A stretch of 64,000 nucleotides of DNA from Candidatus Nitrospira nitrosa (GTDB lineage Bacteria; Nitrospirota; Nitrospiria; Nitrospirales; Nitrospiraceae): NCBI RefSeq assembly GCF_001458735.1, contig NZ_CZQA01000012.1, positions 62,001-126,000 of the forward strand, in the 5' to 3' direction. Below are positions 1 to 64,000 of the stretch, one piece after another. Both the position numbers and the translations under genes were made by a program. Below the pieces are notes generated by a model that was given only the letters and a program-made list of their open reading frames with translations, had not been told where the DNA came from and ran no database searches. Every line of letters begins with the position of its first letter. Positions within the stretch are counted from its first letter, which is position 1.

Positions 1-561
1 CATGTCGTTCTCAAAGAAATACCGTTTTGCTAAATGGTCAAGGTCCATCTGTTGCAAGGTATCTGCATGAATTGCCAAATACCCGTTCTGCGGGTCGAAC
101 ACATGCCAATACCCGGAAGCCAGCTTCGTTAGGAACGTCAGCCCATAGTTTCCAATCAACCGTAATGCCGGCATCGCTTCCAACGCGCGATTGTTCAGGA
201 AGCGATTCCCTTTGGCATAGCTATATTGCTGCTCAATAATAGGATCCAACAGCAACGGGAGATACGTTGGATCCATCTGCCCATCACCATCCATTTTCAC
301 AACGATATCGACATCCTCCCGTAAGGCTCTCGTGAAGCCGCTGACCATCGCGCCGCCGACCCCCTGATTCACCGAGTGTCGCACCACCACCGTTCGAGCG
401 TCCTCCAGCATTTCCAACAACTGGGTGGTTCCGTCTGTTCCACAATCATCAACCAGCACCACTCGATCGACAAACTGCGGCAATGTCTTCACTACATCTT
501 CAATGTGATGAACCACGTTATACGCAGGAATCACCAGGCCGATACGACGATTCTTATACAT
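1..561 (-). CDS. Family 2 glycosyltransferase, 3' end cut by window edge
   Basis: The first 187 codons of a GT2 (GT-A fold) glycosyltransferase are read leftward from the ATG at 561, and the gene runs off the window. The N-terminus MYKNRRIGLVIPAYN, the VDDCGTDGT loop and the acidic VKMDGDGQMDP motif (the DxD-type metal and nucleotide-sugar site) identify the dolichol-phosphate-mannose-synthase-like subgroup. The fragment ends near the conserved YFFENDM stretch. It follows the GT39 gene by 9 bases and is probably the next gene of the exopolysaccharide operon. Enzymes of this group often make polyprenyl-phosphate sugars, which would suit the neighbouring GT39 membrane transferase, but the donor sugar cannot be read from the sequence. 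Confidence 0.9.
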   Translation of the reverse strand, partial: MYKNRRIGLVIPAYNVVHHIEDVVKTLPQFVDRVVLVDDCGTDGTTQLLEMLEDARTVVVRHSVNQGVGGAMVSGFTRALREDVDIVVKMDGDGQMDPTYLPLLLDPIIEQQYSYAKGNRFLNNRALEAMPALRLIGNYGLTFLTKLASGYWHVFDPQNGYLAIHADTLQQMDLDHLAKRYFFENDM

Positions 562-570
562 TGGTATCCT

Positions 571-2565
571 TTAATTCGGCGCCGTACTTTTTGGGGTAGG
601 ATCTCGCTCATCCACCCTCTCAGACGACGATACTCGGCGGTAAATAAGGATGCTGTAGGAGCTGTGCTCACGCAGCCAGGTATATCCACGAATGGCCTGC
701 GCTCCTGGTACATACCCGCCAAACACCGGGACCTTGGTGATTTCCTTAAGAACCTCATAGCGGCCACTGGAGACCAACTCCTCCATAAACCGCAAGTCCT
801 CCGGTGTCGGGGGAGGATAGGGAAACCAATCGGTATCTTGGTACCCTCTTCCCTGACGGGACAACTCAAGATGCTGGCGAACAACCTCGTACACGAGCCT
901 GGGAAGCAAAATGTAATCAGGATCTTCGTTGTACCGCACCAGTCGGTACCCCTCCAGCTGCTGGTCATCTGGTAAATACGGAGAGATATGGTCCACAATG
1001 ACGGAAGAACGGAGACCGACCATTGCACCGCGTGGCACGCTGGTCTGCACCCATGAGGCCGCTTGTTGGGGAATGTCCTGACCTGGACGAAAAAATTCCG
1101 CCCATGCGAGCGAATAGACGCTTGTAAAAAGGTAAATCCCTGCAAAAATCCAGGGTGCCATCCACTGGCTCTTATATTGCCGAGCCACAGTCCACAACCA
1201 CTCAAAGGCAAAACCTGCCGCCACGCAGAGAATCGGTGTCAATTCCAGAATATACCGGTTCACCTTCACTGAACTTCTCTCCAACATGACCCATAAAGGG
1301 AGAGCCGCGAGGAGTAACAACAGCAACTTCTTGTCACGGCGAACTACGGCTAACATCACCCCACAGAGCGCCAACACATACCCGGGCAATCCAAAGTTCT
1401 CAGGAAGGTAGGCGAGAAGATATGACGGAGCCGGTTTAGCCGCCGGAAACATCCCTCCGTCGGTGGAGGCATAGGCCTTGAGCGTCCATACGGCATACTT
1501 GGCAAAATTATTGAGATTGGCTGCCACCGGAAGAACGAAGGTCACGACTATGGCCAGACCTGCAGCACTCATTGGGATAAGCCATATCGCATGGCGATTA
1601 AACTGATGTATGGCCCATTTCCATGGATGACAACCTTGGAGGATCGGCACCACCAGCAAACAGCTGGCACAGACTGCCACAGCCGCGCCCCCCAGCAACC
1701 CGAGATGCAACAGCTTGATTATCGATGGAAGATGGTAGCTGAACGGATGGTCGTGCGGATGCCCATCGTAGATCCGCTGAGCGAGCGTCAACACAGACTC
1801 CTGTGCCACCAGTCCGATAACCAGCGTCATCCCGGCAAGCACCACTACTCCGACCAGCGTCGCGATCCAGATTGTTTTGATCGTCTGCCGCTCCGCATAC
1901 GCTCCGAGGTCGATCTTGAACTCCGGTGTCCGATTCGCGACTAATCCCACAAAGAGTAAGAGGAAAAGAAAGGCTGGAAAGTACTTCGTCGCGACAGCAA
2001 ACCCTAATAGCGCTCCGACCCAACACAAGGCCTCGATCGTAAGCCGTTGATAAGCTCGGAGGGCCCAATACATCGCAAGGCTGACGAACAGCGCCGAATA
2101 GACTTGCACGTTTCCGGTACTATTGACCGCAATCATGTTGACGGAAAATAGCCCCGCCCCAACCAAGCCGACACGCGCTCCCCAAAATCGTCCGATGAGA
2201 TAGACAACGGGGACCGTGGCCAAACTCGCCATGATCGTGATACCTCGACAAAACGCCCCCACATTGAAACTCTCAGGCATCAGGATCGCCCCAGGGAGTG
2301 ACAAGGCGCCGACTAGGATCGGCGCTACCGGAGGATAGAAGAATACGTCAAAATGAAGCAGGTTTCTCGCCTGAACGAGAGGCGTGATTTCATCCACAAA
2401 TGGAAAATCGCACGGTTCTACCGTCCCCGCTTGCCAATCAACCACGCGGTACAGCCTCAGGACAGCACCTATCATCACAAACAAGAGCACCAGCAGCGTA
2501 TCCCACCCCCACCAGCGAGAGAACACCCTCTGCATCGCTGACACCACATCGTCCTTCTCAGGCAT
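571..2565 (-). CDS. GT39-type polytopic membrane glycosyltransferase
   Basis: About 664 residues, with a hydrophobic N-terminal two thirds holding roughly ten membrane helices and a soluble C-terminal part. The layout fits the GT39/PMT_2 (ArnT-like) family, in which a lipid-linked sugar is transferred on the periplasmic side. The first outer loop carries an acidic pair in FPFVDEITPLVQARN, where this family has its catalytic Asp/Glu. The ATG at 2565 is preferred: it follows the TAG of the upstream glycosyltransferase by one base and has GGAG about ten bases ahead, whereas an in-frame start at 2589 would overlap that gene. Substrate unknown. The next gene (GT2) could supply its polyprenyl-phosphate-sugar donor, which is an inference from adjacency. 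Confidence 0.85.
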   Translation of the reverse strand: MPEKDDVVSAMQRVFSRWWGWDTLLVLLFVMIGAVLRLYRVVDWQAGTVEPCDFPFVDEITPLVQARNLLHFDVFFYPPVAPILVGALSLPGAILMPESFNVGAFCRGITIMASLATVPVVYLIGRFWGARVGLVGAGLFSVNMIAVNSTGNVQVYSALFVSLAMYWALRAYQRLTIEALCWVGALLGFAVATKYFPAFLFLLLFVGLVANRTPEFKIDLGAYAERQTIKTIWIATLVGVVVLAGMTLVIGLVAQESVLTLAQRIYDGHPHDHPFSYHLPSIIKLLHLGLLGGAAVAVCASCLLVVPILQGCHPWKWAIHQFNRHAIWLIPMSAAGLAIVVTFVLPVAANLNNFAKYAVWTLKAYASTDGGMFPAAKPAPSYLLAYLPENFGLPGYVLALCGVMLAVVRRDKKLLLLLLAALPLWVMLERSSVKVNRYILELTPILCVAAGFAFEWLWTVARQYKSQWMAPWIFAGIYLFTSVYSLAWAEFFRPGQDIPQQAASWVQTSVPRGAMVGLRSSVIVDHISPYLPDDQQLEGYRLVRYNEDPDYILLPRLVYEVVRQHLELSRQGRGYQDTDWFPYPPPTPEDLRFMEELVSSGRYEVLKEITKVPVFGGYVPGAQAIRGYTWLREHSSYSILIYRRVSSSERVDERDPTPKSTAPN

Positions 2566-2566
2566 G

Positions 2567-3658
2567 CTAGATACGCTCCATTGCAACATCTGTCCGGTCG
2601 TTTTTTGAGCCTGACACGAATAGCTGGTCGTACAGGGCGAGCAGCCGATCCCCTGTCTCGGACTGCTGATGAGGTCGACCGTCGAATCGACGCAGAGGAT
2701 GGCTCAGCAACCTGAGAATCGACTTCACGAACCCCGACAACTCGCCCGACGGAAACAACACCACCCCTTCTGGCCGAAACCCAACGTTACTTGCGACAAC
2801 CGGTATCCCCATCGACAGGGCCTCACGCACAGAGATCGAATCTCCATCGAACGAGGTTGGGCGAAGGAAAATATGGAGATGCTGCATTGTCGCCATGACG
2901 GCATCATGCGGAAGCCCTCCGGTGACGAGAATATGGTCTGGAAGAGGGCCGTACTGTTGTTCAACCTGCCCTCGGTGCGGCCCCATCAAGACGAGTCCTG
3001 CCTTCGGATGGTGGTCTCGGAGACTGGCAAGAGCGTCGATCATCAAGGGGATGCCGTACTCGGGATCACTACTCGCCGTCGCCCCTAACACCGGAGCATG
3101 ATCGTTCATGAACTGTCGCACGTGCGACGGTACCGTTTGATCGGAGGCGTCCCCCACACCCAAGAAGCCCGGCATGATCGAGATCCGGCTGTCTTGAGCC
3201 CCCATTTCCATCAATACCCTTCTTGCTGATTCATTACGACAAATCATATGGCCTGCCAACTTGATCGCTAAGCGAGCAATCCTCCCATCCGCAAACCCTG
3301 TGCGTGAGAGATAGTTCGCCGTATTTCCGGACCCAAGGACAAGAACCGTTCGTCGGCCGTTCAGCAGTCCTGCTGCTGCGCAGACCAGACAGGAGAGCCA
3401 ACTTTTTCGATTGTGCCCATTGGTCAACAGGTGAAGCAGATACCCCTGACGACTATACCGCGTGACTTGTTGAACAAAATGCCATTCGCTTGTGACAGGA
3501 CGACAGCCGTCGAGAGGTGTGGTTCGCCCCTCTCCAATGTTCAGCACCTCGCACTGGTACTCGTTGCTCGATGCCAGGTAGCGTTGCCATTGGCACAGCT
3601 GTACGGCCAATCCTCCGAACGGAGGGGGATACGGCCCAATCAGCAGAACTTTTCTCAT
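2567..3658 (-). CDS. Family 4-like glycosyltransferase
   Basis: A 363-residue GT-B fold glycosyltransferase. The N-terminus has the LLIGPYPPPFGGLAVQ glycine-rich loop typical of GT4 enzymes. The C-terminal half carries DSISVREALSMGIPVVASN followed by a second Glu in RPEGVV, the E-x7-E type donor-binding motif. Its ATG at 3658 overlaps the stop codon of the upstream asparagine synthetase as ATGA, so translation is probably coupled. It presumably adds one sugar of the exopolysaccharide repeat unit on the cytoplasmic face of the membrane. Donor and acceptor cannot be assigned. Confidence 0.85.
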   Translation of the reverse strand: MRKVLLIGPYPPPFGGLAVQLCQWQRYLASSNEYQCEVLNIGEGRTTPLDGCRPVTSEWHFVQQVTRYSRQGYLLHLLTNGHNRKSWLSCLVCAAAGLLNGRRTVLVLGSGNTANYLSRTGFADGRIARLAIKLAGHMICRNESARRVLMEMGAQDSRISIMPGFLGVGDASDQTVPSHVRQFMNDHAPVLGATASSDPEYGIPLMIDALASLRDHHPKAGLVLMGPHRGQVEQQYGPLPDHILVTGGLPHDAVMATMQHLHIFLRPTSFDGDSISVREALSMGIPVVASNVGFRPEGVVLFPSGELSGFVKSILRLLSHPLRRFDGRPHQQSETGDRLLALYDQLFVSGSKNDRTDVAMERI

Positions 3659-5535
3659 GAGGTAACAGGGTCCAGATACTCCTGATGCCAGAGTTCAAGC
3701 ATGAACAATTGCCAGAGCTGATGCGAATAGTCCGCTCGCTGATGAAGATGAGCGCTCCACAAATCCTTGAGAGCCTGTCCATGAAAGAGTCCACGCTGGA
3801 TAGCCCGCTGGCTCAATACCGTGTCCTCGACCATTGGACGAAGTGGTCCACGCAACCATCCTGCCAACGGCATGGTAAATCCTTGTTTTTTCCGATTGAG
3901 CACGCTATTTGGAACCTGTCCTTGTAAGCTTTGTCGCAGAAGATACTTGGTCGTATGCCCGCTCAATTTCATGGCAGACGGCAACGTCGCGCTGAGCTCG
4001 ACAAGCTTATGGTCGAGCAGTGGGGCCCGAACTTCGAGTGCATGAGCCATGCTCATCCGGTCGACCTTGACCAGAATATCGTCGACCAGGTACGTCTTCA
4101 TATCGACGTACAGGGCCTTGTCCAAAGGATCGCTTGCCGTACACTGGTCATAGAGACGTGTGAACAGGTTATCAATCTCAAACCGCCGGCAGTGTTCCGC
4201 ACAGTCCGTCGAATACACTCGGCGCTTTAATTCGGCCCCAAACAAAATATCGGTATGCGGCTTGGCGCAGGCGACGCCTGGGCTCATACCCAGCCGTGCG
4301 AGGATCTTTTGCCCTTTGAACGGAGGCAACAGATGCGCGACTCGACTCACCGCCTGGCATCCCGCTGGTCCAAGGTATTTCCTCAGTACCCCGTCGATAC
4401 GATGCAGATAGTGACGGGCATAGCCGGCAAATACCTCATCCCCTCCATCCCCTGAGAGGGCCACCGTGACGTGGCGTCGGGCCATTTCGGATACATAGTA
4501 AGTGGGGACTGCCGAAGAGTCGGCAAACGGCTCATCGAACAATCGCGTCAACTTCCCCACAATATCTTCGACCCGAGGAACAATTGTGTGCTCATGATGC
4601 GCACACTGTAGAAACTCTGCGACTTCTTTTGCGTACTCCAACTCGTTCTCGTCATGTCCATCAAACCCGACGGAACAGGTAAGAACCGGCCTCGACACTT
4701 GATCCGCCATATGCCGTACGACCAGCGATGAATCGATGCCCCCACTCAAGAAGGCTCCGAGTGGAACATCACTCCGTAGACGGATCCGAACAGCCTCCCG
4801 AATCGTGGCTTCTAGCTCTTCTAACGCCGCGCGTTCGCTCAACTCTGTGCGGGCCTGAAAGACCAGATCCCAATATTGCGTAAGCTCAATCTTGTCATCG
4901 CACCAGGTTAGGAGATGGCCGGCCGGAAGTTTCTGTATCCCCTGAAACATACTCATCGGACTCGGCACATAGAGGAGACTCATATACGCATCGAACGCCT
5001 CGTAGTTCAGGGTTCGTGGGACGTTTGAGTCTTCCAAAATAGCCTTGATTTCCGAGGCGAACACAATGCCATGATTGGGAACCACCGCGTAATAGAGCGG
5101 CTTCTTTCCCAGTCGGTCTCGCACCAACACTAATCGCCGGCAACGCGTATCCCAGAGCGCAATGGCAAACATACCGCGGAGGTGTTCAATAAACCTCTCT
5201 CCGTACTCTTCATAGAGATGAACGATCACCTCCGTATCAGACCTGGTCCGGAATCGATGCCCCTTCTGTTCGAGCTGCTTACGCAGCTCCACATAGTTAT
5301 AGATCTCTCCATTCAAGACGACCCAAATGGTCTCGTCTTCATTCCCCAAGGGCTGATGCCCTGACATCACATCGATGACCGATAGACGACGATGTCCTAG
5401 CGCGATCGGACCTTGGATGAAATATCCGGCGTCATCGGGTCCCCGATGCGCAATCTTGTTACACATAGCGGCCAGCAACGCGTGCGTCGGAAATGCAGCG
5501 GGGTGAAATCCCAACTTTCCAGCTATGCCACACAT
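3655..5535 (-). CDS. Asparagine-synthetase-type glutamine amidotransferase
   Basis: 626 residues, full length for AsnB-type enzymes. After Met removal the N-terminal nucleophile Cys is exposed (MCGIAGKLG). The class II glutaminase domain carries RGPDDAG and LNGEIYNY. The synthetase domain begins near residue 220 and has an intact PP-loop, FLSGGIDSS, and later SGDGGDEVFAGY. It strongly resembles the amidotransferases found in exosortase-A-associated polysaccharide loci, although no exosortase gene is visible here. In that setting the enzyme probably amidates a uronic acid or a similar carboxyl group of the polymer rather than making free asparagine; this is inferred from context. It lies 22 bases after a GT4 gene and overlaps the next one. 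Confidence 0.9.
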   Translation of the reverse strand: MCGIAGKLGFHPAAFPTHALLAAMCNKIAHRGPDDAGYFIQGPIALGHRRLSVIDVMSGHQPLGNEDETIWVVLNGEIYNYVELRKQLEQKGHRFRTRSDTEVIVHLYEEYGERFIEHLRGMFAIALWDTRCRRLVLVRDRLGKKPLYYAVVPNHGIVFASEIKAILEDSNVPRTLNYEAFDAYMSLLYVPSPMSMFQGIQKLPAGHLLTWCDDKIELTQYWDLVFQARTELSERAALEELEATIREAVRIRLRSDVPLGAFLSGGIDSSLVVRHMADQVSRPVLTCSVGFDGHDENELEYAKEVAEFLQCAHHEHTIVPRVEDIVGKLTRLFDEPFADSSAVPTYYVSEMARRHVTVALSGDGGDEVFAGYARHYLHRIDGVLRKYLGPAGCQAVSRVAHLLPPFKGQKILARLGMSPGVACAKPHTDILFGAELKRRVYSTDCAEHCRRFEIDNLFTRLYDQCTASDPLDKALYVDMKTYLVDDILVKVDRMSMAHALEVRAPLLDHKLVELSATLPSAMKLSGHTTKYLLRQSLQGQVPNSVLNRKKQGFTMPLAGWLRGPLRPMVEDTVLSQRAIQRGLFHGQALKDLWSAHLHQRADYSHQLWQLFMLELWHQEYLDPVTS

Positions 5536-5557
5536 GATTGCGTTACACTTCCCTGTC

Positions 5558-6688
5558 TCATGAAGAGTGAATCATCGATTTCGCGCGTAGCATTTCATAG
5601 AGGGCCTCATACTGCCTGGCCATATGCCGGGTGGTGAAACAGGTCGCAATCCTCCATCGCCCAGCCTCTCCCATCTTTCTCCGTAGTTCCTTGTCCCGAC
5701 AGAGCATCTCGATCTTGGACGCGAGCGCCCCGACGTTGTTCGTCGGCACAACAAATCCGGTTTCCCCCTCAACCACCAAGTCACGAGTTCCACCACTATC
5801 AGTCGCCACGACGGGCAAGGACGCGGCCATCGCCTCCATCACCGCATTTGGAAAACCTTCATTTGAGATCGACGGCAGAACCACCCCATCGATTGCGGTC
5901 AAGAACGCCGGAACGTTTTGAACCTCTCCAACCAATTCAACTGTTTGCTCCAAACGCAATCGTCTGATGGTCGTTTCAATCGCTCCTCTCATCGGACCTT
6001 CACCGGCAATGAGGAACCGAGACTCAGGGTGCTGTGCGGCTATCCTCGCAACCGCCTCAAGAAATATCTGATGCCCCTTTTCAGGTCGAAGATTAGCGAT
6101 GACTGCGAACTGAACAAGCTTCTCATTTCGTTGGCACCGTGATTGCGTAACAGCGTTGTCAAAGACTTCTAGATCCAAGCCATTCGGGATTGCCCACACA
6201 GAAGGAGGCGGAAGCTGTTCATCCTTGATCAGTAGGTCTCGGATTGAGCCTGCATTGGCGACGACTCCCTTCGCCAATCGGTACACCCATCGCTGAATCC
6301 GCCGCTGCATGGGAGTCTTAAGCGTTGATTCTTCACGCCGTGCACCAAGAACAATCGGCACTTGCGCCATCCGTGCCACGGGGATAGCGAAGAGATTTGA
6401 ATAGAAATCAAAACATTGCACCACATCAATCTGCTCGCGCCGAAGATACCGATAGAACCGAACCGCAGACTCCACAAAGGATGCATCCTTAAAGCTCACG
6501 AGGGGATAGACCTGTACATCCTCCACGTGACAGGGCAACAGCGCCTGGAGCGGCCCATCCGTGCTCGCAGTCGCTAAGCGAGCATCGTATTTCGAACGGT
6601 CCAGGTTTCTGAACAGTTCCAATGCCTGACGCTCTGATCCTCCTCGCCGAAAACTGTTGGCGAAGACAAGCACTCGCAATCGTCCCAT
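5558..6688 (-). CDS. Family 4 glycosyltransferase
   Basis: A 376-residue GT4 enzyme. The N-terminal domain starts RVLVFANSFRRGGSERQ, the usual acceptor-side loop. The C-terminal nucleotide-sugar domain has IANLRPEKGHQIFLEA, FLIAGEGP, and EGFPNAVMEAMAASLPVVA with GGTRDLVVEGETGFVVP, which is the complete GT4 signature with both glutamates. There is no signal peptide or membrane segment, so it acts in the cytosol or on the inner face of the membrane. It sits between two asparagine synthetases in the same orientation. Sugar specificity unknown. Confidence 0.9.
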   Translation of the reverse strand: MGRLRVLVFANSFRRGGSERQALELFRNLDRSKYDARLATASTDGPLQALLPCHVEDVQVYPLVSFKDASFVESAVRFYRYLRREQIDVVQCFDFYSNLFAIPVARMAQVPIVLGARREESTLKTPMQRRIQRWVYRLAKGVVANAGSIRDLLIKDEQLPPPSVWAIPNGLDLEVFDNAVTQSRCQRNEKLVQFAVIANLRPEKGHQIFLEAVARIAAQHPESRFLIAGEGPMRGAIETTIRRLRLEQTVELVGEVQNVPAFLTAIDGVVLPSISNEGFPNAVMEAMAASLPVVATDSGGTRDLVVEGETGFVVPTNNVGALASKIEMLCRDKELRRKMGEAGRWRIATCFTTRHMARQYEALYEMLRAKSMIHSS

Positions 6689-6723
6689 ACCCTATCCTAC
6701 GGTCTCCAATCGTCACTGAGACG

Positions 6724-8616
6724 CTAGCCAACGGGTTGAACGTTCGAACGCGTGAGATAGAGTCGGCACCACACTTCGAGTATCAGCAGCAGCCAAATGG
6801 TGTGCGCATACTCGGAACGACCTGACTCGTACCGCGCCACGAGATCCTCGAGCCCATTGAAATTAAAAAGCCCCCGTTGTTTCGCTTGGTGATCGAACAA
6901 CACGCTTCTCACATAGTCACGCAGGTCACCTTTAAACCAATACGCAAGTGGAACCCCAAACCCTTGCTTCTTACGATAGATAATGGCCTTAGGAAGATAG
7001 CGCTCCGCCACTCGTTTCAGGAGATATTTCCCTGAGCCGTTCCGAATTCGAAACTCCATCGGGAGGCGCATTGCGAACTCGACGAGCTTATGGTCAAGCA
7101 GCGGCTCTCGGGCCTCAATGGAGTGCGCCATACTCATCCGGTCCACCTTCGTCATGATGTCGGCGGGTAAGTAGCACTGCCCATCGACATACTGCAGTTG
7201 AGCAAGCCACGGCTGGTTTGCAACCATCGCAAAGTGGTGGAACAATTGATCACCGCCGGACGACACTCTGAGGGTTTCGACGATATCCGGCGCCAGAAGT
7301 CTGTAGGCAAGCGTCTCGGGCGTATACGTCACAGCCTCTCGATATTGATCGGGTCCTGAAAGAGCCATGTTCTGAAGAAACCGCTTTCCTGTTGCGCCAT
7401 CCTGGAGCTGCGTGCCAACCCAACCGCAAGCTTGGCGCAAAACAGTGGGAATCCGTGCTCGACGCTGTTGCCGCAAGGCCACGTGATACCTGTCGTACCC
7501 CGCGAACAGCTCATCACCGCCATCACCGCTTAATGCAACCTTGACTGATTGCGCCGCCATCTGACAGAGGAAGTACATGGGAAGAGCGGACACATCGCCA
7601 AACGGCTCATCAAAATGCGAGACCAAGCGCTCAATCACGTCACAGTTTTGAGGCTCGACGACGAATTCTTGATGGTCGGTCCCCAGATGCATTGCCATCT
7701 GCCTCGCAAAGGGCAGTTCGTTATACGCCGATTCAGAAAAACCGATGGAAAAGGTTTTCACCGGACGGGAGGTGTGACGCGCCATCAATGCGGCAACGAG
7801 ACTGGAGTCTAGCCCCCCACTGAGAAACGCCCCCACCGGCACATCACTGACCATGCGTAATTTCACGGCCTCTTCCAGCAACTGTTCGAGCCTGGCAAGC
7901 GCTTCAGGCTCCGGCAATGCCGTCGGTTCAGCTGGGTGAGGTCTCAATCCATGCCAGTAGCACTCAAGAGAAAGAGTCCCGTTTTTGAGGACCAAATAGT
8001 GCGCGGGTGGCAACTTCTTGATACGTGTGAAAATTGTCTGTGGGTCTGGAATGTAGGAATACCGTAGAAACGTCTCTATCGCGGTGACGTCGACGGAGGC
8101 ATCCACCTCAGGGTGGGCCAACAACGTCTTCAGCTCAGACCCAAAGACGAGTCGCGCTTCATCCCAATAGTAATAGAGCGGTTTCACACCAAGACGGTCC
8201 CGAGCAAGAAAAAGGGAAGACTGAACTTGATCCCAAATAGCAAAGGCAAACATCCCTCTCAACCGATCAAGACACCGTTCTCCGAGCTCCTCGTAGAGAT
8301 GGACGATGACTTCAGTGTCGGAAGCGGTTCTCAATCGGTGGCCGCGCTGCAGAAGCCATTGAGCTAGTTCTTGATAGTTGTAGATCTCTCCGTTCTGGAC
8401 GATCCACACCGTTTCCGTCTCATTGGCGATCGGCTGGTGACCTGTATGGAGGTCGATGATGCTGAGGCGACGCATTGCCAAACCAGTCTGACCATGCGTG
8501 TAAATTCCCTGGTCGTCCGGCCCTCTATGAATAATCGTCCCGCACATATCCGCCAGAATAACGGGATCCGCGTGCTCTGATGGACTCACATGGCTGTATC
8601 CGACAATTCCACACAT
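6724..8616 (-). CDS. Asparagine synthase (glutamine-hydrolysing), second copy
   Basis: About 630 residues. The ATG at 8616 is chosen because it gives MCGIVGYS, placing the nucleophile Cys at position 2; a GTG two codons upstream would bury it. Glutaminase motifs RGPDDQG and NGEIYNYQ and the synthetase PP-loop FLSGGLDSS are intact, as is SGDGGDELFAGYDRY. It is clearly homologous to the enzyme at 3655-5535 over its whole length, but the two are diverged, so this is not a recent duplication. It may make asparagine or amidate a polymer component. Its place between a GT4 and the polymerase favours polysaccharide modification. Confidence 0.9.
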   Translation of the reverse strand: MCGIVGYSHVSPSEHADPVILADMCGTIIHRGPDDQGIYTHGQTGLAMRRLSIIDLHTGHQPIANETETVWIVQNGEIYNYQELAQWLLQRGHRLRTASDTEVIVHLYEELGERCLDRLRGMFAFAIWDQVQSSLFLARDRLGVKPLYYYWDEARLVFGSELKTLLAHPEVDASVDVTAIETFLRYSYIPDPQTIFTRIKKLPPAHYLVLKNGTLSLECYWHGLRPHPAEPTALPEPEALARLEQLLEEAVKLRMVSDVPVGAFLSGGLDSSLVAALMARHTSRPVKTFSIGFSESAYNELPFARQMAMHLGTDHQEFVVEPQNCDVIERLVSHFDEPFGDVSALPMYFLCQMAAQSVKVALSGDGGDELFAGYDRYHVALRQQRRARIPTVLRQACGWVGTQLQDGATGKRFLQNMALSGPDQYREAVTYTPETLAYRLLAPDIVETLRVSSGGDQLFHHFAMVANQPWLAQLQYVDGQCYLPADIMTKVDRMSMAHSIEAREPLLDHKLVEFAMRLPMEFRIRNGSGKYLLKRVAERYLPKAIIYRKKQGFGVPLAYWFKGDLRDYVRSVLFDHQAKQRGLFNFNGLEDLVARYESGRSEYAHTIWLLLILEVWCRLYLTRSNVQPVG

Positions 8617-8783
8617 GGTCACAGTTTCCTAAGACAATCTCGACCGATTCTCTCTTGGTCAAACCACCGGCAATGACCTGCTGAAAGTGTATTCCGGTTG
8701 CTGGACAGGCGTGACAGGCAGCGAATGGATGGAAACGATGCTGTCTTCGGACAGCAACTCACAGGGTGGGTATCCGAGGACAA

Positions 8784-10115
8784 TCAACCGAACTCGGCGC
8801 GGCCAGCTTCCAGTTCCATGGCACGGTCAACTCGAAGTGCCAGCTGCTGGCACGCGATAACTAATCCGGCAACGATGTACAAGTAAAAATGGAACGCCAC
8901 AGGATGGAACATCCCCGCCGTGACAAACGCCACCATCGCCCCTCCGGCGGCTTGCGCGAGAGCTGAAAGCTCCGGCACCTGCTCATATCCGAGCCGTATC
9001 TCCTTCATGGAACTGATCAAGCGATAGAGCAACCAGAGCAATACAGCAAGCCCCGGAATCCCGATCTCCGTTCCCAACTCGAGGTAGACATTGTGGACCC
9101 CTTCCCACCCATAGCCTGTCTCGTGAAGCAAGACATTATTCATGTGCAGCCCAACCCCAAGCGGATGCAGCAACATGCCCTGAGCCGTCCCAACCATCAG
9201 ATTCCATCGTGCATTCGAAGATCCCGTCTGATCTTTTGACATGTCCCCGATGGATGCCACTCTATCCCCATACCCGCTAGGCCCCGCAACAGCTAATACC
9301 AGTCCACATACCAGCACCACCGCACAGGTCTTCACGAACACTCCCGTCCCCTTGCGCTTTCCGACGACCCAAGCGGTCCACAACACAATGGCGACCAGAG
9401 TCAGAAATCCGCCACGAGAAAAACTAGTGATAATTCCACCCAGGTCGATGCCGATCAACAGAACAACCAGTACGCGCTGTCTCATGCTCCTCGCTGTCTC
9501 GTAGAGGTAGAAGAGAAATGGAAGGGAAAGGTTGAGGACGAGAGCGAGATCATTTGGATTTCCGGCGATGCTGGACGCACCGCCCAACACCCGCCCATAC
9601 TTCCAGACCTCGCCAGCGACATAATGCTTCGTCCCTTGGAAGGCGTTAAAGGCCGCGAAGACTGACATCGCCCAGACAAGGATTCGATAACGTCGAAAAG
9701 ACGTCAGCACGTTTGCGACCAAGAAGAAGATGATAATGGACTTGGAATATTGATCGATTAAATACTGCAGGCTTCCCCCGGGCCACAGTGAGAACGGGAT
9801 AGAGATTAAGGCAATGCCGATGAGAATCAGCATCAAGCGCACTTCCCGACTCATGAACGTCCACCCGGCGCCGTTTCGCCACACCCAGGTCACATACGCG
9901 ACCACGGCCAAAGCGGCTGAAACCTTTGCGAGATGGAGCGGCTCAAGGACTGGAAAGATTACTTGTGGGGCTATATAAATAACGAATATCAGCAGCAACA
10001 GAGCTCCGAACGCCAGCGGAGAACCTTCATCTTCAAACTCAGGTTCGAAAGCATTCCTTGAAACCTCTCCGTGAGGCTCGGACAAGGCCCAGAGATTTGA
10101 AGAAGCCGTCGCCAT
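8784..10115 (-). CDS. O-antigen ligase / Wzy-type polymerase family membrane protein
   Basis: 443 residues with about ten to twelve predicted membrane helices. A large outer loop holds GSSNARWNLMVGTAQGMLLHPLGVGLHMNN and GVHNVYLELGTEIGIPGLAVLLW, which is the Wzy_C (PF04932) signature with the conserved Arg and the H-N pair. Members polymerise repeat units or ligate glycans on the outer face of the inner membrane. In a locus with Wzx and Wzc homologues, polymerisation of the exopolysaccharide is the likelier role. It begins 6 bases after the upstream deacetylase-like gene. The 160 bases after its stop hold no gene. Confidence 0.88.
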   Translation of the reverse strand: MATASSNLWALSEPHGEVSRNAFEPEFEDEGSPLAFGALLLLIFVIYIAPQVIFPVLEPLHLAKVSAALAVVAYVTWVWRNGAGWTFMSREVRLMLILIGIALISIPFSLWPGGSLQYLIDQYSKSIIIFFLVANVLTSFRRYRILVWAMSVFAAFNAFQGTKHYVAGEVWKYGRVLGGASSIAGNPNDLALVLNLSLPFLFYLYETARSMRQRVLVVLLIGIDLGGIITSFSRGGFLTLVAIVLWTAWVVGKRKGTGVFVKTCAVVLVCGLVLAVAGPSGYGDRVASIGDMSKDQTGSSNARWNLMVGTAQGMLLHPLGVGLHMNNVLLHETGYGWEGVHNVYLELGTEIGIPGLAVLLWLLYRLISSMKEIRLGYEQVPELSALAQAAGGAMVAFVTAGMFHPVAFHFYLYIVAGLVIACQQLALRVDRAMELEAGRAEFG

Positions 10116-10121
10116 GGGATT

Positions 10122-11324
10122 CTAGAGCCCTGAGACCTCTTTTGGAACTGCGAGACGATGCGTCCTGTACGGTGCAATCTCAAAGTCGTAGTACTGTCGG
10201 GGATCCCCAGTTTTTCCAGCTTCCGCCGATTTGATAATGTTGTACATCTCTCGAGACGTGACGTAGTGCAACCGATACCGTCCTTCACGATAGCGGCATT
10301 CTAACTCCTCATACATGACGTCGGCAGCCTCGCCCAGTAGAGCATCACGGCTTCGGTCTTCGGCTCCATGGCAGGAGACTTTGACAAAGACCCATTCAGG
10401 CCGTCCTTTTACATGTATATGCGTCTCTACCCAAAGACGCACACGACCACGGGTCGGCGGATTCGAACCCTGAATCTCACCGTTCTCGATTCGGGGAATG
10501 AGTCCCCATTTTCGGCTAGCCCAATTGAATGTCAACGGACCAGGCACGATCATGAGATCACCAGAACTCTCTCCATTGACAACGACTTCCTCACCACAAT
10601 CAAACGACTTGGCCTTGTGGGGATCATCCGTGGCATAAAATATCGTATTCACCATGGACGACTGGCTGTCACACGGGGCCGTCGGCAGGCTAAAATCTGC
10701 ATAGCATCCGGTGTCCCGTAATACCGTGAGTTCCCCATTGACCCCACAATACTGAGGATCATGTCGAGAATTATCCAGAGCCATGTTGCCATGAATAAAT
10801 CCATAGACAGGGCGGCCCTGCCCCCACTGCGTCCGCAATGCGCCATGTTGGCCGAATAACTCCACCGCATGGGTGATTTTTCTCGCCAGGGTCTCTTCGT
10901 TGTCATGGCCATGGTGCAGATGCAGCTCAATCTCGCCGAAGCCCTGCCTGCATAAGTCCGTCAAGTTATCCAGATATTCCTGATGATATGCCTCGCCGGG
11001 ATAAAACCACGAGTGTTGCACCGGACGACCATTGGAGTCTCGATGACGGCGGGCAAGAGCAGGATAGCGAACCAACCAATCCTTCATACGGTCACGTTCC
11101 ACTTCCGGCGTGGAGCCAGCCGAAATCGGCTCAAAATGATCCACCATGCAGAACAGGACATGAATCAGTGGTTGACGTTCTGCTTCCCGTCGTGCTCGCC
11201 ATCCTGCAAGACGTTGCGTGCAATACGAACCAATCCAGAGATGCACGTGTTTTTTCCGCAACTCGCGGAAGATCACCCCCACCACCAACCCCACCATGGT
11301 TATCAACAAGGCAGCAATCGCCAT
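10122..11324 (-). CDS. Polysaccharide-deacetylase-like protein with N-terminal membrane anchor
   Basis: 400 residues from the ATG at 11324, which has GAGGGTGAG just upstream and starts 43 bases after the preceding stop; the reading frame is open further upstream, but that part overlaps the FemAB gene. An N-terminal hydrophobic segment (MAIAALLITMVGLVVGVIF) is followed by a soluble domain. FCMVDHFEP and EIELHLHHGHDN resemble the metal-binding Asp and His-x3-4-His motifs of NodB-fold deacetylases, but the rest is diverged. It could remove acetyl groups from the polymer or from peptidoglycan. The assignment rests on motif resemblance and neighbourhood, so the catalytic role is uncertain. Confidence 0.65.
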   Translation of the reverse strand: MAIAALLITMVGLVVGVIFRELRKKHVHLWIGSYCTQRLAGWRARREAERQPLIHVLFCMVDHFEPISAGSTPEVERDRMKDWLVRYPALARRHRDSNGRPVQHSWFYPGEAYHQEYLDNLTDLCRQGFGEIELHLHHGHDNEETLARKITHAVELFGQHGALRTQWGQGRPVYGFIHGNMALDNSRHDPQYCGVNGELTVLRDTGCYADFSLPTAPCDSQSSMVNTIFYATDDPHKAKSFDCGEEVVVNGESSGDLMIVPGPLTFNWASRKWGLIPRIENGEIQGSNPPTRGRVRLWVETHIHVKGRPEWVFVKVSCHGAEDRSRDALLGEAADVMYEELECRYREGRYRLHYVTSREMYNIIKSAEAGKTGDPRQYYDFEIAPYRTHRLAVPKEVSGL

Positions 11325-11367
11325 CAAACTCACCCTCTGGATCTTCTCCGCACCACGGCCATCCGAA

Positions 11368-13224
11368 CTACGACCGGCCTTTTTCTCTTTGGTCGATACC
11401 CTTCCGCTCCCACCACCCCCATCGAATAAGCCGGTGCGTTTCGCGCAGTACGAATCCCAACTTAAGAATCCCCGACCTCGAGGTGACATTTCGACGTTCA
11501 CAGACAATCACCGCCATCATCGCGCCGTCGGCAAATTCTTGGCTCACAATCTTCGCAAGATTCGCCTGGTACAATTTCCTCCCACGAAACGCTTCACAGG
11601 TATAAAACTGATACAGCGAGACAGTCTGCTCCGGCACGATGATCTCCGATTCAGTCTCCGGCATCGCCACGACTCCCACTGGCCTGAACGACCACCCAAA
11701 CTGCGCAAGTTTTCCGTCTACCATGACCGTATGCAAGGTCCGTCCTTGACCAAGCTGCCGCACCGCATCTTGAACATAAAATGCTCGGTCACGACGCTCC
11801 GGCCCATCCAATGCAAGGAAATCGGCTAATCGATTCGTATGAAACAGAACCATGGAATCTGCTAGATCAGGCCTACTCGTACACTGAAACCTATCAGGGG
11901 ATAACGCATAGACATCGGCACAATAGTTCCAATAAACGAGCTTTGTTGCCCGCTCTACTCCGAACCGTAACATTCGACGCCATGTTGACTGTCGATATCG
12001 CACTCGATACCAGGTGATGTGGTCTGCATATTCTTTTAATTTCCCCCAGATATCTCTTTCTGGGGCAATTGCTCTGAGCGCCCATTTGAACCGATCGATT
12101 ACAACTCCACGCGCTCTTGCTTTCCAATAGCCTCTCTTCTCCTGATAGAGGTACACTGTTGGTAATTGCACACATCGATTCCCGATCCGCCCCTTGAATG
12201 CGGCAGACCCAATGGTTAGATCCACTTCAGCATACTGTTCACGATGACAGGACTTTACTAATTCAATGATGTGTAACATCCCCGGCGAATGCTTGGTTTC
12301 GAGAATGTCAAAAGATGGGGCGCCATAGTACAGGACTTTGCGGAAGATAAAGCAGAAGGCAAATGCCAGAGGTTTGCCTCCGGTCCACAAACATGAAAAG
12401 TGAATCGCGGGAGAACCACTGGCAAAGAGTTCCGCATATAACTGCTGCTTTCGAGGATCCTCAAAGGCCTCTGCCCGATCAGAACCAACCTGCCGTAAGC
12501 CATGCTGTGTAAAATATTCCGCGCTGAGCCTGACCCAGTCCGCAACGGTATCGACGATCTGCAGATGCAACCCGTCACGCCGCTGATAGTAGGCAAAGGC
12601 CTGGCGAATGGTTTTCTTCTTGTGTAATTCCTCTATCTGCTGAGAGCAGTGCTGACCAAACTCAAACCGATAGCACGGATGGCTCACGTGCATGATTCCG
12701 TGTCCGGCATGCCGTCGTGACCACGCTTCAACGAGGGTCGGAGTCGGTGAGTCTGGTTGTGTCTGGCCGAACGCGATGGGATGCCTTCCTGCGTACACCA
12801 GCATCCGGGGAATGATCACGTCGAGAACTGCGGCCCGATCGGCCCACGCACTGATGACATCCCGGTAATCGGCCATCCCTGCTCCGGCAAAGATCAGCTG
12901 TCCGCTCATCCTTGCCTGGGCGCACGGCGCAACACCGCGAAGCTGATTCCCGTTCCACACGGTGAGCACGACCGGCTCGTATTCATCTTGATAGCAGCGA
13001 TACCACGTCAGGCACCACAAGGGAGTCTGATAAAAGGATGCCGTCTGATCCTTTGCCAGTAATTCTTCCCATCGCGCTTCCAACTGATCATCGGTGAGGG
13101 CATGCTGGAGCGCCTCCCATCCCGTAATCTCGCGAACGGTGATCGGCTCAATCGCATCCGAGGATTCCAGCACTCGCTCCGACAAGCCAAGATTATCCTG
13201 AAGTTCAGCCGTGGCTCCGCTCAT
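11368..13224 (-). CDS. FemAB/CelD-like acyltransferase fused to a second GNAT domain
   Basis: 618 residues from the ATG at 13224, which overlaps the upstream stop as ATGA and has AGGGAG ahead of it. Residues 40-400 resemble the BioF2/CelD-like FemAB-related acetyltransferases common in polysaccharide loci (LRGVAPCAQAR, FSCLWTGGKPLAFAFCF, EVDLTIGSAAFKGRIGN). Residues 430-618 form a second acyltransferase-like unit (TVMVDGKLAQFGWSF, YQFYTCEAFRGRKLYQANL, GILKLGFVLRETHRL) that looks like a GNAT fold. The fusion is unusual, since most homologues carry only the first unit. Likely role: acyl or aminoacyl modification of the exopolysaccharide precursor. Substrate unknown. Confidence 0.72.
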   Translation of the reverse strand: MSGATAELQDNLGLSERVLESSDAIEPITVREITGWEALQHALTDDQLEARWEELLAKDQTASFYQTPLWCLTWYRCYQDEYEPVVLTVWNGNQLRGVAPCAQARMSGQLIFAGAGMADYRDVISAWADRAAVLDVIIPRMLVYAGRHPIAFGQTQPDSPTPTLVEAWSRRHAGHGIMHVSHPCYRFEFGQHCSQQIEELHKKKTIRQAFAYYQRRDGLHLQIVDTVADWVRLSAEYFTQHGLRQVGSDRAEAFEDPRKQQLYAELFASGSPAIHFSCLWTGGKPLAFAFCFIFRKVLYYGAPSFDILETKHSPGMLHIIELVKSCHREQYAEVDLTIGSAAFKGRIGNRCVQLPTVYLYQEKRGYWKARARGVVIDRFKWALRAIAPERDIWGKLKEYADHITWYRVRYRQSTWRRMLRFGVERATKLVYWNYCADVYALSPDRFQCTSRPDLADSMVLFHTNRLADFLALDGPERRDRAFYVQDAVRQLGQGRTLHTVMVDGKLAQFGWSFRPVGVVAMPETESEIIVPEQTVSLYQFYTCEAFRGRKLYQANLAKIVSQEFADGAMMAVIVCERRNVTSRSGILKLGFVLRETHRLIRWGWWERKGIDQREKGRS

Positions 13225-14120
13225 GCTCCCTTTTTCTTCCCGAATATTCGAAATAACCGATCGCATTCAGACCACAGAATTGTAATGCCCTGTTGCCGGA
13301 GAATTTTGGCCATCCCAGCGTGAGTCTGATACAGTTCCTGATACAGGCCATGACGACTAGGAATCTTGAGTTGCACTCCGAATAATGCAAACATGAAGCC
13401 GTTCACCAGACAAAACCCATTCATCACCACACGCTTCCACTGGTATCGCTCATCCCACAATAACCGGAGATAAAATCCAACAGAATGCACTTGAAGGAAT
13501 AGCCTGCTATCTGACGCCATAACACGCCCCAACTCGGCCAGTGATGCCCGCTGATCCACATACGGCAAGGACAATCTCGATGACACATGGGTCACCGCCT
13601 CATCCTGAATAGGTAAGGCAGACAGATCAGCCTGGATCAATAGGCATCGTGATCGATGCTGTCCTAATGCGGCACCCGCAGCCGTCAAGGACGACCGATC
13701 GATATCGATCCCGATCAGTAGTTTGGGCGGACTAGGCAACTCAGACGCTTTGATTAACGCCGGACCAGCTCCGCAACCCAAATCCAGAAAGACTGACGTA
13801 TCCTGACAGTTGAGCCGGTCAAACATGAGATCAAGTTCGTCATCAGCCTCACACTGGGCTAGGTACGTCCCTACTTGACGACCACTCGCGGTAAGGACCC
13901 ATCCTCCCTCTCCATGAGAGGCCACTAAACCAGCCTCAGCCAGTCGCTCATAATAGGGCTCTACAACGGACTGGCTCTCAAGAGTTTCCGGCCGGACACA
14001 CCCACCAGGGCCTCGTAGCAGTGCCAAAACCGCCAGTTTCATCGATTTCTCACTATGCACAAGACACAGGGCTTCACGGAGCGACGCCACGGGCGCCGTC
14101 TGTTCAGAAGAAAAACTCAT
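13221..14120 (-). CDS. Class I SAM-dependent methyltransferase
   Basis: 299 residues from the ATG at 14120, which overlaps the preceding stop as ATGA. The N-terminal 100 residues look like a winged-helix-type region (EPYYERLAEAGLVASHGEGG). The Rossmann domain follows with VFLDLGCGAGPALI (motif I, SAM binding), LIGIDIDRSS (acidic end of strand 2) and LPIQDEAVTHVSSRLSLPY. A C-terminal extension of about 70 residues is partly hydrophobic. It is probably a small-molecule or sugar methyltransferase of the polysaccharide pathway. The target is not deducible. Confidence 0.8.
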   Translation of the reverse strand: MSFSSEQTAPVASLREALCLVHSEKSMKLAVLALLRGPGGCVRPETLESQSVVEPYYERLAEAGLVASHGEGGWVLTASGRQVGTYLAQCEADDELDLMFDRLNCQDTSVFLDLGCGAGPALIKASELPSPPKLLIGIDIDRSSLTAAGAALGQHRSRCLLIQADLSALPIQDEAVTHVSSRLSLPYVDQRASLAELGRVMASDSRLFLQVHSVGFYLRLLWDERYQWKRVVMNGFCLVNGFMFALFGVQLKIPSRHGLYQELYQTHAGMAKILRQQGITILWSECDRLFRIFGKKKGA

Positions 14121-15496
14121 GAGACCGGTGCTCCCACCAATTGTTCCAAGTATTCCGCATACCTTGCCCCAAGTGTCTCCCACGAATACAGTGGCCGTCT
14201 GTCCGTCATCTCCATAGACCCCGCCGAGTCATACGCACGAGCGACCTTATACGCCCGGACAACCGCTTGAGCCATCCGCTCGACATCACCCGGCTCGACA
14301 ACCTCTCCACACTGCGTATCCCGGATCAAGTCCGCTGTAGCACTTTTTTCTTCCGCCTCAGCCAATATCCATCGTCCGGCTGCAAGATACTCGTATGCCT
14401 TGCCAGGAATCTGCAACGGCTGCTCGTTCGCCAACAATAGCAACACATGGGCCTCCTGCATGGCCTTGAGCGCCTTCTTCCTCGGCAAGAGATCCACAAT
14501 TTCGATCAGACCCGATAACCCGGACTCTTTGATCATCTCCTCCACGGAACGACCACCGGCAGACCGGCACACCCCGATGAATCGCACCCGCAGATCGATT
14601 CTGCTAATCGCCCCGCCACTCAGCACCTGTTGGAGCGCCAGCAGCAACGTTCGAGGACTTCTTGTATAGTTAAATCCTCCCACATACGTAATGGTAAAGC
14701 GCTCCTCCCGGATAATAGGGCCGAGTGTCTTGAACTCCTCTTCATCGAAACCATTGGGCATCGTCACCCACTTGCTTCTCGGTTCCCCCGGGTATCGTTG
14801 CTGGAGCAGCTTGGTCATTGATTCCGTCACACAGAACACACGATCTGCATGTCGAATGACCAATGCTTCCAGCCATTGGTCACAGCGATCTGCCAACGCA
14901 GATCTCATGGATAGATCTTTTTGGACATTTCCCACCCAAGGGTCCCGAAACTCTGCGATCCAGCGAACCGGACATACCAGCCGTAGACACAAACCAACAA
15001 GATGGGCGGAAAACGGAGGCCCCGTCGTAATCATGCAAGGGATGTGCTGTCGTAGAATCAATCGACGGCCTCTCCAGACCGCAAAGGGTAGCCACCCCAG
15101 TTGCTCGTCCGGCACATTCAACATGGATACAATCATTTGCCGAATACGACTCGTGATCGATTGCACATCCGTTCGCGAAATGGACGGAGATCTAGGGCCG
15201 CCTTCCTGGCATACATGCGTAGGGGGTGCCGAACGTGAAGCACCCGGTATCCATTTCTTCACCGCCCGGTACAGTTCCAATGGATGAGGAACACAACGAG
15301 TCCTGGTCACCTGAGCCAAGGCAGACTCAGTGTCATCCTGTTGCTGGCGATAGTGATAGTATCTGGCTTGCACGGTGAGAATTGTTGCTTGCCAACCATG
15401 GGCCTTCGTTGCACGCACAATATTCACGGGACGCACTGCTCCGACACAGGCATCCGGCGGCCAACTGTGAGTGACCATCAGAAGCTTCTGGCACAT
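14117..15496 (-). CDS. Family 4 glycosyltransferase
   Basis: 459 residues, longer than the usual 370-400 because of an insert around residues 75-110 rich in Ser, Pro and Arg. The N-terminus MVTHSWPPDACVGAVRP is the glycine-loop equivalent of WbuB-type enzymes. The C-terminal domain shows FTITYVGGFNYTRSP, VRFIGVCRSAGG, and PGKAYEYLAAGRWILAEAEE with the donor-site glutamates. It overlaps the downstream methyltransferase by 4 bases. It presumably acts on the lipid-linked repeat unit on the inner face of the membrane. Confidence 0.85.
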   Translation of the reverse strand: MCQKLLMVTHSWPPDACVGAVRPVNIVRATKAHGWQATILTVQARYYHYRQQQDDTESALAQVTRTRCVPHPLELYRAVKKWIPGASRSAPPTHVCQEGGPRSPSISRTDVQSITSRIRQMIVSMLNVPDEQLGWLPFAVWRGRRLILRQHIPCMITTGPPFSAHLVGLCLRLVCPVRWIAEFRDPWVGNVQKDLSMRSALADRCDQWLEALVIRHADRVFCVTESMTKLLQQRYPGEPRSKWVTMPNGFDEEEFKTLGPIIREERFTITYVGGFNYTRSPRTLLLALQQVLSGGAISRIDLRVRFIGVCRSAGGRSVEEMIKESGLSGLIEIVDLLPRKKALKAMQEAHVLLLLANEQPLQIPGKAYEYLAAGRWILAEAEEKSATADLIRDTQCGEVVEPGDVERMAQAVVRAYKVARAYDSAGSMEMTDRRPLYSWETLGARYAEYLEQLVGAPVS

Positions 15497-15562
15497 ACCC
15501 CGGTCAATCCTTACCTTTTCTGTCGATATTGGGAGACCATAAACAGGATGAGACGCTGCTCG

Positions 15563-17104
15563 TCAGGGGACGATGGAGACGCGTTTTGCACGGCGTATCA
15601 CGGACTCGAGTTGTAGGAGGTAGATTGCCGGAGGAGCTAACCACAGCATGGTCGAAGAGTACGCGCGATCAATCAGGCAACGCATCGCTCTTGGCACAAC
15701 ATAAGAAAACGATACCAGTGATGACTGCCACTGACGATAACAATACGTCAGGAGCTCATGCGATAATTGGACGAGTTCCTTGCCGTCATTCTCTCGAAAC
15801 TTCGGCTTGTACGCATATGGTATTGCTCCCGCCGCTGGGAACGCCTTCGAGATCGTGTCGTTGTGAAACGTATGGTCGAGCACCATAGCGGCCGGCAAAC
15901 TGGCGAGGTGCTGATACACGCCATAGTCGCAGAAAGGGCTTACGACGGCATTAAACCCTCTCAACAATCGATACGGGCTTAACGCCACTTCTCTCCGACT
16001 CCGATTCCAATAGTAGAACGAGCTGACTGGGTTGGGGGCACTACCGTGTTGTTCAAGCTCCTCAAGCAGCCGTTCTACAGCCAACTCACGAGACCATTGC
16101 CGGCGCACGTCCTCGTTCAGGAAGTGCATGGTGACATCCGAGCCTAAGAGATCTTCCCCCAACGCTCGCCACTTTCCCGCACGACACAGATGCAGACGTT
16201 CCTCCGTCAATGCGAATCCGTCGCAAAACAGGCTCCCCCCTAACCCATCGTAGACAACCTCTACCTTACCTCTCAGATAATCAGCTACGGAGAAAAACCA
16301 TGCATGCTCATCGCTGCAGAAGTTGGTCAAGACATTCTTTTTGAGTTCCAGCAGAAACGGCGACTCAGTTTGAGACACAATCACATGGGAAACGCCTACC
16401 AGTTGTGCCAGTTGCGCGGCAATTTCAGCCTCATTGCTATGGTTGTACAAGTATTCGCCTACCGTGACACCCAACGCGGGAGGATGCCCTGCCTCACAGA
16501 GTTCTAGCAAAATATGTCGTGAGTCCCTCCCACCGCTCAGGGTGACGGCTGCCGTTCCTTCAGGAATTCGCCTCCGAACCGCATCGCGAAAGCACGACAC
16601 ATACCCATCGATCGCCGCCGATCGTGATATCTTTGCCTCAACACCAATACTGCGCCGGCCACGAACCGAGAGCCGCTTGTCTTTCCATTCAAGGACCGCA
16701 TTGGGTGGTAAGGCACGAATGGCGCGGAAGGGTGTGTCTTCGCCAACAAAATTCCCAAGCCTGAAAAAGACCGCTAGTGCAGCTCCATCAAGTTCTGACG
16801 GCGCACCGAGGAGAAGGAGCCGTGGAATAGAGGGAGAAATTGCAATGGTGTTATCCCATGTGGCGTAGTAGCAGGGATACATACCACTGACATCATTTCG
16901 TACGACTAGTGTATTCCCATCCCATTGCCACTCCACAAACACCCCATCTTGGCCAGGCGATCCGGGGGTGTTGATCTTATGACCAAGCATCACTTGCGAT
17001 ATCCCTCGAGATACCACCCTATCGTCCTGGAAGTTGGCCAGGAAATATGGCTCTTCATCGATCTGCAGAAATTCATATTGGCTGAGTTGATTTTGCGCTA
17101 TCAT
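15563..17104 (-). CDS. Asparagine-synthetase-like protein lacking the glutaminase nucleophile
   Basis: 513 residues, about 110 shorter than its two homologues in the locus. The N-terminus is MIAQNQLSQYEFLQ, so there is no Cys-2 and the class II glutaminase site is absent; a rudimentary domain of that fold may remain (residues 1-130). The ATP-binding PP-loop is present in a variant form, TLSGGRDSRHILLE. It may use free ammonia or another nucleophile, or act as a beta-lactam-synthetase-like amide-forming enzyme, or work with one of the two complete AsnB homologues. Such truncated forms occur in polysaccharide and peptide loci. It lies 66 bases before the GT4 gene in the same direction. Confidence 0.78.
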   Translation of the reverse strand: MIAQNQLSQYEFLQIDEEPYFLANFQDDRVVSRGISQVMLGHKINTPGSPGQDGVFVEWQWDGNTLVVRNDVSGMYPCYYATWDNTIAISPSIPRLLLLGAPSELDGAALAVFFRLGNFVGEDTPFRAIRALPPNAVLEWKDKRLSVRGRRSIGVEAKISRSAAIDGYVSCFRDAVRRRIPEGTAAVTLSGGRDSRHILLELCEAGHPPALGVTVGEYLYNHSNEAEIAAQLAQLVGVSHVIVSQTESPFLLELKKNVLTNFCSDEHAWFFSVADYLRGKVEVVYDGLGGSLFCDGFALTEERLHLCRAGKWRALGEDLLGSDVTMHFLNEDVRRQWSRELAVERLLEELEQHGSAPNPVSSFYYWNRSRREVALSPYRLLRGFNAVVSPFCDYGVYQHLASLPAAMVLDHTFHNDTISKAFPAAGAIPYAYKPKFRENDGKELVQLSHELLTYCYRQWQSSLVSFSYVVPRAMRCLIDRAYSSTMLWLAPPAIYLLQLESVIRRAKRVSIVP

Positions 17105-17216
17105 TCACAACCGTCCTTCGCCATGACCACGCACCGTGATCAACTTCCCACGTTGCGGACAAGGCATCCTGTGCCTCTCAGCAACTCCTTTCGCTCCTAC
17201 AGAGCCTGCGCGTGTG

Positions 17217-18698
17217 CTAAATAGGATTTGGGCGGGGAGTCAGTACCGGCTTGTACCCCAGTACCCAGGATGCAATCTCGGTTAGTTCCGAAAATAATTG
17301 GGGTCCAGAGGTTCTTAACACGGCTACATATATGCTTATCCCCATCAGAACAATGAGGATCATTTGCATCCAAGCCGATGCAGCAGTCATGGTAGGTATC
17401 TGCTGTATCAAGGCAGCGACTGCCGTCATGACTCCCGCTGCGAGGGTTTGGGGCCATAGCTGCCGTCCAAATTCGCACCAACTGACTCCCAACTCTCTCA
17501 AAGCCCACTTAGTCAGCCACAGCAACTGCAACGGATACAGGATGACCCACACGAGCGACACTCCGATCCCTGCGGCAGCAGATGCCCCGGCCCAAAATCC
17601 TAGTGGCATAATGACGAGTTGAGCTGTTGTATAAGTCAGTTGCAGATCAAGACGTCGTTTCACCATCAACGGTGGGAACAACAGAGTGGCGATCGCAGAA
17701 GCCATGGCGTAGCCGCATAATATTTTGAACATCGGCGTAATCGCTGCCCACTTGACGTCAAGCACCAACATCACAATGTAATCAGAGACCATCATCAGCC
17801 CCATACTGATAGGGAACACTACTGCGCTGACCAATCGCACACCTTTCAAGAAACCTGATCGTAATGCGTAATCATTGCCTTGCAGCTCGGCCATGACGGG
17901 AAACGCAAGTTGATTGACCATCGGAGTTATTTTGCTCACAGGCAGTGTGGCCAACTGTTTTGCCATCGTATAGAGCCCCAGTACATAGTCTCCGCCCAAT
18001 CGTCCAAGTACGAATACATCAGCTTGTTGATACAACGCCCACGATAACCGAGAGCCTAACGTGGCCAAGCTATACCGCACCATCTCCTTCAATTGTGCGC
18101 CTCCCCCGATGTGCAACCCCGGCCACCACCGCACATACCATCCCGTGACCATCATCTGCATGAGAGGCGTCACCAACGAGCCTGCCACAAGTGCCCAGAC
18201 CCCCGCCCCTTGCCAGGCTAACCCCAGAACCAACGGAAACGTCGCGATCATGGCAATCAACTCAGCTATCGAGATTTTATCCAGCAACAATCGCTTGCGC
18301 AGAAGGCTATCCGGTACAGTTCGTAACGCAATTAATGGCAATGACAAACCACTGACCCGCAGGACCGCCGTCAACTCCGGGCTCTTAAACCATTCAGCAC
18401 TTAGCGGCGCGATCGCATAAAGTATTCCGTAGCCGAACACTCCCAGTCCAAGCGTGATCCAAAAACACGCATTGAGATCGCGATCGTCTATTTCTCTAAA
18501 TTGTATGATAGCGGCGCCCAGGCCCATTTCGGTTAGGAGGGATAATGTTGCCGTCCACATACCCGCTAACGCCATCAGCCCATAGTCAGACGGGCTTAAT
18601 AGGCGAATCACGAGAAGGGTACTCAGGAAGGACAACACCTGTACGCCGCCGCGGGTCCAGACAATCCAAAATACTGACTTCGCAATACGCTCCTTCAT
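17217..18698 (-). CDS. Wzx-type lipopolysaccharide/repeat-unit flippase (MOP superfamily)
   Basis: 493 residues with about twelve to fourteen hydrophobic helices. The N-terminus (SVFWIVWTRGGVQVLSFLSTLLVIRLLSPSDYG in part) is the hallmark of the polysaccharide transporter branch of the MOP exporters, followed by the LALYQQADVFVLGRLGG-type helix 7 region. It would flip the undecaprenyl-linked repeat unit to the periplasmic face for the polymerase at 8784-10115. It begins 46 bases after the initiating transferase's neighbour region and shares its strand. Confidence in the family is high; the cargo is inferred from context. Confidence 0.88.
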   Translation of the reverse strand: MKERIAKSVFWIVWTRGGVQVLSFLSTLLVIRLLSPSDYGLMALAGMWTATLSLLTEMGLGAAIIQFREIDDRDLNACFWITLGLGVFGYGILYAIAPLSAEWFKSPELTAVLRVSGLSLPLIALRTVPDSLLRKRLLLDKISIAELIAMIATFPLVLGLAWQGAGVWALVAGSLVTPLMQMMVTGWYVRWWPGLHIGGGAQLKEMVRYSLATLGSRLSWALYQQADVFVLGRLGGDYVLGLYTMAKQLATLPVSKITPMVNQLAFPVMAELQGNDYALRSGFLKGVRLVSAVVFPISMGLMMVSDYIVMLVLDVKWAAITPMFKILCGYAMASAIATLLFPPLMVKRRLDLQLTYTTAQLVIMPLGFWAGASAAAGIGVSLVWVILYPLQLLWLTKWALRELGVSWCEFGRQLWPQTLAAGVMTAVAALIQQIPTMTAASAWMQMILIVLMGISIYVAVLRTSGPQLFSELTEIASWVLGYKPVLTPRPNPI

Positions 18699-18744
18699 GG
18701 CCTAACCGAGTCGCTCACAGTGCTGCCTCAGGACTATCACTTCG

Positions 18745-19791
18745 TTACCGGGCTCCCTCGCCCTTCATGAGAACCCGCACGGTTTTTCCCAACGTCTTGA
18801 GGTCCAACCAAAACGACCGGTTCTTGATGTAATATAAATCGTATTGAAACTTGAGATGCGAGTCTTCTTGCGAGGCGGCATAGCCGAACATGACCTGAGC
18901 CCATCCCGTAATGCCAGGCCTCACGGTATGTCGAATGTCGTAATAGGGAATTTGCGTACGCAATTCCTCTACGAAGATTGGACGCTCAGGCCGAGGCCCG
19001 ATGACACTCATCTCTCCCTTCAGCACGTTGATGAATTGTGGGATTTCATCGATCCTCGCTTTTCTCAACCAGCGCCCTACGCGCGACACTCGATGGTCGT
19101 TTTCCTGCGCCCAACGAGGTCCTGACGTCTCTGCGCCATCCACCATTGATCGAAATTTGATAATCATGAATGGACGGGAGTGGAATCCGACTCGTTTTTG
19201 ACGGTAAAAGATCGGTCCAGGAGAGTCCAGTTTGATAAGCATGGCCACAATCAGCAAGAATGGGGCCATCGTCAGCAGACTCACTGAGGCAATCATAACG
19301 TCCACCACACGTTTCGCCGCTGCAGTGGCTGCATGACGCTTAAAGCCAGGAGAGAAAATCAACGCACTGGGCCTGAGAGAATCAATGGAGAGTCGACCCG
19401 TCACTTTTTCAAATAAGCGATGGCCATCAATGACCTCAATCCCGGCAACCTTGAGATCAAGTAGAAGATCCACTGGAAGAGTAGCCCGTTGATCATCCAG
19501 GCAGACGACGATAAGTCCAACTTTATATCGCTCAACCAGTTCAGGAAGATCGGCAAAGGTTCCAAGCACAGGATATCCGGTGGGTTCACTGTCAGAATGA
19601 TTGACAAATCCAATGACCCGTCCAGCCATGCGCGATTCGCTCATGAGTACTTGCTGACAAGTCAGTGCGAATTCTCCCTGACCCAGGATTAATACTTGCC
19701 GCCGACTTTTCAACTCCTCTGCGGTGACGGGATGCAGCGTGACTCGAGGCGGTGCGGCTGACGGTCTGGTATCAACAATCGCATCCATCAT
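18745..19791 (-). CDS. Initiating undecaprenyl-phosphate sugar phosphotransferase
   Basis: 347 residues from the ATG at 19791, preceded by a good Shine-Dalgarno (GCAGGAG, 6-base spacing). Residues 25-150 form a Rossmann-like nucleotide-binding region (VLILGQGEFALTCQQVL). One membrane segment lies around residue 175. The C-terminal catalytic domain (bacterial sugar transferase, PF02397) has SPGPIFYRQKRVG, IIKFRSMV, DEIPQFINVLKGEMSVIGPRPE and RPGITGWAQV. It starts the repeat unit by moving a sugar-1-phosphate to undecaprenyl phosphate. The form with few N-terminal helices matches the transferase of exosortase-A-type loci. The 317 bases upstream hold a terminator-like hairpin. Confidence 0.9.
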   Translation of the reverse strand: MMDAIVDTRPSAAPPRVTLHPVTAEELKSRRQVLILGQGEFALTCQQVLMSESRMAGRVIGFVNHSDSEPTGYPVLGTFADLPELVERYKVGLIVVCLDDQRATLPVDLLLDLKVAGIEVIDGHRLFEKVTGRLSIDSLRPSALIFSPGFKRHAATAAAKRVVDVMIASVSLLTMAPFLLIVAMLIKLDSPGPIFYRQKRVGFHSRPFMIIKFRSMVDGAETSGPRWAQENDHRVSRVGRWLRKARIDEIPQFINVLKGEMSVIGPRPERPIFVEELRTQIPYYDIRHTVRPGITGWAQVMFGYAASQEDSHLKFQYDLYYIKNRSFWLDLKTLGKTVRVLMKGEGAR

Positions 19792-20108
19792 TCGTGCTCC
19801 TGCGTAAGTCCTTCGGCCATGGACCACTTACAACGTCAAACCCCTGACACGCCCAGACAAGGAACGATACGGCGCTGTGGAACGACCACGATTCTACAAC
19901 CCTCGACATGAGCCGACTATGATTTCGCAATGACCGTTGTGGAAGAGGATGGTTCGTGAAACACTGTTATGGTCGTCTTGCAGGCCTGATTGCTTTACGG
20001 GACAACCAGGAGAGACTCAAGGGGATAAATTGAAATCGCACCGGTCCGGAGCCGAACCGGCAACACACTCACCAGAACAGGCCAGACATACATCGATCTA
20101 CGCACAAA
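19792..20108 (-). other. Intergenic gap inside the exopolysaccharide locus
   Basis: No convincing gene is seen in this stretch. It separates the export genes from the repeat-unit genes. A terminator-like hairpin lies at 20041-20060 and weak promoter-like elements lie closer to the downstream gene, so this is the likeliest place for attenuation or an internal promoter. Confidence 0.5.
20041..20060 (-). terminator. Intra-operon hairpin, possible terminator
   Basis: On the minus strand CCGGTTCGG and CCGGACCGG pair with one G-T wobble to make a stem of about eight pairs with a four-base loop. It is followed by the T-rich stretch TGCGATTTCAATTT. It lies about 50 bases after the Wzc-type gene stop. 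It could be the site on which the NusG-like antiterminator at the head of the locus acts; that link is inference. Confidence 0.45.
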
Positions 20109-22436
20109 CTACCTCGCTACCGTCTCTTCAACGACTGGGTCGCCACCATATGGCATGCTGTACCCATATAAGTAGTGGGGAAGGCTATGCTCATCGACTC
20201 CGTTCAGCACCGCGTACTTCTCTCCCGTCAGTCCAAGCAGTGCAAACGCTTTCTGTACGACGTGCTGCGGAGACGAGCCCGCTTTGATGACCATCACCAC
20301 CTCATCGGCCAAGCTCACCAGACTCCCCATTGTGGCACTGGCCAGGACCGGGGGAGTATTGATGATGATATACTGAAACCGGGTACGTAGCTCGGGCAAG
20401 AGCTCCCTGAGCTGCTCAATTCTCCCCAACTCATTCAACTCGCCTCTTGACCGACCCACCGTCATAATGGAACACGACGCTTCGTCGACCATCGAGACAC
20501 ACTCCTCGATAGCCGCTCCTCCATCCAACAGATCCAACAGTCCCGCACGGGCCGATAGACTGACATAATGGTGAAGTGCTGGGCGGCGAAAATCACAGTC
20601 GATCAACAGCGTTTGTCTTCCAAGGTCCCGAGCGATCGTATATCCCAAATTTACAACCGTTGTTGTCTTGCCTTCACCTTCCAATGCACTGGTGATTTCA
20701 ATGACGGTCGACAGACGTTTCTCGATCGACAGGACCATTCTCGTCGCAGCCATACGATATTGCTCGGCCGCAATTGACCCTGGCTGCCACTTCGCAACCA
20801 GCCCCCCGTGTGGAACAGATTTAGTGGACGACGTACGAACCACACTATCGTTCTTGCTTGCCGACAATTCGGCACGTCTCTTCACCGGAACATGATCAGA
20901 CGTTGCCGTGAACAACGGCACCGTCGCCAATACCCGTACGCCAGGAATCTGCTCCAGATCCTCCCGACGCCGAAACGTCGGATTCACATGGTCAAGTCCA
21001 AACGCTAACACGGTACCCAACCCACATCCTCCCAACAACCCCGCCATCATAATCTGCAGATGATTGGGGCTCTCTGGTTTACTGGGAAGATTTGCCGGGT
21101 CGAGGATCCGAAACTGCTCTCCCTTCTGTCGCTTCTCCATATTGACGGCCACATGGGCGTTGAGTCGTTTATCCAGCAATGCTTGATAGTTTTTTCGTCT
21201 ATTTTCATAGTCTCGGACAAGAATCATGAGCTCTTGCTCACGTACCGGCGTCTGCTCAACACGTCGCTCCGTTTCCTTAATGAGCTGCAACAGTCTCTCG
21301 CGGCGACTCTTGAGCGAGGAAAGCTCCGTCAGCAGATCATTGCGTTGTGTCTTCAGTTCCCTGAGATAGATATAGAAGTCCGGGGGTAAGTCCTTCCGTC
21401 CCGTCGGCTCACTGTCCTGATTCACCACGGCAGCATCATCCACGAATGCAGTTCCGTACTTTTCCCCGAGTTGTTCTTTTAAACTGAGGATTTCCTGTTT
21501 TGTGTCCGTAATGTCGGGATACGTCTCCTTCCATTCGGCTCGGAGCGTGGTCAGCCGTTGCTCAAGTTGACGCAGCCTCGTGATCAGAGGATCGAGATCT
21601 TTTCGAATAAACTTAGGACCATCGGATTCCACACCCGGCGCGACGCTGGCCTGATATTCAGCAATCGACCGTTCCAGTGAACTGACCTTGTCGGTCCGGG
21701 AATGAAGCAAATCAGTCGCCGCACTCAATTCCATCTGAAGGCGATCGAGCGCTCTCAGATTGCCTTCAATCTGTTCGGGCAGAAGTCCCGCATATTTGGT
21801 TTTATACTGACTAATGGCTTGTTCTTGCCCCTCCAAAGCCTTCTTGGCATCTTCCAATTCTTGCTCCAGAAACGCGGAAACGCCTGTCACAAGCTGTTCC
21901 TTGTTCTTGAGATTCTCCTCGATGAACAATGACGCCAACTTTGCGGTCACCTTCATGGCCGTCATCGGATTTTCGTCCGCAAAGGATATGTTGACCGCCT
22001 CAACTGTCTGTTTTCTGAGGTCTGGAGATCGAACCATTTCTACCTTGATACCCTTACGCAACTTCTCAATGGCTGATTCAAGGCCGTCACGTTGAATGAG
22101 CCCTTCATACAGGCTGTGCTCCTCGAGAATCTGGCCGAGAAGCCCACGACTCATCACCTGTTGCTGAATCATCACCAGTCGCGCTTCAATGTTACCCACC
22201 CCAATACCTTTGACATACTCATCGGGAATCTTTTGATTCTCAATCAAAATTTCCGTACTCGAACGATAACTCTTCGGTAGTATGAGGCAAAGCCCCACAC
22301 CAACGGCAATGCCAGCAAGAATGGAGACGATCACTATCCATTTCCTTCGAACGATGATTCCCCAATATTCCTGCATCTTCACGGAAATCGGTTCAGCCTG
22401 CGCACCCGATCTCGCAGGTTGGATGGTTTTGTACAT
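20109..22436 (-). CDS. Wzc/GumC-type polysaccharide co-polymerase and BY-kinase
   Basis: About 775 residues. N-terminal Wzz region with a first membrane helix near residue 35 (IVIVSILAGIAVGVGLCL), a long coiled-coil middle (residues 160-420), and a second helix near 470 (IMMAGLLGGCGLGTVLAFG). The cytoplasmic ATPase domain follows: Walker A SALEGEGKTTTVVN, Walker A' LLIDCDFRRP. Walker B reads IIINTPP, with Asn where BY-kinases normally have Asp. The tail HYLYGYSMPYGG is a tyrosine cluster, the usual autophosphorylation site. It controls chain length and export of the polymer. The ATG at 22436 has GGAG six bases upstream; a start at 22442 would overlap the previous stop as ATGA. Confidence 0.9.
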   Translation of the reverse strand: MYKTIQPARSGAQAEPISVKMQEYWGIIVRRKWIVIVSILAGIAVGVGLCLILPKSYRSSTEILIENQKIPDEYVKGIGVGNIEARLVMIQQQVMSRGLLGQILEEHSLYEGLIQRDGLESAIEKLRKGIKVEMVRSPDLRKQTVEAVNISFADENPMTAMKVTAKLASLFIEENLKNKEQLVTGVSAFLEQELEDAKKALEGQEQAISQYKTKYAGLLPEQIEGNLRALDRLQMELSAATDLLHSRTDKVSSLERSIAEYQASVAPGVESDGPKFIRKDLDPLITRLRQLEQRLTTLRAEWKETYPDITDTKQEILSLKEQLGEKYGTAFVDDAAVVNQDSEPTGRKDLPPDFYIYLRELKTQRNDLLTELSSLKSRRERLLQLIKETERRVEQTPVREQELMILVRDYENRRKNYQALLDKRLNAHVAVNMEKRQKGEQFRILDPANLPSKPESPNHLQIMMAGLLGGCGLGTVLAFGLDHVNPTFRRREDLEQIPGVRVLATVPLFTATSDHVPVKRRAELSASKNDSVVRTSSTKSVPHGGLVAKWQPGSIAAEQYRMAATRMVLSIEKRLSTVIEITSALEGEGKTTTVVNLGYTIARDLGRQTLLIDCDFRRPALHHYVSLSARAGLLDLLDGGAAIEECVSMVDEASCSIMTVGRSRGELNELGRIEQLRELLPELRTRFQYIIINTPPVLASATMGSLVSLADEVVMVIKAGSSPQHVVQKAFALLGLTGEKYAVLNGVDEHSLPHYLYGYSMPYGGDPVVEETVAR

Positions 22437-22438
22437 AC

Positions 22439-23746
22439 TCATCTCCATTCGGCCAGCAAATTAAGCATGACCATGTTTCGGTTAAACTCGATGGCTTGTC
22501 CCGAGAATGCTCGTTGAAACTCGCTATGCGTGTAGCTGAGCGATGCCGTGAGGCTTGGTCCGATTTTATAGGTAACACTCGGTGTCACCGAATAGGACTC
22601 AAACCGCACAGCCGAACTGTCCGGTATGGATCGATTGATGGCATAGTTGGCACTCAGCGACAATGTAAAGGGCTCAGCCATCTGACGTGTCACCGCCCCT
22701 GTTACCACTTCGCTTACCAATGCTCCGGATACAAACAAAAAGCTGGGGCTGATGGCCCTCGAATAGGACACTCGTACGGTCGTATACACCCCCTGCCACT
22801 CCAACGACGCTCCACCTACTGGGTATATGCCGTTGCGTTGGCTCAACATGGAAAACCCTCCATGACCAATCACCTTTAGCTCTGGAGTAATGGATTTGGA
22901 CCAGCTCGCAATCGCTCCCTGGGTCGAGAAACCTCTATCTGGTCTATCAGGATCAGAAAAGGTTGCCCTTCTGTACTGATGAGAAAGCGAAATCGTATCA
23001 GCCGGCGACGGTCTCACAACGAACCCCGAAGTCAACGTTTGAAAATTCGTATTGATAAACTCCCCGCTTTGCACGAGTCCCGTTGGCGCAGCAAATGCTT
23101 TCCCGAATCGCAATCGACTATCCGTATACGTTGAGGAAACTCCGATATGTGGAAGAAAGAAATACGATGCCTCTACGCTGGCCATGTTTGAAAAAGAATT
23201 CGCACGTCTGGCCTGAAGCCCCTGCACAAACGTGTCGGAGATTTGATTGCCGCTTGTTGGGGCGGCAAATGCTGGTGGCTGTGGTGTGTAAAATATGCCG
23301 TTAGAGATATGCAACCCCAACCCAGGCAACAGTGCATTCATTGCATTATCTAAGTTGAGATCGACCATCCCATTCGCACCCACATAATTCAGCCCAGGGT
23401 TCTTGGCATAGACTTCACCCGTCGCTCCTCCTCTGACCCTCACCTCCACCCATGGGTTTTGATGAGCTACCGTTAGCTGAGGCGAAACCGTCGTCACGTA
23501 GTCTTCAAGACTCTGTCCTTTCACGAAAAAGACATTGCTATCGTACCGCTCGGCCAATCGAAGCGACGGAATAATTGTCGTCGCCGATTCACCCGTCGTT
23601 CTTCCCTCAGGCTCCGCGATCGCGCGCGTCTCTGCAGCCGGTACGGGAGAGTGTTGTGCATACCCCAGAGAGAAACCCACCAGCACCATTCCACAGGCAG
23701 TAGCCAGAGTGAAGCAACTTTTGAGCGCGTCTCGTGTCCATCCCAT
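22439..23746 (-). CDS. Outer-membrane beta-barrel protein of the exopolysaccharide locus
   Basis: 435 residues with a signal peptide (hydrophobic residues 10-29, cleavage near GYAQHS). The rest alternates short beta-strand-like segments rich in aromatic residues, such as TVRVSYSRAISPSFLFVSG and LTASLSYTHSEFQ, and ends MLNLLAEWR, as expected of a beta-barrel. Similar barrels sit beside Wza- and Wzc-type genes in exosortase-A-type loci and may form or support the export pore. It lies between the lipoprotein exporter (6-base gap) and the co-polymerase (overlap). Function beyond location is inference. Confidence 0.75.
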   Translation of the reverse strand: MGWTRDALKSCFTLATACGMVLVGFSLGYAQHSPVPAAETRAIAEPEGRTTGESATTIIPSLRLAERYDSNVFFVKGQSLEDYVTTVSPQLTVAHQNPWVEVRVRGGATGEVYAKNPGLNYVGANGMVDLNLDNAMNALLPGLGLHISNGIFYTPQPPAFAAPTSGNQISDTFVQGLQARRANSFSNMASVEASYFFLPHIGVSSTYTDSRLRFGKAFAAPTGLVQSGEFINTNFQTLTSGFVVRPSPADTISLSHQYRRATFSDPDRPDRGFSTQGAIASWSKSITPELKVIGHGGFSMLSQRNGIYPVGGASLEWQGVYTTVRVSYSRAISPSFLFVSGALVSEVVTGAVTRQMAEPFTLSLSANYAINRSIPDSSAVRFESYSVTPSVTYKIGPSLTASLSYTHSEFQRAFSGQAIEFNRNMVMLNLLAEWR

Positions 23747-23752
23747 GCCTCG

Positions 23753-24376
23753 TTACCACGCTCTAGTCGGTACCACCACAAGATCTCCTGTCTTCAGGAC
23801 AAAGTCTTTGATCACTCCATTTCCTGACATCAAGTCATCATACCGGGCAGGAATCGTGAAATCTTTGGAGACACCATCTTGACCAACGATCGTGCGCCGG
23901 ACTTGCATCTTGTTCTTTGCTGCATAGAGTGTGAACCCCCCCGCCATTGCGAGAGCTTGCAATACGGTTGCCTGAGACTTCAGCTGATACTTGCCCGGCT
24001 TTGCCACATCTCCCAGGACATATACATAGTAGCTATTGACCTCTCTGACCTTCACCGAGACCGACGGATTTTCCTTAAACTTCTTGAGCAATCCTGCAAT
24101 ATGACTTGCAAGTTCATCGGCCGTCCGACCGCTGGCATCCACATCTCCGATCAACGGAATTCCAATCTTTCCATCAGGCCTCACCACCACTTCCTTTTGG
24201 GTCAGTTCCTCGCTTTTCCACACCGCAATTTCGAGGATATCCTCAGGCCCCAAGAGAAATTGTTTCATGGTCGCACTATTGGCCTCAGTAACAATATCCG
24301 ACGATGGCAGTGATCCAGCACAAGCAACAAGCTCCAAGGCCATCACGAGGACCACCAAATGCCTCATAGATTTCAT
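23753..24376 (-). CDS. Polysaccharide export lipoprotein (Wza-like, SLBB domain)
   Basis: 207 residues from the ATG at 24376. The N-terminus is a lipoprotein signal with lipobox LVAC, Cys at residue 19. The poly-export domain follows (LGPEDILEIAVWKSEELTQ, VVVRPDGKIGIPLIGDV) and then one SLBB domain (YYVYVLGDVAKPGKYQL, ATVLQALAMAGGF). It is shorter than Wza, with only one SLBB repeat and no C-terminal amphipathic barrel helix. That suits a system in which the separate beta-barrel protein encoded next provides the outer-membrane part. Confidence 0.9.
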   Translation of the reverse strand: MKSMRHLVVLVMALELVACAGSLPSSDIVTEANSATMKQFLLGPEDILEIAVWKSEELTQKEVVVRPDGKIGIPLIGDVDASGRTADELASHIAGLLKKFKENPSVSVKVREVNSYYVYVLGDVAKPGKYQLKSQATVLQALAMAGGFTLYAAKNKMQVRRTIVGQDGVSKDFTIPARYDDLMSGNGVIKDFVLKTGDLVVVPTRAW

Positions 24377-24430
24377 GATCCCAATGACGTTCCCCTGTAT
24401 GTGATAGATCCCATCCGCAGTTTTCATACG

Positions 24431-24715
24431 CTAACAGTCTCCTTTGACATCTTTCATCAATGCCGCCCTGAGCGTGGCGTAATCGAGCGTCAGTTCGGCA
24501 AATCGCTGTCGTAATCGTCGATGTTCGATTTCCAGCGTCCGCAACCGTTCATTACCATCGACGCGTTGCCGGTTCCGCATCACATTCGCACGCCACCGAT
24601 ACAGCGTCCGCACGGATACCCCATGCTCACGAGAGACATCTCTGGCCTTGCACCCGGCATCAAGCTTGAGTAGTGCTTCCTTCTTCTGCTCTCGAGTCAA
24701 TGTGCACTTGGCCAT
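24431..24715 (-). CDS. Orphan IS3 OrfA-like helix-turn-helix protein
   Basis: 94 residues from the ATG at 24715 (a GTG at 24727 is also possible). An N-terminal helix-turn-helix (TREQKKEALLKLDAGCKARDVSREHGVSVRTLYRWRANV in two parts) is followed by a leucine-zipper-like helix (RLRTLEIEHRRLRQRFAEL). This is the layout of IS3/IS911 OrfA. No OrfB, no frameshift window and no terminal repeats are seen; the exporter gene starts right after. It may be an IS remnant or a DNA-binding protein taken over for control of the locus. The spacing (48 bases from the antiterminator gene) makes it look like an operon member. Confidence 0.65.
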   Translation of the reverse strand: MAKCTLTREQKKEALLKLDAGCKARDVSREHGVSVRTLYRWRANVMRNRQRVDGNERLRTLEIEHRRLRQRFAELTLDYATLRAALMKDVKGDC

Positions 24716-24776
24716 CTCGGCCACCACCAGGGTCTGTTCTAGTGCTAGCTAATAGTTCGCTACGGGGGTAAGAAAC

Positions 24777-25328
24777 TCACCGCATCGGCACAACCTCATC
24801 AGCTTCTATGTGAATCAGCGCAGCTTGCTGAATGAGTGTGGCGCGAATCACCAACCCATGATGCTTATTTGGTCTGACAAATTGGCCACGAAGTCCGGTG
24901 AGCGGCCCTCGCACAACTTCTACCCATGCACCTTCAATCAAGTAGTCACAGGGTTCTACCATCCGATCGACACAGGAGAGCCGCTGGAAAGCAGCAATTT
25001 CCTCATCAGGGATAGGCTCTGGTTTTGTGGGGCCAACTATTCTGGACACACCGGGTATCTGAAGGACATTCCGAATCCTGGCTACTGAAAAATTTGCGAA
25101 ACAGTACCCGCCGAAGAGCGGCACAGTCGTCAACATTTTCCGATCAGACCACTGACGGTATTGCCGACTCAACGGCAGCAATGGCTCCATCCCAGCTGCC
25201 GCTAACCGGTCGCGAACCTGTTTTTCATGACGAGCGCGGGTTTGAAGGGCATACCAGAGAGACTCGTCCCTTGGGATGACCCCTTCTTCTTGTTTCATCG
25301 ATTCCTGTCGCGAATTGAATGCGGACAT
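24777..25328 (-). CDS. NusG-like transcription antiterminator, UpxY/RfaH type
   Basis: About 183 residues from the ATG at 25328 (AGGG seven bases upstream; an ATG at 25298 with AGGA is an alternative). The NGN domain starts LWYALQTRARHEKQVRDRL and includes VPLFGGYCFANF. The C-terminal KOW motif reads RGPLTGLRGQFVR. Specialised NusG paralogues of this kind ride on RNA polymerase at the start of long capsule and exopolysaccharide operons and suppress termination. It is the first gene of a roughly 25-kb single-strand locus here, which matches that role. Confidence 0.9.
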   Translation of the reverse strand: MSAFNSRQESMKQEEGVIPRDESLWYALQTRARHEKQVRDRLAAAGMEPLLPLSRQYRQWSDRKMLTTVPLFGGYCFANFSVARIRNVLQIPGVSRIVGPTKPEPIPDEEIAAFQRLSCVDRMVEPCDYLIEGAWVEVVRGPLTGLRGQFVRPNKHHGLVIRATLIQQAALIHIEADEVVPMR

Positions 25329-25403
25329 AGCTTCGCCCTGTGAGTCCCATCCACCCCAAACCAATTTGACAGCTATACAGGGGCATCTGCCTCATGACCA
25401 TCG

Positions 25404-25434
25404 GACATATGTCTGGTTTATGTGCGATCACATA
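25404..25434. promoter_or_regulatory. Two short perfect palindromes upstream of the antiterminator
   Basis: GACATATGTC (25404-25413) and TATGTG-CGAT-CACATA (25419-25434) are perfect palindromes 5 bases apart, about 75-105 bases upstream of the antiterminator start. They have the look of dimeric regulator sites. The regulator is unknown, and the second does not have CRP or FNR spacing. Confidence 0.4.
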
Positions 25435-25607
25435 CTTCCCGCTAGCACGTTTGTCCTACTAAGCCTAATGCCTCGCTGAGCGGTGGGAGATAACTAACAC
25501 TCATGGGATGGAGGACATCTCTTCATCTGCTCACTCGACTCTCTAAACCTCAAGAAACAAGGACTTCTATCACCTGAATTGGATCAGAACGTGATTGCTA
25601 TACGCCA

Positions 25608-25634
25608 ATAAGTGTTTCATTGTGAAACACTTAT
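25608..25634. promoter_or_regulatory. Perfect 12-bp inverted repeat, likely operator
   Basis: ATAAGTGTTTCA, a TTG spacer and TGAAACACTTAT form a perfect inverted repeat 280 bases upstream of the antiterminator gene. There is no T-tract and no gene end nearby, so an operator or enhancer-type binding site is more likely than a terminator. Confidence 0.55.
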
Positions 25635-25748
25635 GACACGTGCCTCTCTCGACTTCTGAAATTGCCGATCCTCTTCAATGAAATATTTTTATTTTTAAAT
25701 TCAAATACCTATCAAGTAAATATTTAATTAGATCCGTTTGTACGCAAC

Positions 25749-25836
25749 TTAGATTCTGCTATCTAGTAATTCAGATCTGGCTATCTAGTAATTTAGATCT
25801 AGCGATCTAGTACTTTGGATCTGGCTATCTGGCAGG
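25749..25836. repeat. Four tandem 22-bp repeats, likely regulator-binding array
   Basis: Units start at 25749, 25771, 25793 and 25815, each exactly 22 bases, with the consensus TTAGATCTGGCTATCTAGTA plus two bases. Each unit holds two GATCT/ATCT-type half sites. The period of about two helical turns places all copies on one face of the DNA, as in cooperative activator arrays. They lie between the exopolysaccharide locus and a divergent NarL-type regulator, which is the obvious candidate to bind them. Confidence 0.8.
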
Positions 25837-26176
25837 CATTATGATAAAAAGCAAAATGCTCCACTCTAGCTCCTAGTGACAAAGCAAGGAGCTCAGATGT
25901 GGAATTCGAACGGCTTCGGATCACGCGCGGCTCAATTTCAATTGTCACAAGGTTCTCGGCTTGCTCAACTGGCAGATGCTCCGTATCTTGCAAATCTGCG
26001 CGCGTACAGAGCAAGAGGGCCCTTAGCTAGCATCTCAACGTTTTTCTGAAGAATTTGTAAATGCCGACCATCAACAGTGGCACATACGGCAATATCTGCT
26101 ACCGACATGATATAGGTATTTAATCTAGGTCCGCATGGGGCACCAAGCGGTTGACCAGAGTCGGGAGGGATGTATC

Positions 26177-26860
26177 ATGGCCATAAGCGCTGGTTCTTTC
26201 ACGAAGGTCGCCATTCTCAGCGGTCAGTCGCTTATCTGGGTAGGATTGCGGACGATTCTCGAGAGCACCCACAACTTCCGGATCGTAGGAACACCCATTC
26301 AACGCCTGACTGCCCCTGAGATTATTGCCGACTGTCAACCAGATGTCATCATTGTCGACACGGAAACTGAGCGGGATGCCATAGATGGAATCAAACAGCT
26401 CCGCGATTCCATCCCCCACAGCAAGATAATGCTATTGAGCGGATTTGAACAAAAAGATCCGGTACGCGAAGCACTTGAATACGGCATTGACGGAGTGATC
26501 CTCAAGATCCACCCACCCGCTGTTATTATTGCCGCAATCCAGGCGCTCTTCCCACCATCACATCGCTCTCCTGACACTGAAGACCATACGACAACCTATC
26601 GAGATTCCCCAAATCCTTTTGAGGCGCCGTTAAAACCAATCCTACGGCAAACAGGTTGGCCTGATGCATTGACGGAGCGCGAACGAGAAGTGATCGGACT
26701 TGTTAAACAAGGTCTATCTAACAAGGATATTGCCCACCAGTTATCTATTTCCGACAGCACCGTCCGACACCATCTGACAAACATTTTTGACAAGGTGGGT
26801 GTCCCAAATCGCCAGAAACTCATGGCACACGCTCATCAGCTTCACATCTCTCCCATCTAA
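26177..26860 (+). CDS. NarL/FixJ-family response regulator with atypical receiver
   Basis: 227 residues from the ATG at 26177 (GGGAGG eight bases upstream). The receiver domain has the phospho-acceptor Asp61 (VIIVDTETE) and Lys110 (GVILK). The acidic pair that normally binds Mg near residues 13-16 is replaced by ILSGQ. The C-terminal LuxR-type HTH is canonical (LTEREREVIGLVKQGLSNKDIA, then ISDSTVRHHLTNIF). No histidine kinase gene is adjacent. It may work without phosphorylation. Its divergent placement next to a repeat array and a large exopolysaccharide locus suggests it controls that locus. Confidence 0.85.
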   Translation: MAISAGSFTKVAILSGQSLIWVGLRTILESTHNFRIVGTPIQRLTAPEIIADCQPDVIIVDTETERDAIDGIKQLRDSIPHSKIMLLSGFEQKDPVREALEYGIDGVILKIHPPAVIIAAIQALFPPSHRSPDTEDHTTTYRDSPNPFEAPLKPILRQTGWPDALTEREREVIGLVKQGLSNKDIAHQLSISDSTVRHHLTNIFDKVGVPNRQKLMAHAHQLHISPI

Positions 26861-27029
26861 CAGCCCGCTATCACTTCATCAGTCCGTTCAACAGAGTCTT
26901 GCTCGTAACAGCGGGCCCGTAGTCAGCTGTAGCAGCGCCTTACCGGCCTGAACATGATGGCTTACAAAAGATGTGGAAGTCTGGGGTGTGACCTTGGTAT
27001 GATGCCGTCGCGTTCATCATCTGTACCGT

Positions 27030-27105
27030 GCCGAGGTAGCTCAGTTGGCAGAGCACAGCCCTGAAAAGGCTGGTGTCGACAGTTCGATTCTGTCCCTCGG
27101 CACCA
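27030..27105 (+). tRNA. tRNA-Phe (GAA), CCA encoded
   Basis: A 76-base cloverleaf. Acceptor arms are GCCGAGG and CCTCGGC. The D-arm is GCTCAGTTGGCAGAGC. The anticodon stem CAGCC/GGCTG encloses the loop CTGAAAA, giving anticodon GAA. The T-loop is TTCGATT. The 3' ACCA is encoded in the DNA. Confidence 0.97.
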
Positions 27106-27257
27106 CATTCCGCCTACCCGCTAGAATCATTTTTATTGGCATATCACAATCCATGTGGCGGCGGCACTTGCAGGAAACTCGCAGCTCCTCACCACGTCGC
27201 ATGAATCTGAGGCGGTTGAAAGAACTCTTGCGAGCTGTACGGAAACTGCTTTGAGGA

Positions 27258-27647
27258 TTATTTCTTCAACGCCCGGAGGTAAGCCAGGACTGCTCGACTC
27301 TCGTTTTCAGACAAGCGGCCTTTCCATGATGGCATATTAGGTTTGCCTTCATGAATTGTCTCCAGTAATAGCGCATCAGACTTGTTCTTAGTGGCAGGTC
27401 TCGTCAGATTGGCTGGGTCAGGCCCCAGTAACAGGTATCCGTCGCCTTTTCCCTCTGGCCCATGGCAACCAGCACAATGTTTGGAGAAAATCTTTCTCCC
27501 GTTGATCTGATCAACATTCGGCTGGCTCGTCTCCTTCGGCGCTGCTATCGCGAGCTGGCTGCCCACGATGATGGCTCCTACCGCAGCAACCATTTGAATG
27601 AGTACCTTCCACATAGCAAGACCGACCTTTTCTGATGAGTTATCCAT
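27258..27647 (-). CDS. Small secreted c-type cytochrome
   Basis: 129 residues, with a signal peptide (hydrophobic stretch before AIAAPKE) and one heme-binding motif, CAGCH, near residue 58. Distal ligand candidates are the methionines in KPNMPSWKG and nearby. Total length matches class I cytochromes c with a single heme. Its start overlaps the stop of the RND pump gene as TGATG; an internal ATG at 27614 is an alternative. It is probably periplasmic. Being the last gene of a metal-efflux operon is unusual, and the link with efflux is not explained by known family roles. Confidence 0.85.
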   Translation of the reverse strand: MDNSSEKVGLAMWKVLIQMVAAVGAIIVGSQLAIAAPKETSQPNVDQINGRKIFSKHCAGCHGPEGKGDGYLLLGPDPANLTRPATKNKSDALLLETIHEGKPNMPSWKGRLSENESRAVLAYLRALKK

Positions 27648-30600
27648 CACGCCGATGAGATCTCACCAGGAGGGCGCGTGAACCCTGGTTCGCCGTTTCC
27701 ATGGTGCTGGTCACCCACTGTATGGGACAGCTCACCCCCCGATCCGGTCGGTGGCCCTCCCGCCTGCCTCGGATCCTGTACTCGACCTTCCAGCCACCGA
27801 TAGAGAACCGGCAACATGATCAAAGTCAGCAGGGTTGAACTCACAAGTCCGCCGATAACGACGATCGCCAATGGACGCTGAACCTCTGACCCAATTCCTC
27901 GTGCAAATGCGAGCGGGACAAGCCCCAATAGCGCAACCAGCGCAGTCATTAAGACCGGGCGCAATCGGAGCAACGCCCCAGATGTCACGGCTTCATCAAG
28001 ACTGTGCCCATCTTCCCGCAGCTTATTCATATACGAGACAAGCACGATGCCGTTCAGCACAGCCACACCGAACAGATTAATGAATCCGATAGAGGCCGGC
28101 ACGCTAAGATATTCTTTTGTCAGCCAGAGTGCCACAATCCCACCGATCAAGGCAAAGGGCAGGTTCAAGATGATCAGCGTCGCTTGCCGAAGAGAGTTGA
28201 AGGTGGAATACAAGAGAAAGAAAATCAGTACGATAGTGATCGGCACGATGACTCGTAGCTTCGCCATCGCCCGCTCCATATTTTCAAATGATCCGCCCCA
28301 CGTCACTCGATACCCAGTCGGCAGCGTCACGCGCTCATCAATCTTTTGTTGCGCTTCGGCTACAAGACTCCCGATGTCCCGTCCAAGGGTATTGAATCCG
28401 ATCGAGACGTACCGTTGCAGCTGCTCTCGGCTGATGCGGCCAGGTCCCTCTCCCAACTGGACAGTGCCAAGATCGGCCAGGGGAATGAGTGCACCGGCCC
28501 GGTCGCTCACTTTAATATTACTGATCGTTTCGACGCTATCTCGGTACGCTTTTGGAAACCGCACGACAAGATCGAACCGTTGCTGGCCTTCATAGACGCG
28601 GGTCGCAACGTCTCCCCCAATGGCTGTGGAGATGATTTCCCGCACATCGGCGACATTGATTCCATGGCGGGCAATCTTGCTGCGGTCGATATCGATGGTG
28701 AGATAAGGTTGTCCGTACAACTGCTCCACCTTGATGTCTCGTACACCTCGGACGGCTTCAAGTACTTCGGCAATCTCTTGCGCTTTATTCCGAAGGGTTT
28801 CCAGATCGTCGCCAAACAGCTTCACTGTGGCTTCCGTACGCACGCCAGAAATCAATTCATCGACTCGCTGCTGGATCGGCTGACTGATCAAAAATGTCGC
28901 CCCGGAGACCGATGTCAACCGTTCACGGAACTTCTGCATGAGCTCAGGCATGGTCCTGGCCGTCGTCCATTGATCCAATGGCTTGAGCCGAACGACGGGA
29001 TCGCTCTCATTCGGTTCTTGCGGGTCGTTGCCCAGTTCCGTTCGACCGATCTTGGAGACGACCATCTCCACTTCCGGAAACTCCATGATCGCCTGCTGCA
29101 TCCGTTTCTCGATTTCGATGGAGGCGGGTAGCGATACACTGGGAAGCCGAATCGTCTGTGGCGCCACCGATCCCTCGTTCAGAGTTGGGATAAATTCCGT
29201 TCCAAGTGACGGCACCAACGACAAAGCACCGATGAGAGCCCCAATGGCCATCGCCAACACAGCTACTCGATGTCCAAGCGCCCAATGAAGAGCAGGCGCA
29301 TAGATCGCCTTCGCCATTCTCACAATCCACGGATCCTCTTCACTGCCATGCCTCAAGGCGAGCGAACAGAGGACCGGCGACAGCGTGAGCGAGAGGAGAA
29401 GGGATACTAGGAGCGCGATCATAATAGTATAGGCCAGCGGCTTGAACATCTTGCCTTCCATGCCGTGGAGCGACAGGAGCGGGAGAAACACCAGGATAAT
29501 GATCAGAATGCCGAACACAACCGGTTGCCCGACTTCCTTCACAGCACTGGTGACAAGCTGCAACCTCGGCATTGTGGCGGCCGAATGGTGCGAGAGGTGG
29601 CGGTAGACGTTTTCCACGACGACGACCGAGCCGTCGACAATCATTCCGATCGCAATCGCGAGTCCTCCGAGCGACATCAGATTGGCAGTCAGCCCAATCT
29701 GTCCCATGACGATAAATGTGGCAAGCGGCGCCAAGACGAGCGTTCCGACAACGATGAGCGCACTACGGATATTGCCAAGAAAGAGGAATAAAACGACAAC
29801 AACCAGCACAACCCCTTCCGCCAGTGATTTATAGACGGTGTTCAACGCTTCGGTAATCAGTTCAATCCGATCGTAGAACGGAACAATCCGCAATCCATTC
29901 GGCAACAGACCTTTTGAATGAATCTCCTCCACACGAGCCTTCAAGCCTTGGACGACATCCCGAGCATTCCCGCCCCTCAGCATGAGGACGATGCCGCTCA
30001 CCACCTCACGGTCCCCATTCAGCACCGTGGCACCGTGCCGAACCGCATGGTTAATCACCACTTGCGCTACATCCGAGACATAGACCGGAGTCCCTCCGGT
30101 TTCCCGCACCACGATGCGCTCGATATCTTCAATTGAGCGAATCAGCCCAGTCCCCCGCACAATGTATTTTTCCGCGTGTTTCTCCAGAATATTTCCACCG
30201 GCGTTCGCATTATTCTTTGCCACGGCATCAAAGACGTCTCGGAGCGTCAAGTTATATTTTCGCAAGAGCCCAGGCTCAACCAACACCTGATACTGCTTGA
30301 CGTACCCACCCATCGAGTTGACGTCGATCACCTCCGGCGTACTTTTCAGAATGGGGCGAATGACCCAGTCTTGGATCGTACGCTGCGCGATTAAGTTTTG
30401 ATGTTCCGCTTCGGCATCGGCTGTAGCCCCTCGAGGCGAGTCCAAGTAATACTGAAACACCTCACCCAAGCCAGTGCTGTTCGGCACCAGCATCGGTTCA
30501 GCACCGGGAGGAAGTTGTTCCTCCACTTCAAGCAATCGTTCCAACACCAATTGCCGTGCCAAGTTGATATCCATGGAGTCGTCAAACACGATCGTAATGA

Positions 30601-30874
30601 GCGACAGCCCTACCTTTGTCAGAGAACGCATCTCCGTGAGGGAGGGGACACCCGTGAGTTGCAACTCGATCGGATAGGTCACGAGACGCTCGACTTCCGT
30701 CGGCGAAAGACCTGGCGCCTTGGTCACGACCTGCACTAAAACACTGGTGACGTCCGGAAAGGCATCGATCGGAATTGTCCGAAAGGCATAGACCCCGCCC
30801 GCTCCGAGCAAGACCGCGCAAATAATGATGAGGAGGCGTTGACGGAGAGAAATGTCAAGGAGGCGTGAGACCAT
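27647..30874 (-). CDS. Heavy-metal RND efflux pump (CzcA/CusA family)
   Basis: 1075 residues, full length for HME-type RND permeases, with two sets of six membrane helices and two large periplasmic loops. It starts SRLLDISLRQRLLIII and contains the helix-4 motif AIGMIVDGSVVVVEN. In CzcA the motif is DFG-x3-DGA, and in CusA it is AxG-x3-D-A, so the version here is intermediate and does not fix the metal. The pump uses the proton gradient to export metal cations across both membranes with the adaptor and TolC protein encoded just upstream. Start and stop codons overlap those of its neighbours, so the operon is tightly coupled. Confidence 0.92.
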   Translation of the reverse strand: MVSRLLDISLRQRLLIIICAVLLGAGGVYAFRTIPIDAFPDVTSVLVQVVTKAPGLSPTEVERLVTYPIELQLTGVPSLTEMRSLTKVGLSLITIVFDDSMDINLARQLVLERLLEVEEQLPPGAEPMLVPNSTGLGEVFQYYLDSPRGATADAEAEHQNLIAQRTIQDWVIRPILKSTPEVIDVNSMGGYVKQYQVLVEPGLLRKYNLTLRDVFDAVAKNNANAGGNILEKHAEKYIVRGTGLIRSIEDIERIVVRETGGTPVYVSDVAQVVINHAVRHGATVLNGDREVVSGIVLMLRGGNARDVVQGLKARVEEIHSKGLLPNGLRIVPFYDRIELITEALNTVYKSLAEGVVLVVVVLFLFLGNIRSALIVVGTLVLAPLATFIVMGQIGLTANLMSLGGLAIAIGMIVDGSVVVVENVYRHLSHHSAATMPRLQLVTSAVKEVGQPVVFGILIIILVFLPLLSLHGMEGKMFKPLAYTIMIALLVSLLLSLTLSPVLCSLALRHGSEEDPWIVRMAKAIYAPALHWALGHRVAVLAMAIGALIGALSLVPSLGTEFIPTLNEGSVAPQTIRLPSVSLPASIEIEKRMQQAIMEFPEVEMVVSKIGRTELGNDPQEPNESDPVVRLKPLDQWTTARTMPELMQKFRERLTSVSGATFLISQPIQQRVDELISGVRTEATVKLFGDDLETLRNKAQEIAEVLEAVRGVRDIKVEQLYGQPYLTIDIDRSKIARHGINVADVREIISTAIGGDVATRVYEGQQRFDLVVRFPKAYRDSVETISNIKVSDRAGALIPLADLGTVQLGEGPGRISREQLQRYVSIGFNTLGRDIGSLVAEAQQKIDERVTLPTGYRVTWGGSFENMERAMAKLRVIVPITIVLIFFLLYSTFNSLRQATLIILNLPFALIGGIVALWLTKEYLSVPASIGFINLFGVAVLNGIVLVSYMNKLREDGHSLDEAVTSGALLRLRPVLMTALVALLGLVPLAFARGIGSEVQRPLAIVVIGGLVSSTLLTLIMLPVLYRWLEGRVQDPRQAGGPPTGSGGELSHTVGDQHHGNGEPGFTRPPGEISSA

Positions 30875-32088
30875 CAGACGGGTTTCTTCAACAACTCAGA
30901 CTTTAAGATAAAGGCACCGTGCGTCACCACCGGCTCTCCTTCGTTCAGTCCGCTAAGAATGGACGTCAGCGTACCATTCGACTCACCGATGTGCACCTCT
31001 CGCATTTCATACTCATTCGCCCCGCGTTGCACAAAGACGAAGGTCCGGCCCTGATCTCGTTGCAACGCCGCCTCCGGCACTGCCAAGCGATCCGGCTGTG
31101 ACTCGGAAAAGAGGCGAATGGTGGAGAACATTTCCGGCTTGAGCCTCCCATCTTGGTTCGGCAATTCAATCCTCAGTTGCATGGTCCGTGTGATCGGATC
31201 CAACACATCGCCGACATACGTAATCATCCCTTTGAACACCTCTTTCGGATAGGCATTGATCCGGACGTCAACCTGGGTGCCACCGGAAGCATGGACGGAA
31301 TGGACGAATGGAATGTCTTTTTCCGGAATGTTCGCGAGCACCCAGACCTCCGAGAGATCCGCGATCACGAACAAGTTCTCCGTTGTCTCAACGACCTCAC
31401 CACGTGTCAACTTGCGCCCGATGATCCGACCGCCGAACGGCGCCACAATCGGAACGACCGAGCGGATCTTCCGGCTACGATCAAGCCGGTTAAATTCTTC
31501 CTCGTTCATGCCGAGCAACTTAAGCCGGTCATGCGATTCATTGCCCTCGGCTTGAGCGCTCAACAATTCCGCTTGACGCCGTTGCAGCTCGGCCTCACCG
31601 ATCACCTGCTCCTGCAAGAGAAATTGCGCACGATTGAAGGCTTGCTCAGCAACATGGAGCTTGGCCTTGGCCTTGAGATACGAAGACTGCGCCAGCCCCA
31701 GCTCGCTGCTGTACAAGATCGCCAGCGGCGCGTTCGCTTTCACTTCCTGCCCAAGGTCAGCGTACACTTCGACCACTCTACCACGGACCAAGGTGGTGAT
31801 CTCCGCCATGTTCCGCTGATTAGGCTGCACGATCGCTGGAAAGTCTCGGTGTGTCCGGAAGTCACTGCGGACAACCGGCTGAACCACTACCCCCACCCGT
31901 AACGATTCTTCCGCTGACAACGTGATGCGCCCTGGCGTGGAAACGGCAGCCGGCTCTTTACTGGCCACCACATCACTCGGTGTTCCATCACAGCCTGCAT
32001 CCAGTATCATCACGCTGAACAACACACTCCATAGTCCTCGATTGAGATACGACGACCGAGGTTGGATAGCATGAAACCGAGCGTTCAC
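30874..32088 (-). CDS. RND efflux periplasmic adaptor (CzcB/CusB type)
   Basis: 404 residues. A lipoprotein-like signal is present (ILDAGC; Cys near residue 33), followed by a lipoyl/barrel-sandwich half (VRGRVVEVYADLGQEVKANAPLAILY). Next come an alpha-hairpin rich in Ala, Gln and Glu (residues 140-200), the second sandwich half (IVAPFGGRIIGRKLTRGEVV) and a beta-barrel. It links the pump in the inner membrane to TolC. It overlaps the TolC gene as ATGA and the pump gene as TGATG. No His- or Met-rich metal-binding N-terminal extension is seen. Confidence 0.9.
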   Translation of the reverse strand: MNARFHAIQPRSSYLNRGLWSVLFSVMILDAGCDGTPSDVVASKEPAAVSTPGRITLSAEESLRVGVVVQPVVRSDFRTHRDFPAIVQPNQRNMAEITTLVRGRVVEVYADLGQEVKANAPLAILYSSELGLAQSSYLKAKAKLHVAEQAFNRAQFLLQEQVIGEAELQRRQAELLSAQAEGNESHDRLKLLGMNEEEFNRLDRSRKIRSVVPIVAPFGGRIIGRKLTRGEVVETTENLFVIADLSEVWVLANIPEKDIPFVHSVHASGGTQVDVRINAYPKEVFKGMITYVGDVLDPITRTMQLRIELPNQDGRLKPEMFSTIRLFSESQPDRLAVPEAALQRDQGRTFVFVQRGANEYEMREVHIGESNGTLTSILSGLNEGEPVVTHGAFILKSELLKKPV

Positions 32089-33347
32089 AACGTTCCCCCT
32101 ACAGCTTGTTCCAGCCTGGCCAACGAGACGGAAAGGTCATGCCGCGCCAGGGCATAGTCGAGTAAAATTTGTCGCTGGACCCGCTGAGCGTCAAGCACTT
32201 CCAAGAGACTTGAGGCCCCCTGTTGAAAACTAAACCGTGCGAGCCGCAAGGCTTCCTGTGCTTGCTTCAAGAGGCCCTTGTCAAACACATCGATCAACTC
32301 GGCCGTCGTTTGGACATCTTGATAATGCTGATAGACGGCTCGCCCGAGCTCATTGCGCATCCGAAGCAGCTCTGCCTCATCCCGACGTTTCACTCCTAAT
32401 GACGCGGCAATCTCTCCCTGACGCCGATACCATAGCGGCATCGGTATCGAGAGACCTCCTTGAAACGCCTCCCGGCCGATTTCACGCCAATAGCTCCCAT
32501 TGACCGTGATGGTTGGTACCCGTGCCTGCCGTTCAAATTGAATCTTCCAATCCGATTGCTCGACAGACTTCAACAAGCGCTGGATCGTGGGGTGTTGATC
32601 CATCATTCGAGTCATGAGACCTTCAATCTGCAACTCTCGAGGAATGTTTCTGAACTCGCCATAGACCGAATACGCCGGGCCGAGCACACCGCCGGTCAAG
32701 GTATCAACAGCAACCCGGTTGATCCGAACGAAATTGTCAGCACGAGCGAGTTGTTGACGGGCCTTTAGGACTTCAACCTCTGCTTTGATGGACTCAAACT
32801 GTGGAGCTTCGCCGGATTTGACGCGTGCCTTGACGATTCGGGCCACACCTTCAACGGTATCGAGATTCTGCCGAGCCAGATCAGCCTCCTGTTGAGCCAA
32901 CAGCAGATCATAGAATGCGACTTTGACCTGCGAGGCCAGATTCAACCGGGTTTCCAACATCCCGACGCTGGCTGTGGCCAAACCAAGATCCGCCACTCGT
33001 TGCCGTGCCGCACGCAATGCCGGCCATTCGACCGGCTGCCCGACCGTCACGCTATATTCAGTGAGCGACTGAATATTCTCCGGGGGTCCCACGGTCGTGT
33101 CTCTAAGCCTCCCACGACCGCCATTGCTGGACACAGTCGGATTGGGATAGGCACCGGCAGCTGTCTGCTGACCCTTTTGCTGTTCAATCGTGCCTTCCGC
33201 GATGGAGACCACCGGATTCTTCGTCAAAGCCAGATCAACAATTGTCTCAAGACCGTACACCTGGTTCCCGGATTCCGCAGACACCGAAGTCGCAATCAAT
33301 CCAACATTCACCGCACAAAGAACCACTAGGGCAAACCCTCTTGCCAT
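32085..33347 (-). CDS. TolC-family outer-membrane efflux protein (CzcC type)
   Basis: About 420 residues from the ATG at 33347, which has AAGGA six bases upstream and gives a clean signal peptide (MARGFALVVLCAVNVGLIAT). Two repeated long-helix halves rich in Ala, Gln and Arg carry the typical QPVEWPALRAARQRVADLGL and EVLDAQRVQRQILLDYA segments. It forms the outer-membrane tunnel of the efflux system. It is first in the operon and lies 74 bases after the SpoU methyltransferase on the same strand, so it may also be read from that gene's promoter. Confidence 0.9.
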   Translation of the reverse strand: MARGFALVVLCAVNVGLIATSVSAESGNQVYGLETIVDLALTKNPVVSIAEGTIEQQKGQQTAAGAYPNPTVSSNGGRGRLRDTTVGPPENIQSLTEYSVTVGQPVEWPALRAARQRVADLGLATASVGMLETRLNLASQVKVAFYDLLLAQQEADLARQNLDTVEGVARIVKARVKSGEAPQFESIKAEVEVLKARQQLARADNFVRINRVAVDTLTGGVLGPAYSVYGEFRNIPRELQIEGLMTRMMDQHPTIQRLLKSVEQSDWKIQFERQARVPTITVNGSYWREIGREAFQGGLSIPMPLWYRRQGEIAASLGVKRRDEAELLRMRNELGRAVYQHYQDVQTTAELIDVFDKGLLKQAQEALRLARFSFQQGASSLLEVLDAQRVQRQILLDYALARHDLSVSLARLEQAVGGTL

Positions 33348-33421
33348 TCTCATTCCTTGTCTCAGCATCCCCCGCCCCTTCTCACACTATCCTAGGCTGA
33401 ATGTATCTGACTTTCAAATGT

Positions 33422-34267
33422 CTACGCCGACGGTGGCGACTTCTCTTGGTGTACACCGGAGTCAGTCGGCAATCCACTGAAGTAGAAAGCGGAGATCGCC
33501 ACGGTCGCCGCCACGTTCAATGACTCGACCCCCTCGGCCAATGGAATGGAAAATCTGACCTGAGACGCCTTCATGATTTCGGATGATAGCCCCGCGCCCT
33601 CATTGCCAACAGCGACCAGGAGTCGGCTGGGTATGGTTTGAATCTCCCTAATGGGAACTTTATCAGCCGACGACAGGACCGCTGAATAAATTCTACATTC
33701 AGACAACCTCACTGCCTGAAGATCCGCTGTCCGAAAAACGGGCAGCCTCAGGAGCGTACCAGCTGTGGCACGGACAACCTTGGGGCTGAAATGATCGGCG
33801 GAGTCATGGCTCAACCAGACGCCGGATAGATTCAGCGCGGCGGCTGTCCTGATAATCGTTCCCACGTTCGCCGGATCTTGCAGGTGATCTCCATAGATAC
33901 CCAGAACGCGTGATCGCCCAAGTACCTGCGCCTCGTTCCACTGAGGTTGCCGGACCACGGCCAGGATCCCTTGAGGCATCTCCACATCTGTCAGTTTTTC
34001 AAAGGCAGGATCCGAGCACACGAACTGTCGCGCCCCTAAGCTGGAGCGCCTGCTCCGATCCCCGTCGGTCTCAGTACGAAGGTAACGAGGCGATACGAGG
34101 AGACTCTGTATCGCCTGGGGATGTTGGGAGATCAGATCATAACACGGCTTGGCGCCTTCCACCACGAAGACGCCCTCGGTTGATCGGACTTGTTTTTCTC
34201 GCAGCAGCTGCCGGATGAAAGAGCCCTGTGCACGAGACAAGGGCCTGGGGTGTGGCCCAGTATCCAC
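33422..34267 (-). CDS. SpoU/TrmH-family RNA 2'-O-methyltransferase
   Basis: 281 residues beginning at a GTG. An N-terminal substrate-binding region (residues 1-100) is followed by the knotted SPOUT domain. The three motifs are DPANVGTIIRTAAALNL (Asn and Arg of the active site), VAVGNEGAGLS, and IPLAEGVESLNVAAT. This is the layout of RlmB/TrmH enzymes, which methylate the 2'-O of a ribose in rRNA or tRNA. The exact target base cannot be read. Confidence 0.88.
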   Translation of the reverse strand: MDTGPHPRPLSRAQGSFIRQLLREKQVRSTEGVFVVEGAKPCYDLISQHPQAIQSLLVSPRYLRTETDGDRSRRSSLGARQFVCSDPAFEKLTDVEMPQGILAVVRQPQWNEAQVLGRSRVLGIYGDHLQDPANVGTIIRTAAALNLSGVWLSHDSADHFSPKVVRATAGTLLRLPVFRTADLQAVRLSECRIYSAVLSSADKVPIREIQTIPSRLLVAVGNEGAGLSSEIMKASQVRFSIPLAEGVESLNVAATVAISAFYFSGLPTDSGVHQEKSPPSA

Positions 34268-34325
34268 TATGATGACCCCGACTGCGCGCCGAAAGGGAAC
34301 CGACCTAACCAGATGAGGTCGTCAC

Positions 34326-34667
34326 TCACCGGCGCCTTCGTTCAGACGCCGCTTCCGCCGCACGAATACGCTGAGCCCTCGCCTTGGCACGCTTCAGAGC
34401 CGTGAGTTTTCCCCTGGTCCGAGTCTGCTCAAACTGAAGCTGTTCAAGCTGAGACTTCAGGTGTGCCTTCTCTTGTTTATGCAGACTCGCGCATTCTGGT
34501 TTGGACAACTGTGTCCAATCCCCACTGCTCCTGGCTCGCTTGATTCGATCATCTAGCGATTCTCGAAGCTGCCTGGCTCTCATCGTCATGAGTGATTTGA
34601 GCGCCTCTTGACGACGCTGCACCTCTTCCTCCTCAGCCATGATCCCGCGAATATCGGTTCCTAACAT
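34326..34667 (-). CDS. Small charged coiled-coil protein, unknown function
   Basis: 113 residues, very rich in Arg, Lys, Glu and Gln, predicted to be mostly helical with coiled-coil stretches. It has no signal peptide and no cysteine pairs; the C-terminus is basic (AAEASERRRR). The start is well supported by GGAGG eight bases upstream of the ATG. It faces away from the XRE-type regulator on the other strand. I do not recognise a family. Confidence 0.7.
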   Translation of the reverse strand: MLGTDIRGIMAEEEEVQRRQEALKSLMTMRARQLRESLDDRIKRARSSGDWTQLSKPECASLHKQEKAHLKSQLEQLQFEQTRTRGKLTALKRAKARAQRIRAAEAASERRRR

Positions 34668-34828
34668 GGATCCAACCTCCTTACAGATACTCTGGAACGA
34701 GAGCGCGCATTATACCCGATCTCATAGCCAATCTGGAATGCCTTATAAGGCATTGTTTTTAAACGCTAATCAATCCGTATCCTGAGCGCTTCCTTGAAGC
34801 GATTTGCTCGGTTGTGTATTATCACCCC

Positions 34829-35290
34829 ATGCCGATAGGGCCATGCATTCAGGGTTGGAGGCTCAAACGAAAGCTGTCGATCGAATCTCTCGCAGACGCG
34901 GCCGGCATTTTTCCCAGCCTTCTGGAACAGATCGAAGCGGATCAAGCGGACCCGACGACCTGTATGATCGAAGCACTGGCCTGTGCTCTCCGCGTTCCCC
35001 CGTCCTGGCTATTTGACAGCCCCAGATCCTTTGAGCATCTATTCACAGACCACGATGAGGGAGAGGAACCTGACCGTAGTCAGCGTGATCCGGTGACAGA
35101 TCGAATCCTGTGTGGTTCACGAGCAGACCGGTCACTCTATATTCTCCTCACAACGCTCATGCAATCAGGCGATCCCAAATTGTTGCGGGCGGCCGAGATG
35201 AGCCTCCGGAGTCTCGTCAAACAATCGCGGCAAGCTACCGTCCCCTGGCAACAACGCCCTTCGGGCCACTTCGAACCACCGAGCGACTAA
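34829..35290 (+). CDS. XRE-type helix-turn-helix protein
   Basis: About 153 residues. The N-terminal 65 residues form an XRE/Cro-type HTH (GWRLKRKLSIESLADAAG, LLEQIEADQADPTTCMIEALACAL). The remainder is unassigned and looks helical (LLTTLMQSGDPKLLRAAEMSLRSLVKQ). The ATG at 34829 is chosen; a GTG at 34814 is possible, and neither has a strong ribosome-binding site. It may control the divergent coiled-coil gene or itself. Confidence 0.7.
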   Translation: MPIGPCIQGWRLKRKLSIESLADAAGIFPSLLEQIEADQADPTTCMIEALACALRVPPSWLFDSPRSFEHLFTDHDEGEEPDRSQRDPVTDRILCGSRADRSLYILLTTLMQSGDPKLLRAAEMSLRSLVKQSRQATVPWQQRPSGHFEPPSD

Positions 35291-35498
35291 TCGGATTGGT
35301 CGGACAGATCAAGCCATCCCCACTCCACTCAGAGTCCAAGACGACACCGACTCTCAGACCTCGGAGAGAAATCGGATAGCCGAAACCAGGCGCCATATCC
35401 ATTTCGTGAAACAAACTGTTCCTATGCAATCCCTATTGATACACTCCAGCCATGACAGTATTGGTTAAACTTAGACATGATCCGGCATTGAGGATTTG

Positions 35499-37496
35499 AT
35501 GCGTAGGTGCTTCATACTGATCCTGCCGCTCTTCATGGTCGGATGCAACAGCAGTAATCAAGTCTCCTCTTCTCTCCTTTCCCTGTCCACCTCCTCACCC
35601 GCCATCAGAGAGCCGGTGATTGATCGAGTTGGTCCCGTTGTCCAAGACCTCCTCCAATCCACATCTCGTGAGGCTCACCACACCATCACCGCCTCCCATC
35701 AAACGGTGGACGCACGATCAGCCAAGTACAAGCAGCAGGCGGTCACGGACACGTTGAAAAACCCCTGGAAAGGCATGAGGCATTTGGAACACCATGGACT
35801 CCTCGTCGCGGAACTTGCAGCCACTAGTCCGCTTGACCTTCCTGCCCTCCTCGATAGGCTCGCGACCGGCATGCATCAGCCCTCTGCACCGATGACACCG
35901 CTCCCCATCCCTACCGGCTCACATCGTCGTGACACAATGGACTTCATTCTGGAAACCTTTCACCAAGCCGCGCTCCATCGGGAGATTGCACTGGCTGGGC
36001 TTTCCGATCCGGAACGTACCTTCCTCTTCGAACACGGACGAACACTGGCAGAATCCTATACGCCGCAAATCTCTGTACTCTCCGACGTCACTATGCCTCA
36101 AGTCCTCGCGAACACTCGGTTTGCAGAGCTTTTGAAAGAGCGAGTGAAGTCCGAGCACCTCCTTGCCGCAGGCCAAATACTGGCACAGTTGACCAATGCG
36201 CGGTGGCTCGAACAACTGGCCGTAGCATTCTCGGAGCCGGTCTCTCCGACAGAGATTCCCCCTGGCATCACCGGCGACGTCAGATTGGTGCAGGATACAT
36301 CCGAAGGGCTCATCGTCATTGGAGGCCCAGGTCCAAACAGCTATCAATTGGAGGAGCCCGTTGCGCTCATTGTTGATCTTGGCGGGGACGATTCATATCG
36401 CGGTGTCATCGGTGCATCGTACGACGTCCGCTATGGGAATGCCGTGGTCATCGATCTTGCAGGCAATGACCGTTACACCGGATCTCCGTTGGGAATAGCC
36501 ACAGGCCGACTCGGTGTCGGACTTCTATTCGACCAATCCGGTGACGACCACTATGAACTTTCTCTAGGATCAGGTGGAGTGGGCTTGGGCGGACTAGGCA
36601 TCTTGGTCGATATTAAGGGACATGACCAGTACCACGGCAACCGACTGACGCAGGGAGCGGCGATTGGGGGATGGGGACTCTTGATCGATACGGCAGGCAG
36701 CGATCACTATAGGAGCCATGGGTTTGCCATCGGGTTTGGAGGACCTCTTGGGCTCGGTGCCGTCATTGATACTGAAGGCGATGATCAGTACCAATGCGGT
36801 GAGGTCATTCCCAGCGCCTACAACGCCCACGAGGCTCCGGAGTCGAAACCCGGCGATCAGGAGTTTCAATACGACTGCTTTGGCCTCGGCACAGGCGCCG
36901 GCTCACGCGTCCTGACCACACACTCTCAATGGGTTGACCAAAGCTTAGCCGGTGGCATGGGTCTGTTGATAGATCTAACCGGGCATGATCGATATCAAAG
37001 CGCAAACTTTTCACAGGGAATGGGATATTTTTTTGGCGCAGGAATCTTGCTCGACCTCAATGGCGAGGACGAGTATCAAGCCGCCCGCTACGGCCATGGT
37101 GCCTCCGCCCATTATGGCGTGGCACTGTTCATCGATCAGAAGGGAGATGATCGATATGGATCCACCGGGCCTTATTACAATGCGGGAGTGGCCTGGGACC
37201 ATGGCATCAGTCTGACCATCGACGCGGGAACCAGTCATGACGTCTATGCCTTCGATCGCACAACCGGTCTTGGGAAAGCTGACCACAGCGGCTGGGCAGT
37301 ATTTGTGGACGAAGGCGGGCGTGACACCTATCGAGTCACGTCAGGACTTGGTGAGGCCTCGGAACGAAGTCTTGCCGGTTTCATCGATCTCACTGGTGAG
37401 GACCAATATAACCTCCTGTCACCATTGTCCCATTTCCGTCCCACAAACAGCCTTCTTTTCTCTCATGGACCAGGCAGCCTTTTCCAAGACCAGTAG
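35499..37496 (+). CDS. Lipoprotein with about twelve GxDxY repeats, unknown function
   Basis: 665 residues. The signal peptide ends in a lipobox (FMVGC, Cys16). Residues 30-285 are a helical domain without a recognised family. From about residue 288 to 645 the core LIDLxGxDxY recurs about twelve times: GGDDSY, AGNDRY, SGDDHY, KGHDQY, AGSDHY, EGDDQY, TGHDRY, NGEDEY, KGDDRY, SHDVY, GGRDTY, TGEDQY. Glycine-rich links lie between copies. Such spacing suggests a stacked beta solenoid, with the acidic loops perhaps binding calcium; this is inference. The ATG at 35499 has TGAGGA just upstream. It is probably anchored in the outer membrane. Confidence 0.8.
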   Translation: MRRCFILILPLFMVGCNSSNQVSSSLLSLSTSSPAIREPVIDRVGPVVQDLLQSTSREAHHTITASHQTVDARSAKYKQQAVTDTLKNPWKGMRHLEHHGLLVAELAATSPLDLPALLDRLATGMHQPSAPMTPLPIPTGSHRRDTMDFILETFHQAALHREIALAGLSDPERTFLFEHGRTLAESYTPQISVLSDVTMPQVLANTRFAELLKERVKSEHLLAAGQILAQLTNARWLEQLAVAFSEPVSPTEIPPGITGDVRLVQDTSEGLIVIGGPGPNSYQLEEPVALIVDLGGDDSYRGVIGASYDVRYGNAVVIDLAGNDRYTGSPLGIATGRLGVGLLFDQSGDDHYELSLGSGGVGLGGLGILVDIKGHDQYHGNRLTQGAAIGGWGLLIDTAGSDHYRSHGFAIGFGGPLGLGAVIDTEGDDQYQCGEVIPSAYNAHEAPESKPGDQEFQYDCFGLGTGAGSRVLTTHSQWVDQSLAGGMGLLIDLTGHDRYQSANFSQGMGYFFGAGILLDLNGEDEYQAARYGHGASAHYGVALFIDQKGDDRYGSTGPYYNAGVAWDHGISLTIDAGTSHDVYAFDRTTGLGKADHSGWAVFVDEGGRDTYRVTSGLGEASERSLAGFIDLTGEDQYNLLSPLSHFRPTNSLLFSHGPGSLFQDQ

Positions 37497-37679
37497 GACA
37501 TCAGTAAACTCACCATCCACATCCTCTCTGAACACTGCAGATGGGTTCCCCATCTCCACCAAACCTCCGGACCAAGCCGAGAGGAAGGGGGTTGTTTTTT
37601 CCCTTTCAGACGTGGAAAATACTGGGACTCTATCACTATAGGCCTAACCATCCACATTACTTATTAGAGAGGCATAATC

Positions 37680-38093
37680 GTGACTCTGCGTAATCTTGTA
37701 CAGTTCGTGTTGGTCGTAAGTCTCAGTGGTATTGGGAGCCAGGTCTTCGCGTACGATGCCAGTCCGAACATCGGCACCGCAGAGGGCTCCTGTGCGGATG
37801 TGATCTTTTCTGCCTTTACGCCAGCTCCATACTCCTATGAGAAGGGTAACGAGACGGCGCCAAAATCAGACTTTTCGTTCCTGGCATCGAAGGCAACCCG
37901 TATCGACAGCCTGAAGGTCACTGTCAAGGATGAAAAGGTCCCGATCACGATAACACCGCAAGGGAATGGGTATCTGGTCAAAGGGAAGCTGCCTGCCAGC
38001 GCGACGGGATCTTATGTCCGGGTCGACATTTTTGCTGAAGGGCTTACCCTCTGTCAGCGTGCGGACGGGTGGCTCTTAAAAGTTGCGAAGTGA
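37680..38093 (+). CDS. Small secreted protein, paralogue A (unknown function)
   Basis: 137 residues from a GTG with GAGG seven bases upstream. A signal peptide (LVVSLSGIGSQVFA) is followed by a compact beta-rich domain. It is clearly paralogous to the product at 46796-47215: shared motifs are FSAFTPAPYS / FSTFMPKPYS, FSFLASK / FSFVASK, GKLPASA / GKIPASA and the C-terminal C-x3-DGWLLKV. Two cysteines may pair. No family is recognised; a periplasmic role is likely. Confidence 0.75.
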   Translation: MTLRNLVQFVLVVSLSGIGSQVFAYDASPNIGTAEGSCADVIFSAFTPAPYSYEKGNETAPKSDFSFLASKATRIDSLKVTVKDEKVPITITPQGNGYLVKGKLPASATGSYVRVDIFAEGLTLCQRADGWLLKVAK

Positions 38094-38105
38094 TCTAGGT
38101 CACGG

Positions 38106-38128
38106 TGGGCAGGCAGCTGTCCTGCCCA
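38106..38128 (+). terminator. Stem-loop after small secreted protein gene
   Basis: TGGGCAGG and CCTGCCCA form an 8-bp stem around a 7-base loop, 12 bases after the stop. No T-tract follows, so it may be a processed 3' end rather than a strict intrinsic terminator. Confidence 0.4.
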
Positions 38129-38162
38129 TCGTCATGTGGGTTGCCGTCTGCCAAGACCAGCC

Positions 38163-38312
38163 TTACGGCTCCTCCTCTTCGACCGACTCAATCGCCTCCC
38201 GCAACTTCCCCACAAAGACCTCCGGCTGACTGAGAGCACTCTCCGTCAATTGAAATTCACTGACGAGCACACCGTCTTTATCGACTAGAACGAGACGATA
38301 CCCCTGTTTCAT
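38163..38312 (-). CDS. Small acidic protein, unknown function
   Basis: A 49-codon frame from the ATG at 38312 with AAAGGTG upstream. The product begins MKQGYRLVLVDKDGVL, continues SEFQLTESALSQPEVFVGKL and ends in an acidic run (SVEEEEP). The composition and the good start region look like a real small cytosolic protein. It lies just downstream of the 38383-38835 gene on the same strand. No family recognised. Confidence 0.5.
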   Translation of the reverse strand: MKQGYRLVLVDKDGVLVSEFQLTESALSQPEVFVGKLREAIESVEEEEP

Positions 38313-38382
38313 GAAACACCTTTCTTCTGAATGGGTCAGATCAAAAGGACTTCTGGCAAAGAGCCGCCGACTTAGGGCTGGA

Positions 38383-38835
38383 TCAAAATGGAAAGCGAAT
38401 GCCGAGGTGGACTTCGTTTGGAACGAGGTGCGGCCCGAACAGGCTTCTCACGCCTACAGTGGCTGGACTGGAAAGTGATGAGGCCGACGGTACGGTGTGG
38501 AGCACGCGATCACGCTCCGTGACATAGCCGCCGCCAAACCCTGCTGCGACATAGGGAACCAACGTCAGACCACTCACCGAAATTTCTGTCGAAAGGGCCG
38601 GGGTTGTCCGCAATGCCATGCCACTCTCCCCTACCAGTGAACCGGATGGGGTCTGCCTCAATTCGACTTCTCCTGTCTTTGCAGGAGCAGATGGTCCCTC
38701 TAGACCAGCGTGCGCTGGTCCTATTGGAGTGGATCCGTGTTTCGTGGTGTCTGCATAGGAGAGCGTCCCCCACAGACTCAACGCGATCATGATGCCCACT
38801 CCGGAAGCCCCTCTGATCAAACGAACCGGCAACAT
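38383..38835 (-). CDS. Small exported protein with beta-barrel-like C-terminus
   Basis: About 150 residues. The start is uncertain: the ATG at 38835 has GGTGA five bases upstream, and in-frame ATGs lie at 38847 and 38871. A signal peptide ends near LSYADTT. The C-terminal third (LVPYVAAGFGGGYVTERDR, EVHLGIRFPF) ends in Phe like outer-membrane barrels, but the protein is too short for a full barrel. It could be a small surface protein or the remnant of a larger porin-like gene. Confidence 0.5.
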   Translation of the reverse strand: MLPVRLIRGASGVGIMIALSLWGTLSYADTTKHGSTPIGPAHAGLEGPSAPAKTGEVELRQTPSGSLVGESGMALRTTPALSTEISVSGLTLVPYVAAGFGGGYVTERDRVLHTVPSASSLSSPATVGVRSLFGPHLVPNEVHLGIRFPF

Positions 38836-39605
38836 AAGTTTCACCATACAATCTGCCAGACCTTCATGCAAGAGGTCGGCAAGTCACACTGCAAGACCAT
38901 GGATTGAGGCACCATACCCACCTTGCAGCCACATTACGTCGAGACACATAGGAGCGTATTCTCATCCGTGTGGTGGAGGAGATCCGGACGACCCGGCATA
39001 CGAAGTTGCGTATCCTCTGCATAGCGAAATCGATTCTGATCACAAATCGTCACCGTCGGTTCATCGGGTACCGTCTTGAACTCCCTCTTGAGAAACCGAT
39101 TCGAACAAATCCTGTTGGTCTCCGATCCGCCCTCCGCCACACGTGTAACGGATGTAGCTGTCGGCTCCACTGTGCCGCCAGCCATCACGGCCACCCCACG
39201 TGGCACGCTGAAACAGCGCAGCACCTGCCGAGCATCGGGGTGCTACAACCAATACCCGACCGCTTCATGAAACGGATCAGCCTCTCAGATGCGATGCGCA
39301 ACCGTCGCCTCGCGTAAGCCATACAACGCCTGTTCATGATTACGGATCGCACCAATTGGGACAAAGGTGCCCCTGTCGCGAAACCTATTTTCTACTGCGT
39401 CTCGCAATCAGCCGATGGTGTTTCATCAGCACCCTTCGCTCCCTCCCAGACACCCGCTAAAATCGTCAACGACCTCTTGGGTTAACTTCGTAAAACGGTC
39501 GTTCAGGGATAGGGTTCATACATCTTCTTTATTTTCTTGGCGAGAACAAGCGTCCACGATATCGTACCTGCGACAGACTTACGGAACTCATGCAGGTCCA
39601 TCTTT
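38836..39605. other. 770-bp stretch without a confident gene
   Basis: A 96-codon frame on the minus strand (38934-39224) ends LLCVST but has no recognisable domain, no clear ribosome-binding site and atypical composition. Other frames overlap each other. I see no repeats or RNA genes. It may hold decayed sequence plus the upstream region of the transhydrogenase gene. Confidence 0.4.
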
Positions 39606-41006
39606 ATGCGTTTCTATGACATGGTGGTCGTCGGCAGTGGACCAGCAGGCCAGAAAGCGGCGGTCCAAGCGGCGAAACTTTCCAAGCGCGTGGCCATCAT
39701 TGAGAAGGCCCGGCAACTTGGTGGCGCCTCGCTCAATACCGGCACGTTGCCCAGCAAAACCCTCAAAGATACCATTGAGTACATCCATGGCCTACATCGA
39801 CGAGGGCTGGCCCAGTTGGGTACAGCACTCACCAGGCAACTGACCCTCCCCGACCTGATGACCCGCAAAGCTCAGGTCATCGAGACCGAAGTCGTTGTGA
39901 TCACTCATCAATTACAACGTAACCATATCGACATCATTCCAGGCACAGCTGCTTTTCTCGACCCACATACCCTGAATGTGACGCGATCGGATGGATCTGT
40001 CGATCAGGTCCAGGCCTCTGCCATCGTACTGGCCACAGGCTCACGACCCCGCCGTCCCTCGGACATTCCGTTTGACGATCTGATCATTTGCGACTCTGAC
40101 TCCTTCCTCCGTACGACCATGAACCCGACCAGCATCATCGTGATCGGAGGGGGTGTCATCGGAGCTGAGTACGCCTCAATGTTGGCTGCATTCGGGATCA
40201 ATGTCACCCTGATCGATCGGCGGACGCAGATTTTGCGGTTCTTGGACCTGGAAATCGCGCAGGCACTTGAGGCGCAGATGCAGCACAACCGGGTGACGAT
40301 GCGACTCGGCCAGGAATACTTGGACATATCCGTCAACGCCAGCGGCCGCCCGACAGTCCACCTTCAAAATGGAGAGACCGCAACCGCCGACATGCTGCTT
40401 TACACCATGGGGCGGATCGGGAACACCGAAACCCTGAATTTATCGACAATCGGCCTGATGACAGACCAACAGGGGCAGCTATCCGTGAACGCCCATTACC
40501 AAACAGCCATTCCGCACATCTATGCCGTGGGTGATGTCATTGGGTTTCCCGCGCTTGCCGCAACCGCAATGGAACAGGGGCGACTCGCGGCCTGCCATGC
40601 GTTTCAGCTACCGGACATGCATAAACCCAAAGTAATTCCGTATGGCATCTACAGCATTCCTGAAGTCTCGATGGTGGGCCTTCATGAGGAGGAGCTCGCT
40701 GCCGCCCATGTTCCGTACGCCACCGGGAGAGCCTTTTTCCGAGAAATGGCGCGTGGCCACATCAGCGGCGATCTCCACGGGCTCTTAAAGGTGATCTTTC
40801 ACCGCGAGACGCATGCGTTGCTGGGCGTCCACATCATTGGAGCCGGAGCCACGGAGTTGATTCACATCGGACAATCAGTCCTGACCTATGGAGGAACGGT
40901 GGAGTACTTCGTCCATAACGTCTTCAATTACCCCACCATGGCCGAGTGCTATCGTACCGCAGCCCTGGACGGACTCAACCAACTGCACCACCCGCCATCT
41001 CATTAG
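39606..41006 (+). CDS. sthA: Soluble (Si-specific) NAD(P)+ transhydrogenase
   Basis: 466 residues from the ATG at 39606 (MRFYDMVVVGSGPAGQKAA, the FAD dinucleotide-binding motif). The usual redox-active CxxxxC of dihydrolipoamide dehydrogenases is replaced by GGASLNTGTLPSKTLK, which lacks both cysteines, as in SthA/UdhA. The NAD(P) motif is IIVIGGGVIGAEYASML, and the C-terminal dimer domain has HIIGAGATELIHIGQ. It equilibrates NADH and NADPH in the cytosol. An upstream in-frame ATG at 39537 would add 23 residues ahead of the conserved start and is rejected. Confidence 0.9.
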   Translation: MRFYDMVVVGSGPAGQKAAVQAAKLSKRVAIIEKARQLGGASLNTGTLPSKTLKDTIEYIHGLHRRGLAQLGTALTRQLTLPDLMTRKAQVIETEVVVITHQLQRNHIDIIPGTAAFLDPHTLNVTRSDGSVDQVQASAIVLATGSRPRRPSDIPFDDLIICDSDSFLRTTMNPTSIIVIGGGVIGAEYASMLAAFGINVTLIDRRTQILRFLDLEIAQALEAQMQHNRVTMRLGQEYLDISVNASGRPTVHLQNGETATADMLLYTMGRIGNTETLNLSTIGLMTDQQGQLSVNAHYQTAIPHIYAVGDVIGFPALAATAMEQGRLAACHAFQLPDMHKPKVIPYGIYSIPEVSMVGLHEEELAAAHVPYATGRAFFREMARGHISGDLHGLLKVIFHRETHALLGVHIIGAGATELIHIGQSVLTYGGTVEYFVHNVFNYPTMAECYRTAALDGLNQLHHPPSH

Positions 41007-41089
41007 AATTCGAACCAGGCCGGAGACAATGGTATCCCACGAGACGGAATCGCCTGAGGAGAAGTTGGCGTAATTGGCCTACAGAGGAT

Positions 41090-41117
41090 TTACTAAAAAC
41101 GTTAAAAAGACTATACT
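41090..41117 (+). promoter_or_regulatory. Possible sigma-70-type promoter
   Basis: TTACTA and TATACT with a 16-base spacer lie about 160 bases ahead of the YbaK-domain gene in an A+T-rich patch. The -35 match is weak, so this is tentative. Confidence 0.3.
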
Positions 41118-41274
41118 CAGATTATACCTACCGGTTGTCATGAGCTACGTGGAGTCGTAGTCATGAGAATGATCCCGACTATCAGTTTTTCTCTTCCTGC
41201 AGTTTCCTCGTCCGTATTGTCTTGTCCACCAGCCGACTTCCTCCTGGAAATCGGCCACCACAGGAGGTATGGCC

Positions 41275-41757
41275 ATGCCTATTCCACGCACCGTGAAGTC
41301 ACGCCTTGATCGCGAACATGTCCATTACGATATCTTGGCTCACTCTCACACAAATCGCGCGCGCGCAGTTGCCGAAAGCCTTCATCTCCCGGAACAATCC
41401 ATGGCCAAGGTGGTCATCGTGAAAGTACAGGAGCGATTCGTCACCATGGTTCTGCCGGCCACGGCGAAGATCGATTTTCAACGCCTGCGCGGGATTTTCG
41501 GAACCCACCGCGTCCGACTTGCGACCGAGGAAGAACTAGCCCAACTCTTTCCTGACTGCGAAGTCGGGGCCATGCCGCCGCTCGGGACACTCTATGGCCT
41601 TCCCGTCTATGTCGACCAATCGCTCATAGGGGACGAAGAAATTCTCTTCGAGGGGGGAACCCACTCCGAAGCGATCCGAATGCGCTACTGGGATTTTGCG
41701 GCACTCGTGTTTCCTACCGTCGCCGAGTTCCACCGGACGCCGACACCGAGTTGCTGA
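41275..41757 (+). CDS. YbaK/ProX-type aminoacyl-tRNA deacylase domain protein
   Basis: 160 residues from the ATG at 41275, which has AGGAGG seven bases upstream; the ATG at 41269 directly abuts that site and is unlikely. The protein is a single YbaK/prolyl-tRNA-synthetase-associated domain: HYDILAHSHTNRARAVAESL, the catalytic-type Lys in AKVVIVKV, CEVGAMPPLGTLYGLPVYVD and the terminal EGGTHSEAIRM. Members hydrolyse mischarged tRNAs such as Cys- or Ala-tRNAPro, but the substrate of this one is not known. Confidence 0.85.
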   Translation: MPIPRTVKSRLDREHVHYDILAHSHTNRARAVAESLHLPEQSMAKVVIVKVQERFVTMVLPATAKIDFQRLRGIFGTHRVRLATEEELAQLFPDCEVGAMPPLGTLYGLPVYVDQSLIGDEEILFEGGTHSEAIRMRYWDFAALVFPTVAEFHRTPTPSC

Positions 41758-41869
41758 GATTCAGGGATCCCGTCAAGTCACGGCTCAAATATTGGGTTTT
41801 CTTCTCCTAAAACTGCTAGGATAGGGTTCGGCCTGTCAGAACGTGGCACCCTCTTTCGAAAGGACATCT

Positions 41870-42892
41870 ATGCAAACCAGTTCAAAGCTTATAGTCGTCT
41901 GCATCATCGCCTCGCTTATCGGCCTACCGACCCTGTCATTCGCCAAGGCACGAGGAGGTGGCGGAGGATTTTCGAGTGGGGCTCGCGGCGGAAACTCCTC
42001 AATGGGCTTTGGAAGCCGTGGATCACGAACCTATCAGGAGAACGGCGCCAAGCCCATTGAGCAATCCACCGCTCCCAGACCTTCAGCGACACCGCCACCA
42101 CAGACCGCGAACAGTCCGATGGCTCAACCCACCCCGGCTACATCCCCTTCGTGGTTCCAACGCAATCCCTTACTTGCCGGGATCGCCGGCGGGCTAGCTG
42201 GAACCTGGCTCGGCCATATGCTCTTCGGCGCGACGGAGAGCAGCGCCAAGACCACGGATGCGGAATCAGGATCAGCATCAGCACCCACATCAGGGAACTC
42301 CTTTGGGTTCATCCTCCTCCTGATGGCTCTTGGAGCAGGCGCATTCTATTTCTTCAGACGGTCCAAACAGACACCGGCACCGGTCTTTACCGGACTCTCA
42401 CGTAGCACATCAGCCCGAGGGAGCCTCCTCGACGTTTCGGCCAACAGCACGACGAATGAGCCAGACACGAAGGCCTACAGCGTGACGACAGACGATAAGT
42501 CCACCTTTCAGCAACTCCTCACCAATATTCAATCCGCCTGGAGCTCACAGGATTTGGCAGGGCTACAGCAGCGTGTGACGCCTGAAATGTTCAGCTATTT
42601 CAGCGAGGCACTGGCCGAGGATAATCGTCAAGGGGTCCGGAACCATGTGGAAGACGTCGTGTTACTCAAGGGAGACGTCCGCGAAGCCTGGTCGGAAGAC
42701 ACGACCGACTATGCCACGGTGGACCTCCGCTGGAATGCCCGTGACTACACCGTCTCCACAACAATCCCACGTGGAGAACCCGGCTATCTGGTTGAGGGAA
42801 GTGAAGACACGGTAACGGAATCCGTCGAAGTCTGGACCTTCATGCGTGTGCGTGATGGTCACTGGCTCTTGTCGGCCATCCAGCAGCAATAA
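41870..42892 (+). CDS. Tim44-like domain membrane protein
   Basis: 340 residues from the ATG at 41870 with AAAGGA upstream. A signal-like N-terminal helix is followed by a Gly/Ser-rich low-complexity part (RGGGGGFSSGARGG), a Pro/Thr-rich linker, and two hydrophobic segments (AGIAGGLAGTWLGHMLFG and FGFILLLMALGAGAFYFF). The C-terminal 120 residues form the Tim44-like domain (FQQLLTNIQSAWSSQDLAGL, ending WTFMRVRDGHWLLSAIQQ). Bacterial members of this family are mostly uncharacterised inner-membrane proteins. It ends at a strong hairpin shared with the converging gene. Confidence 0.82.
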   Translation: MQTSSKLIVVCIIASLIGLPTLSFAKARGGGGGFSSGARGGNSSMGFGSRGSRTYQENGAKPIEQSTAPRPSATPPPQTANSPMAQPTPATSPSWFQRNPLLAGIAGGLAGTWLGHMLFGATESSAKTTDAESGSASAPTSGNSFGFILLLMALGAGAFYFFRRSKQTPAPVFTGLSRSTSARGSLLDVSANSTTNEPDTKAYSVTTDDKSTFQQLLTNIQSAWSSQDLAGLQQRVTPEMFSYFSEALAEDNRQGVRNHVEDVVLLKGDVREAWSEDTTDYATVDLRWNARDYTVSTTIPRGEPGYLVEGSEDTVTESVEVWTFMRVRDGHWLLSAIQQQ

Positions 42893-42904
42893 TCGACTCA
42901 AGAA

Positions 42905-42931
42905 GGCGGCTGACTCACAGAGTCAGCCGCC
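42905..42931. terminator. Bidirectional terminator hairpin
   Basis: GGCGGCTGACTC and GAGTCAGCCGCC pair perfectly over 12 bp around an ACA loop, between the convergent Tim44-domain gene and the small membrane protein gene, whose stop codon lies within the right arm. On the minus strand TTCTT follows. Confidence 0.75.
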
Positions 42932-43150
42932 GATCCACTTCCAGAGACATGGCGTCAGGACATAGGCTGCGGCAGAAACCAACACCCCAATCACCACACC
43001 CAGCAGCCCCGCCACATAGAGTCCCGCAAACGGCGCCGCCAACACGACTAAGAGCATGAACAAGGCTATCGAAGGATGGGCTTCATAAAACGTCCGGCGG
43101 GATTCTGCTGAAAACAGATTGGAACCTCCGGCGTTTGAACGGTTACCCAT
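42923..43150 (-). CDS. Small two-helix membrane protein, unknown function
   Basis: 75 residues from the ATG at 43150; an upstream in-frame start would add 20 unlikely residues. Two membrane segments are seen (IALFMLLVVLAAPFAGLYVAG and VVIGVLVSAAAYVLTPCLW). The family is unrecognised. It lies 31 bases after the SDR gene on the same strand and may be co-transcribed with it. Confidence 0.6.
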   Translation of the reverse strand: MGNRSNAGGSNLFSAESRRTFYEAHPSIALFMLLVVLAAPFAGLYVAGLLGVVIGVLVSAAAYVLTPCLWKWIGG

Positions 43151-43181
43151 ACACTCCTCACCCACTGTTTGCTGATGGGAT

Positions 43182-43790
43182 TTATGTACCGGGGAGTCTT
43201 CGCGGATCAAGCGTCTGTCCCGTTATCGTCCCTTCGACGCTTGCGAGGTAGGCTTGCGCCACACGCGCAGCCGGCATGCCCGGCGCTGGGTCCATCTTTC
43301 GTGCCACGAGAGTTTCCGTCACCCAGGGTGGACTCACGACATTGACTCGTATCCCACGCGGCAGCTCCAGCGCGGCCGCTCGAACAAAGCCTTCAAGGCC
43401 GGCATTCACCATGCTGATAGAGGCACTCCCCTTGATTGGCTCCTGACTCAACACACCGGTCGTCAGTGTAAACGACCCGCCGTCGGCAATGAACTGTCGA
43501 CCGATCCGCACGAGATTGGCTTGTCCCATTAGCTTATTCGAGAAGCTGAACAGATAGTCAGCATCCGTCAGCTCATCAAGACTTCCAAACTTCGCCTGCC
43601 CCGCTGCGCTGATTACCGCATCAAATGTTCCCACCGACTGAAACATCGCGCGAATCGACTCCGGCGAGGCTACATCCACATGCACAGTTCCTGATGTCCG
43701 TCCAACGACGACCACCTCATGCCGGGCCGACAACGCCACCACCACGGCTGATCCAATCGTGCCGGCTCCTCCGACCACAATCACTCGCAT
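43182..43790 (-). CDS. Short-chain dehydrogenase/reductase family protein
   Basis: 202 residues from the ATG at 43790 (GGAGG ten bases upstream). The N-terminal Rossmann fingerprint is VVGGAGTIGSAV. The usual Tyr-x3-Lys pair is not present; the corresponding stretch reads ASISMVNAGLEGFVRAAALEL, with Asn in the Lys position, followed by GIRVNVVSPPWV. This variant is known in a group of short SDRs of unclear function, so the protein may bind NADP without classic catalysis. Cytosolic. Confidence 0.85.
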   Translation of the reverse strand: MRVIVVGGAGTIGSAVVVALSARHEVVVVGRTSGTVHVDVASPESIRAMFQSVGTFDAVISAAGQAKFGSLDELTDADYLFSFSNKLMGQANLVRIGRQFIADGGSFTLTTGVLSQEPIKGSASISMVNAGLEGFVRAAALELPRGIRVNVVSPPWVTETLVARKMDPAPGMPAARVAQAYLASVEGTITGQTLDPRRLPGT

Positions 43791-43965
43791 CGCTCGTTCT
43801 CCTCCACCCAGCCCTGAACTATTTGCATTCATCCTAGAGAGACCTGCTCCCCGCTTGCAAAAAATGCGTGGTCTCGCAACCCTGCTCCAAATCTATTTAT
43901 GAATCTATTGTCAAGACATTGCAACAGGAAGAGAGTCTCGCCCGTTTCACGCGTTCCAATCGCCG

Positions 43966-44847
43966 CTACCCTATCACTCTATCCCCGAGAATCTCCGCAT
44001 AGTTAATGATCGAATGATCAAAGAGCCTGTTGTCGTCATCCTTCTTCGAGTCTGAAATGCATCGCTCTTCACCATGATGTTCAAAGGAGAAAGGAGGCAC
44101 GGTCGGTACAATTGCCGTCACAGGATCACGGCCATTGACATAGCGAATGTGGGGGGTTGAGGCGGCGAGGCCATTCTTGTCGATGTGTCTTCCCACACGC
44201 GGCTCGCCAAAGGTCACAATACGGGTAAATTGGTGGGTCATCCCTGCAATGAGAGCCATGGCCGCCCCCAAGCTATGCCCCGTGACATAGAATTCCACAC
44301 AATCTGCGATTGGCGATGACTTCAGATCGGCTTCAATCTTCGGCCACAACTCCGTCGTCGCGGCAAGAAAGCCTCCGTGAACCTCGGCGCCATTGTATGG
44401 GACTTGAGGGAAGTTCAGATCGTCAAGAATGTCCGTCGCCAAAAACGTATTGAACTTCTCTGGGAGTTCGATACCGACGGCATCAGCCACTCTTCGCAAA
44501 AACTCCGGAGTTCGAACGGCGAGCGGTTCCGACCCTTCGGTTCCACGAAATGACAAGACCGCAACCCTATCCCAATGTGCCAGTATCGCCTGCCGGCCTC
44601 TGATGATGCCGAAAGAATTTGGCCCGCTTGCGTAGGACTTAACTGTCACCCCTAATTTTGCGAACAGGGCCTGATTATAATCATCATCGACATATGCGGC
44701 ATGCGCCATGTTCGCAAAAACATAATCGGGATGGTTTTCCCACACCGCTCGAAACTTGTCAGCATCACCAATACCAAGAAACGGCGCGTAGTGTTTTGGA
44801 TTGAATAAGGCGTCGAAGGTTCGGCCTCGTTTTTCAATCTGGTTCAT
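43966..44847 (-). CDS. Class 3 lipase family protein
   Basis: 293 residues with an alpha/beta-hydrolase fold. The nucleophile elbow is FYVTGHSLGAAMALIAG (GHSLG, Ser nucleophile). The Asp is probably in FGEPRVG to VNGRDPVTAIVP, and the His in SFEHHGEE. WDRVAVLSFRGTEG supplies the oxyanion strand seen in fungal-type lipases (PF01764). No signal peptide is found, so it is probably intracellular or exported by an unusual route. Substrate unknown. Confidence 0.85.
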   Translation of the reverse strand: MNQIEKRGRTFDALFNPKHYAPFLGIGDADKFRAVWENHPDYVFANMAHAAYVDDDYNQALFAKLGVTVKSYASGPNSFGIIRGRQAILAHWDRVAVLSFRGTEGSEPLAVRTPEFLRRVADAVGIELPEKFNTFLATDILDDLNFPQVPYNGAEVHGGFLAATTELWPKIEADLKSSPIADCVEFYVTGHSLGAAMALIAGMTHQFTRIVTFGEPRVGRHIDKNGLAASTPHIRYVNGRDPVTAIVPTVPPFSFEHHGEERCISDSKKDDDNRLFDHSIINYAEILGDRVIG

Positions 44848-45078
44848 GTTCGGTTCCTTTTGTTAAAGATGAGGTGCGTGATCGAAACCCTATCGCAGAA
44901 CCCTGAAAAATGGCACGCCCACCCCCTCCTGTAAGGAAACACCGTTCAGCTTTACCATCCACCACCTTAATCATGCCCTGTTCCCCCAACGACAATGCGT
45001 TGCTGAATGATTCTTCCTAACAATAGCCGACCTGGAATCTACCCCATCACGCCTTCGCCACAATCCTCCTCAAACAGA

Positions 45079-45108
45079 AACGGGCAGGAGACTGCTCCCC
45101 TGCCCGTT
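45079..45108 (-). terminator. Intrinsic terminator after smbP
   Basis: AACGGGCAGG and CCTGCCCGTT form a perfect 10-bp stem with a 10-base loop, 37 bases after the smbP stop on the minus strand, followed by TTTCTGTTT when the stem is taken as ending in GTT. It fits a rho-independent terminator. The rest of the 300-base gap up to the lipase gene shows nothing. Confidence 0.7.
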
Positions 45109-45144
45109 CATCATCAACTCACCCTCACCGAATCGCGTGGAGGC

Positions 45145-45489
45145 TTACTTCGCCTCGTTCAAATGCGTCAGAGCTGCTTCGGCATGCTGCGTGGCGACGT
45201 CGGCATGACCAGCCTTTCCATGCTCGATGGCTTCAGTCAGATGCTTGATCCCTTCGCCCAAATGGGGATTTTTCCCTCCCCGCTCGGCATGATTCCGTGA
45301 CTTTTCCGCATGGGCCACTACGGCATCAGCGTGCCCCTGTTTGCCATGCTCCACCGCCTCCTTCGCGTGCGCAATGGAATCTAACACGTTCCCGGCTGGG
45401 GATGGCTGCGCATTGAGCACCGGAACACTCACCAACATCCCAAGCGCACCGAGCATAAGGACACCACGAGAGATTTTGCTGATCATCAT
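45145..45489 (-). CDS. smbP: Small histidine-rich metal-binding protein (SmbP type)
   Basis: 114 residues; start supported by GGAGG six bases upstream. A signal peptide ends near VLNAQPS. The mature protein is a helical repeat of a heptad-like unit with His at regular spacing: SIAHAKEAVEHGKQGHADAV, HAEKSRNHAERG, HLTEAIEHGKAGHADVATQHAEAALTHL in parts. About thirteen histidines are present. This matches SmbP, a periplasmic protein first described in the ammonia oxidiser Nitrosomonas that binds copper and other divalent metals in a four-helix bundle. A metal-buffer role is likely. Confidence 0.85.
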   Translation of the reverse strand: MMISKISRGVLMLGALGMLVSVPVLNAQPSPAGNVLDSIAHAKEAVEHGKQGHADAVVAHAEKSRNHAERGGKNPHLGEGIKHLTEAIEHGKAGHADVATQHAEAALTHLNEAK

Positions 45490-45796
45490 CGTTCCCCTCC
45501 TATAAGTTAGGCCTGCGTGACCGTAAATGGCTGTAACAAGTCATTCACCTTACCACAGCATTTCGGCAGACTGTCAAGAATGGATAGAACTGTGAGCCCC
45601 GTGAGCAGAAGACCGGGGCTGAAACCCCTTTCCTCTACCGTGACACAATATTTCTACATGCTTTCCAAGAAGTCCTCGCTGAAGTATCGGTCCACATCAC
45701 GAAGGTGAGCTCGTCCTGGATATCGGGATAGCTGCCCTGCTAAAAGATAAGAGTGATCGGACTGTTGCTGAACCGTCCTGAAAGGAATGTCGCACA
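45490..45796. other. Intergenic stretch of about 300 bp
   Basis: It lies between divergent genes, smbP (leftward) and a secreted protein (rightward). It should hold both promoters. I see no gene, and no strong repeat. Confidence 0.4.
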
Positions 45797-46459
45797 ATGA
45801 TGTCAACCCTCAGCACAATCGGAATCCGCCGCGCATGTTTGGTACTGGCATTACTGCTGACGATCGTGGTCGTGGCGCCGGCGGTGCACGCCGCGGATGG
45901 AAACCAGACGAAGTTCAAGCGAATACCGACACAGTACATCGCCGCATTGGGAGACCCGAGTGCGACCTCCGGAAATGGCGCGCAATTGTGGGGGCTGTGG
46001 CCACTGGATCCAGGGCCTCGAGGCGTGAAGCTAAACCGCTATCACTCGTTGAAGGAGGCCGGTGGCATCGCACCAGCACGCTGGAAATTCGACGAGACAG
46101 ACTGGTGGCTCGAAGAACATGGGTTGATCATGGAGCAACCGACCGTTCCGCTCCCTCCCGGGAAATATGTGGTCACGGGCGCCCGCAAGGTGACAGCCGT
46201 GCTGACGATTCATCCCGCCGACAGCCATGGCGACCGGCGCTGGGAGCTCAATCAAGGCGCGACACTCTATGATGTCACCCACCTCGCCTGCCGTTCCGCG
46301 CGCTATACACCGGAAGCAGCAGGTGGCTCCTGCTCCCCGGCCAGTGCGAAGCAGTCGGCCTTTCCCGTCGCGCCAGGAGGTGCCATGCCTCCGGTCGAGG
46401 GCTGCACAAAGCAAGACTATGCGGTCCTCATCGTGATCGGCATGGGCGTGGAAAACTGA
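45797..46459 (+). CDS. Secreted protein of unknown function
   Basis: 220 residues. The signal peptide has a strong hydrophobic core (LVLALLLTIVVVAPAVHA). The mature part begins ADGNQTKFKRIPTQYIAALGDP, carries WGLWPLDPGPRGVKL and the central WWLEEHGLIMEQP, and ends CTKQDYAVLIVIGMGVEN; three cysteines are C-terminal. No family recognised. A broken copy of its 3' end and downstream flank lies at 48950-49081, beyond the insertion sequence. Upstream, AAAGGA is a plausible but distant ribosome-binding site. Confidence 0.75.
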   Translation: MMSTLSTIGIRRACLVLALLLTIVVVAPAVHAADGNQTKFKRIPTQYIAALGDPSATSGNGAQLWGLWPLDPGPRGVKLNRYHSLKEAGGIAPARWKFDETDWWLEEHGLIMEQPTVPLPPGKYVVTGARKVTAVLTIHPADSHGDRRWELNQGATLYDVTHLACRSARYTPEAAGGSCSPASAKQSAFPVAPGGAMPPVEGCTKQDYAVLIVIGMGVEN

Positions 46460-46795
46460 ACTGCGGTGGCGCCTCGACAGCTTGCGCGGCGACTGCAATA
46501 AAAGACTCCCGCTATATTTATCCATCTGAAGCTACAGGTCGCATCCTCTGGCACGGCTTCATTCGCCAGCAGCTTGGCCACCGTCGGGGCTTGGTTCGAG
46601 GGAAACAGTCAGCCAGACCCGCGATGCTCCCGTCAGCCACGTGCGAGGTCTCCACCCCAACGAGCAAGCCGCTCACCCTGGTCCTTGCGAGTCATCAGAG
46701 GTTTGCTTTTTGTCTCTCCGGGACTACACAATAAGTCATACTCCTTGGCCTCCGCCATCCCGGCCACTATCAACAATCAACAACGAGGTGTCATC
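46460..46795. other. Intergenic stretch of about 335 bp
   Basis: No gene supported. The first 50 bases are partly conserved in the duplicate after 49081. A ribosome-binding site (CGAGGTG) lies at its right end, just before the next start. Confidence 0.4.
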
Positions 46796-47215
46796 GTGAA
46801 TATTCGATATGCCCTAGCGATCGTTATGGTACTGAGTGCCTTCGGCAACATCGGCGAGGTCGGGGCCGGCTATGATTCACCCCCTCCCGGCTCCAGCAGC
46901 TCGGGTGGTTGCGGCGTTGTATCGTTTTCCACGTTCATGCCGAAGCCCTACTCACAAACAGACAATAATACAGAAGTCGCGCCGCAATCGGCATTTTCGT
47001 TTGTGGCATCCAAGGGGACGTTTCCCAAAACCATTACAGTGATGATCAAGGACGAAATCGTCCCGGTCACTGTGACGCCTCACTTCGATGGGTTTTTAGT
47101 CAGCGGCAAGATCCCCGCCTCGGCCAAAGACACCTTCATCAGAGTTGCTATTACGGCGAAAGGCCCCAATCTCTGTGAGCGCGGCGACGGATGGCTCTTG
47201 AAAGTAGGAAAATGA
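46796..47215 (+). CDS. Small secreted protein, paralogue B (unknown function)
   Basis: 139 residues from the GTG at 46796, with CGAGGTG just upstream; a longer in-frame start at 46574 would place the signal peptide inside the protein. The signal peptide is IRYALAIVMVLSAFGNI, then a Ser/Pro/Gly linker and a domain homologous to the product at 37680-38093 (FSTFMPKPYS, FSFVASK, VTVTPHFDGFLVSGKIPASA, C-x3-DGWLLKVGK). The second gene of this pair lies about 9 kb away, which suggests an expanding family in this genome. Function unknown. Confidence 0.75.
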   Translation: MNIRYALAIVMVLSAFGNIGEVGAGYDSPPPGSSSSGGCGVVSFSTFMPKPYSQTDNNTEVAPQSAFSFVASKGTFPKTITVMIKDEIVPVTVTPHFDGFLVSGKIPASAKDTFIRVAITAKGPNLCERGDGWLLKVGK

Positions 47216-47288
47216 TTAAGGGCAGGATAGAGATGGCTCCGGTTGGTTGGCCAATGTAGGCCATTCCTAACCTGACGCCTGACAGATT

Positions 47289-47321
47289 GCTGACGCCACG
47301 GCGGTGCGCCGTGGCGTCAGC
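47289..47321 (+). terminator. Strong hairpin after paralogue B
   Basis: GCTGACGCCACGGC and GCCGTGGCGTCAGC pair perfectly over 14 bp with a GGTGC loop, 73 bases after the stop. There is no T-tract. It could end the transcript or mark the flank of the neighbouring insertion sequence. Confidence 0.55.
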
Positions 47322-47364
47322 GTGCCATATCCGTAATTGGAGAAGTTGAATCAAAGGGGTCGCC

Positions 47365-48918
47365 CATCTCGAAGGCTCCGGTCAAGAGGGCACAGCCGAT
47401 CATGCCCTCCGTATCCTACAAACGGGGCGAGGTCTCCGACGACGTCTTCCCTCGCCATGGTGGTCGCGTGACTCCGTCGCATCCCGGTTGTCGTCGTCAG
47501 CAGTGTCAGCTCGGATTTGAGCCGCACCAGTCACCCATCAGGATCAAGGCGTGGGAGCGAGCCCCGTCGGGGATCCACTCCAGCCCCTGGCACCTCGTGC
47601 CCCAGACAACCGTCGGTTCCCGGCCGTGTCCAGCATACCTACGCACAGGACGTCTGGCTACCAGCGGGCTGGCGCCAACCCCATCATGGCTCACGGTCGA
47701 GGCGTCTCAGTCCCCACGCCAGTGGCGAGGGAGTTGAAGGGGGAAGACCGGGGCTAATCGGGAGTGCGAGGTGTGGCCTCAACCCCTTTGCGAGCTCCCA
47801 GCTCCCCCCAGCTCTGCCGCGCCTAGCCAAAAGCGCGGGACAGATCGAATGGCACCTGCGCACGGAGCATGTGATAGCAGGCCCGCGCCAATTTATGGGC
47901 CACGGCCTTCAGCGCCACAAGGGGATGCGTCCGTGCCTGCTTGCGCTGATAATACGTGCGAATCACGGCCTCATAGCGAATGGCGAAGTGCGCCGCCTCG
48001 ATGAACGCCCAGCTTAAATACTTGTTGCCGTTCTTCGTGTTGCCAGCCCCTTTGCGTTTGCCGTTACTCACATGTTCGCTGCCGACACAGCGACAGTAGG
48101 AGGCGAAGTGTCCCACGGTCGCAAACCGCCGCAGGTCACCGGCTTCCAGGAGAATGGTGCCCGCCAAGATCGGCCCGATGCCGGGGACGGTCTGTAAGAG
48201 CACATAGCCCGGCTGAGTCCGCCCCGCTTCCCGAACCGTGCCCTCAATCGTGTGAATCTCGTGCTCCAGACATTGCAGCACAGCCAACGAACTGCTGACC
48301 GATTGCACATGTTCGGGAAATGGCACAAGTGCCTGAATGCCCTCTGGGGTGAGCTGTCGAAGCCGAGGGAGGGAGAGCCGATTGCCAGTCAGTCGTGTCA
48401 GCAGGCTTTGTAGGCTCAGCACGACCATGGTCTTGTGCCGAACCAACTGACTGCGCTTCCGCAACAAGTCCCGCACGGCCCGTTCCGCTTTGGGGTAAAT
48501 GTACCCGGTAGGGAGCAAACCTAGCCGGAGTAAATGGGCTAACCACTGCGCATCGTGTTGATCGTCAACATGCTTGAGCCCACTATACTGCGGCAGGGCT
48601 GGTGCATGAGCGAGGTGGACCCGGTACCCTGCTTCCATGAGCCCGTCGACTAACCAGTACCAATTATAGGTGGACTCAACGACCACGCCCTGCAGCGTGG
48701 TCTGATACGGTGTTAAGGCCGTGAAGATCACGGCCAGGTCATTGCGGAGGCGTTTCTGATACAGCACTCGATCCGCTTCATCAATCACGACCAGCACACT
48801 ATTCGTGGCATGGAGATCAATGCCCGCATAACACATCATCGCAACCTCCTCGGTTAAAGTGGATGAGCCCGTCGCGTTAGCAACGACTCTACTCTTCAAG
48901 AGAGGAGCCTTCGAGATG
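47365..48918 (-). mobile_element. IS110-family element, IS1111-like organisation
   Basis: A 15-bp inverted repeat, CATCTCGAAGGCTCC, is found at 47365-47379 and in reverse at 48904-48918. It brackets a DEDD transposase gene read leftward. The arm before the gene is only about 80 bases, while the arm after it is about 460 bases, GC-rich and without a plausible gene. Subterminal inverted repeats and a long downstream non-coding arm are features of the IS1111 branch, where that arm is thought to encode the bridge RNA. The exact ends lie a few bases outside the repeats and no target duplication is expected. Confidence 0.75.
47823..48839 (-). CDS. IS110-family transposase (DEDD recombinase)
   Basis: 338 residues from the ATG at 48839, which has GAGGAGG five bases upstream. 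The N-terminal RuvC-like domain shows YAGIDLHATNS (first Asp), GVVVESTYNWYWL (Glu) and HVDDQHDAQWLAHLL (Asp pair). The C-terminal Transposase_20 domain has LLQTVPGIGPILAGTILLEAG and the Ser-containing FASYCRCVGSEH and GNKYLSWAFIEAA region. Length and all motifs appear intact, so it may be active. It recombines DNA as directed by a structured RNA from the element's own non-coding arm, as known for this family. Confidence 0.92.
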   Translation of the reverse strand: MMCYAGIDLHATNSVLVVIDEADRVLYQKRLRNDLAVIFTALTPYQTTLQGVVVESTYNWYWLVDGLMEAGYRVHLAHAPALPQYSGLKHVDDQHDAQWLAHLLRLGLLPTGYIYPKAERAVRDLLRKRSQLVRHKTMVVLSLQSLLTRLTGNRLSLPRLRQLTPEGIQALVPFPEHVQSVSSSLAVLQCLEHEIHTIEGTVREAGRTQPGYVLLQTVPGIGPILAGTILLEAGDLRRFATVGHFASYCRCVGSEHVSNGKRKGAGNTKNGNKYLSWAFIEAAHFAIRYEAVIRTYYQRKQARTHPLVALKAVAHKLARACYHMLRAQVPFDLSRAFG

Positions 48919-48949
48919 ATTATCGGGAGTCTTTCTTTATTGCCAACAC

Positions 48950-49081
48950 GCTATACTCTACGACGTGACCCATCTGGCCTGCCGTTCCGGTTGCACCAAG
49001 CGGAGCCAGGCCTCCGGTGGAAGGCTGCGGAATCAGGAGTATACGGTGCTCATTGTGATCGGTATGGGTGTGGAAGACTGA
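48950..49081 (+). pseudogene. 3' remnant of a duplicate of the secreted-protein gene at 45797
   Basis: The frame reads AILYDVTHLACRS at its start and YTVLIVIGMGVED at its end, matching TLYDVTHLACRS and YAVLIVIGMGVEN of the 45797-46459 product. The middle is shortened and contains a one-base deletion relative to the intact copy. Similarity continues about 50 bases beyond the stop. The 5' part is missing and the insertion sequence ends about 30 bases upstream, so the copy was truncated, probably by a rearrangement linked with the element. Confidence 0.8.
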
Positions 49082-49281
49082 ACCGCAGTGGCACACAAGC
49101 AACTTTCACGGTAAGCTCCATAACAGACTCCCAACGCATCTCCTACCTCTGATCAACCAACCAGAAACGGCATGGGTAAGGAGTATCAAATCAAAAGCGA
49201 GGCGCGGACGTCAACAATACTTCCAGCCACCTTATATTTTCATAGCACATGGAGAATAAATCAGACCTTCTTTAATCTAAT

Positions 49282-50829
49282 CTAGTGGTACCCGCCTCCA
49301 CCTCTATCATAAGTTCTCAACTTGTTCGGCACATAGCCGTCTACCTTATCGTCTATGAGAAAGGTGACGTCTGCCTCTGTTAGAGCCTGTACGGTTGGCT
49401 CATTATGGAGTTTCGCTGCTCGAACCCTATCTGTACACCAGCCTCGCCTATTTGCCTCATAGCCAAACAACCAATGCTCCTGTCGGAAGCAATCTTCAAT
49501 TAACCATGATTCCCAAATAGGAGACGAAAAATCTCCCACAAAAACGTTACGCCTTTTTGCTACCATAGCCGCTACCGCAACAAAGGCATCATCCATTCCC
49601 GCGATTGCCTGCTGTGCATCCTGAGATAATGTTATCCCCAGCTGCATTGCCGCCCAAATACTCCAAAGTATTTCACTGCCATGCCCAACTGGAGCACTGT
49701 TTATGATCAAGGATTCGATAGCCAAACTTGCGATTTCACCATCTGGCACATACGACACGCGATGTTTGTGTAGCAATAAGACATCAATCACAAATCTTAG
49801 ACAGCCGGGATCAAGCGCAACACTTTGCCATAAGAGAGTTTGAACAAGAGACCAGCACTTCTCTGTAGCCGTGATACCTTGAAGAGCAGCAATTGCATAT
49901 CTAAGTACGCCATCGGATTGGTGTTCCTTAGCGAGCATAAAGGCATGATTGAAGTAATCGATCCACTGAGATTTAGTCCCTCTAGTTAAAGTTGGGATAT
50001 GGCACCGAAGCTTTGTTACGTACTTACTTTCAAGCGTTTCAGGCAGTTCAAGGATTTCCGTTTTGTTCCCATTGAGCTGCAATTCATACTCATAAAGCAT
50101 TGATTCAAGTCGCGCTAGCGTGGCTTCGGCATCCGCCAACTTTTGAAAGCTGAATTCCATATCATCGATAAACCTCGCACCCCCCATGATCTGACACTCA
50201 TCGTCCAGACGCCTATCAATCGGCGCAAGAAGAAGCTCTGCCACACCCAACGAGGTGTCAGGTCCTATAGCCACGCCTTTTGTCTGACCAAATTGACAGG
50301 CTTGCAGTTCCTTATCCAAGACATTTCCCGCAAGACTCATATCATTGAAAGCAGTCTTAGCTACCTTTTTGGTATGAAGCGCCCAAGAAATGCTATGCGT
50401 GTAAATAGAAGGGTAAAACTGTGAGATATCAGCACGTAACAGGTAGCGAGCACCGATTCTCGCACTAGCTTTTGCAATGGCACGATCAGTTGGCTCATTA
50501 GCTATACCACGAGGGCCTTGCGGCGATATTCTTGGCAAAGTCTTTGAGAATGGAGACTTCTCCCATTCGGCCATCAGCAAATCACTATACCTGTCAAAAA
50601 CTTTGCCCAGCCGGAAGAAGTTTGCTGGATTTGGAACGGTCAATCGTCGTCTCAAGCCTCCAACCCGTGCTAGGTTATGGTAGGCTGGCTGTGTCCAATC
50701 TGCCTTTTCCTTTGTCATGCTTACGGGTAGATTGCTAGAAACTTTCCCAAGCCCTGCTAATGATTGTGATCCAAAGAGTGGTGGCAACTCCCGGGGTAGG
50801 TACCCGTAAGCAAGTAAAGCACTGAGCAT
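49282..50829 (-). CDS. Lone reverse transcriptase, candidate defence-type (unknown group)
   Basis: 515 residues; start supported by GAGG six bases upstream. N-terminus YGYLPRELPPLFGSQSLA. The polymerase core is intact: motif A LRADISQFYPSI (Asp134), motif B QTKGVAIGPDTSLGVAELLL, motif C ARFIDDMEF (Asp222, Asp223), motif D LQLNGNKTEIL. Residues 270-515 are a mainly helical region that I cannot assign. It lacks the maturase and endonuclease parts of group II intron proteins, and no msr/msd-like retron repeat is obvious. Similar stand-alone enzymes in the unknown-group (UG/DRT) classes act against phages. A+T content looks higher than in its neighbours. Short hairpins precede it. Confidence 0.85.
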   Translation of the reverse strand: MLSALLAYGYLPRELPPLFGSQSLAGLGKVSSNLPVSMTKEKADWTQPAYHNLARVGGLRRRLTVPNPANFFRLGKVFDRYSDLLMAEWEKSPFSKTLPRISPQGPRGIANEPTDRAIAKASARIGARYLLRADISQFYPSIYTHSISWALHTKKVAKTAFNDMSLAGNVLDKELQACQFGQTKGVAIGPDTSLGVAELLLAPIDRRLDDECQIMGGARFIDDMEFSFQKLADAEATLARLESMLYEYELQLNGNKTEILELPETLESKYVTKLRCHIPTLTRGTKSQWIDYFNHAFMLAKEHQSDGVLRYAIAALQGITATEKCWSLVQTLLWQSVALDPGCLRFVIDVLLLHKHRVSYVPDGEIASLAIESLIINSAPVGHGSEILWSIWAAMQLGITLSQDAQQAIAGMDDAFVAVAAMVAKRRNVFVGDFSSPIWESWLIEDCFRQEHWLFGYEANRRGWCTDRVRAAKLHNEPTVQALTEADVTFLIDDKVDGYVPNKLRTYDRGGGGYH

Positions 50830-51165
50830 TCACTACCTCAGAAACAGACCTCTGCACCTCACCTGAGACACACTTCGATAGCTACGCACTACAAAGTGGG
50901 AGAAGCTTCAGAATTGCCGCGTGGCAACGCTGATATGCTCAGCGTCAATGCTTCAACTTGTCACAACGCGGCCTCCAGTCCACATTTGCGTCACTATTCT
51001 ATCTTTAGTCGCTCATCTGAAACATTCGTAGAATCTCTCCTACTCTCAAAACAGTAGAATCAGGGGAAAGGCATACCCCCTTTTGCATAGGAATGCAAGA
51101 ATTCGTAGCCTTGGTGGGAGTGGGAAAGATGACCCAGGCTTCAACCGATAGTGCAGCGAGACCCA
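50830..51165 (-). ncRNA. Possible structured RNA upstream of the reverse transcriptase
   Basis: 336 bases lie between rlmI and the reverse transcriptase gene without a plausible ORF. Two adjacent perfect hairpins sit at 50914-50927 (TTGCC/GGCAA) and 50927-50945 (ACGCTGA/TCAGCGT). A third lies at 51083-51098 (TTGCAT/ATGCAA). Several defence reverse transcriptases use a non-coding RNA encoded just upstream, so this could be such a template or partner RNA. The length of any transcript is unknown, and simple leader hairpins are the alternative. Confidence 0.35.
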
Positions 51166-52353
51166 CTACAACACCTGCACAATGAAGCACTTCAAATACC
51201 GCGTTTCCGGCATGCTGCCGAGGATGGGATGGTCAGGGCTCTGGCCTCGCTGTTCGATGAGTCGAATATCGCGTTTTGCGTCGCGGGCGGCAAGGCGAAT
51301 GCTCTTCCAGAGATCTTCTTCCGAGACGGGATGGGAGCAGGAACTGGTGACGAGAAACCCTTCTGGCTTGAGCAGCTTCATTCCCAAGAGGTTGACGTCT
51401 TTATACCCGGTCAAGGCGCCGGCCAGGGCCTGTTGACTGCGAGCAAATGCCGGGGGATCCAGCATCACCACATCGTAACGCTTCCCTGCTTTCACCAGCT
51501 TACGCATCTCCTCGAAGGCATCGGCTTGGCGATAAGTGCATCGATCCTCCACCTTGTTCATTGCGGCATGTGCTCGGGCCATGGCCAGTGTGTCTTGACT
51601 GACATCGAGGCCCTCCACTGATACCGCTCCGGCGAGCGCGGCATGAATGCCAAATGCGCCGGTATGGCAGAACACCTCCAGCACATCGGCCCCTGCCGTG
51701 AGCTTGGCTGCTGCCAGCCGGTTCTCTCGTTGATCGCAAAACCAACCGGTCTTCTGCCCCTTCTCCACATCGACGAGAAACTTCGCGCCCCCCTCCTGAA
51801 TCTCAACTTGCGTCGGGCCACTGCCTCGAAGAAATCCTCGTTCGAGTGGCAACCCTTCAAGTTGGCGACTTTTGGCTTCGTTCCGTAGATAGACTCGTGT
51901 CAGACCCAATTCCTTCATCAGCACGTCCGCTATGAGTTCCTTGCGGCTATCCATCCCAAACGAGAGACACTGCATCACCAGCAGCTGATCGTACCGATCC
52001 ACGATCAACCCGGGCAGTCGATCGCCTTCGGCATAAATAAGCCGATAAGCATTGGACTGCGAGACGACTCGCTGCCGCAGGCGGATGGCTTGCTGGATTC
52101 TTCCTCGCCAGAACGTCTCATCGATAGATTCATCCTCGAATGTCAGGAGGCGGACACGAATTTTGGACGCAGGATTATAGAGGCCACGTCCGTAGAATTG
52201 TCCGCTGGGGGTCAGGACATCGACCAAATCCCCGGCGATTGCCTCACCGACAAGCGGTCCGACATGCCCGGCATAGAGCCACAGATGCCGACTCTCTGAA
52301 CCGCGTGCAGGCGTGAGGCGAACGTGAGCCGTCGGTGTCATATCATGTTTCAT
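51166..52353 (-). CDS. rlmI: Class I rRNA methyltransferase (RlmI family)
   Basis: 395 residues from the ATG at 52353 (in-frame starts exist at 52404 and 52341). An N-terminal PUA domain is seen (VRLTPARGSESRHLWLYAGHV, GQFYGRGLYNP), then the EEHEE-type middle (YAEGDRLPGLIVDRYD) and the SAM domain: KTGWFCDQRENR, VLEVFCHTGAFGIHAA, LDPPAFARS and SSCSHPVSEED. Members methylate C5 of a cytosine in 23S rRNA; the E. coli enzyme acts at C1962. The catalytic cysteine is probably in the SSCSHP motif. Confidence 0.92.
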   Translation of the reverse strand: MKHDMTPTAHVRLTPARGSESRHLWLYAGHVGPLVGEAIAGDLVDVLTPSGQFYGRGLYNPASKIRVRLLTFEDESIDETFWRGRIQQAIRLRQRVVSQSNAYRLIYAEGDRLPGLIVDRYDQLLVMQCLSFGMDSRKELIADVLMKELGLTRVYLRNEAKSRQLEGLPLERGFLRGSGPTQVEIQEGGAKFLVDVEKGQKTGWFCDQRENRLAAAKLTAGADVLEVFCHTGAFGIHAALAGAVSVEGLDVSQDTLAMARAHAAMNKVEDRCTYRQADAFEEMRKLVKAGKRYDVVMLDPPAFARSQQALAGALTGYKDVNLLGMKLLKPEGFLVTSSCSHPVSEEDLWKSIRLAARDAKRDIRLIEQRGQSPDHPILGSMPETRYLKCFIVQVL

Positions 52354-52463
52354 AACGATGGTTACCTCTAAGCTGGGACGTGGGTGGTCACATACCGACC
52401 ACAATGCATCACTGGTCGTCCGGTTGTTCTTGACGAATGGACATCAGTATGTTTTCTTGAATA

Positions 52464-52648
52464 AGGAGCCTGTCCGACATTGACCTTTCTACTGCGGCAA
52501 ATGATCGACGGTCATCTGCAACGTTCTCGGCCTCGAAAAATCCTCAATGTATTCCAGCGAATACACTTCCGGTTTTTCATGGCCTGCGGCCTTGCAGCTC
52601 GCCGTCTCTCCTTCGCCTCGCGACGAAGGCAATGTCGAACAGGCTCCT
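52464..52648. repeat. 185-bp inverted-repeat element, possible MITE-like repeat
   Basis: AGGAGCCTGTCCGACATTG at 52464-52482 recurs in reverse at 52630-52648 with a single mismatch (18 of 19). The 147 bases between contain a smaller hairpin (CCTTCG/CGAAGG near 52611-52628) and no gene. It fills most of the gap between rlmI and the decarboxylase gene and may carry its promoter. Whether copies exist elsewhere cannot be judged from this window. Confidence 0.5.
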
Positions 52649-52680
52649 AGCTCTTTCAACTCTCTATAGAAAGCGACTTT

Positions 52681-54342
52681 ATGGGCCACAAACCAACGAT
52701 TGGATCAGCTGTCTTAGATCGATTACATCATCTTGGTGTCCGGCATATCTTCGGCATTCCCGGCGACTACGTGCTCTCGCTCTACCAACTGATCGAAGCC
52801 TCGCCCATCAAACACGTCGGCACCACGCGGGAAGACTGCGCCGGCTTTGCGGCAGACGCCTACGCCCGCATCAACGGGATCGGAGCCGTCTGTGTCACCT
52901 ATTGCGTCGGCGGTCTCAATACCGTCAATGCCATTGCCTGCGCCTATGCGGAACGGTCGCCGGTGGTGCTCCTGACCGGCTCGCCCGGTCTCTCCGAACG
53001 TACCCGTACCCCCTATCTGCATCATATGGTCCGCGACTTCGGAACGCAACGAGAGGTCTTTGAGCGGATGACCGTTGCCGCGGTCACCCTGGATGATCCC
53101 TTGACCGCCGAGCGCGAAATGGACCAGGCCTTCGCCGCCCTCCTACGCTATCGCCGTCCCATTTATATCGAGATTCCAAGGGACATGGTCCATTGTCCAC
53201 TGGCCGGCGGCATGAGACCGATGTGTATCGAGGATACACCAAGTGACCCCGCCGCGCTGGAGGAAGCGCTCAGCGAAGTCCGGATCATGCTGGCATCGGC
53301 CAAACGCCCGGCCATGCTCGTGGGGGCAGAAGTCGGTCGGTTCGGACTTCAGGATGATCTCATTCGGCTCGTCGAGCAACTGAATATTCCGATTGCCTCA
53401 ACGCTGCTCGGGAAATCAGTCATTCGCGAAGACCATCCGCTCTACGTCGGCGTGTATGGCGGGCTCATCGCTCGCGAAGATGTCCAGCAGTTCATTAACG
53501 ATTCTGACTGTCTGCTGATCCTGGGATCCATCCTCTCCGATGTGGAAGATCTGGATGCGACATCGCCGCTGTTATCCGAAGGCCGGACTATCCATGCGAC
53601 TGCCGATCGAGTCGCCATCAAACACCATCGGTATGACTCCATCAAGTTCCAGGACTTCGTTCAAGGGCTGGTGCGATCGCCGCTTCCCTCCTTTTCACGC
53701 TCCCAACGCACACTCCCGGTCAAAACCGTTCCGGCACTCACGGCCCCTGACCTCGATGCTTCGGTAACCCTGGAAGGACTCTTCATGCACCTGGATACCG
53801 TGCTCACCGAGAAGACCGTCGTGATTGCAGACGTTGGCGAGTCGCTCTTTGCTGCGGCTGACCTGCATGTCCGCCATCGGTTCGAGTTCCTGTCACCGGC
53901 CTACTATACGTCAATGGGGTTCGCCGTCCCGGCGGCATTAGGCGCCTCGTTCGCCGACCCCAGCCTGCGTCCGATCGTACTAGTGGGAGATGGTGCCTTT
54001 CAGATGACCGGAACGGAACTGGCCAGCTGTGTCCGGTATGGGCAAGCCCCGATTGTGATCCTTTTGAATAACCGTGGTTATTCAACGGAACGGGAGATTT
54101 TAGAAGGTCCCTTTAACGATGTGCATGAATGGCAATACGACAAAATCTGTGATCTGGTTGGAGGCGGGAAAGGCGTACGCGTGAGTACCCAGCGGGAGTT
54201 CCAACAACATCTCTCCGCTGCGTTTGCCGACCACGCTCACCTGCATGTGCTCAACGTGCTCCTCAGCCCCAATGACCGCAGCCCCGGTATGGTCCGCCTG
54301 GCTAGGCGCCTTGGGAAAAAGCTGTCCACCGATAAGCCATAG
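52681..54342 (+). CDS. Thiamine-diphosphate 2-keto-acid decarboxylase (indolepyruvate/pyruvate type)
   Basis: 553 residues, the usual length for this family. The N-terminal Pyr domain contains HIFGIPGDYVLSLYQLIE and the conserved Glu that activates ThDP (STTREDCAGFAADAYARING in parts). A central binding domain follows, then the C-terminal PP domain with the ThDP-Mg motif GDGAFQMTGTELASCVRYGQAPIVILLNNRGYSTE (GDG...NN, quoted in parts). The close resemblance to indolepyruvate and pyruvate decarboxylases suggests conversion of a 2-keto acid to the aldehyde and CO2. The exact substrate is uncertain. Confidence 0.88.
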   Translation: MGHKPTIGSAVLDRLHHLGVRHIFGIPGDYVLSLYQLIEASPIKHVGTTREDCAGFAADAYARINGIGAVCVTYCVGGLNTVNAIACAYAERSPVVLLTGSPGLSERTRTPYLHHMVRDFGTQREVFERMTVAAVTLDDPLTAEREMDQAFAALLRYRRPIYIEIPRDMVHCPLAGGMRPMCIEDTPSDPAALEEALSEVRIMLASAKRPAMLVGAEVGRFGLQDDLIRLVEQLNIPIASTLLGKSVIREDHPLYVGVYGGLIAREDVQQFINDSDCLLILGSILSDVEDLDATSPLLSEGRTIHATADRVAIKHHRYDSIKFQDFVQGLVRSPLPSFSRSQRTLPVKTVPALTAPDLDASVTLEGLFMHLDTVLTEKTVVIADVGESLFAAADLHVRHRFEFLSPAYYTSMGFAVPAALGASFADPSLRPIVLVGDGAFQMTGTELASCVRYGQAPIVILLNNRGYSTEREILEGPFNDVHEWQYDKICDLVGGGKGVRVSTQREFQQHLSAAFADHAHLHVLNVLLSPNDRSPGMVRLARRLGKKLSTDKP

Positions 54343-54458
54343 GGAAAACCATCCAGTCTGTCTGCTTTCTCCTACATGTCTGATTACTTATAGAGAAAAT
54401 CACCCCCCAATTTCTCCGGAAAACGCACATAGGCTCGTTCTTCCACCAAAATCAGCAG

Positions 54459-54474
54459 TGGCACGCCCCCTGCA
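54459..54474 (+). promoter_or_regulatory. Sigma-54 (RpoN) promoter
   Basis: TGGCACGCCCCCTGCA matches the -24/-12 consensus TGGCACG-N4-TTGC with correct GG-N10-GC spacing. It lies about 115 bases ahead of the first gene of the osmolyte operon, which leaves room for a leader of about 105 bases. Transcription would need a bacterial enhancer-binding protein; none is encoded nearby. Confidence 0.7.
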
Positions 54475-54590
54475 AATTTGTTTATTTGCTTTATGACAGG
54501 GCGACTGGGCAGAATGGGGCTTCCCCAGCTTCACCGCCTTTTCGCCGAATCAGGTTTCAGCAATAATTCGGCACTGGCCGAGAGGATACC

Positions 54591-55835
54591 TTGTCAGATT
54601 TTTATCAAAATGGCGTCGTCACCGTCCTGCACCGGCTCGGTCAACCCAATACCGAGCAATTGGAGCAGGAACTGGAGCGGTATGCAAAAACGACTCCGAT
54701 CGCGCTGGTCCTCCCGTCGCTCTATGCGGAACTTGAACGACCAGCCCTCAAACGCATCGTCGATATCCTGAGTGACGTTCGTTATATCAACGAAATCGTC
54801 ATCTCGTTGGATCACGCCTCCGCCTTGGAATTCAGGCTGGCCAAGCAATTCTTTTCCCACCTCCCTCAACGAGTCCGCGTTGTCTGGAACGACGGCGCTC
54901 GCATCCAAGCAATCCTGAATGTGCTGGTCTCACATGAAATCGACATCGGACACCAAGGCAAGGGGCGCGGGTGTTGGACGGCCTACGGTTATGTTCTGGC
55001 CAGAGGCCAGAGCCAGATCATCGCACTCCATGACTGCGACATTGTGAGTTACGATCGCCAGTATCTCGCTCGCCTCTGCTATCCCATCGCGAATCCGAAT
55101 CTCGCGTATGAATTTTGTAAAGGGTACTACAGTCGGGTGACGGACCGCATGCATGGGCGTGTGACGCGTCTCTTCATGACGCCGCTCATCCGCAGTCTGC
55201 AAATGCTGGTCGGACCGCACTCTCTCCTCTCGTTTCTCGACAGTTTTCGGTACCCGCTGGCCGGTGAGTTTGCGATGGTACGGGATCTGGCCTGGATCAA
55301 TCGTATTCCAGGTGATTGGGGGCTTGAGGTCGGCATGTTGGCCGAGGTCTACCGGAATTGCGCGCTGCGACGGATCTGCCAAGCCGATATCGCCGATGCC
55401 TATGAGCACAAACATCAGACATTGTCGACGCACAATCCGGACGCCGGTTTGTTAAAAATGTGCGTGGATATCACCAAATCCCTGTTTCGTAACCTGGCAA
55501 GCGAAGGATTGGTCCTCTCAGAAAGCACGCTCAAGACCTTGCGGGCCACATACTTACAGGCCGCGCAGGAAGCTATTAGCCGGTATGAAAATGACGCGGC
55601 GATCAACAGCCTGCGTTTTGACCGCCATGAAGAGCGACGTGCGGTCGAGGTATTTCTTCGCGGAATGACGCTCGCGACCGATAGCTTTCTTGAAGACCCC
55701 CTTGGGGTTCCCATGATCTCGAACTGGAGCCGCGTGACCCACGCCGTCCCCGATATTTTCCATCGGCTCATGGATGCGGTCGAGCAAGATCATGCCTGGG
55801 ATCCTGCAGCGGAAACACGACAACCGGTCTCATGA
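54591..55835 (+). CDS. Glucosyl-3-phosphoglycerate-synthase-like glycosyltransferase
   Basis: 414 residues starting at a TTG with GAGG five bases upstream. A GT-A fold enzyme: IALVLPSLYAELERP, VVWNDGARIQAILNVL, HQGKGRGCWTAYGYVLARG and IALHDCDIVSYD (DxD). This pattern is close to the GT81 family, which makes glucosyl- or mannosyl-3-phosphoglycerate from the NDP-sugar and 3-phosphoglycerate. The C-terminal third is helical. It heads a four-gene operon with a second glycosyltransferase and a matching phosphatase, supporting compatible-solute synthesis in the cytosol. The donor sugar is not certain. Confidence 0.8.
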   Translation: MSDFYQNGVVTVLHRLGQPNTEQLEQELERYAKTTPIALVLPSLYAELERPALKRIVDILSDVRYINEIVISLDHASALEFRLAKQFFSHLPQRVRVVWNDGARIQAILNVLVSHEIDIGHQGKGRGCWTAYGYVLARGQSQIIALHDCDIVSYDRQYLARLCYPIANPNLAYEFCKGYYSRVTDRMHGRVTRLFMTPLIRSLQMLVGPHSLLSFLDSFRYPLAGEFAMVRDLAWINRIPGDWGLEVGMLAEVYRNCALRRICQADIADAYEHKHQTLSTHNPDAGLLKMCVDITKSLFRNLASEGLVLSESTLKTLRATYLQAAQEAISRYENDAAINSLRFDRHEERRAVEVFLRGMTLATDSFLEDPLGVPMISNWSRVTHAVPDIFHRLMDAVEQDHAWDPAAETRQPVS

Positions 55836-57160
55836 TGAACAACGGCCTGATTCCACTCACTGCTGAAACGGAAGATCTGCTGGAGGCAGTCCACCATGCC
55901 GACATTCTGGTCGGCATTCCCAGCTTTAATAATGCAAAGACGATCGGCCATGTCGTTCGCGCTGTCGGCGCAGGCCTGGCGAAGTATTTCCATGGGTATC
56001 GCGCCGTCCTCGTCAACTCAGACGGAGGCTCCACCGACGAAACACCGGCCATTGTGGCCCATACCATGGTTGATCTTGAACCGCTCTTCATCAGCGATCG
56101 GCAAAGTACCCTGCACCGAATCGTGACCCCGTATCATGGGATCCCCGGCAAGGGGAGTGCGTTCCGCACCGTTTTCGAGATCGCCCGACGGCTCAAAGTG
56201 AAAGCCTGTGCCGTGGTCGATTCGGATGTGCGAAGCATCACGCCTGAGTGGATGGAGCTGCTCCTTCGCCCCATCATCAAGGAAGGATACGATTACGTGG
56301 CGCCCTACTATCGACGCCACAAATACGACGGCACCATCACAAACAGCATCGCCTATCCCTTGACCCGGGCCCTCTACGGTCAAGAAGTTCGTCAGCCGAT
56401 CGGAGGAGACTTCGGATTCACCGGAGAACTCGCTCAACACTACCTTGAAAAACACGTGTGGGAGTCCGATGTCGCGCGGTTTGGCATCGACATTTGGATG
56501 ACGACTGAAGCCATCGCGAACGGCGCCAAGGTCTGCCAGAGTTTTCTCGGTGCCAAGATTCATGACCCGAAAGACCCGGCCGCAGACCTTTCCTCCATGT
56601 TGCGACAGGTCGTAGGAGCCTTATTCGCCCTGATGGAAGCGCATGCCCCGACCTGGCTCTCTGTGACTGAATCGCGAAAGGTGCCGCTCTTCGGCTTCCA
56701 ATATGAGGTGGGCGTCGAGCCCGTGAATGTGAACGTCGAACGGATGATAGATTTATTTCATCTCGGCCTGACCGATTTACACGACATTTGGGTGCGCATA
56801 CTCTCCGAAGAGGTACTCGACCAGCTGTCTCGACTGCGAGAGGTTCCTGCGCGAGACTTCCGTATCCCCGATACCTTGTGGGCACACATCATTTACGACG
56901 CGGCACTGGCACACCATCGCAATGTGCTGCCTCAAGAGCATCTCCTCAAGGCATTGACTCCACTCTATTTAGGGAAAACCGCCTCGTTCGTACTGGATAG
57001 TCAAGGACTGACGACGGCGGAAGCCGAACACCTCATCGAAACACTCTGTCGAACGTTTGAAAAAGAGAAAGAGTATCTTGTGACTCGTTGGCCTCAGTCC
57101 CATGATGCGAGGGATGTCGTCAGCACGACCCCCGTGAGGTCTGAAAGGAGCCAGCCATGA
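55832..57160 (+). CDS. Family 2-type glycosyltransferase of the osmolyte operon
   Basis: 442 residues; its ATG overlaps the previous stop as ATGATG. Motifs: ILVGIPSFNNAKTIGHVV, VNSDGGSTDETP, PGKGSAFRTVFEIARR, AVVDSDVRSITPEW (DxD) and QPIGGDFGFTGEL. It is a distant relative of the previous gene product and of mannosylglycerate-synthase-like enzymes, with a long helical C-terminal part. It could add a second sugar, or act directly on glycerate in a one-step route parallel to the phosphatase route. The position between the synthase and the channel-like gene fits an osmolyte pathway. Confidence 0.78.
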   Translation: MMNNGLIPLTAETEDLLEAVHHADILVGIPSFNNAKTIGHVVRAVGAGLAKYFHGYRAVLVNSDGGSTDETPAIVAHTMVDLEPLFISDRQSTLHRIVTPYHGIPGKGSAFRTVFEIARRLKVKACAVVDSDVRSITPEWMELLLRPIIKEGYDYVAPYYRRHKYDGTITNSIAYPLTRALYGQEVRQPIGGDFGFTGELAQHYLEKHVWESDVARFGIDIWMTTEAIANGAKVCQSFLGAKIHDPKDPAADLSSMLRQVVGALFALMEAHAPTWLSVTESRKVPLFGFQYEVGVEPVNVNVERMIDLFHLGLTDLHDIWVRILSEEVLDQLSRLREVPARDFRIPDTLWAHIIYDAALAHHRNVLPQEHLLKALTPLYLGKTASFVLDSQGLTTAEAEHLIETLCRTFEKEKEYLVTRWPQSHDARDVVSTTPVRSERSQP

Positions 57161-57864
57161 CATCAACCTGGGAACAGACGTTACTCGGACCCGTCACCAC
57201 ACTCGGCGAACATGTGCTTGCCATCCTTCCCAAAGTTCTGGCCATGACGATCCTCCTGCTGGTCGGTTTGGTTGTGGCTTGGGGAGCCGGACATTTTACG
57301 GAGCGGCTGCTTCGGATGATCGGCCTGGACCGACTCTGTGATCGGATCGGAATTGCCGCGGCTCTTCTTCGGGGAGGCATCAAGAGTGACCCTTCCTACA
57401 TCATCGGCCGAATCACCTACTGGCTAATCGTCATTTTCTCCACCACCGCCTCGCTGGGGGCGCTCAATGTGGCCCCGATCAACGAAGCCGCCCATTCGCT
57501 GTTATCCTATATTCCGCACCTGGTCACAGCCGCCGTCATCGGCATCATCGGCTACCTCGTCTCGAATTTCGTGTCCCAGGCCGTCCTGATCGCCGCCGTC
57601 AATGCGGGGTTACCGCCGGCTCGCTGGATTGCCGCAGGCACACGCTGGGGCATTCAATTGCTGACGGTCGCCATGGCGCTTGAACAGCTCGGCATCGCCC
57701 AACATATCGTGGTGGTTGGATTCGGGATTACCTGGGGCGGCCTCGTCCTGGCTGCGGCGCTGGCCTTGGGGTTAGGAGGAAAGGATCTGGCCAAAGATTT
57801 CTTGGAGCGACGTCTGGTCGGCCACTCCCGTTCACAGGTCAACGAGGATTTACGACACCTCTAA
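57157..57864 (+). CDS. MscS-related membrane protein (conserved TM helix family)
   Basis: 235 residues; the ATG overlaps the previous stop by 4 bases. Four hydrophobic helices are seen, including VLAMTILLLVGLVVAWGAGH and LVTAAVIGIIGYLVSNFVSQ. The last is Gly/Ala-rich (VLAAALALGLGGKDLAKDFLER) and resembles the pore helix TM3 of small mechanosensitive channels. No MscS-type cytoplasmic vestibule follows, so this is the short CmpX/TM-helix-repeat form. It may release or sense solutes during osmotic change, an inference from the neighbouring genes. Confidence 0.8.
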   Translation: MTSTWEQTLLGPVTTLGEHVLAILPKVLAMTILLLVGLVVAWGAGHFTERLLRMIGLDRLCDRIGIAAALLRGGIKSDPSYIIGRITYWLIVIFSTTASLGALNVAPINEAAHSLLSYIPHLVTAAVIGIIGYLVSNFVSQAVLIAAVNAGLPPARWIAAGTRWGIQLLTVAMALEQLGIAQHIVVVGFGITWGGLVLAAALALGLGGKDLAKDFLERRLVGHSRSQVNEDLRHL

Positions 57865-57869
57865 CCGCT

Positions 57870-58745
57870 ATGCCACGCTATCTACTACTCACAGACTTGG
57901 ATGGCTGTCTACTGGACAGCGAGACCTATTCCTTCGACGAAGCGCGACCGGCGTTGAACGCCCTTCGTGCTGAGCACATTCCTATCATCCTCGTGTCCGG
58001 AAAGACTCGTGCGGAAATTGAACCACTACGGGAACGCCTGGACCATCAACACCCGTTCATCGTCGAGAACGGGGCAGCGGTGTATGTCCCCCTTGAAACC
58101 TTTGGCTTCCAGCCAGAACGATCACGCCGCCGTGCCTCTTATCATGTCATTGAGCTCGGCACCCCCTATGCACTCCTCCGCGATGTGCTCCGGCAAATCG
58201 AGGAAGCCGTAGGAACCCCACTACAAGGATTCGGCGACCTCTCGGTCGACGAGATTATGACGACGACCGGGCTGATGCGAGAGGATGCGCTGCGGGCCAA
58301 ACTTCGGGAGTTTGATGAACCCTTCCTCGTCAACGGTCCGCCCAAGTTGATTGAAGAGATTTGTCGGCAGATCGTCACACGAGGCCTGAACTGGACCAGA
58401 GGGGGGCGATTCTTTCATCTGACCGGCCATAACGACAAAGGACGAGCCACAGAAGTCCTGCTCCGCTGCTATAGACGACAGGAGCAGGGGCAAGACCGAC
58501 CCGAAGAGATCGAGACGATCGGCATCGGCGATAGCTTGAACGACCTTCCGCTTCTCTTAACGGTCGATCATCCGGTGTTGGTGCAACGACCTGATGGCTC
58601 GTATGATCCGGACATCAATCTGCCGAACCTCATCCGAGCCCCAGGTATTGGTCCTGCCGGATGGAACCAGATTGTCCTCGAACTCATTCGTCAGACCACT
58701 CGTGAAGCATCCCGTGAACAGGCGAGTAATATCAGAGTGACCTAA
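57870..58745 (+). CDS. Mannosyl/glucosyl-3-phosphoglycerate phosphatase (HAD superfamily)
   Basis: 291 residues, HAD-IIB type. The catalytic motif is LLTDLDGCLLD (Asp nucleophile and Asp+2), then VSGKTRAE, FIVENGAAVYVP and ETIGIGDSLNDLPLL. These are the MpgP features, removing phosphate from mannosyl-3-phosphoglycerate or the glucosyl form to give the compatible solute. It is the fourth gene of the operon, 5 bases after the channel-like gene. Which of the two sugars is used is open. Confidence 0.85.
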   Translation: MPRYLLLTDLDGCLLDSETYSFDEARPALNALRAEHIPIILVSGKTRAEIEPLRERLDHQHPFIVENGAAVYVPLETFGFQPERSRRRASYHVIELGTPYALLRDVLRQIEEAVGTPLQGFGDLSVDEIMTTTGLMREDALRAKLREFDEPFLVNGPPKLIEEICRQIVTRGLNWTRGGRFFHLTGHNDKGRATEVLLRCYRRQEQGQDRPEEIETIGIGDSLNDLPLLLTVDHPVLVQRPDGSYDPDINLPNLIRAPGIGPAGWNQIVLELIRQTTREASREQASNIRVT

Positions 58746-58775
58746 CATTCACGGGACGACAACGTTCCTACCCTA

Positions 58776-59219
58776 TCAATCTTCAGCAGGGTTAATAATA
58801 TGCAGTCCGGCGGACTTCGATGCGGCCAACAGTTGCGTATCCGTGCTGACGACCGTCAATCGTAACGGCTTCAGCTCCAACGCCAAAGCCAAATGCATCA
58901 CTTGCGCCGAGCGAAGAAAGGGATACTCCAAGACCAACTCCTTCGTGGTCAAGTAGGTCTCCATCTGAGGAGCAATGAACTGATACAGCCCTTGTTTGGA
59001 TTCAATTTCAAACTTGTACAACACAGAGTAACAATCATCCCGTGTGATCTGCCCTTCGTGAGCACGGGCGCAGAGGATGGAATAGAAGTCCGTCACGGTC
59101 CAGGTCGGGACGATGGCGACTCTGCCACGCTTCACCATCAACTTGTTGACGATGCGGGTTCCCCGCTCCATGCTGTAGCGTTTCACCAATGCGGTCGAGT
59201 CGTAGTAGTAGTACGGCAT
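58776..59219 (-). CDS. PIN-domain toxin (VapC-like), possibly degenerate site
   Basis: 147 residues. It starts YYYDSTALVKRY, giving the first catalytic Asp, and ends VSTDTQLLAASKSAGL, the usual last acidic site. The third position, normally Asp in a DAxHLA stretch, reads SAQVMHLALALE, with Gln. The second site, normally Glu, is VTDFYSIL with Asp. The nuclease may therefore be weakened. It lies 4 bases after the small gene at 59224-59493 on the same strand and pairs with it as a type II toxin-antitoxin module. Substrate RNA is unknown. Confidence 0.75.
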   Translation of the reverse strand: MPYYYYDSTALVKRYSMERGTRIVNKLMVKRGRVAIVPTWTVTDFYSILCARAHEGQITRDDCYSVLYKFEIESKQGLYQFIAPQMETYLTTKELVLEYPFLRSAQVMHLALALELKPLRLTVVSTDTQLLAASKSAGLHIINPAED

Positions 59220-59223
59220 TCGG

Positions 59224-59493
59224 TTACCCCCTCCCTTTCAGAATGATGTCGGCAAGCGGCCCTTGAAGCTTGGACAGTCGATCTTGGAGTTCATCGAGCG
59301 GAGCTTCCTCATATCCTTCTTTTCGCAAGGTATCAGCAAGATTCCCCGTGTTAAAGGACGCCGTGTCCTCCTTCAGCCGCTCGTTCAATCGCCGTTTGGC
59401 CAGGCGGCTTGATACTTTTTGCCCGGACTTGGTCAACCCCCGCCCTCTGCTACGCGGAGCCCGACTGACGGATAGTTCGTCTGTTTTCTTCAC
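59224..59493 (-). CDS. Putative antitoxin partner of the PIN protein
   Basis: 89 residues from a GTG with GAGGAGG eight bases upstream. The N-terminal half is basic (RAPRSRGRGLTKSGQKVSSRLAKRR in parts), possibly DNA-binding; the C-terminal half is helical and acidic (EAPLDELQDRLSKLQ), the part that would cover the toxin. It has no known antitoxin fold that I can name. The order antitoxin-toxin and the near-overlap support the role. Confidence 0.65.
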   Translation of the reverse strand: MKKTDELSVSRAPRSRGRGLTKSGQKVSSRLAKRRLNERLKEDTASFNTGNLADTLRKEGYEEAPLDELQDRLSKLQGPLADIILKGRG

Positions 59494-59523
59494 GATTCAC
59501 GCCTCCTCATCATGAGTGTTGGT

Positions 59524-60660
59524 TTACCGCTTCCCTGCAGACGCTTCCCGTGGACAACCGGCAGGCATCGCCGCAGTAGCCGGCAATGTGACCTCGCCGA
59601 AAATATGTGCGGCGATCGCCTGTGCCACATCCGATGAAAATTCTTGCTGGATCACGCGAAGAACCTTCGCCGTCGCCTCGCGCTCGGTCAGATGTCCTTC
59701 CTTTCCGCCACGGGCGACGGCCCCGACAACCCGCATCGTGGCAAGCTCCACAATCTCCAAGTCGCTGCACCATCGGACATACTTGAAGTTCGGATCCTGC
59801 ACTTCGATCGGAATCAGGCGAGTCATGCCACGAACCAGGACCTCCGAGGACTCCCCATCAGCATCTCCTGAATCAGCCCTGACATGAAACCCTTCATGAA
59901 CCAACCCTTGGGCGAGTGCCCGTTGTATCGGCTCCGCTTGGTCTCCTGATATGAGTAGAGCCACTCCCAGATTCGACGAGAGGAACTGCGTTAACTCGCC
60001 GGATAGCTCTCCAACTCGATACACAGAAGGAATACCCTGTCCGCTGGAGCGGATCACCCGCAAATCGGTATTGTAGGCTTCCCGTAGCACCAGATTCCGA
60101 CCGGCCCGCCTGAGCGCACGTACCTTCGCCAGTTTGTCGGTTGTCTGCCGAGCCTCTCCCACATCCGCTTCGATCTCGCGATCGAATCTCATCACCTTGT
60201 CCGTCACCGACACTTCGGCCTGGGAGCGGTTTACGACAGCCAATGCGTAGTGCACTCCCGTCCCTGCGTCGTGCCACGCGTCGGCGATACTCACATTTTC
60301 AAGCACCTTGTCAGTGGAGACCTTTGTTACATGGTCGATCGTCAGCCGCCGCTCCGCACTCGAGACCTCATCATGTTCAGTAACAAGGTAGGCCTCCCAG
60401 TCCTTAGCCTGAGCTGCGACTTCCGCCTTAAAGATACGCGCGACAGCCGCATAGGCTTGATTCTCAGCCGTGCTCCTATTCTCACCTTGGCCAACCCCGG
60501 TCAAATACTGAGACGATGGATAGCTTGATGCTCGACCATCGACCCACTCAGGCTTGTCCTGTCCACCCAACCATGCACACCCACTCGCTCCGATCGCACA
60601 GAAGAGGCAAAACACCGCCACCGCCCACCGCCTCAACGCACCTCCGCGAATGCGCCTCAC
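59524..60660 (-). CDS. LPP20-like envelope lipoprotein
   Basis: 378 residues from the GTG at 60660, which overlaps the preceding stop as GTGA; a longer in-frame start would lie inside that gene. The lipobox is GASGC (Cys near residue 27). An LPP20-like domain follows (PEWVDGRASSYPSSQYLTGVGQG, STAENQAYAAVARIF). The remainder is alpha/beta with a long internal helix. It shares its first domain with the product at 63015-63581. It ends a four-gene lipoprotein operon with an LpoB-like gene, so a role in the outer envelope or cell wall is likely. Confidence 0.78.
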   Translation of the reverse strand: MRRIRGGALRRWAVAVFCLFCAIGASGCAWLGGQDKPEWVDGRASSYPSSQYLTGVGQGENRSTAENQAYAAVARIFKAEVAAQAKDWEAYLVTEHDEVSSAERRLTIDHVTKVSTDKVLENVSIADAWHDAGTGVHYALAVVNRSQAEVSVTDKVMRFDREIEADVGEARQTTDKLAKVRALRRAGRNLVLREAYNTDLRVIRSSGQGIPSVYRVGELSGELTQFLSSNLGVALLISGDQAEPIQRALAQGLVHEGFHVRADSGDADGESSEVLVRGMTRLIPIEVQDPNFKYVRWCSDLEIVELATMRVVGAVARGGKEGHLTEREATAKVLRVIQQEFSSDVAQAIAAHIFGEVTLPATAAMPAGCPREASAGKR

Positions 60661-62111
60661 TGCATCACCCGCTGGAGAATGAAGAGTGTCTGCCCCGCAG
60701 CTAATGGAACAGATTGTCCGTCCTTCGTCATCGACATCCCTTGCCCTGACGGCCGAACGGAGACTTGGTACTGACCGGCCGGGACCCAGGCCCGCGCGAC
60801 GTGGATCTCGTCCGGTAAGGTCTGCCAACTTCGCTTGTCGGCTTCTTCGGAGGCCACCGCGATGCCCTTGGCAAATAACTCCACCAGCAAACCAACCCAG
60901 GGCGCGGCATCCTTACCGACGGCACGCCGTGCTCCAAAACTCACGCCCTCAGCCATCGCGAATTTCGTGGCGGCTCGCGCAACGGCTTTCGTGGCCATCC
61001 CCGGCATCCGTTCCGAAAGCCCCTTCTCCGCAAGAGCCGTCACGTCCTGCGCCCGTTCCGATCGAGCCGAGAACAAACGGCCCTGCGCATCAGTCAATGT
61101 CAGATCTTCGAACGCGACACGTGTTTTTTGCGGCACCAACCGCGGAAGCGCCACTCGAACCACCCGCCCATTCAGCCCGTACAACAGACTGTCCGCCATC
61201 CGATCCCTCTGATACGGCCCCCGAAAAACTCCTCTATTTAGCAAAACTAACTGTGCGGCATCAAGACTGATCGGTAAGTCTAAAAACATGTCTTCCTTTC
61301 TTGGAGCGCGGCCATTATAGCTGATCATGACCACGTGGGCGAGTGCTTCTCCCGAGGAGGACGAAATAGGCGACCACGTCGCATCCGGAAAGGTTTGTCG
61401 ATAGCTCTCTAACTCAGTGTTCAGGCCAAGCGCTTCGGCAGTCCGTAAAAGATCGGCCTGTAAGGAAGGAGGAGGCGACATCCTCGACCAACCTTTCATC
61501 GTGCGATAGGCTTCATACGCGTTTCGATAGGCGATGAAGGCATTATTCAGGTCTCCTGCAGCTTCATACAAGATGCCGCTCAGATACCGCGCAAACCCGT
61601 CATTTCGGTATTTATCCAGGTCCTTGACTCTGTCGCCCAACACATTCAGTCGATGATCGATGCGTCTAACCTCGACCAGAGCCTCCTGGATTTGCCCTTG
61701 CACCGCATAGTTCAACGCCTTAACCACGTTGATCATCACGTGCTCATAGGCATCCCCTTCGTAGGGCAACATGTTGTCATTGGTTAAAAAGGCAGCGGTC
61801 TCTGTGCGGATGCTTCGTGTGTAAAGCCGCTCGACATCGTCTTCGGCTTGCTCTAATACGGCACTACTTTGTTGATATTCCCCCGCCACCTGCAGGACCA
61901 ACCCACGGTCCATCCCATAGAGCAATCGTCCTTTTGCCCCATACTCGTCCTTCGTCTGCTCCACGATCGCCGCAGCTTGCTGTGGATGACCGGCGAGCAG
62001 GCTCTGTTCGATCAAAAGGTAACGATTGACGGAAGGGCTGCATCCCGTCGAGAGGAATGCGAGACAGCCGGCCAGGATTACCGAGATGGGAAAGATCCCC
62101 CCCCACCGCAC
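60657..62111 (-). CDS. COG3014-like TPR lipoprotein
   Basis: About 484 residues from the GTG at 62111 (GGGGGAT upstream); the frame is open further upstream, but that part looks like intergenic sequence. The signal ends in the lipobox LSTGC. TPR-like helices follow (SVNRYLLIEQSLLAGHPQQAAAIVE, YEAAGDLNNAFIAYRNAYEAY in parts), then a beta-rich half. This layout matches an uncharacterised family found beside LpoB-type lipoproteins in other genomes. Probably periplasmic, anchored in the outer membrane. The 250 bases upstream, to the LpoB-like gene, hold nothing I recognise. Confidence 0.78.
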   Translation of the reverse strand: MRWGGIFPISVILAGCLAFLSTGCSPSVNRYLLIEQSLLAGHPQQAAAIVEQTKDEYGAKGRLLYGMDRGLVLQVAGEYQQSSAVLEQAEDDVERLYTRSIRTETAAFLTNDNMLPYEGDAYEHVMINVVKALNYAVQGQIQEALVEVRRIDHRLNVLGDRVKDLDKYRNDGFARYLSGILYEAAGDLNNAFIAYRNAYEAYRTMKGWSRMSPPPSLQADLLRTAEALGLNTELESYRQTFPDATWSPISSSSGEALAHVVMISYNGRAPRKEDMFLDLPISLDAAQLVLLNRGVFRGPYQRDRMADSLLYGLNGRVVRVALPRLVPQKTRVAFEDLTLTDAQGRLFSARSERAQDVTALAEKGLSERMPGMATKAVARAATKFAMAEGVSFGARRAVGKDAAPWVGLLVELFAKGIAVASEEADKRSWQTLPDEIHVARAWVPAGQYQVSVRPSGQGMSMTKDGQSVPLAAGQTLFILQRVMQ

Positions 62112-62360
62112 AGATCCCCCGTGGGCAAAGCGTGAGAGGAATGGTTTCAATGAATTCCGCGAGGCATACTGGATACTGAAAAAAACGGCCAACGGCGTTC
62201 TCGCCTCGCTCAGAGGCTCAACGTGCAGGAAGGGCACTGGAAGCAACGAACCTATCCGTTCGCATGTGACCGAAGCGAGTGAATCAAACGAAGCTTGGTA
62301 TCTCCCTCTTCGCCCCTTCGCTGACTGCGGCCTTGCCGGACAGCCCTTTTGACCATTCTG

Positions 62361-62972
62361 CTAAAAGACTGTCCGCTTCTTTTCAACCACCTTCTTGATC
62401 TTCTTTTGCCCGTACCACACCTTCGCATTGCTCTCCAGATCGATCATCTGAAGATCCACCTGATAGAACACGGCCTTCGCCCCGTCTGCTTCGTCAAGAA
62501 TGGTGGCAATCGTCCCCTTCATCATGAAATCGGCCCCGGTTTCTTTTCCCGGAGCCTTTTGCGTCTCTTCACGCGCATAGATCGCCTGTTCTTTTCGTTC
62601 AGTTCTCACCTCATCGCGTTCGCTCTTGCCGGCCACAAAGGTGACTTTTTGAGAATTGGTGAGTTCTCGCTCCAAATCCGTGATAAAGGTCTGAACGCTG
62701 ATATGTTCGTGGCTGCTATTTAGGACGGTCCCCACGACGACGACGGGCTGACGCTGAGTGGCCTTTTCAAAATTCCCAAGCCAAGGATATTGGAGCGCAT
62801 CCTTGACCATCGCCTCGGCAACCATCCGGGAGTCCGTATCATTCCACCTCCCGCTCAGATCGGTCACCACCCCGGCATCGACACGAGTCACCCTGGTCTC
62901 ATGACCGCATCCGCTGAGAACAAAGGCAACACCCAGCGTCGCAAGAAGAGAAAGACGAATTCTCTGGATCAC
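62361..62972 (-). CDS. LpoB-like penicillin-binding-protein activator lipoprotein
   Basis: 203 residues. The lipobox is VLSGC (Cys22). The domain has DLSGRWNDTDSRMVAEAM, PVVVVGTVLNSSHEHI, GADFMMKGTIATILD and VFYQVDLQMIDLESNAKVWYGQKKIKK. This is the LpoB/PF13036 signature. In enterobacteria LpoB reaches from the outer membrane to stimulate the cell-wall synthase PBP1B. A homologous role here is plausible but unproven. A leaderless start is not needed: the ATG begins a canonical lipoprotein signal. Confidence 0.85.
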   Translation of the reverse strand: MIQRIRLSLLATLGVAFVLSGCGHETRVTRVDAGVVTDLSGRWNDTDSRMVAEAMVKDALQYPWLGNFEKATQRQPVVVVGTVLNSSHEHISVQTFITDLERELTNSQKVTFVAGKSERDEVRTERKEQAIYAREETQKAPGKETGADFMMKGTIATILDEADGAKAVFYQVDLQMIDLESNAKVWYGQKKIKKVVEKKRTVF

Positions 62973-63014
62973 GATGAACCTCCGAAAGGAAGCAGCGGCT
63001 TGATGACGTTAAGA

Positions 63015-63581
63015 CTACTGAATCCCTCGCTTTTCCTCTTCCTTCTCCAAACGCTCGAACATTTTATCGGCATTCTTCCGCACAAAGTCCCGGACCTGAG
63101 CATTGAGTTCTTTGGCCTGCTCCAGATTGTTCTTCATATCCTCTAAACTCAGCTTGGTCAAGACATAATATGTGTTGGTCTTGGGATCCATATATTGATC
63201 AATCTTCCGGACCCCACTGAGTGTCGCAGTCGTGATCGTTTTTTGAGCCCGCTCAACATTCTGCTCTTCCGTATTCCGCGTAAAATCTCCCGCCGTGGTT
63301 GATGCGGCATAATCTCGCATCAGATAGCCCGTATAGGTTTCAAAGGTCTTGGCGATCTCGGCCCTTCCACGATTCTCTGCCGTCTCCCAGGCAAGCGGCG
63401 CATTCCGTACTCCGGATACCGCCCCCACCCCATAGAAGGCTTTGCTGTCTTTCTCATTGAAGACGCCCGACCCCTTCTGGACCCATTTGGGTGGTCCCCC
63501 ACAAGCGGCGAGTCCCATGACAAAAAGGACAGCAAGACCGAGGCCGGCCAGTCTTGAGTACGTCGCTTGTGACCTGATCAT
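63015..63581 (-). CDS. LPP20-family lipoprotein
   Basis: 188 residues, start supported by GGAGG eight bases upstream. Lipobox LAAC. The LPP20-type domain starts PKWVQKGSGVFNEKDSKAFYGVG and continues with ENRGRAEIAKTFETYTGYLM; the C-terminus is a charged helix (MFERLEKEEEKRG). It is the first gene of the lipoprotein operon and shares its fold with the last one. The role of these proteins in diderm bacteria is mostly unknown; envelope stability is suspected. Confidence 0.82.
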   Translation of the reverse strand: MIRSQATYSRLAGLGLAVLFVMGLAACGGPPKWVQKGSGVFNEKDSKAFYGVGAVSGVRNAPLAWETAENRGRAEIAKTFETYTGYLMRDYAASTTAGDFTRNTEEQNVERAQKTITTATLSGVRKIDQYMDPKTNTYYVLTKLSLEDMKNNLEQAKELNAQVRDFVRKNADKMFERLEKEEEKRGIQ

Positions 63582-63727
63582 ACAACCCTCCTTAAAGAAA
63601 ATAGGTAGATACGCCGTACGTAGAACATCCCGAGAAAAAATGTTGGATTCATGCTAACATGCGTTTTTTTATCAGTCAATGCAAGGCACATTTCATTCAG
63701 ATTCCTCAACGCTACCAAGGAGACACT

Positions 63728-63898
63728 GTGGCAGACATCCAGATTGACGATGGCATCATCAAAATTCTCACGCTCGACATCCAGGACCCCAAAGCGGCTG
63801 CTGTGCTCTCAGCATACCCTCAGGCTCGTTGGGCAGAAATCACTCGCCGAGCGATCAAGATCGGCCTGGGATACCTCAAGGGGGGGGAACAGGGATAG
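63728..63898 (+). CDS. Short protein ending after a G-tract, possibly phase-variable or truncated
   Basis: 56 residues from a GTG with AAGGAG five bases upstream; an in-frame ATG at 63659 without such a site is less likely. The product starts VADIQIDDGIIKILTLDIQDP and carries ARWAEITRRAIKIGLGYLK. An 8-base G-tract at 63880-63887 lies four codons before the stop. One base more or less in the tract would open the frame to the window edge in either case. I recognise no family. Confidence 0.5.
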   Translation: MADIQIDDGIIKILTLDIQDPKAAAVLSAYPQARWAEITRRAIKIGLGYLKGGEQG

Positions 63899-64000
63899 TT
63901 ACCAGGCCATTGACGGCCACAACGGCTGTTTCTGCTTGCAGGAGCTCGGTCGACTCAGGAGGGTCATTTCACGGCCGACCCTCTGGAGATCTTGCCTTCA

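Follow-up and report, generated by a model that had tools for sequence, protein, structure and literature searches.

A divergent DRT6 (UG12) reverse transcriptase in a variable site of a Nitrospiraceae genome

The locus and its surroundings

The window analysed here, a stretch of 64,000 nucleotides (64 kb) from Candidatus Nitrospira nitrosa (contig NZ_CZQA01000012.1, positions 62,001 to 126,000), encodes a stand-alone reverse transcriptase (RT) on its minus strand. The gene, its parts and its immediate neighbours are, in window coordinates:

47823-48899, minus strand: IS110-family transposase
48949-49092: gene remnant, a degenerate copy (79-83%) of 46258-46470
49282-50829, minus strand: DRT6 (UG12) reverse transcriptase, 515 aa, full length (open reading frame, PADLOC Drt6, AlphaFold2 match to 9wy8)
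49972-50829, minus strand: RT palm and fingers, residues 1-286, with motif A Asp134 and motif C FIDD at 220-223 (secondary structure of the model, conservation, Pfam RVT_1)
49327-49971, minus strand: all-helical C-terminal domain of the alpha-Rep type, residues 287-501 (all-helical in the model; aligned with DRT6, DRT4 and AbiK over its whole length)
49285-49326, minus strand: disordered C-terminal tail, residues 502-515, with the penultimate Tyr514 as proposed DNA primer (pLDDT, Tyr enrichment; primer role by analogy with DRT3b)
50830-51165, minus strand: upstream intergenic stretch of 336 bases (no evidence for a functional RNA from fold, hairpins, conservation or Rfam)
51166-52404: PUA/SAM-methyltransferase gene (RlmI-like), which the RT gene follows

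The RT gene starts with ATG and its frame is open over 515 aa. The catalytic Asp triad of motifs A and C is intact, comprising Asp134 and, within FIDD, Asp222 and Asp223. Among 66 aligned homologues D134, Y143, T144, H145, W149, D222 and K256 are invariant, while D223 varies once. The N-terminal GYLPRELPP segment, named in the original prediction along with Asp134 and the FIDD motif and found as stated there, is also conserved: G9, P12 and E14, followed by F19, each reach at least 90% in these homologues, as does D223. An AlphaFold2 model built on the 66-sequence alignment has a mean pLDDT of 93.8 and a pTM of 0.93. Residues 1-500 are folded confidently, and pLDDT drops below 50 only at residues 505-515.

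The insertion sequence and the gene remnant lie beside the RT as originally described. A dead or dying gene, caught between these two elements, is one explanation that such a setting invites, and the homologues are too distant, with no close relative for comparison, to gauge selection. The full-length open frame, the retained catalytic residues and the confidently folded residues 1-500 speak against decay, which is extremely unlikely; the RT is taken to be ordinary and intact. The source of the remnant is the gene at 45797-46459, which belongs to a family without a Pfam match, and more partial copies of the duplicated stretch occur near the cargo of relatives.

The RlmI-like gene is carried by 72 of 79 genomes of the same genus. 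In a comparison of the window with ten loci of relatives (L134, L136 and L151-L158), similarity spans this gene and ends at its stop codon (51160-51166), so that those loci lack both the RT and the 336 bases. Their cargo at this position includes an nSTAND3 ATPase, an SF1-type helicase, an HNH endonuclease, proteases and transposase-like genes. The G+C content of the RT gene is 0.45-0.47, against 0.55-0.60 in its surroundings. The RT, low in G+C, counts as cargo of a variable site and was apparently transferred horizontally, and the site behind the RlmI-like gene (48900-51166 in the window, and the same ten loci) resembles an insertion hotspot that carries defence genes. In L136, L152 and L157 the 3' end of the RlmI-like gene recurs close to the cargo as direct repeats of 94-215 bp with 78-85% identity.

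Within the window, the neighbours of the RT are not defence genes. Related RTs adjoin type I restriction genes in L015 and in the case of the UG15-like L009, and in L014 the neighbour is a candidate defence protein. In Thalassotalea (L015, 1859-11529) the RT lies inside a type I restriction-modification operon that contains hsdM, hsdS, the RT, a DUF4268 gene, a Schlafen AlbA_2 gene and an HsdR-like frame. A distant relative (27% identity) on Agrobacterium and Sinorhizobium plasmids (L004 and L005 1096-6677) occupies the third position in an apparent operon, behind an AAA ATPase and an ATP-dependent helicase that form a Gabija-like pair. Across the flanks of 45 homologous loci no constant partner gene was found, and defence and housekeeping genes are scattered among them, as expected of a single-gene system.

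Family placement by profile, fold and tree

The only Pfam match of the RT protein is the generic RVT_1 at residues 113-261, which is why its C-terminal half had looked unassigned. In PADLOC the best match is Drt6 (PDLC03748), with 475.6 bits and an E value of 5e-143 over residues 2-499 of 515. Models labelled Drt4 come second at 426 and 372 bits, and the UG15-type Drt4 models PDLC03752 and PDLC02178 give 203-236 bits (PDLC03752, 235.9). Two controls frame these numbers. The solved DRT6, scanned with its sequence as printed in an alignment, scores 594.5 bits with Drt6 against 252.4 with PDLC03752; the UG15-like protein L009 from a related genome reverses the pattern, with 313.8 for Drt6 and 464 for PDLC03752. 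On these sequence profiles the window RT (475.6 against 235.9) follows the DRT6 scoring pattern. The PADLOC labels Drt4 and Drt6 themselves overlap, since the solved DRT6 9wy8 has its best match, at 716 bits, with a model labelled Drt4 (PDLC02177 and PDLC02179 are concerned). The DRT3b (UG8) profile of PADLOC gives the window RT only 110 bits.

Foldseek returned 9wy8, annotated as "hexameric DRT6", as the best match of the model. This entry is a DRT6 hexamer solved by cryo-EM (Wang et al., 2025, Biochem Biophys Res Commun, as cited in PMC13314766). VIA-align superposes the two end to end, with a Z of 41.6 and an rmsd of 2.1 Å over 487 residues. DRT4 (UG15) structures, represented by PDB 9vdo, 9vdv and 9l9s, follow at Z 34.3 and 31.7, then AbiK at 26.5 and Abi-P2 at 23.3. 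After these there is a marked fall, with RTs from group II introns, DGRs and retrons at Z 15 and less. The order of this ranking, with DRT6, DRT4, AbiK and Abi-P2 foremost, identifies the C-terminal half as the helical alpha-Rep domain of class 1 UG/Abi RTs; the original prediction had taken it to match nothing known.

An RT of the retron or group II intron type was considered and rejected. The curated models are far below their cut-offs (36.5 against 300 for the group II RT/maturase TIGR04416, and 37.4 against 235 for the retron St85 RT), and such structures align at Z 11-15, compared with 41.6 for DRT6.

A tree of 92 proteins, drawn with a single solved DRT6 and without a published set of UG references, separates UG15: the solved UG15 protein falls in a separate, starred clade. 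The window RT joins proteins from Pseudomonas graminis, at 54% identity, and Thalassotalea, at 46%; the SH-aLRT values are 98 and 100. The other Nitrospira DRT6 (L078) does not group with it, a pattern that indicates horizontal transfer. A scan of viral contigs with the single RT protein gave no relatives, and the same scan with a four-sequence alignment gave 31.

Assignment to DRT4 (UG15) would leave the chemistry the same and change the family name. It could draw on the two Drt4-labelled PADLOC models and on the second place of the DRT4 structures, which share the RT and helical domain with the window RT; DRT4 is also, in review accounts, a single gene that makes untemplated single-stranded DNA (ssDNA). 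Fold and profile scores are weaker for DRT4, however, and the UG15-type models score the window RT as low as they score the solved DRT6. The NCBIfam Drt4 model reaches 206 of the 450 bits needed, below its curated cut-off, and UG15 keeps its own clade outside that of the window RT. The DRT4 name is very unlikely to be the right one.

By profile and fold, the protein is a divergent member of the DRT6 (UG12) family in a Nitrospiraceae genome. It shares with 9wy8 the domain order, the fold and the PADLOC profile pattern, but the two are only 28% identical and the window RT sits on a separate branch. A stand-alone RT of the defence-associated UG/DRT class, distinct from intron and retron RTs, had been predicted and is borne out; the suggestion that it might be a new member of that class gives way to a named family with a solved structure.

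The 336 bases upstream of the RT gene

The original prediction suggested that the RT could have its own RNA, encoded in the 336 bases before the gene, which were said to contain several perfect hairpins and no open reading frame (ORF). Such a class 2-like DRT would use the upstream ncRNA to template or scaffold DNA synthesis. The stretch is missing in relatives without the RT and could have arrived together with it. It does contain two perfect Watson-Crick hairpins: one at 51098-51083, with 6 bp and a 4-nt loop, and one at 50945-50927, with 7 bp and a 5-nt loop, which is the first part of the stem previously placed at 50945-50914. Both stems are real, yet two perfect hairpins of at least 6 bp, where dinucleotide shuffles lead to an expectation of 0.37, are barely above chance (P 0.057), and 7.9% of 336-base windows of the 64 kb have equally many. 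The absence of an ORF is nearly right, the one overlap being a mechanical GTG ORF of 61 codons at 51005-51190.

Other evidence does not favour an RNA. Folding of the strand gives a z of -0.32 relative to shuffles, 34 of 100 of which fold equally well, and Rfam returns no match for the stretch even at E 1. A search with nhmmer of the 600 bases 5' of homologues finds only the sequence itself at E 10, and homologues with protein identities of 54% and 46% conserve none of the stems. The source genome has a single copy of the stretch, and 171 other genomes of the family have none; a search of plasmid DNA with the gene and the upstream stretch as query gave no match. The 385 bases 3' of the gene show no likeness to the downstream sequence of homologues, and promoter and terminator counts around the gene are not above those of shuffles.

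Several relatives also lack the physical room for such an RNA. In 31 of 87 homologous loci, no more than 100 nt separate the RT start from the end of an ORF of at least 150 aa, and in the Thalassotalea operon (46% identity) the RT starts 3 nt past hsdS and is followed by the next gene after 2-3 nt. The fold, moreover, is that of class 1, and the members of this class studied so far work without a template RNA; DRT4 and DRT6 are described as single-gene systems without an ncRNA (PMC13213688). A companion RNA in the upstream stretch is not supported and an RT that depends on one is very unlikely. With identity to the nearest homologue no higher than 54%, a small chance is left for an RNA specific to this lineage.

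Protein priming and the proposed mode of action

Class 1 UG RTs synthesize DNA without a nucleic acid template, sometimes primed by a residue of the protein (PMC13174585; PMC9508834). AbiK and Abi-P2, whose class 1 fold the window RT shares, carry out untemplated, protein-primed synthesis from Tyr44/Tyr61 in an N-terminal loop (PMC9508834). An AbiK-like priming loop was considered for the window RT and rejected: Tyr50, which occupies that place, is replaced in most homologues, and, unlike in AbiK and Abi-P2, the family has no conserved Tyr in the loop.

Tyrosine is instead enriched at the other end of the protein. With homologues grouped into 47 clusters at 60% identity, and kinship remaining between clusters ignored, 15 clusters have Tyr as their final residue, against 1.8 expected, and 27 have one within the last five residues, against 8.4 expected. 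Among ORFs of at least 300 aa from the same loci, 7% end in Tyr. In the window RT it is the penultimate residue (514 of 515), in the disordered tail. The proven primer of DRT3b is likewise near-terminal (Tyr666 of 667), and C-terminal residues also prime in DRT9 and DRT10. DRT3b differs in having DRT3a and an ncRNA as partners, whereas no second RT gene was found within the 64-kb window. Given the enrichment and these precedents, Tyr514 is proposed as the DNA primer.

For the family, the corresponding proposal is that DRT6 proteins prime from a Tyr that ends a disordered C-terminal tail or stands next to its end, like DRT3b and not from an AbiK-type loop, and that the product might have a sequence bias dictated by the protein. 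The odds on this proposal are about even, and part of it may already be published. Priming of this kind cannot be universal, because the last 30 residues are free of Tyr in 5 of the 47 clusters.

The reading that best accounts for the locus, which we hold at roughly 90%, is that of an antiphage system consisting of one gene, a class 1 DRT6 (UG12) gained by horizontal transfer. By analogy with its relatives, the RT protein would probably assemble as a hexamer and make ssDNA without a nucleic acid template, primed covalently from a hydroxyl of the protein itself, most likely that of Tyr514 in the flexible tail. A companion RNA would not be needed. Reviews of published work name the phage DNA-binding protein ORF55 as the trigger in DRT4 and DRT6, leading to accumulation of a toxic product. 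A phage protein could act similarly here by protecting or promoting the DNA product, whose toxic accumulation would abort the infection. Product or trigger may differ from those of the solved DRT6, since the proteins share only 28% identity.

The locus extends the DRT6 family, with its still poorly resolved DNA product, by a divergent Nitrospiraceae member, and removes the upstream RNA as a false lead. For the DRT6 family, the question of whether the Tyr at the C-terminal end serves as the DNA primer becomes sharply testable.
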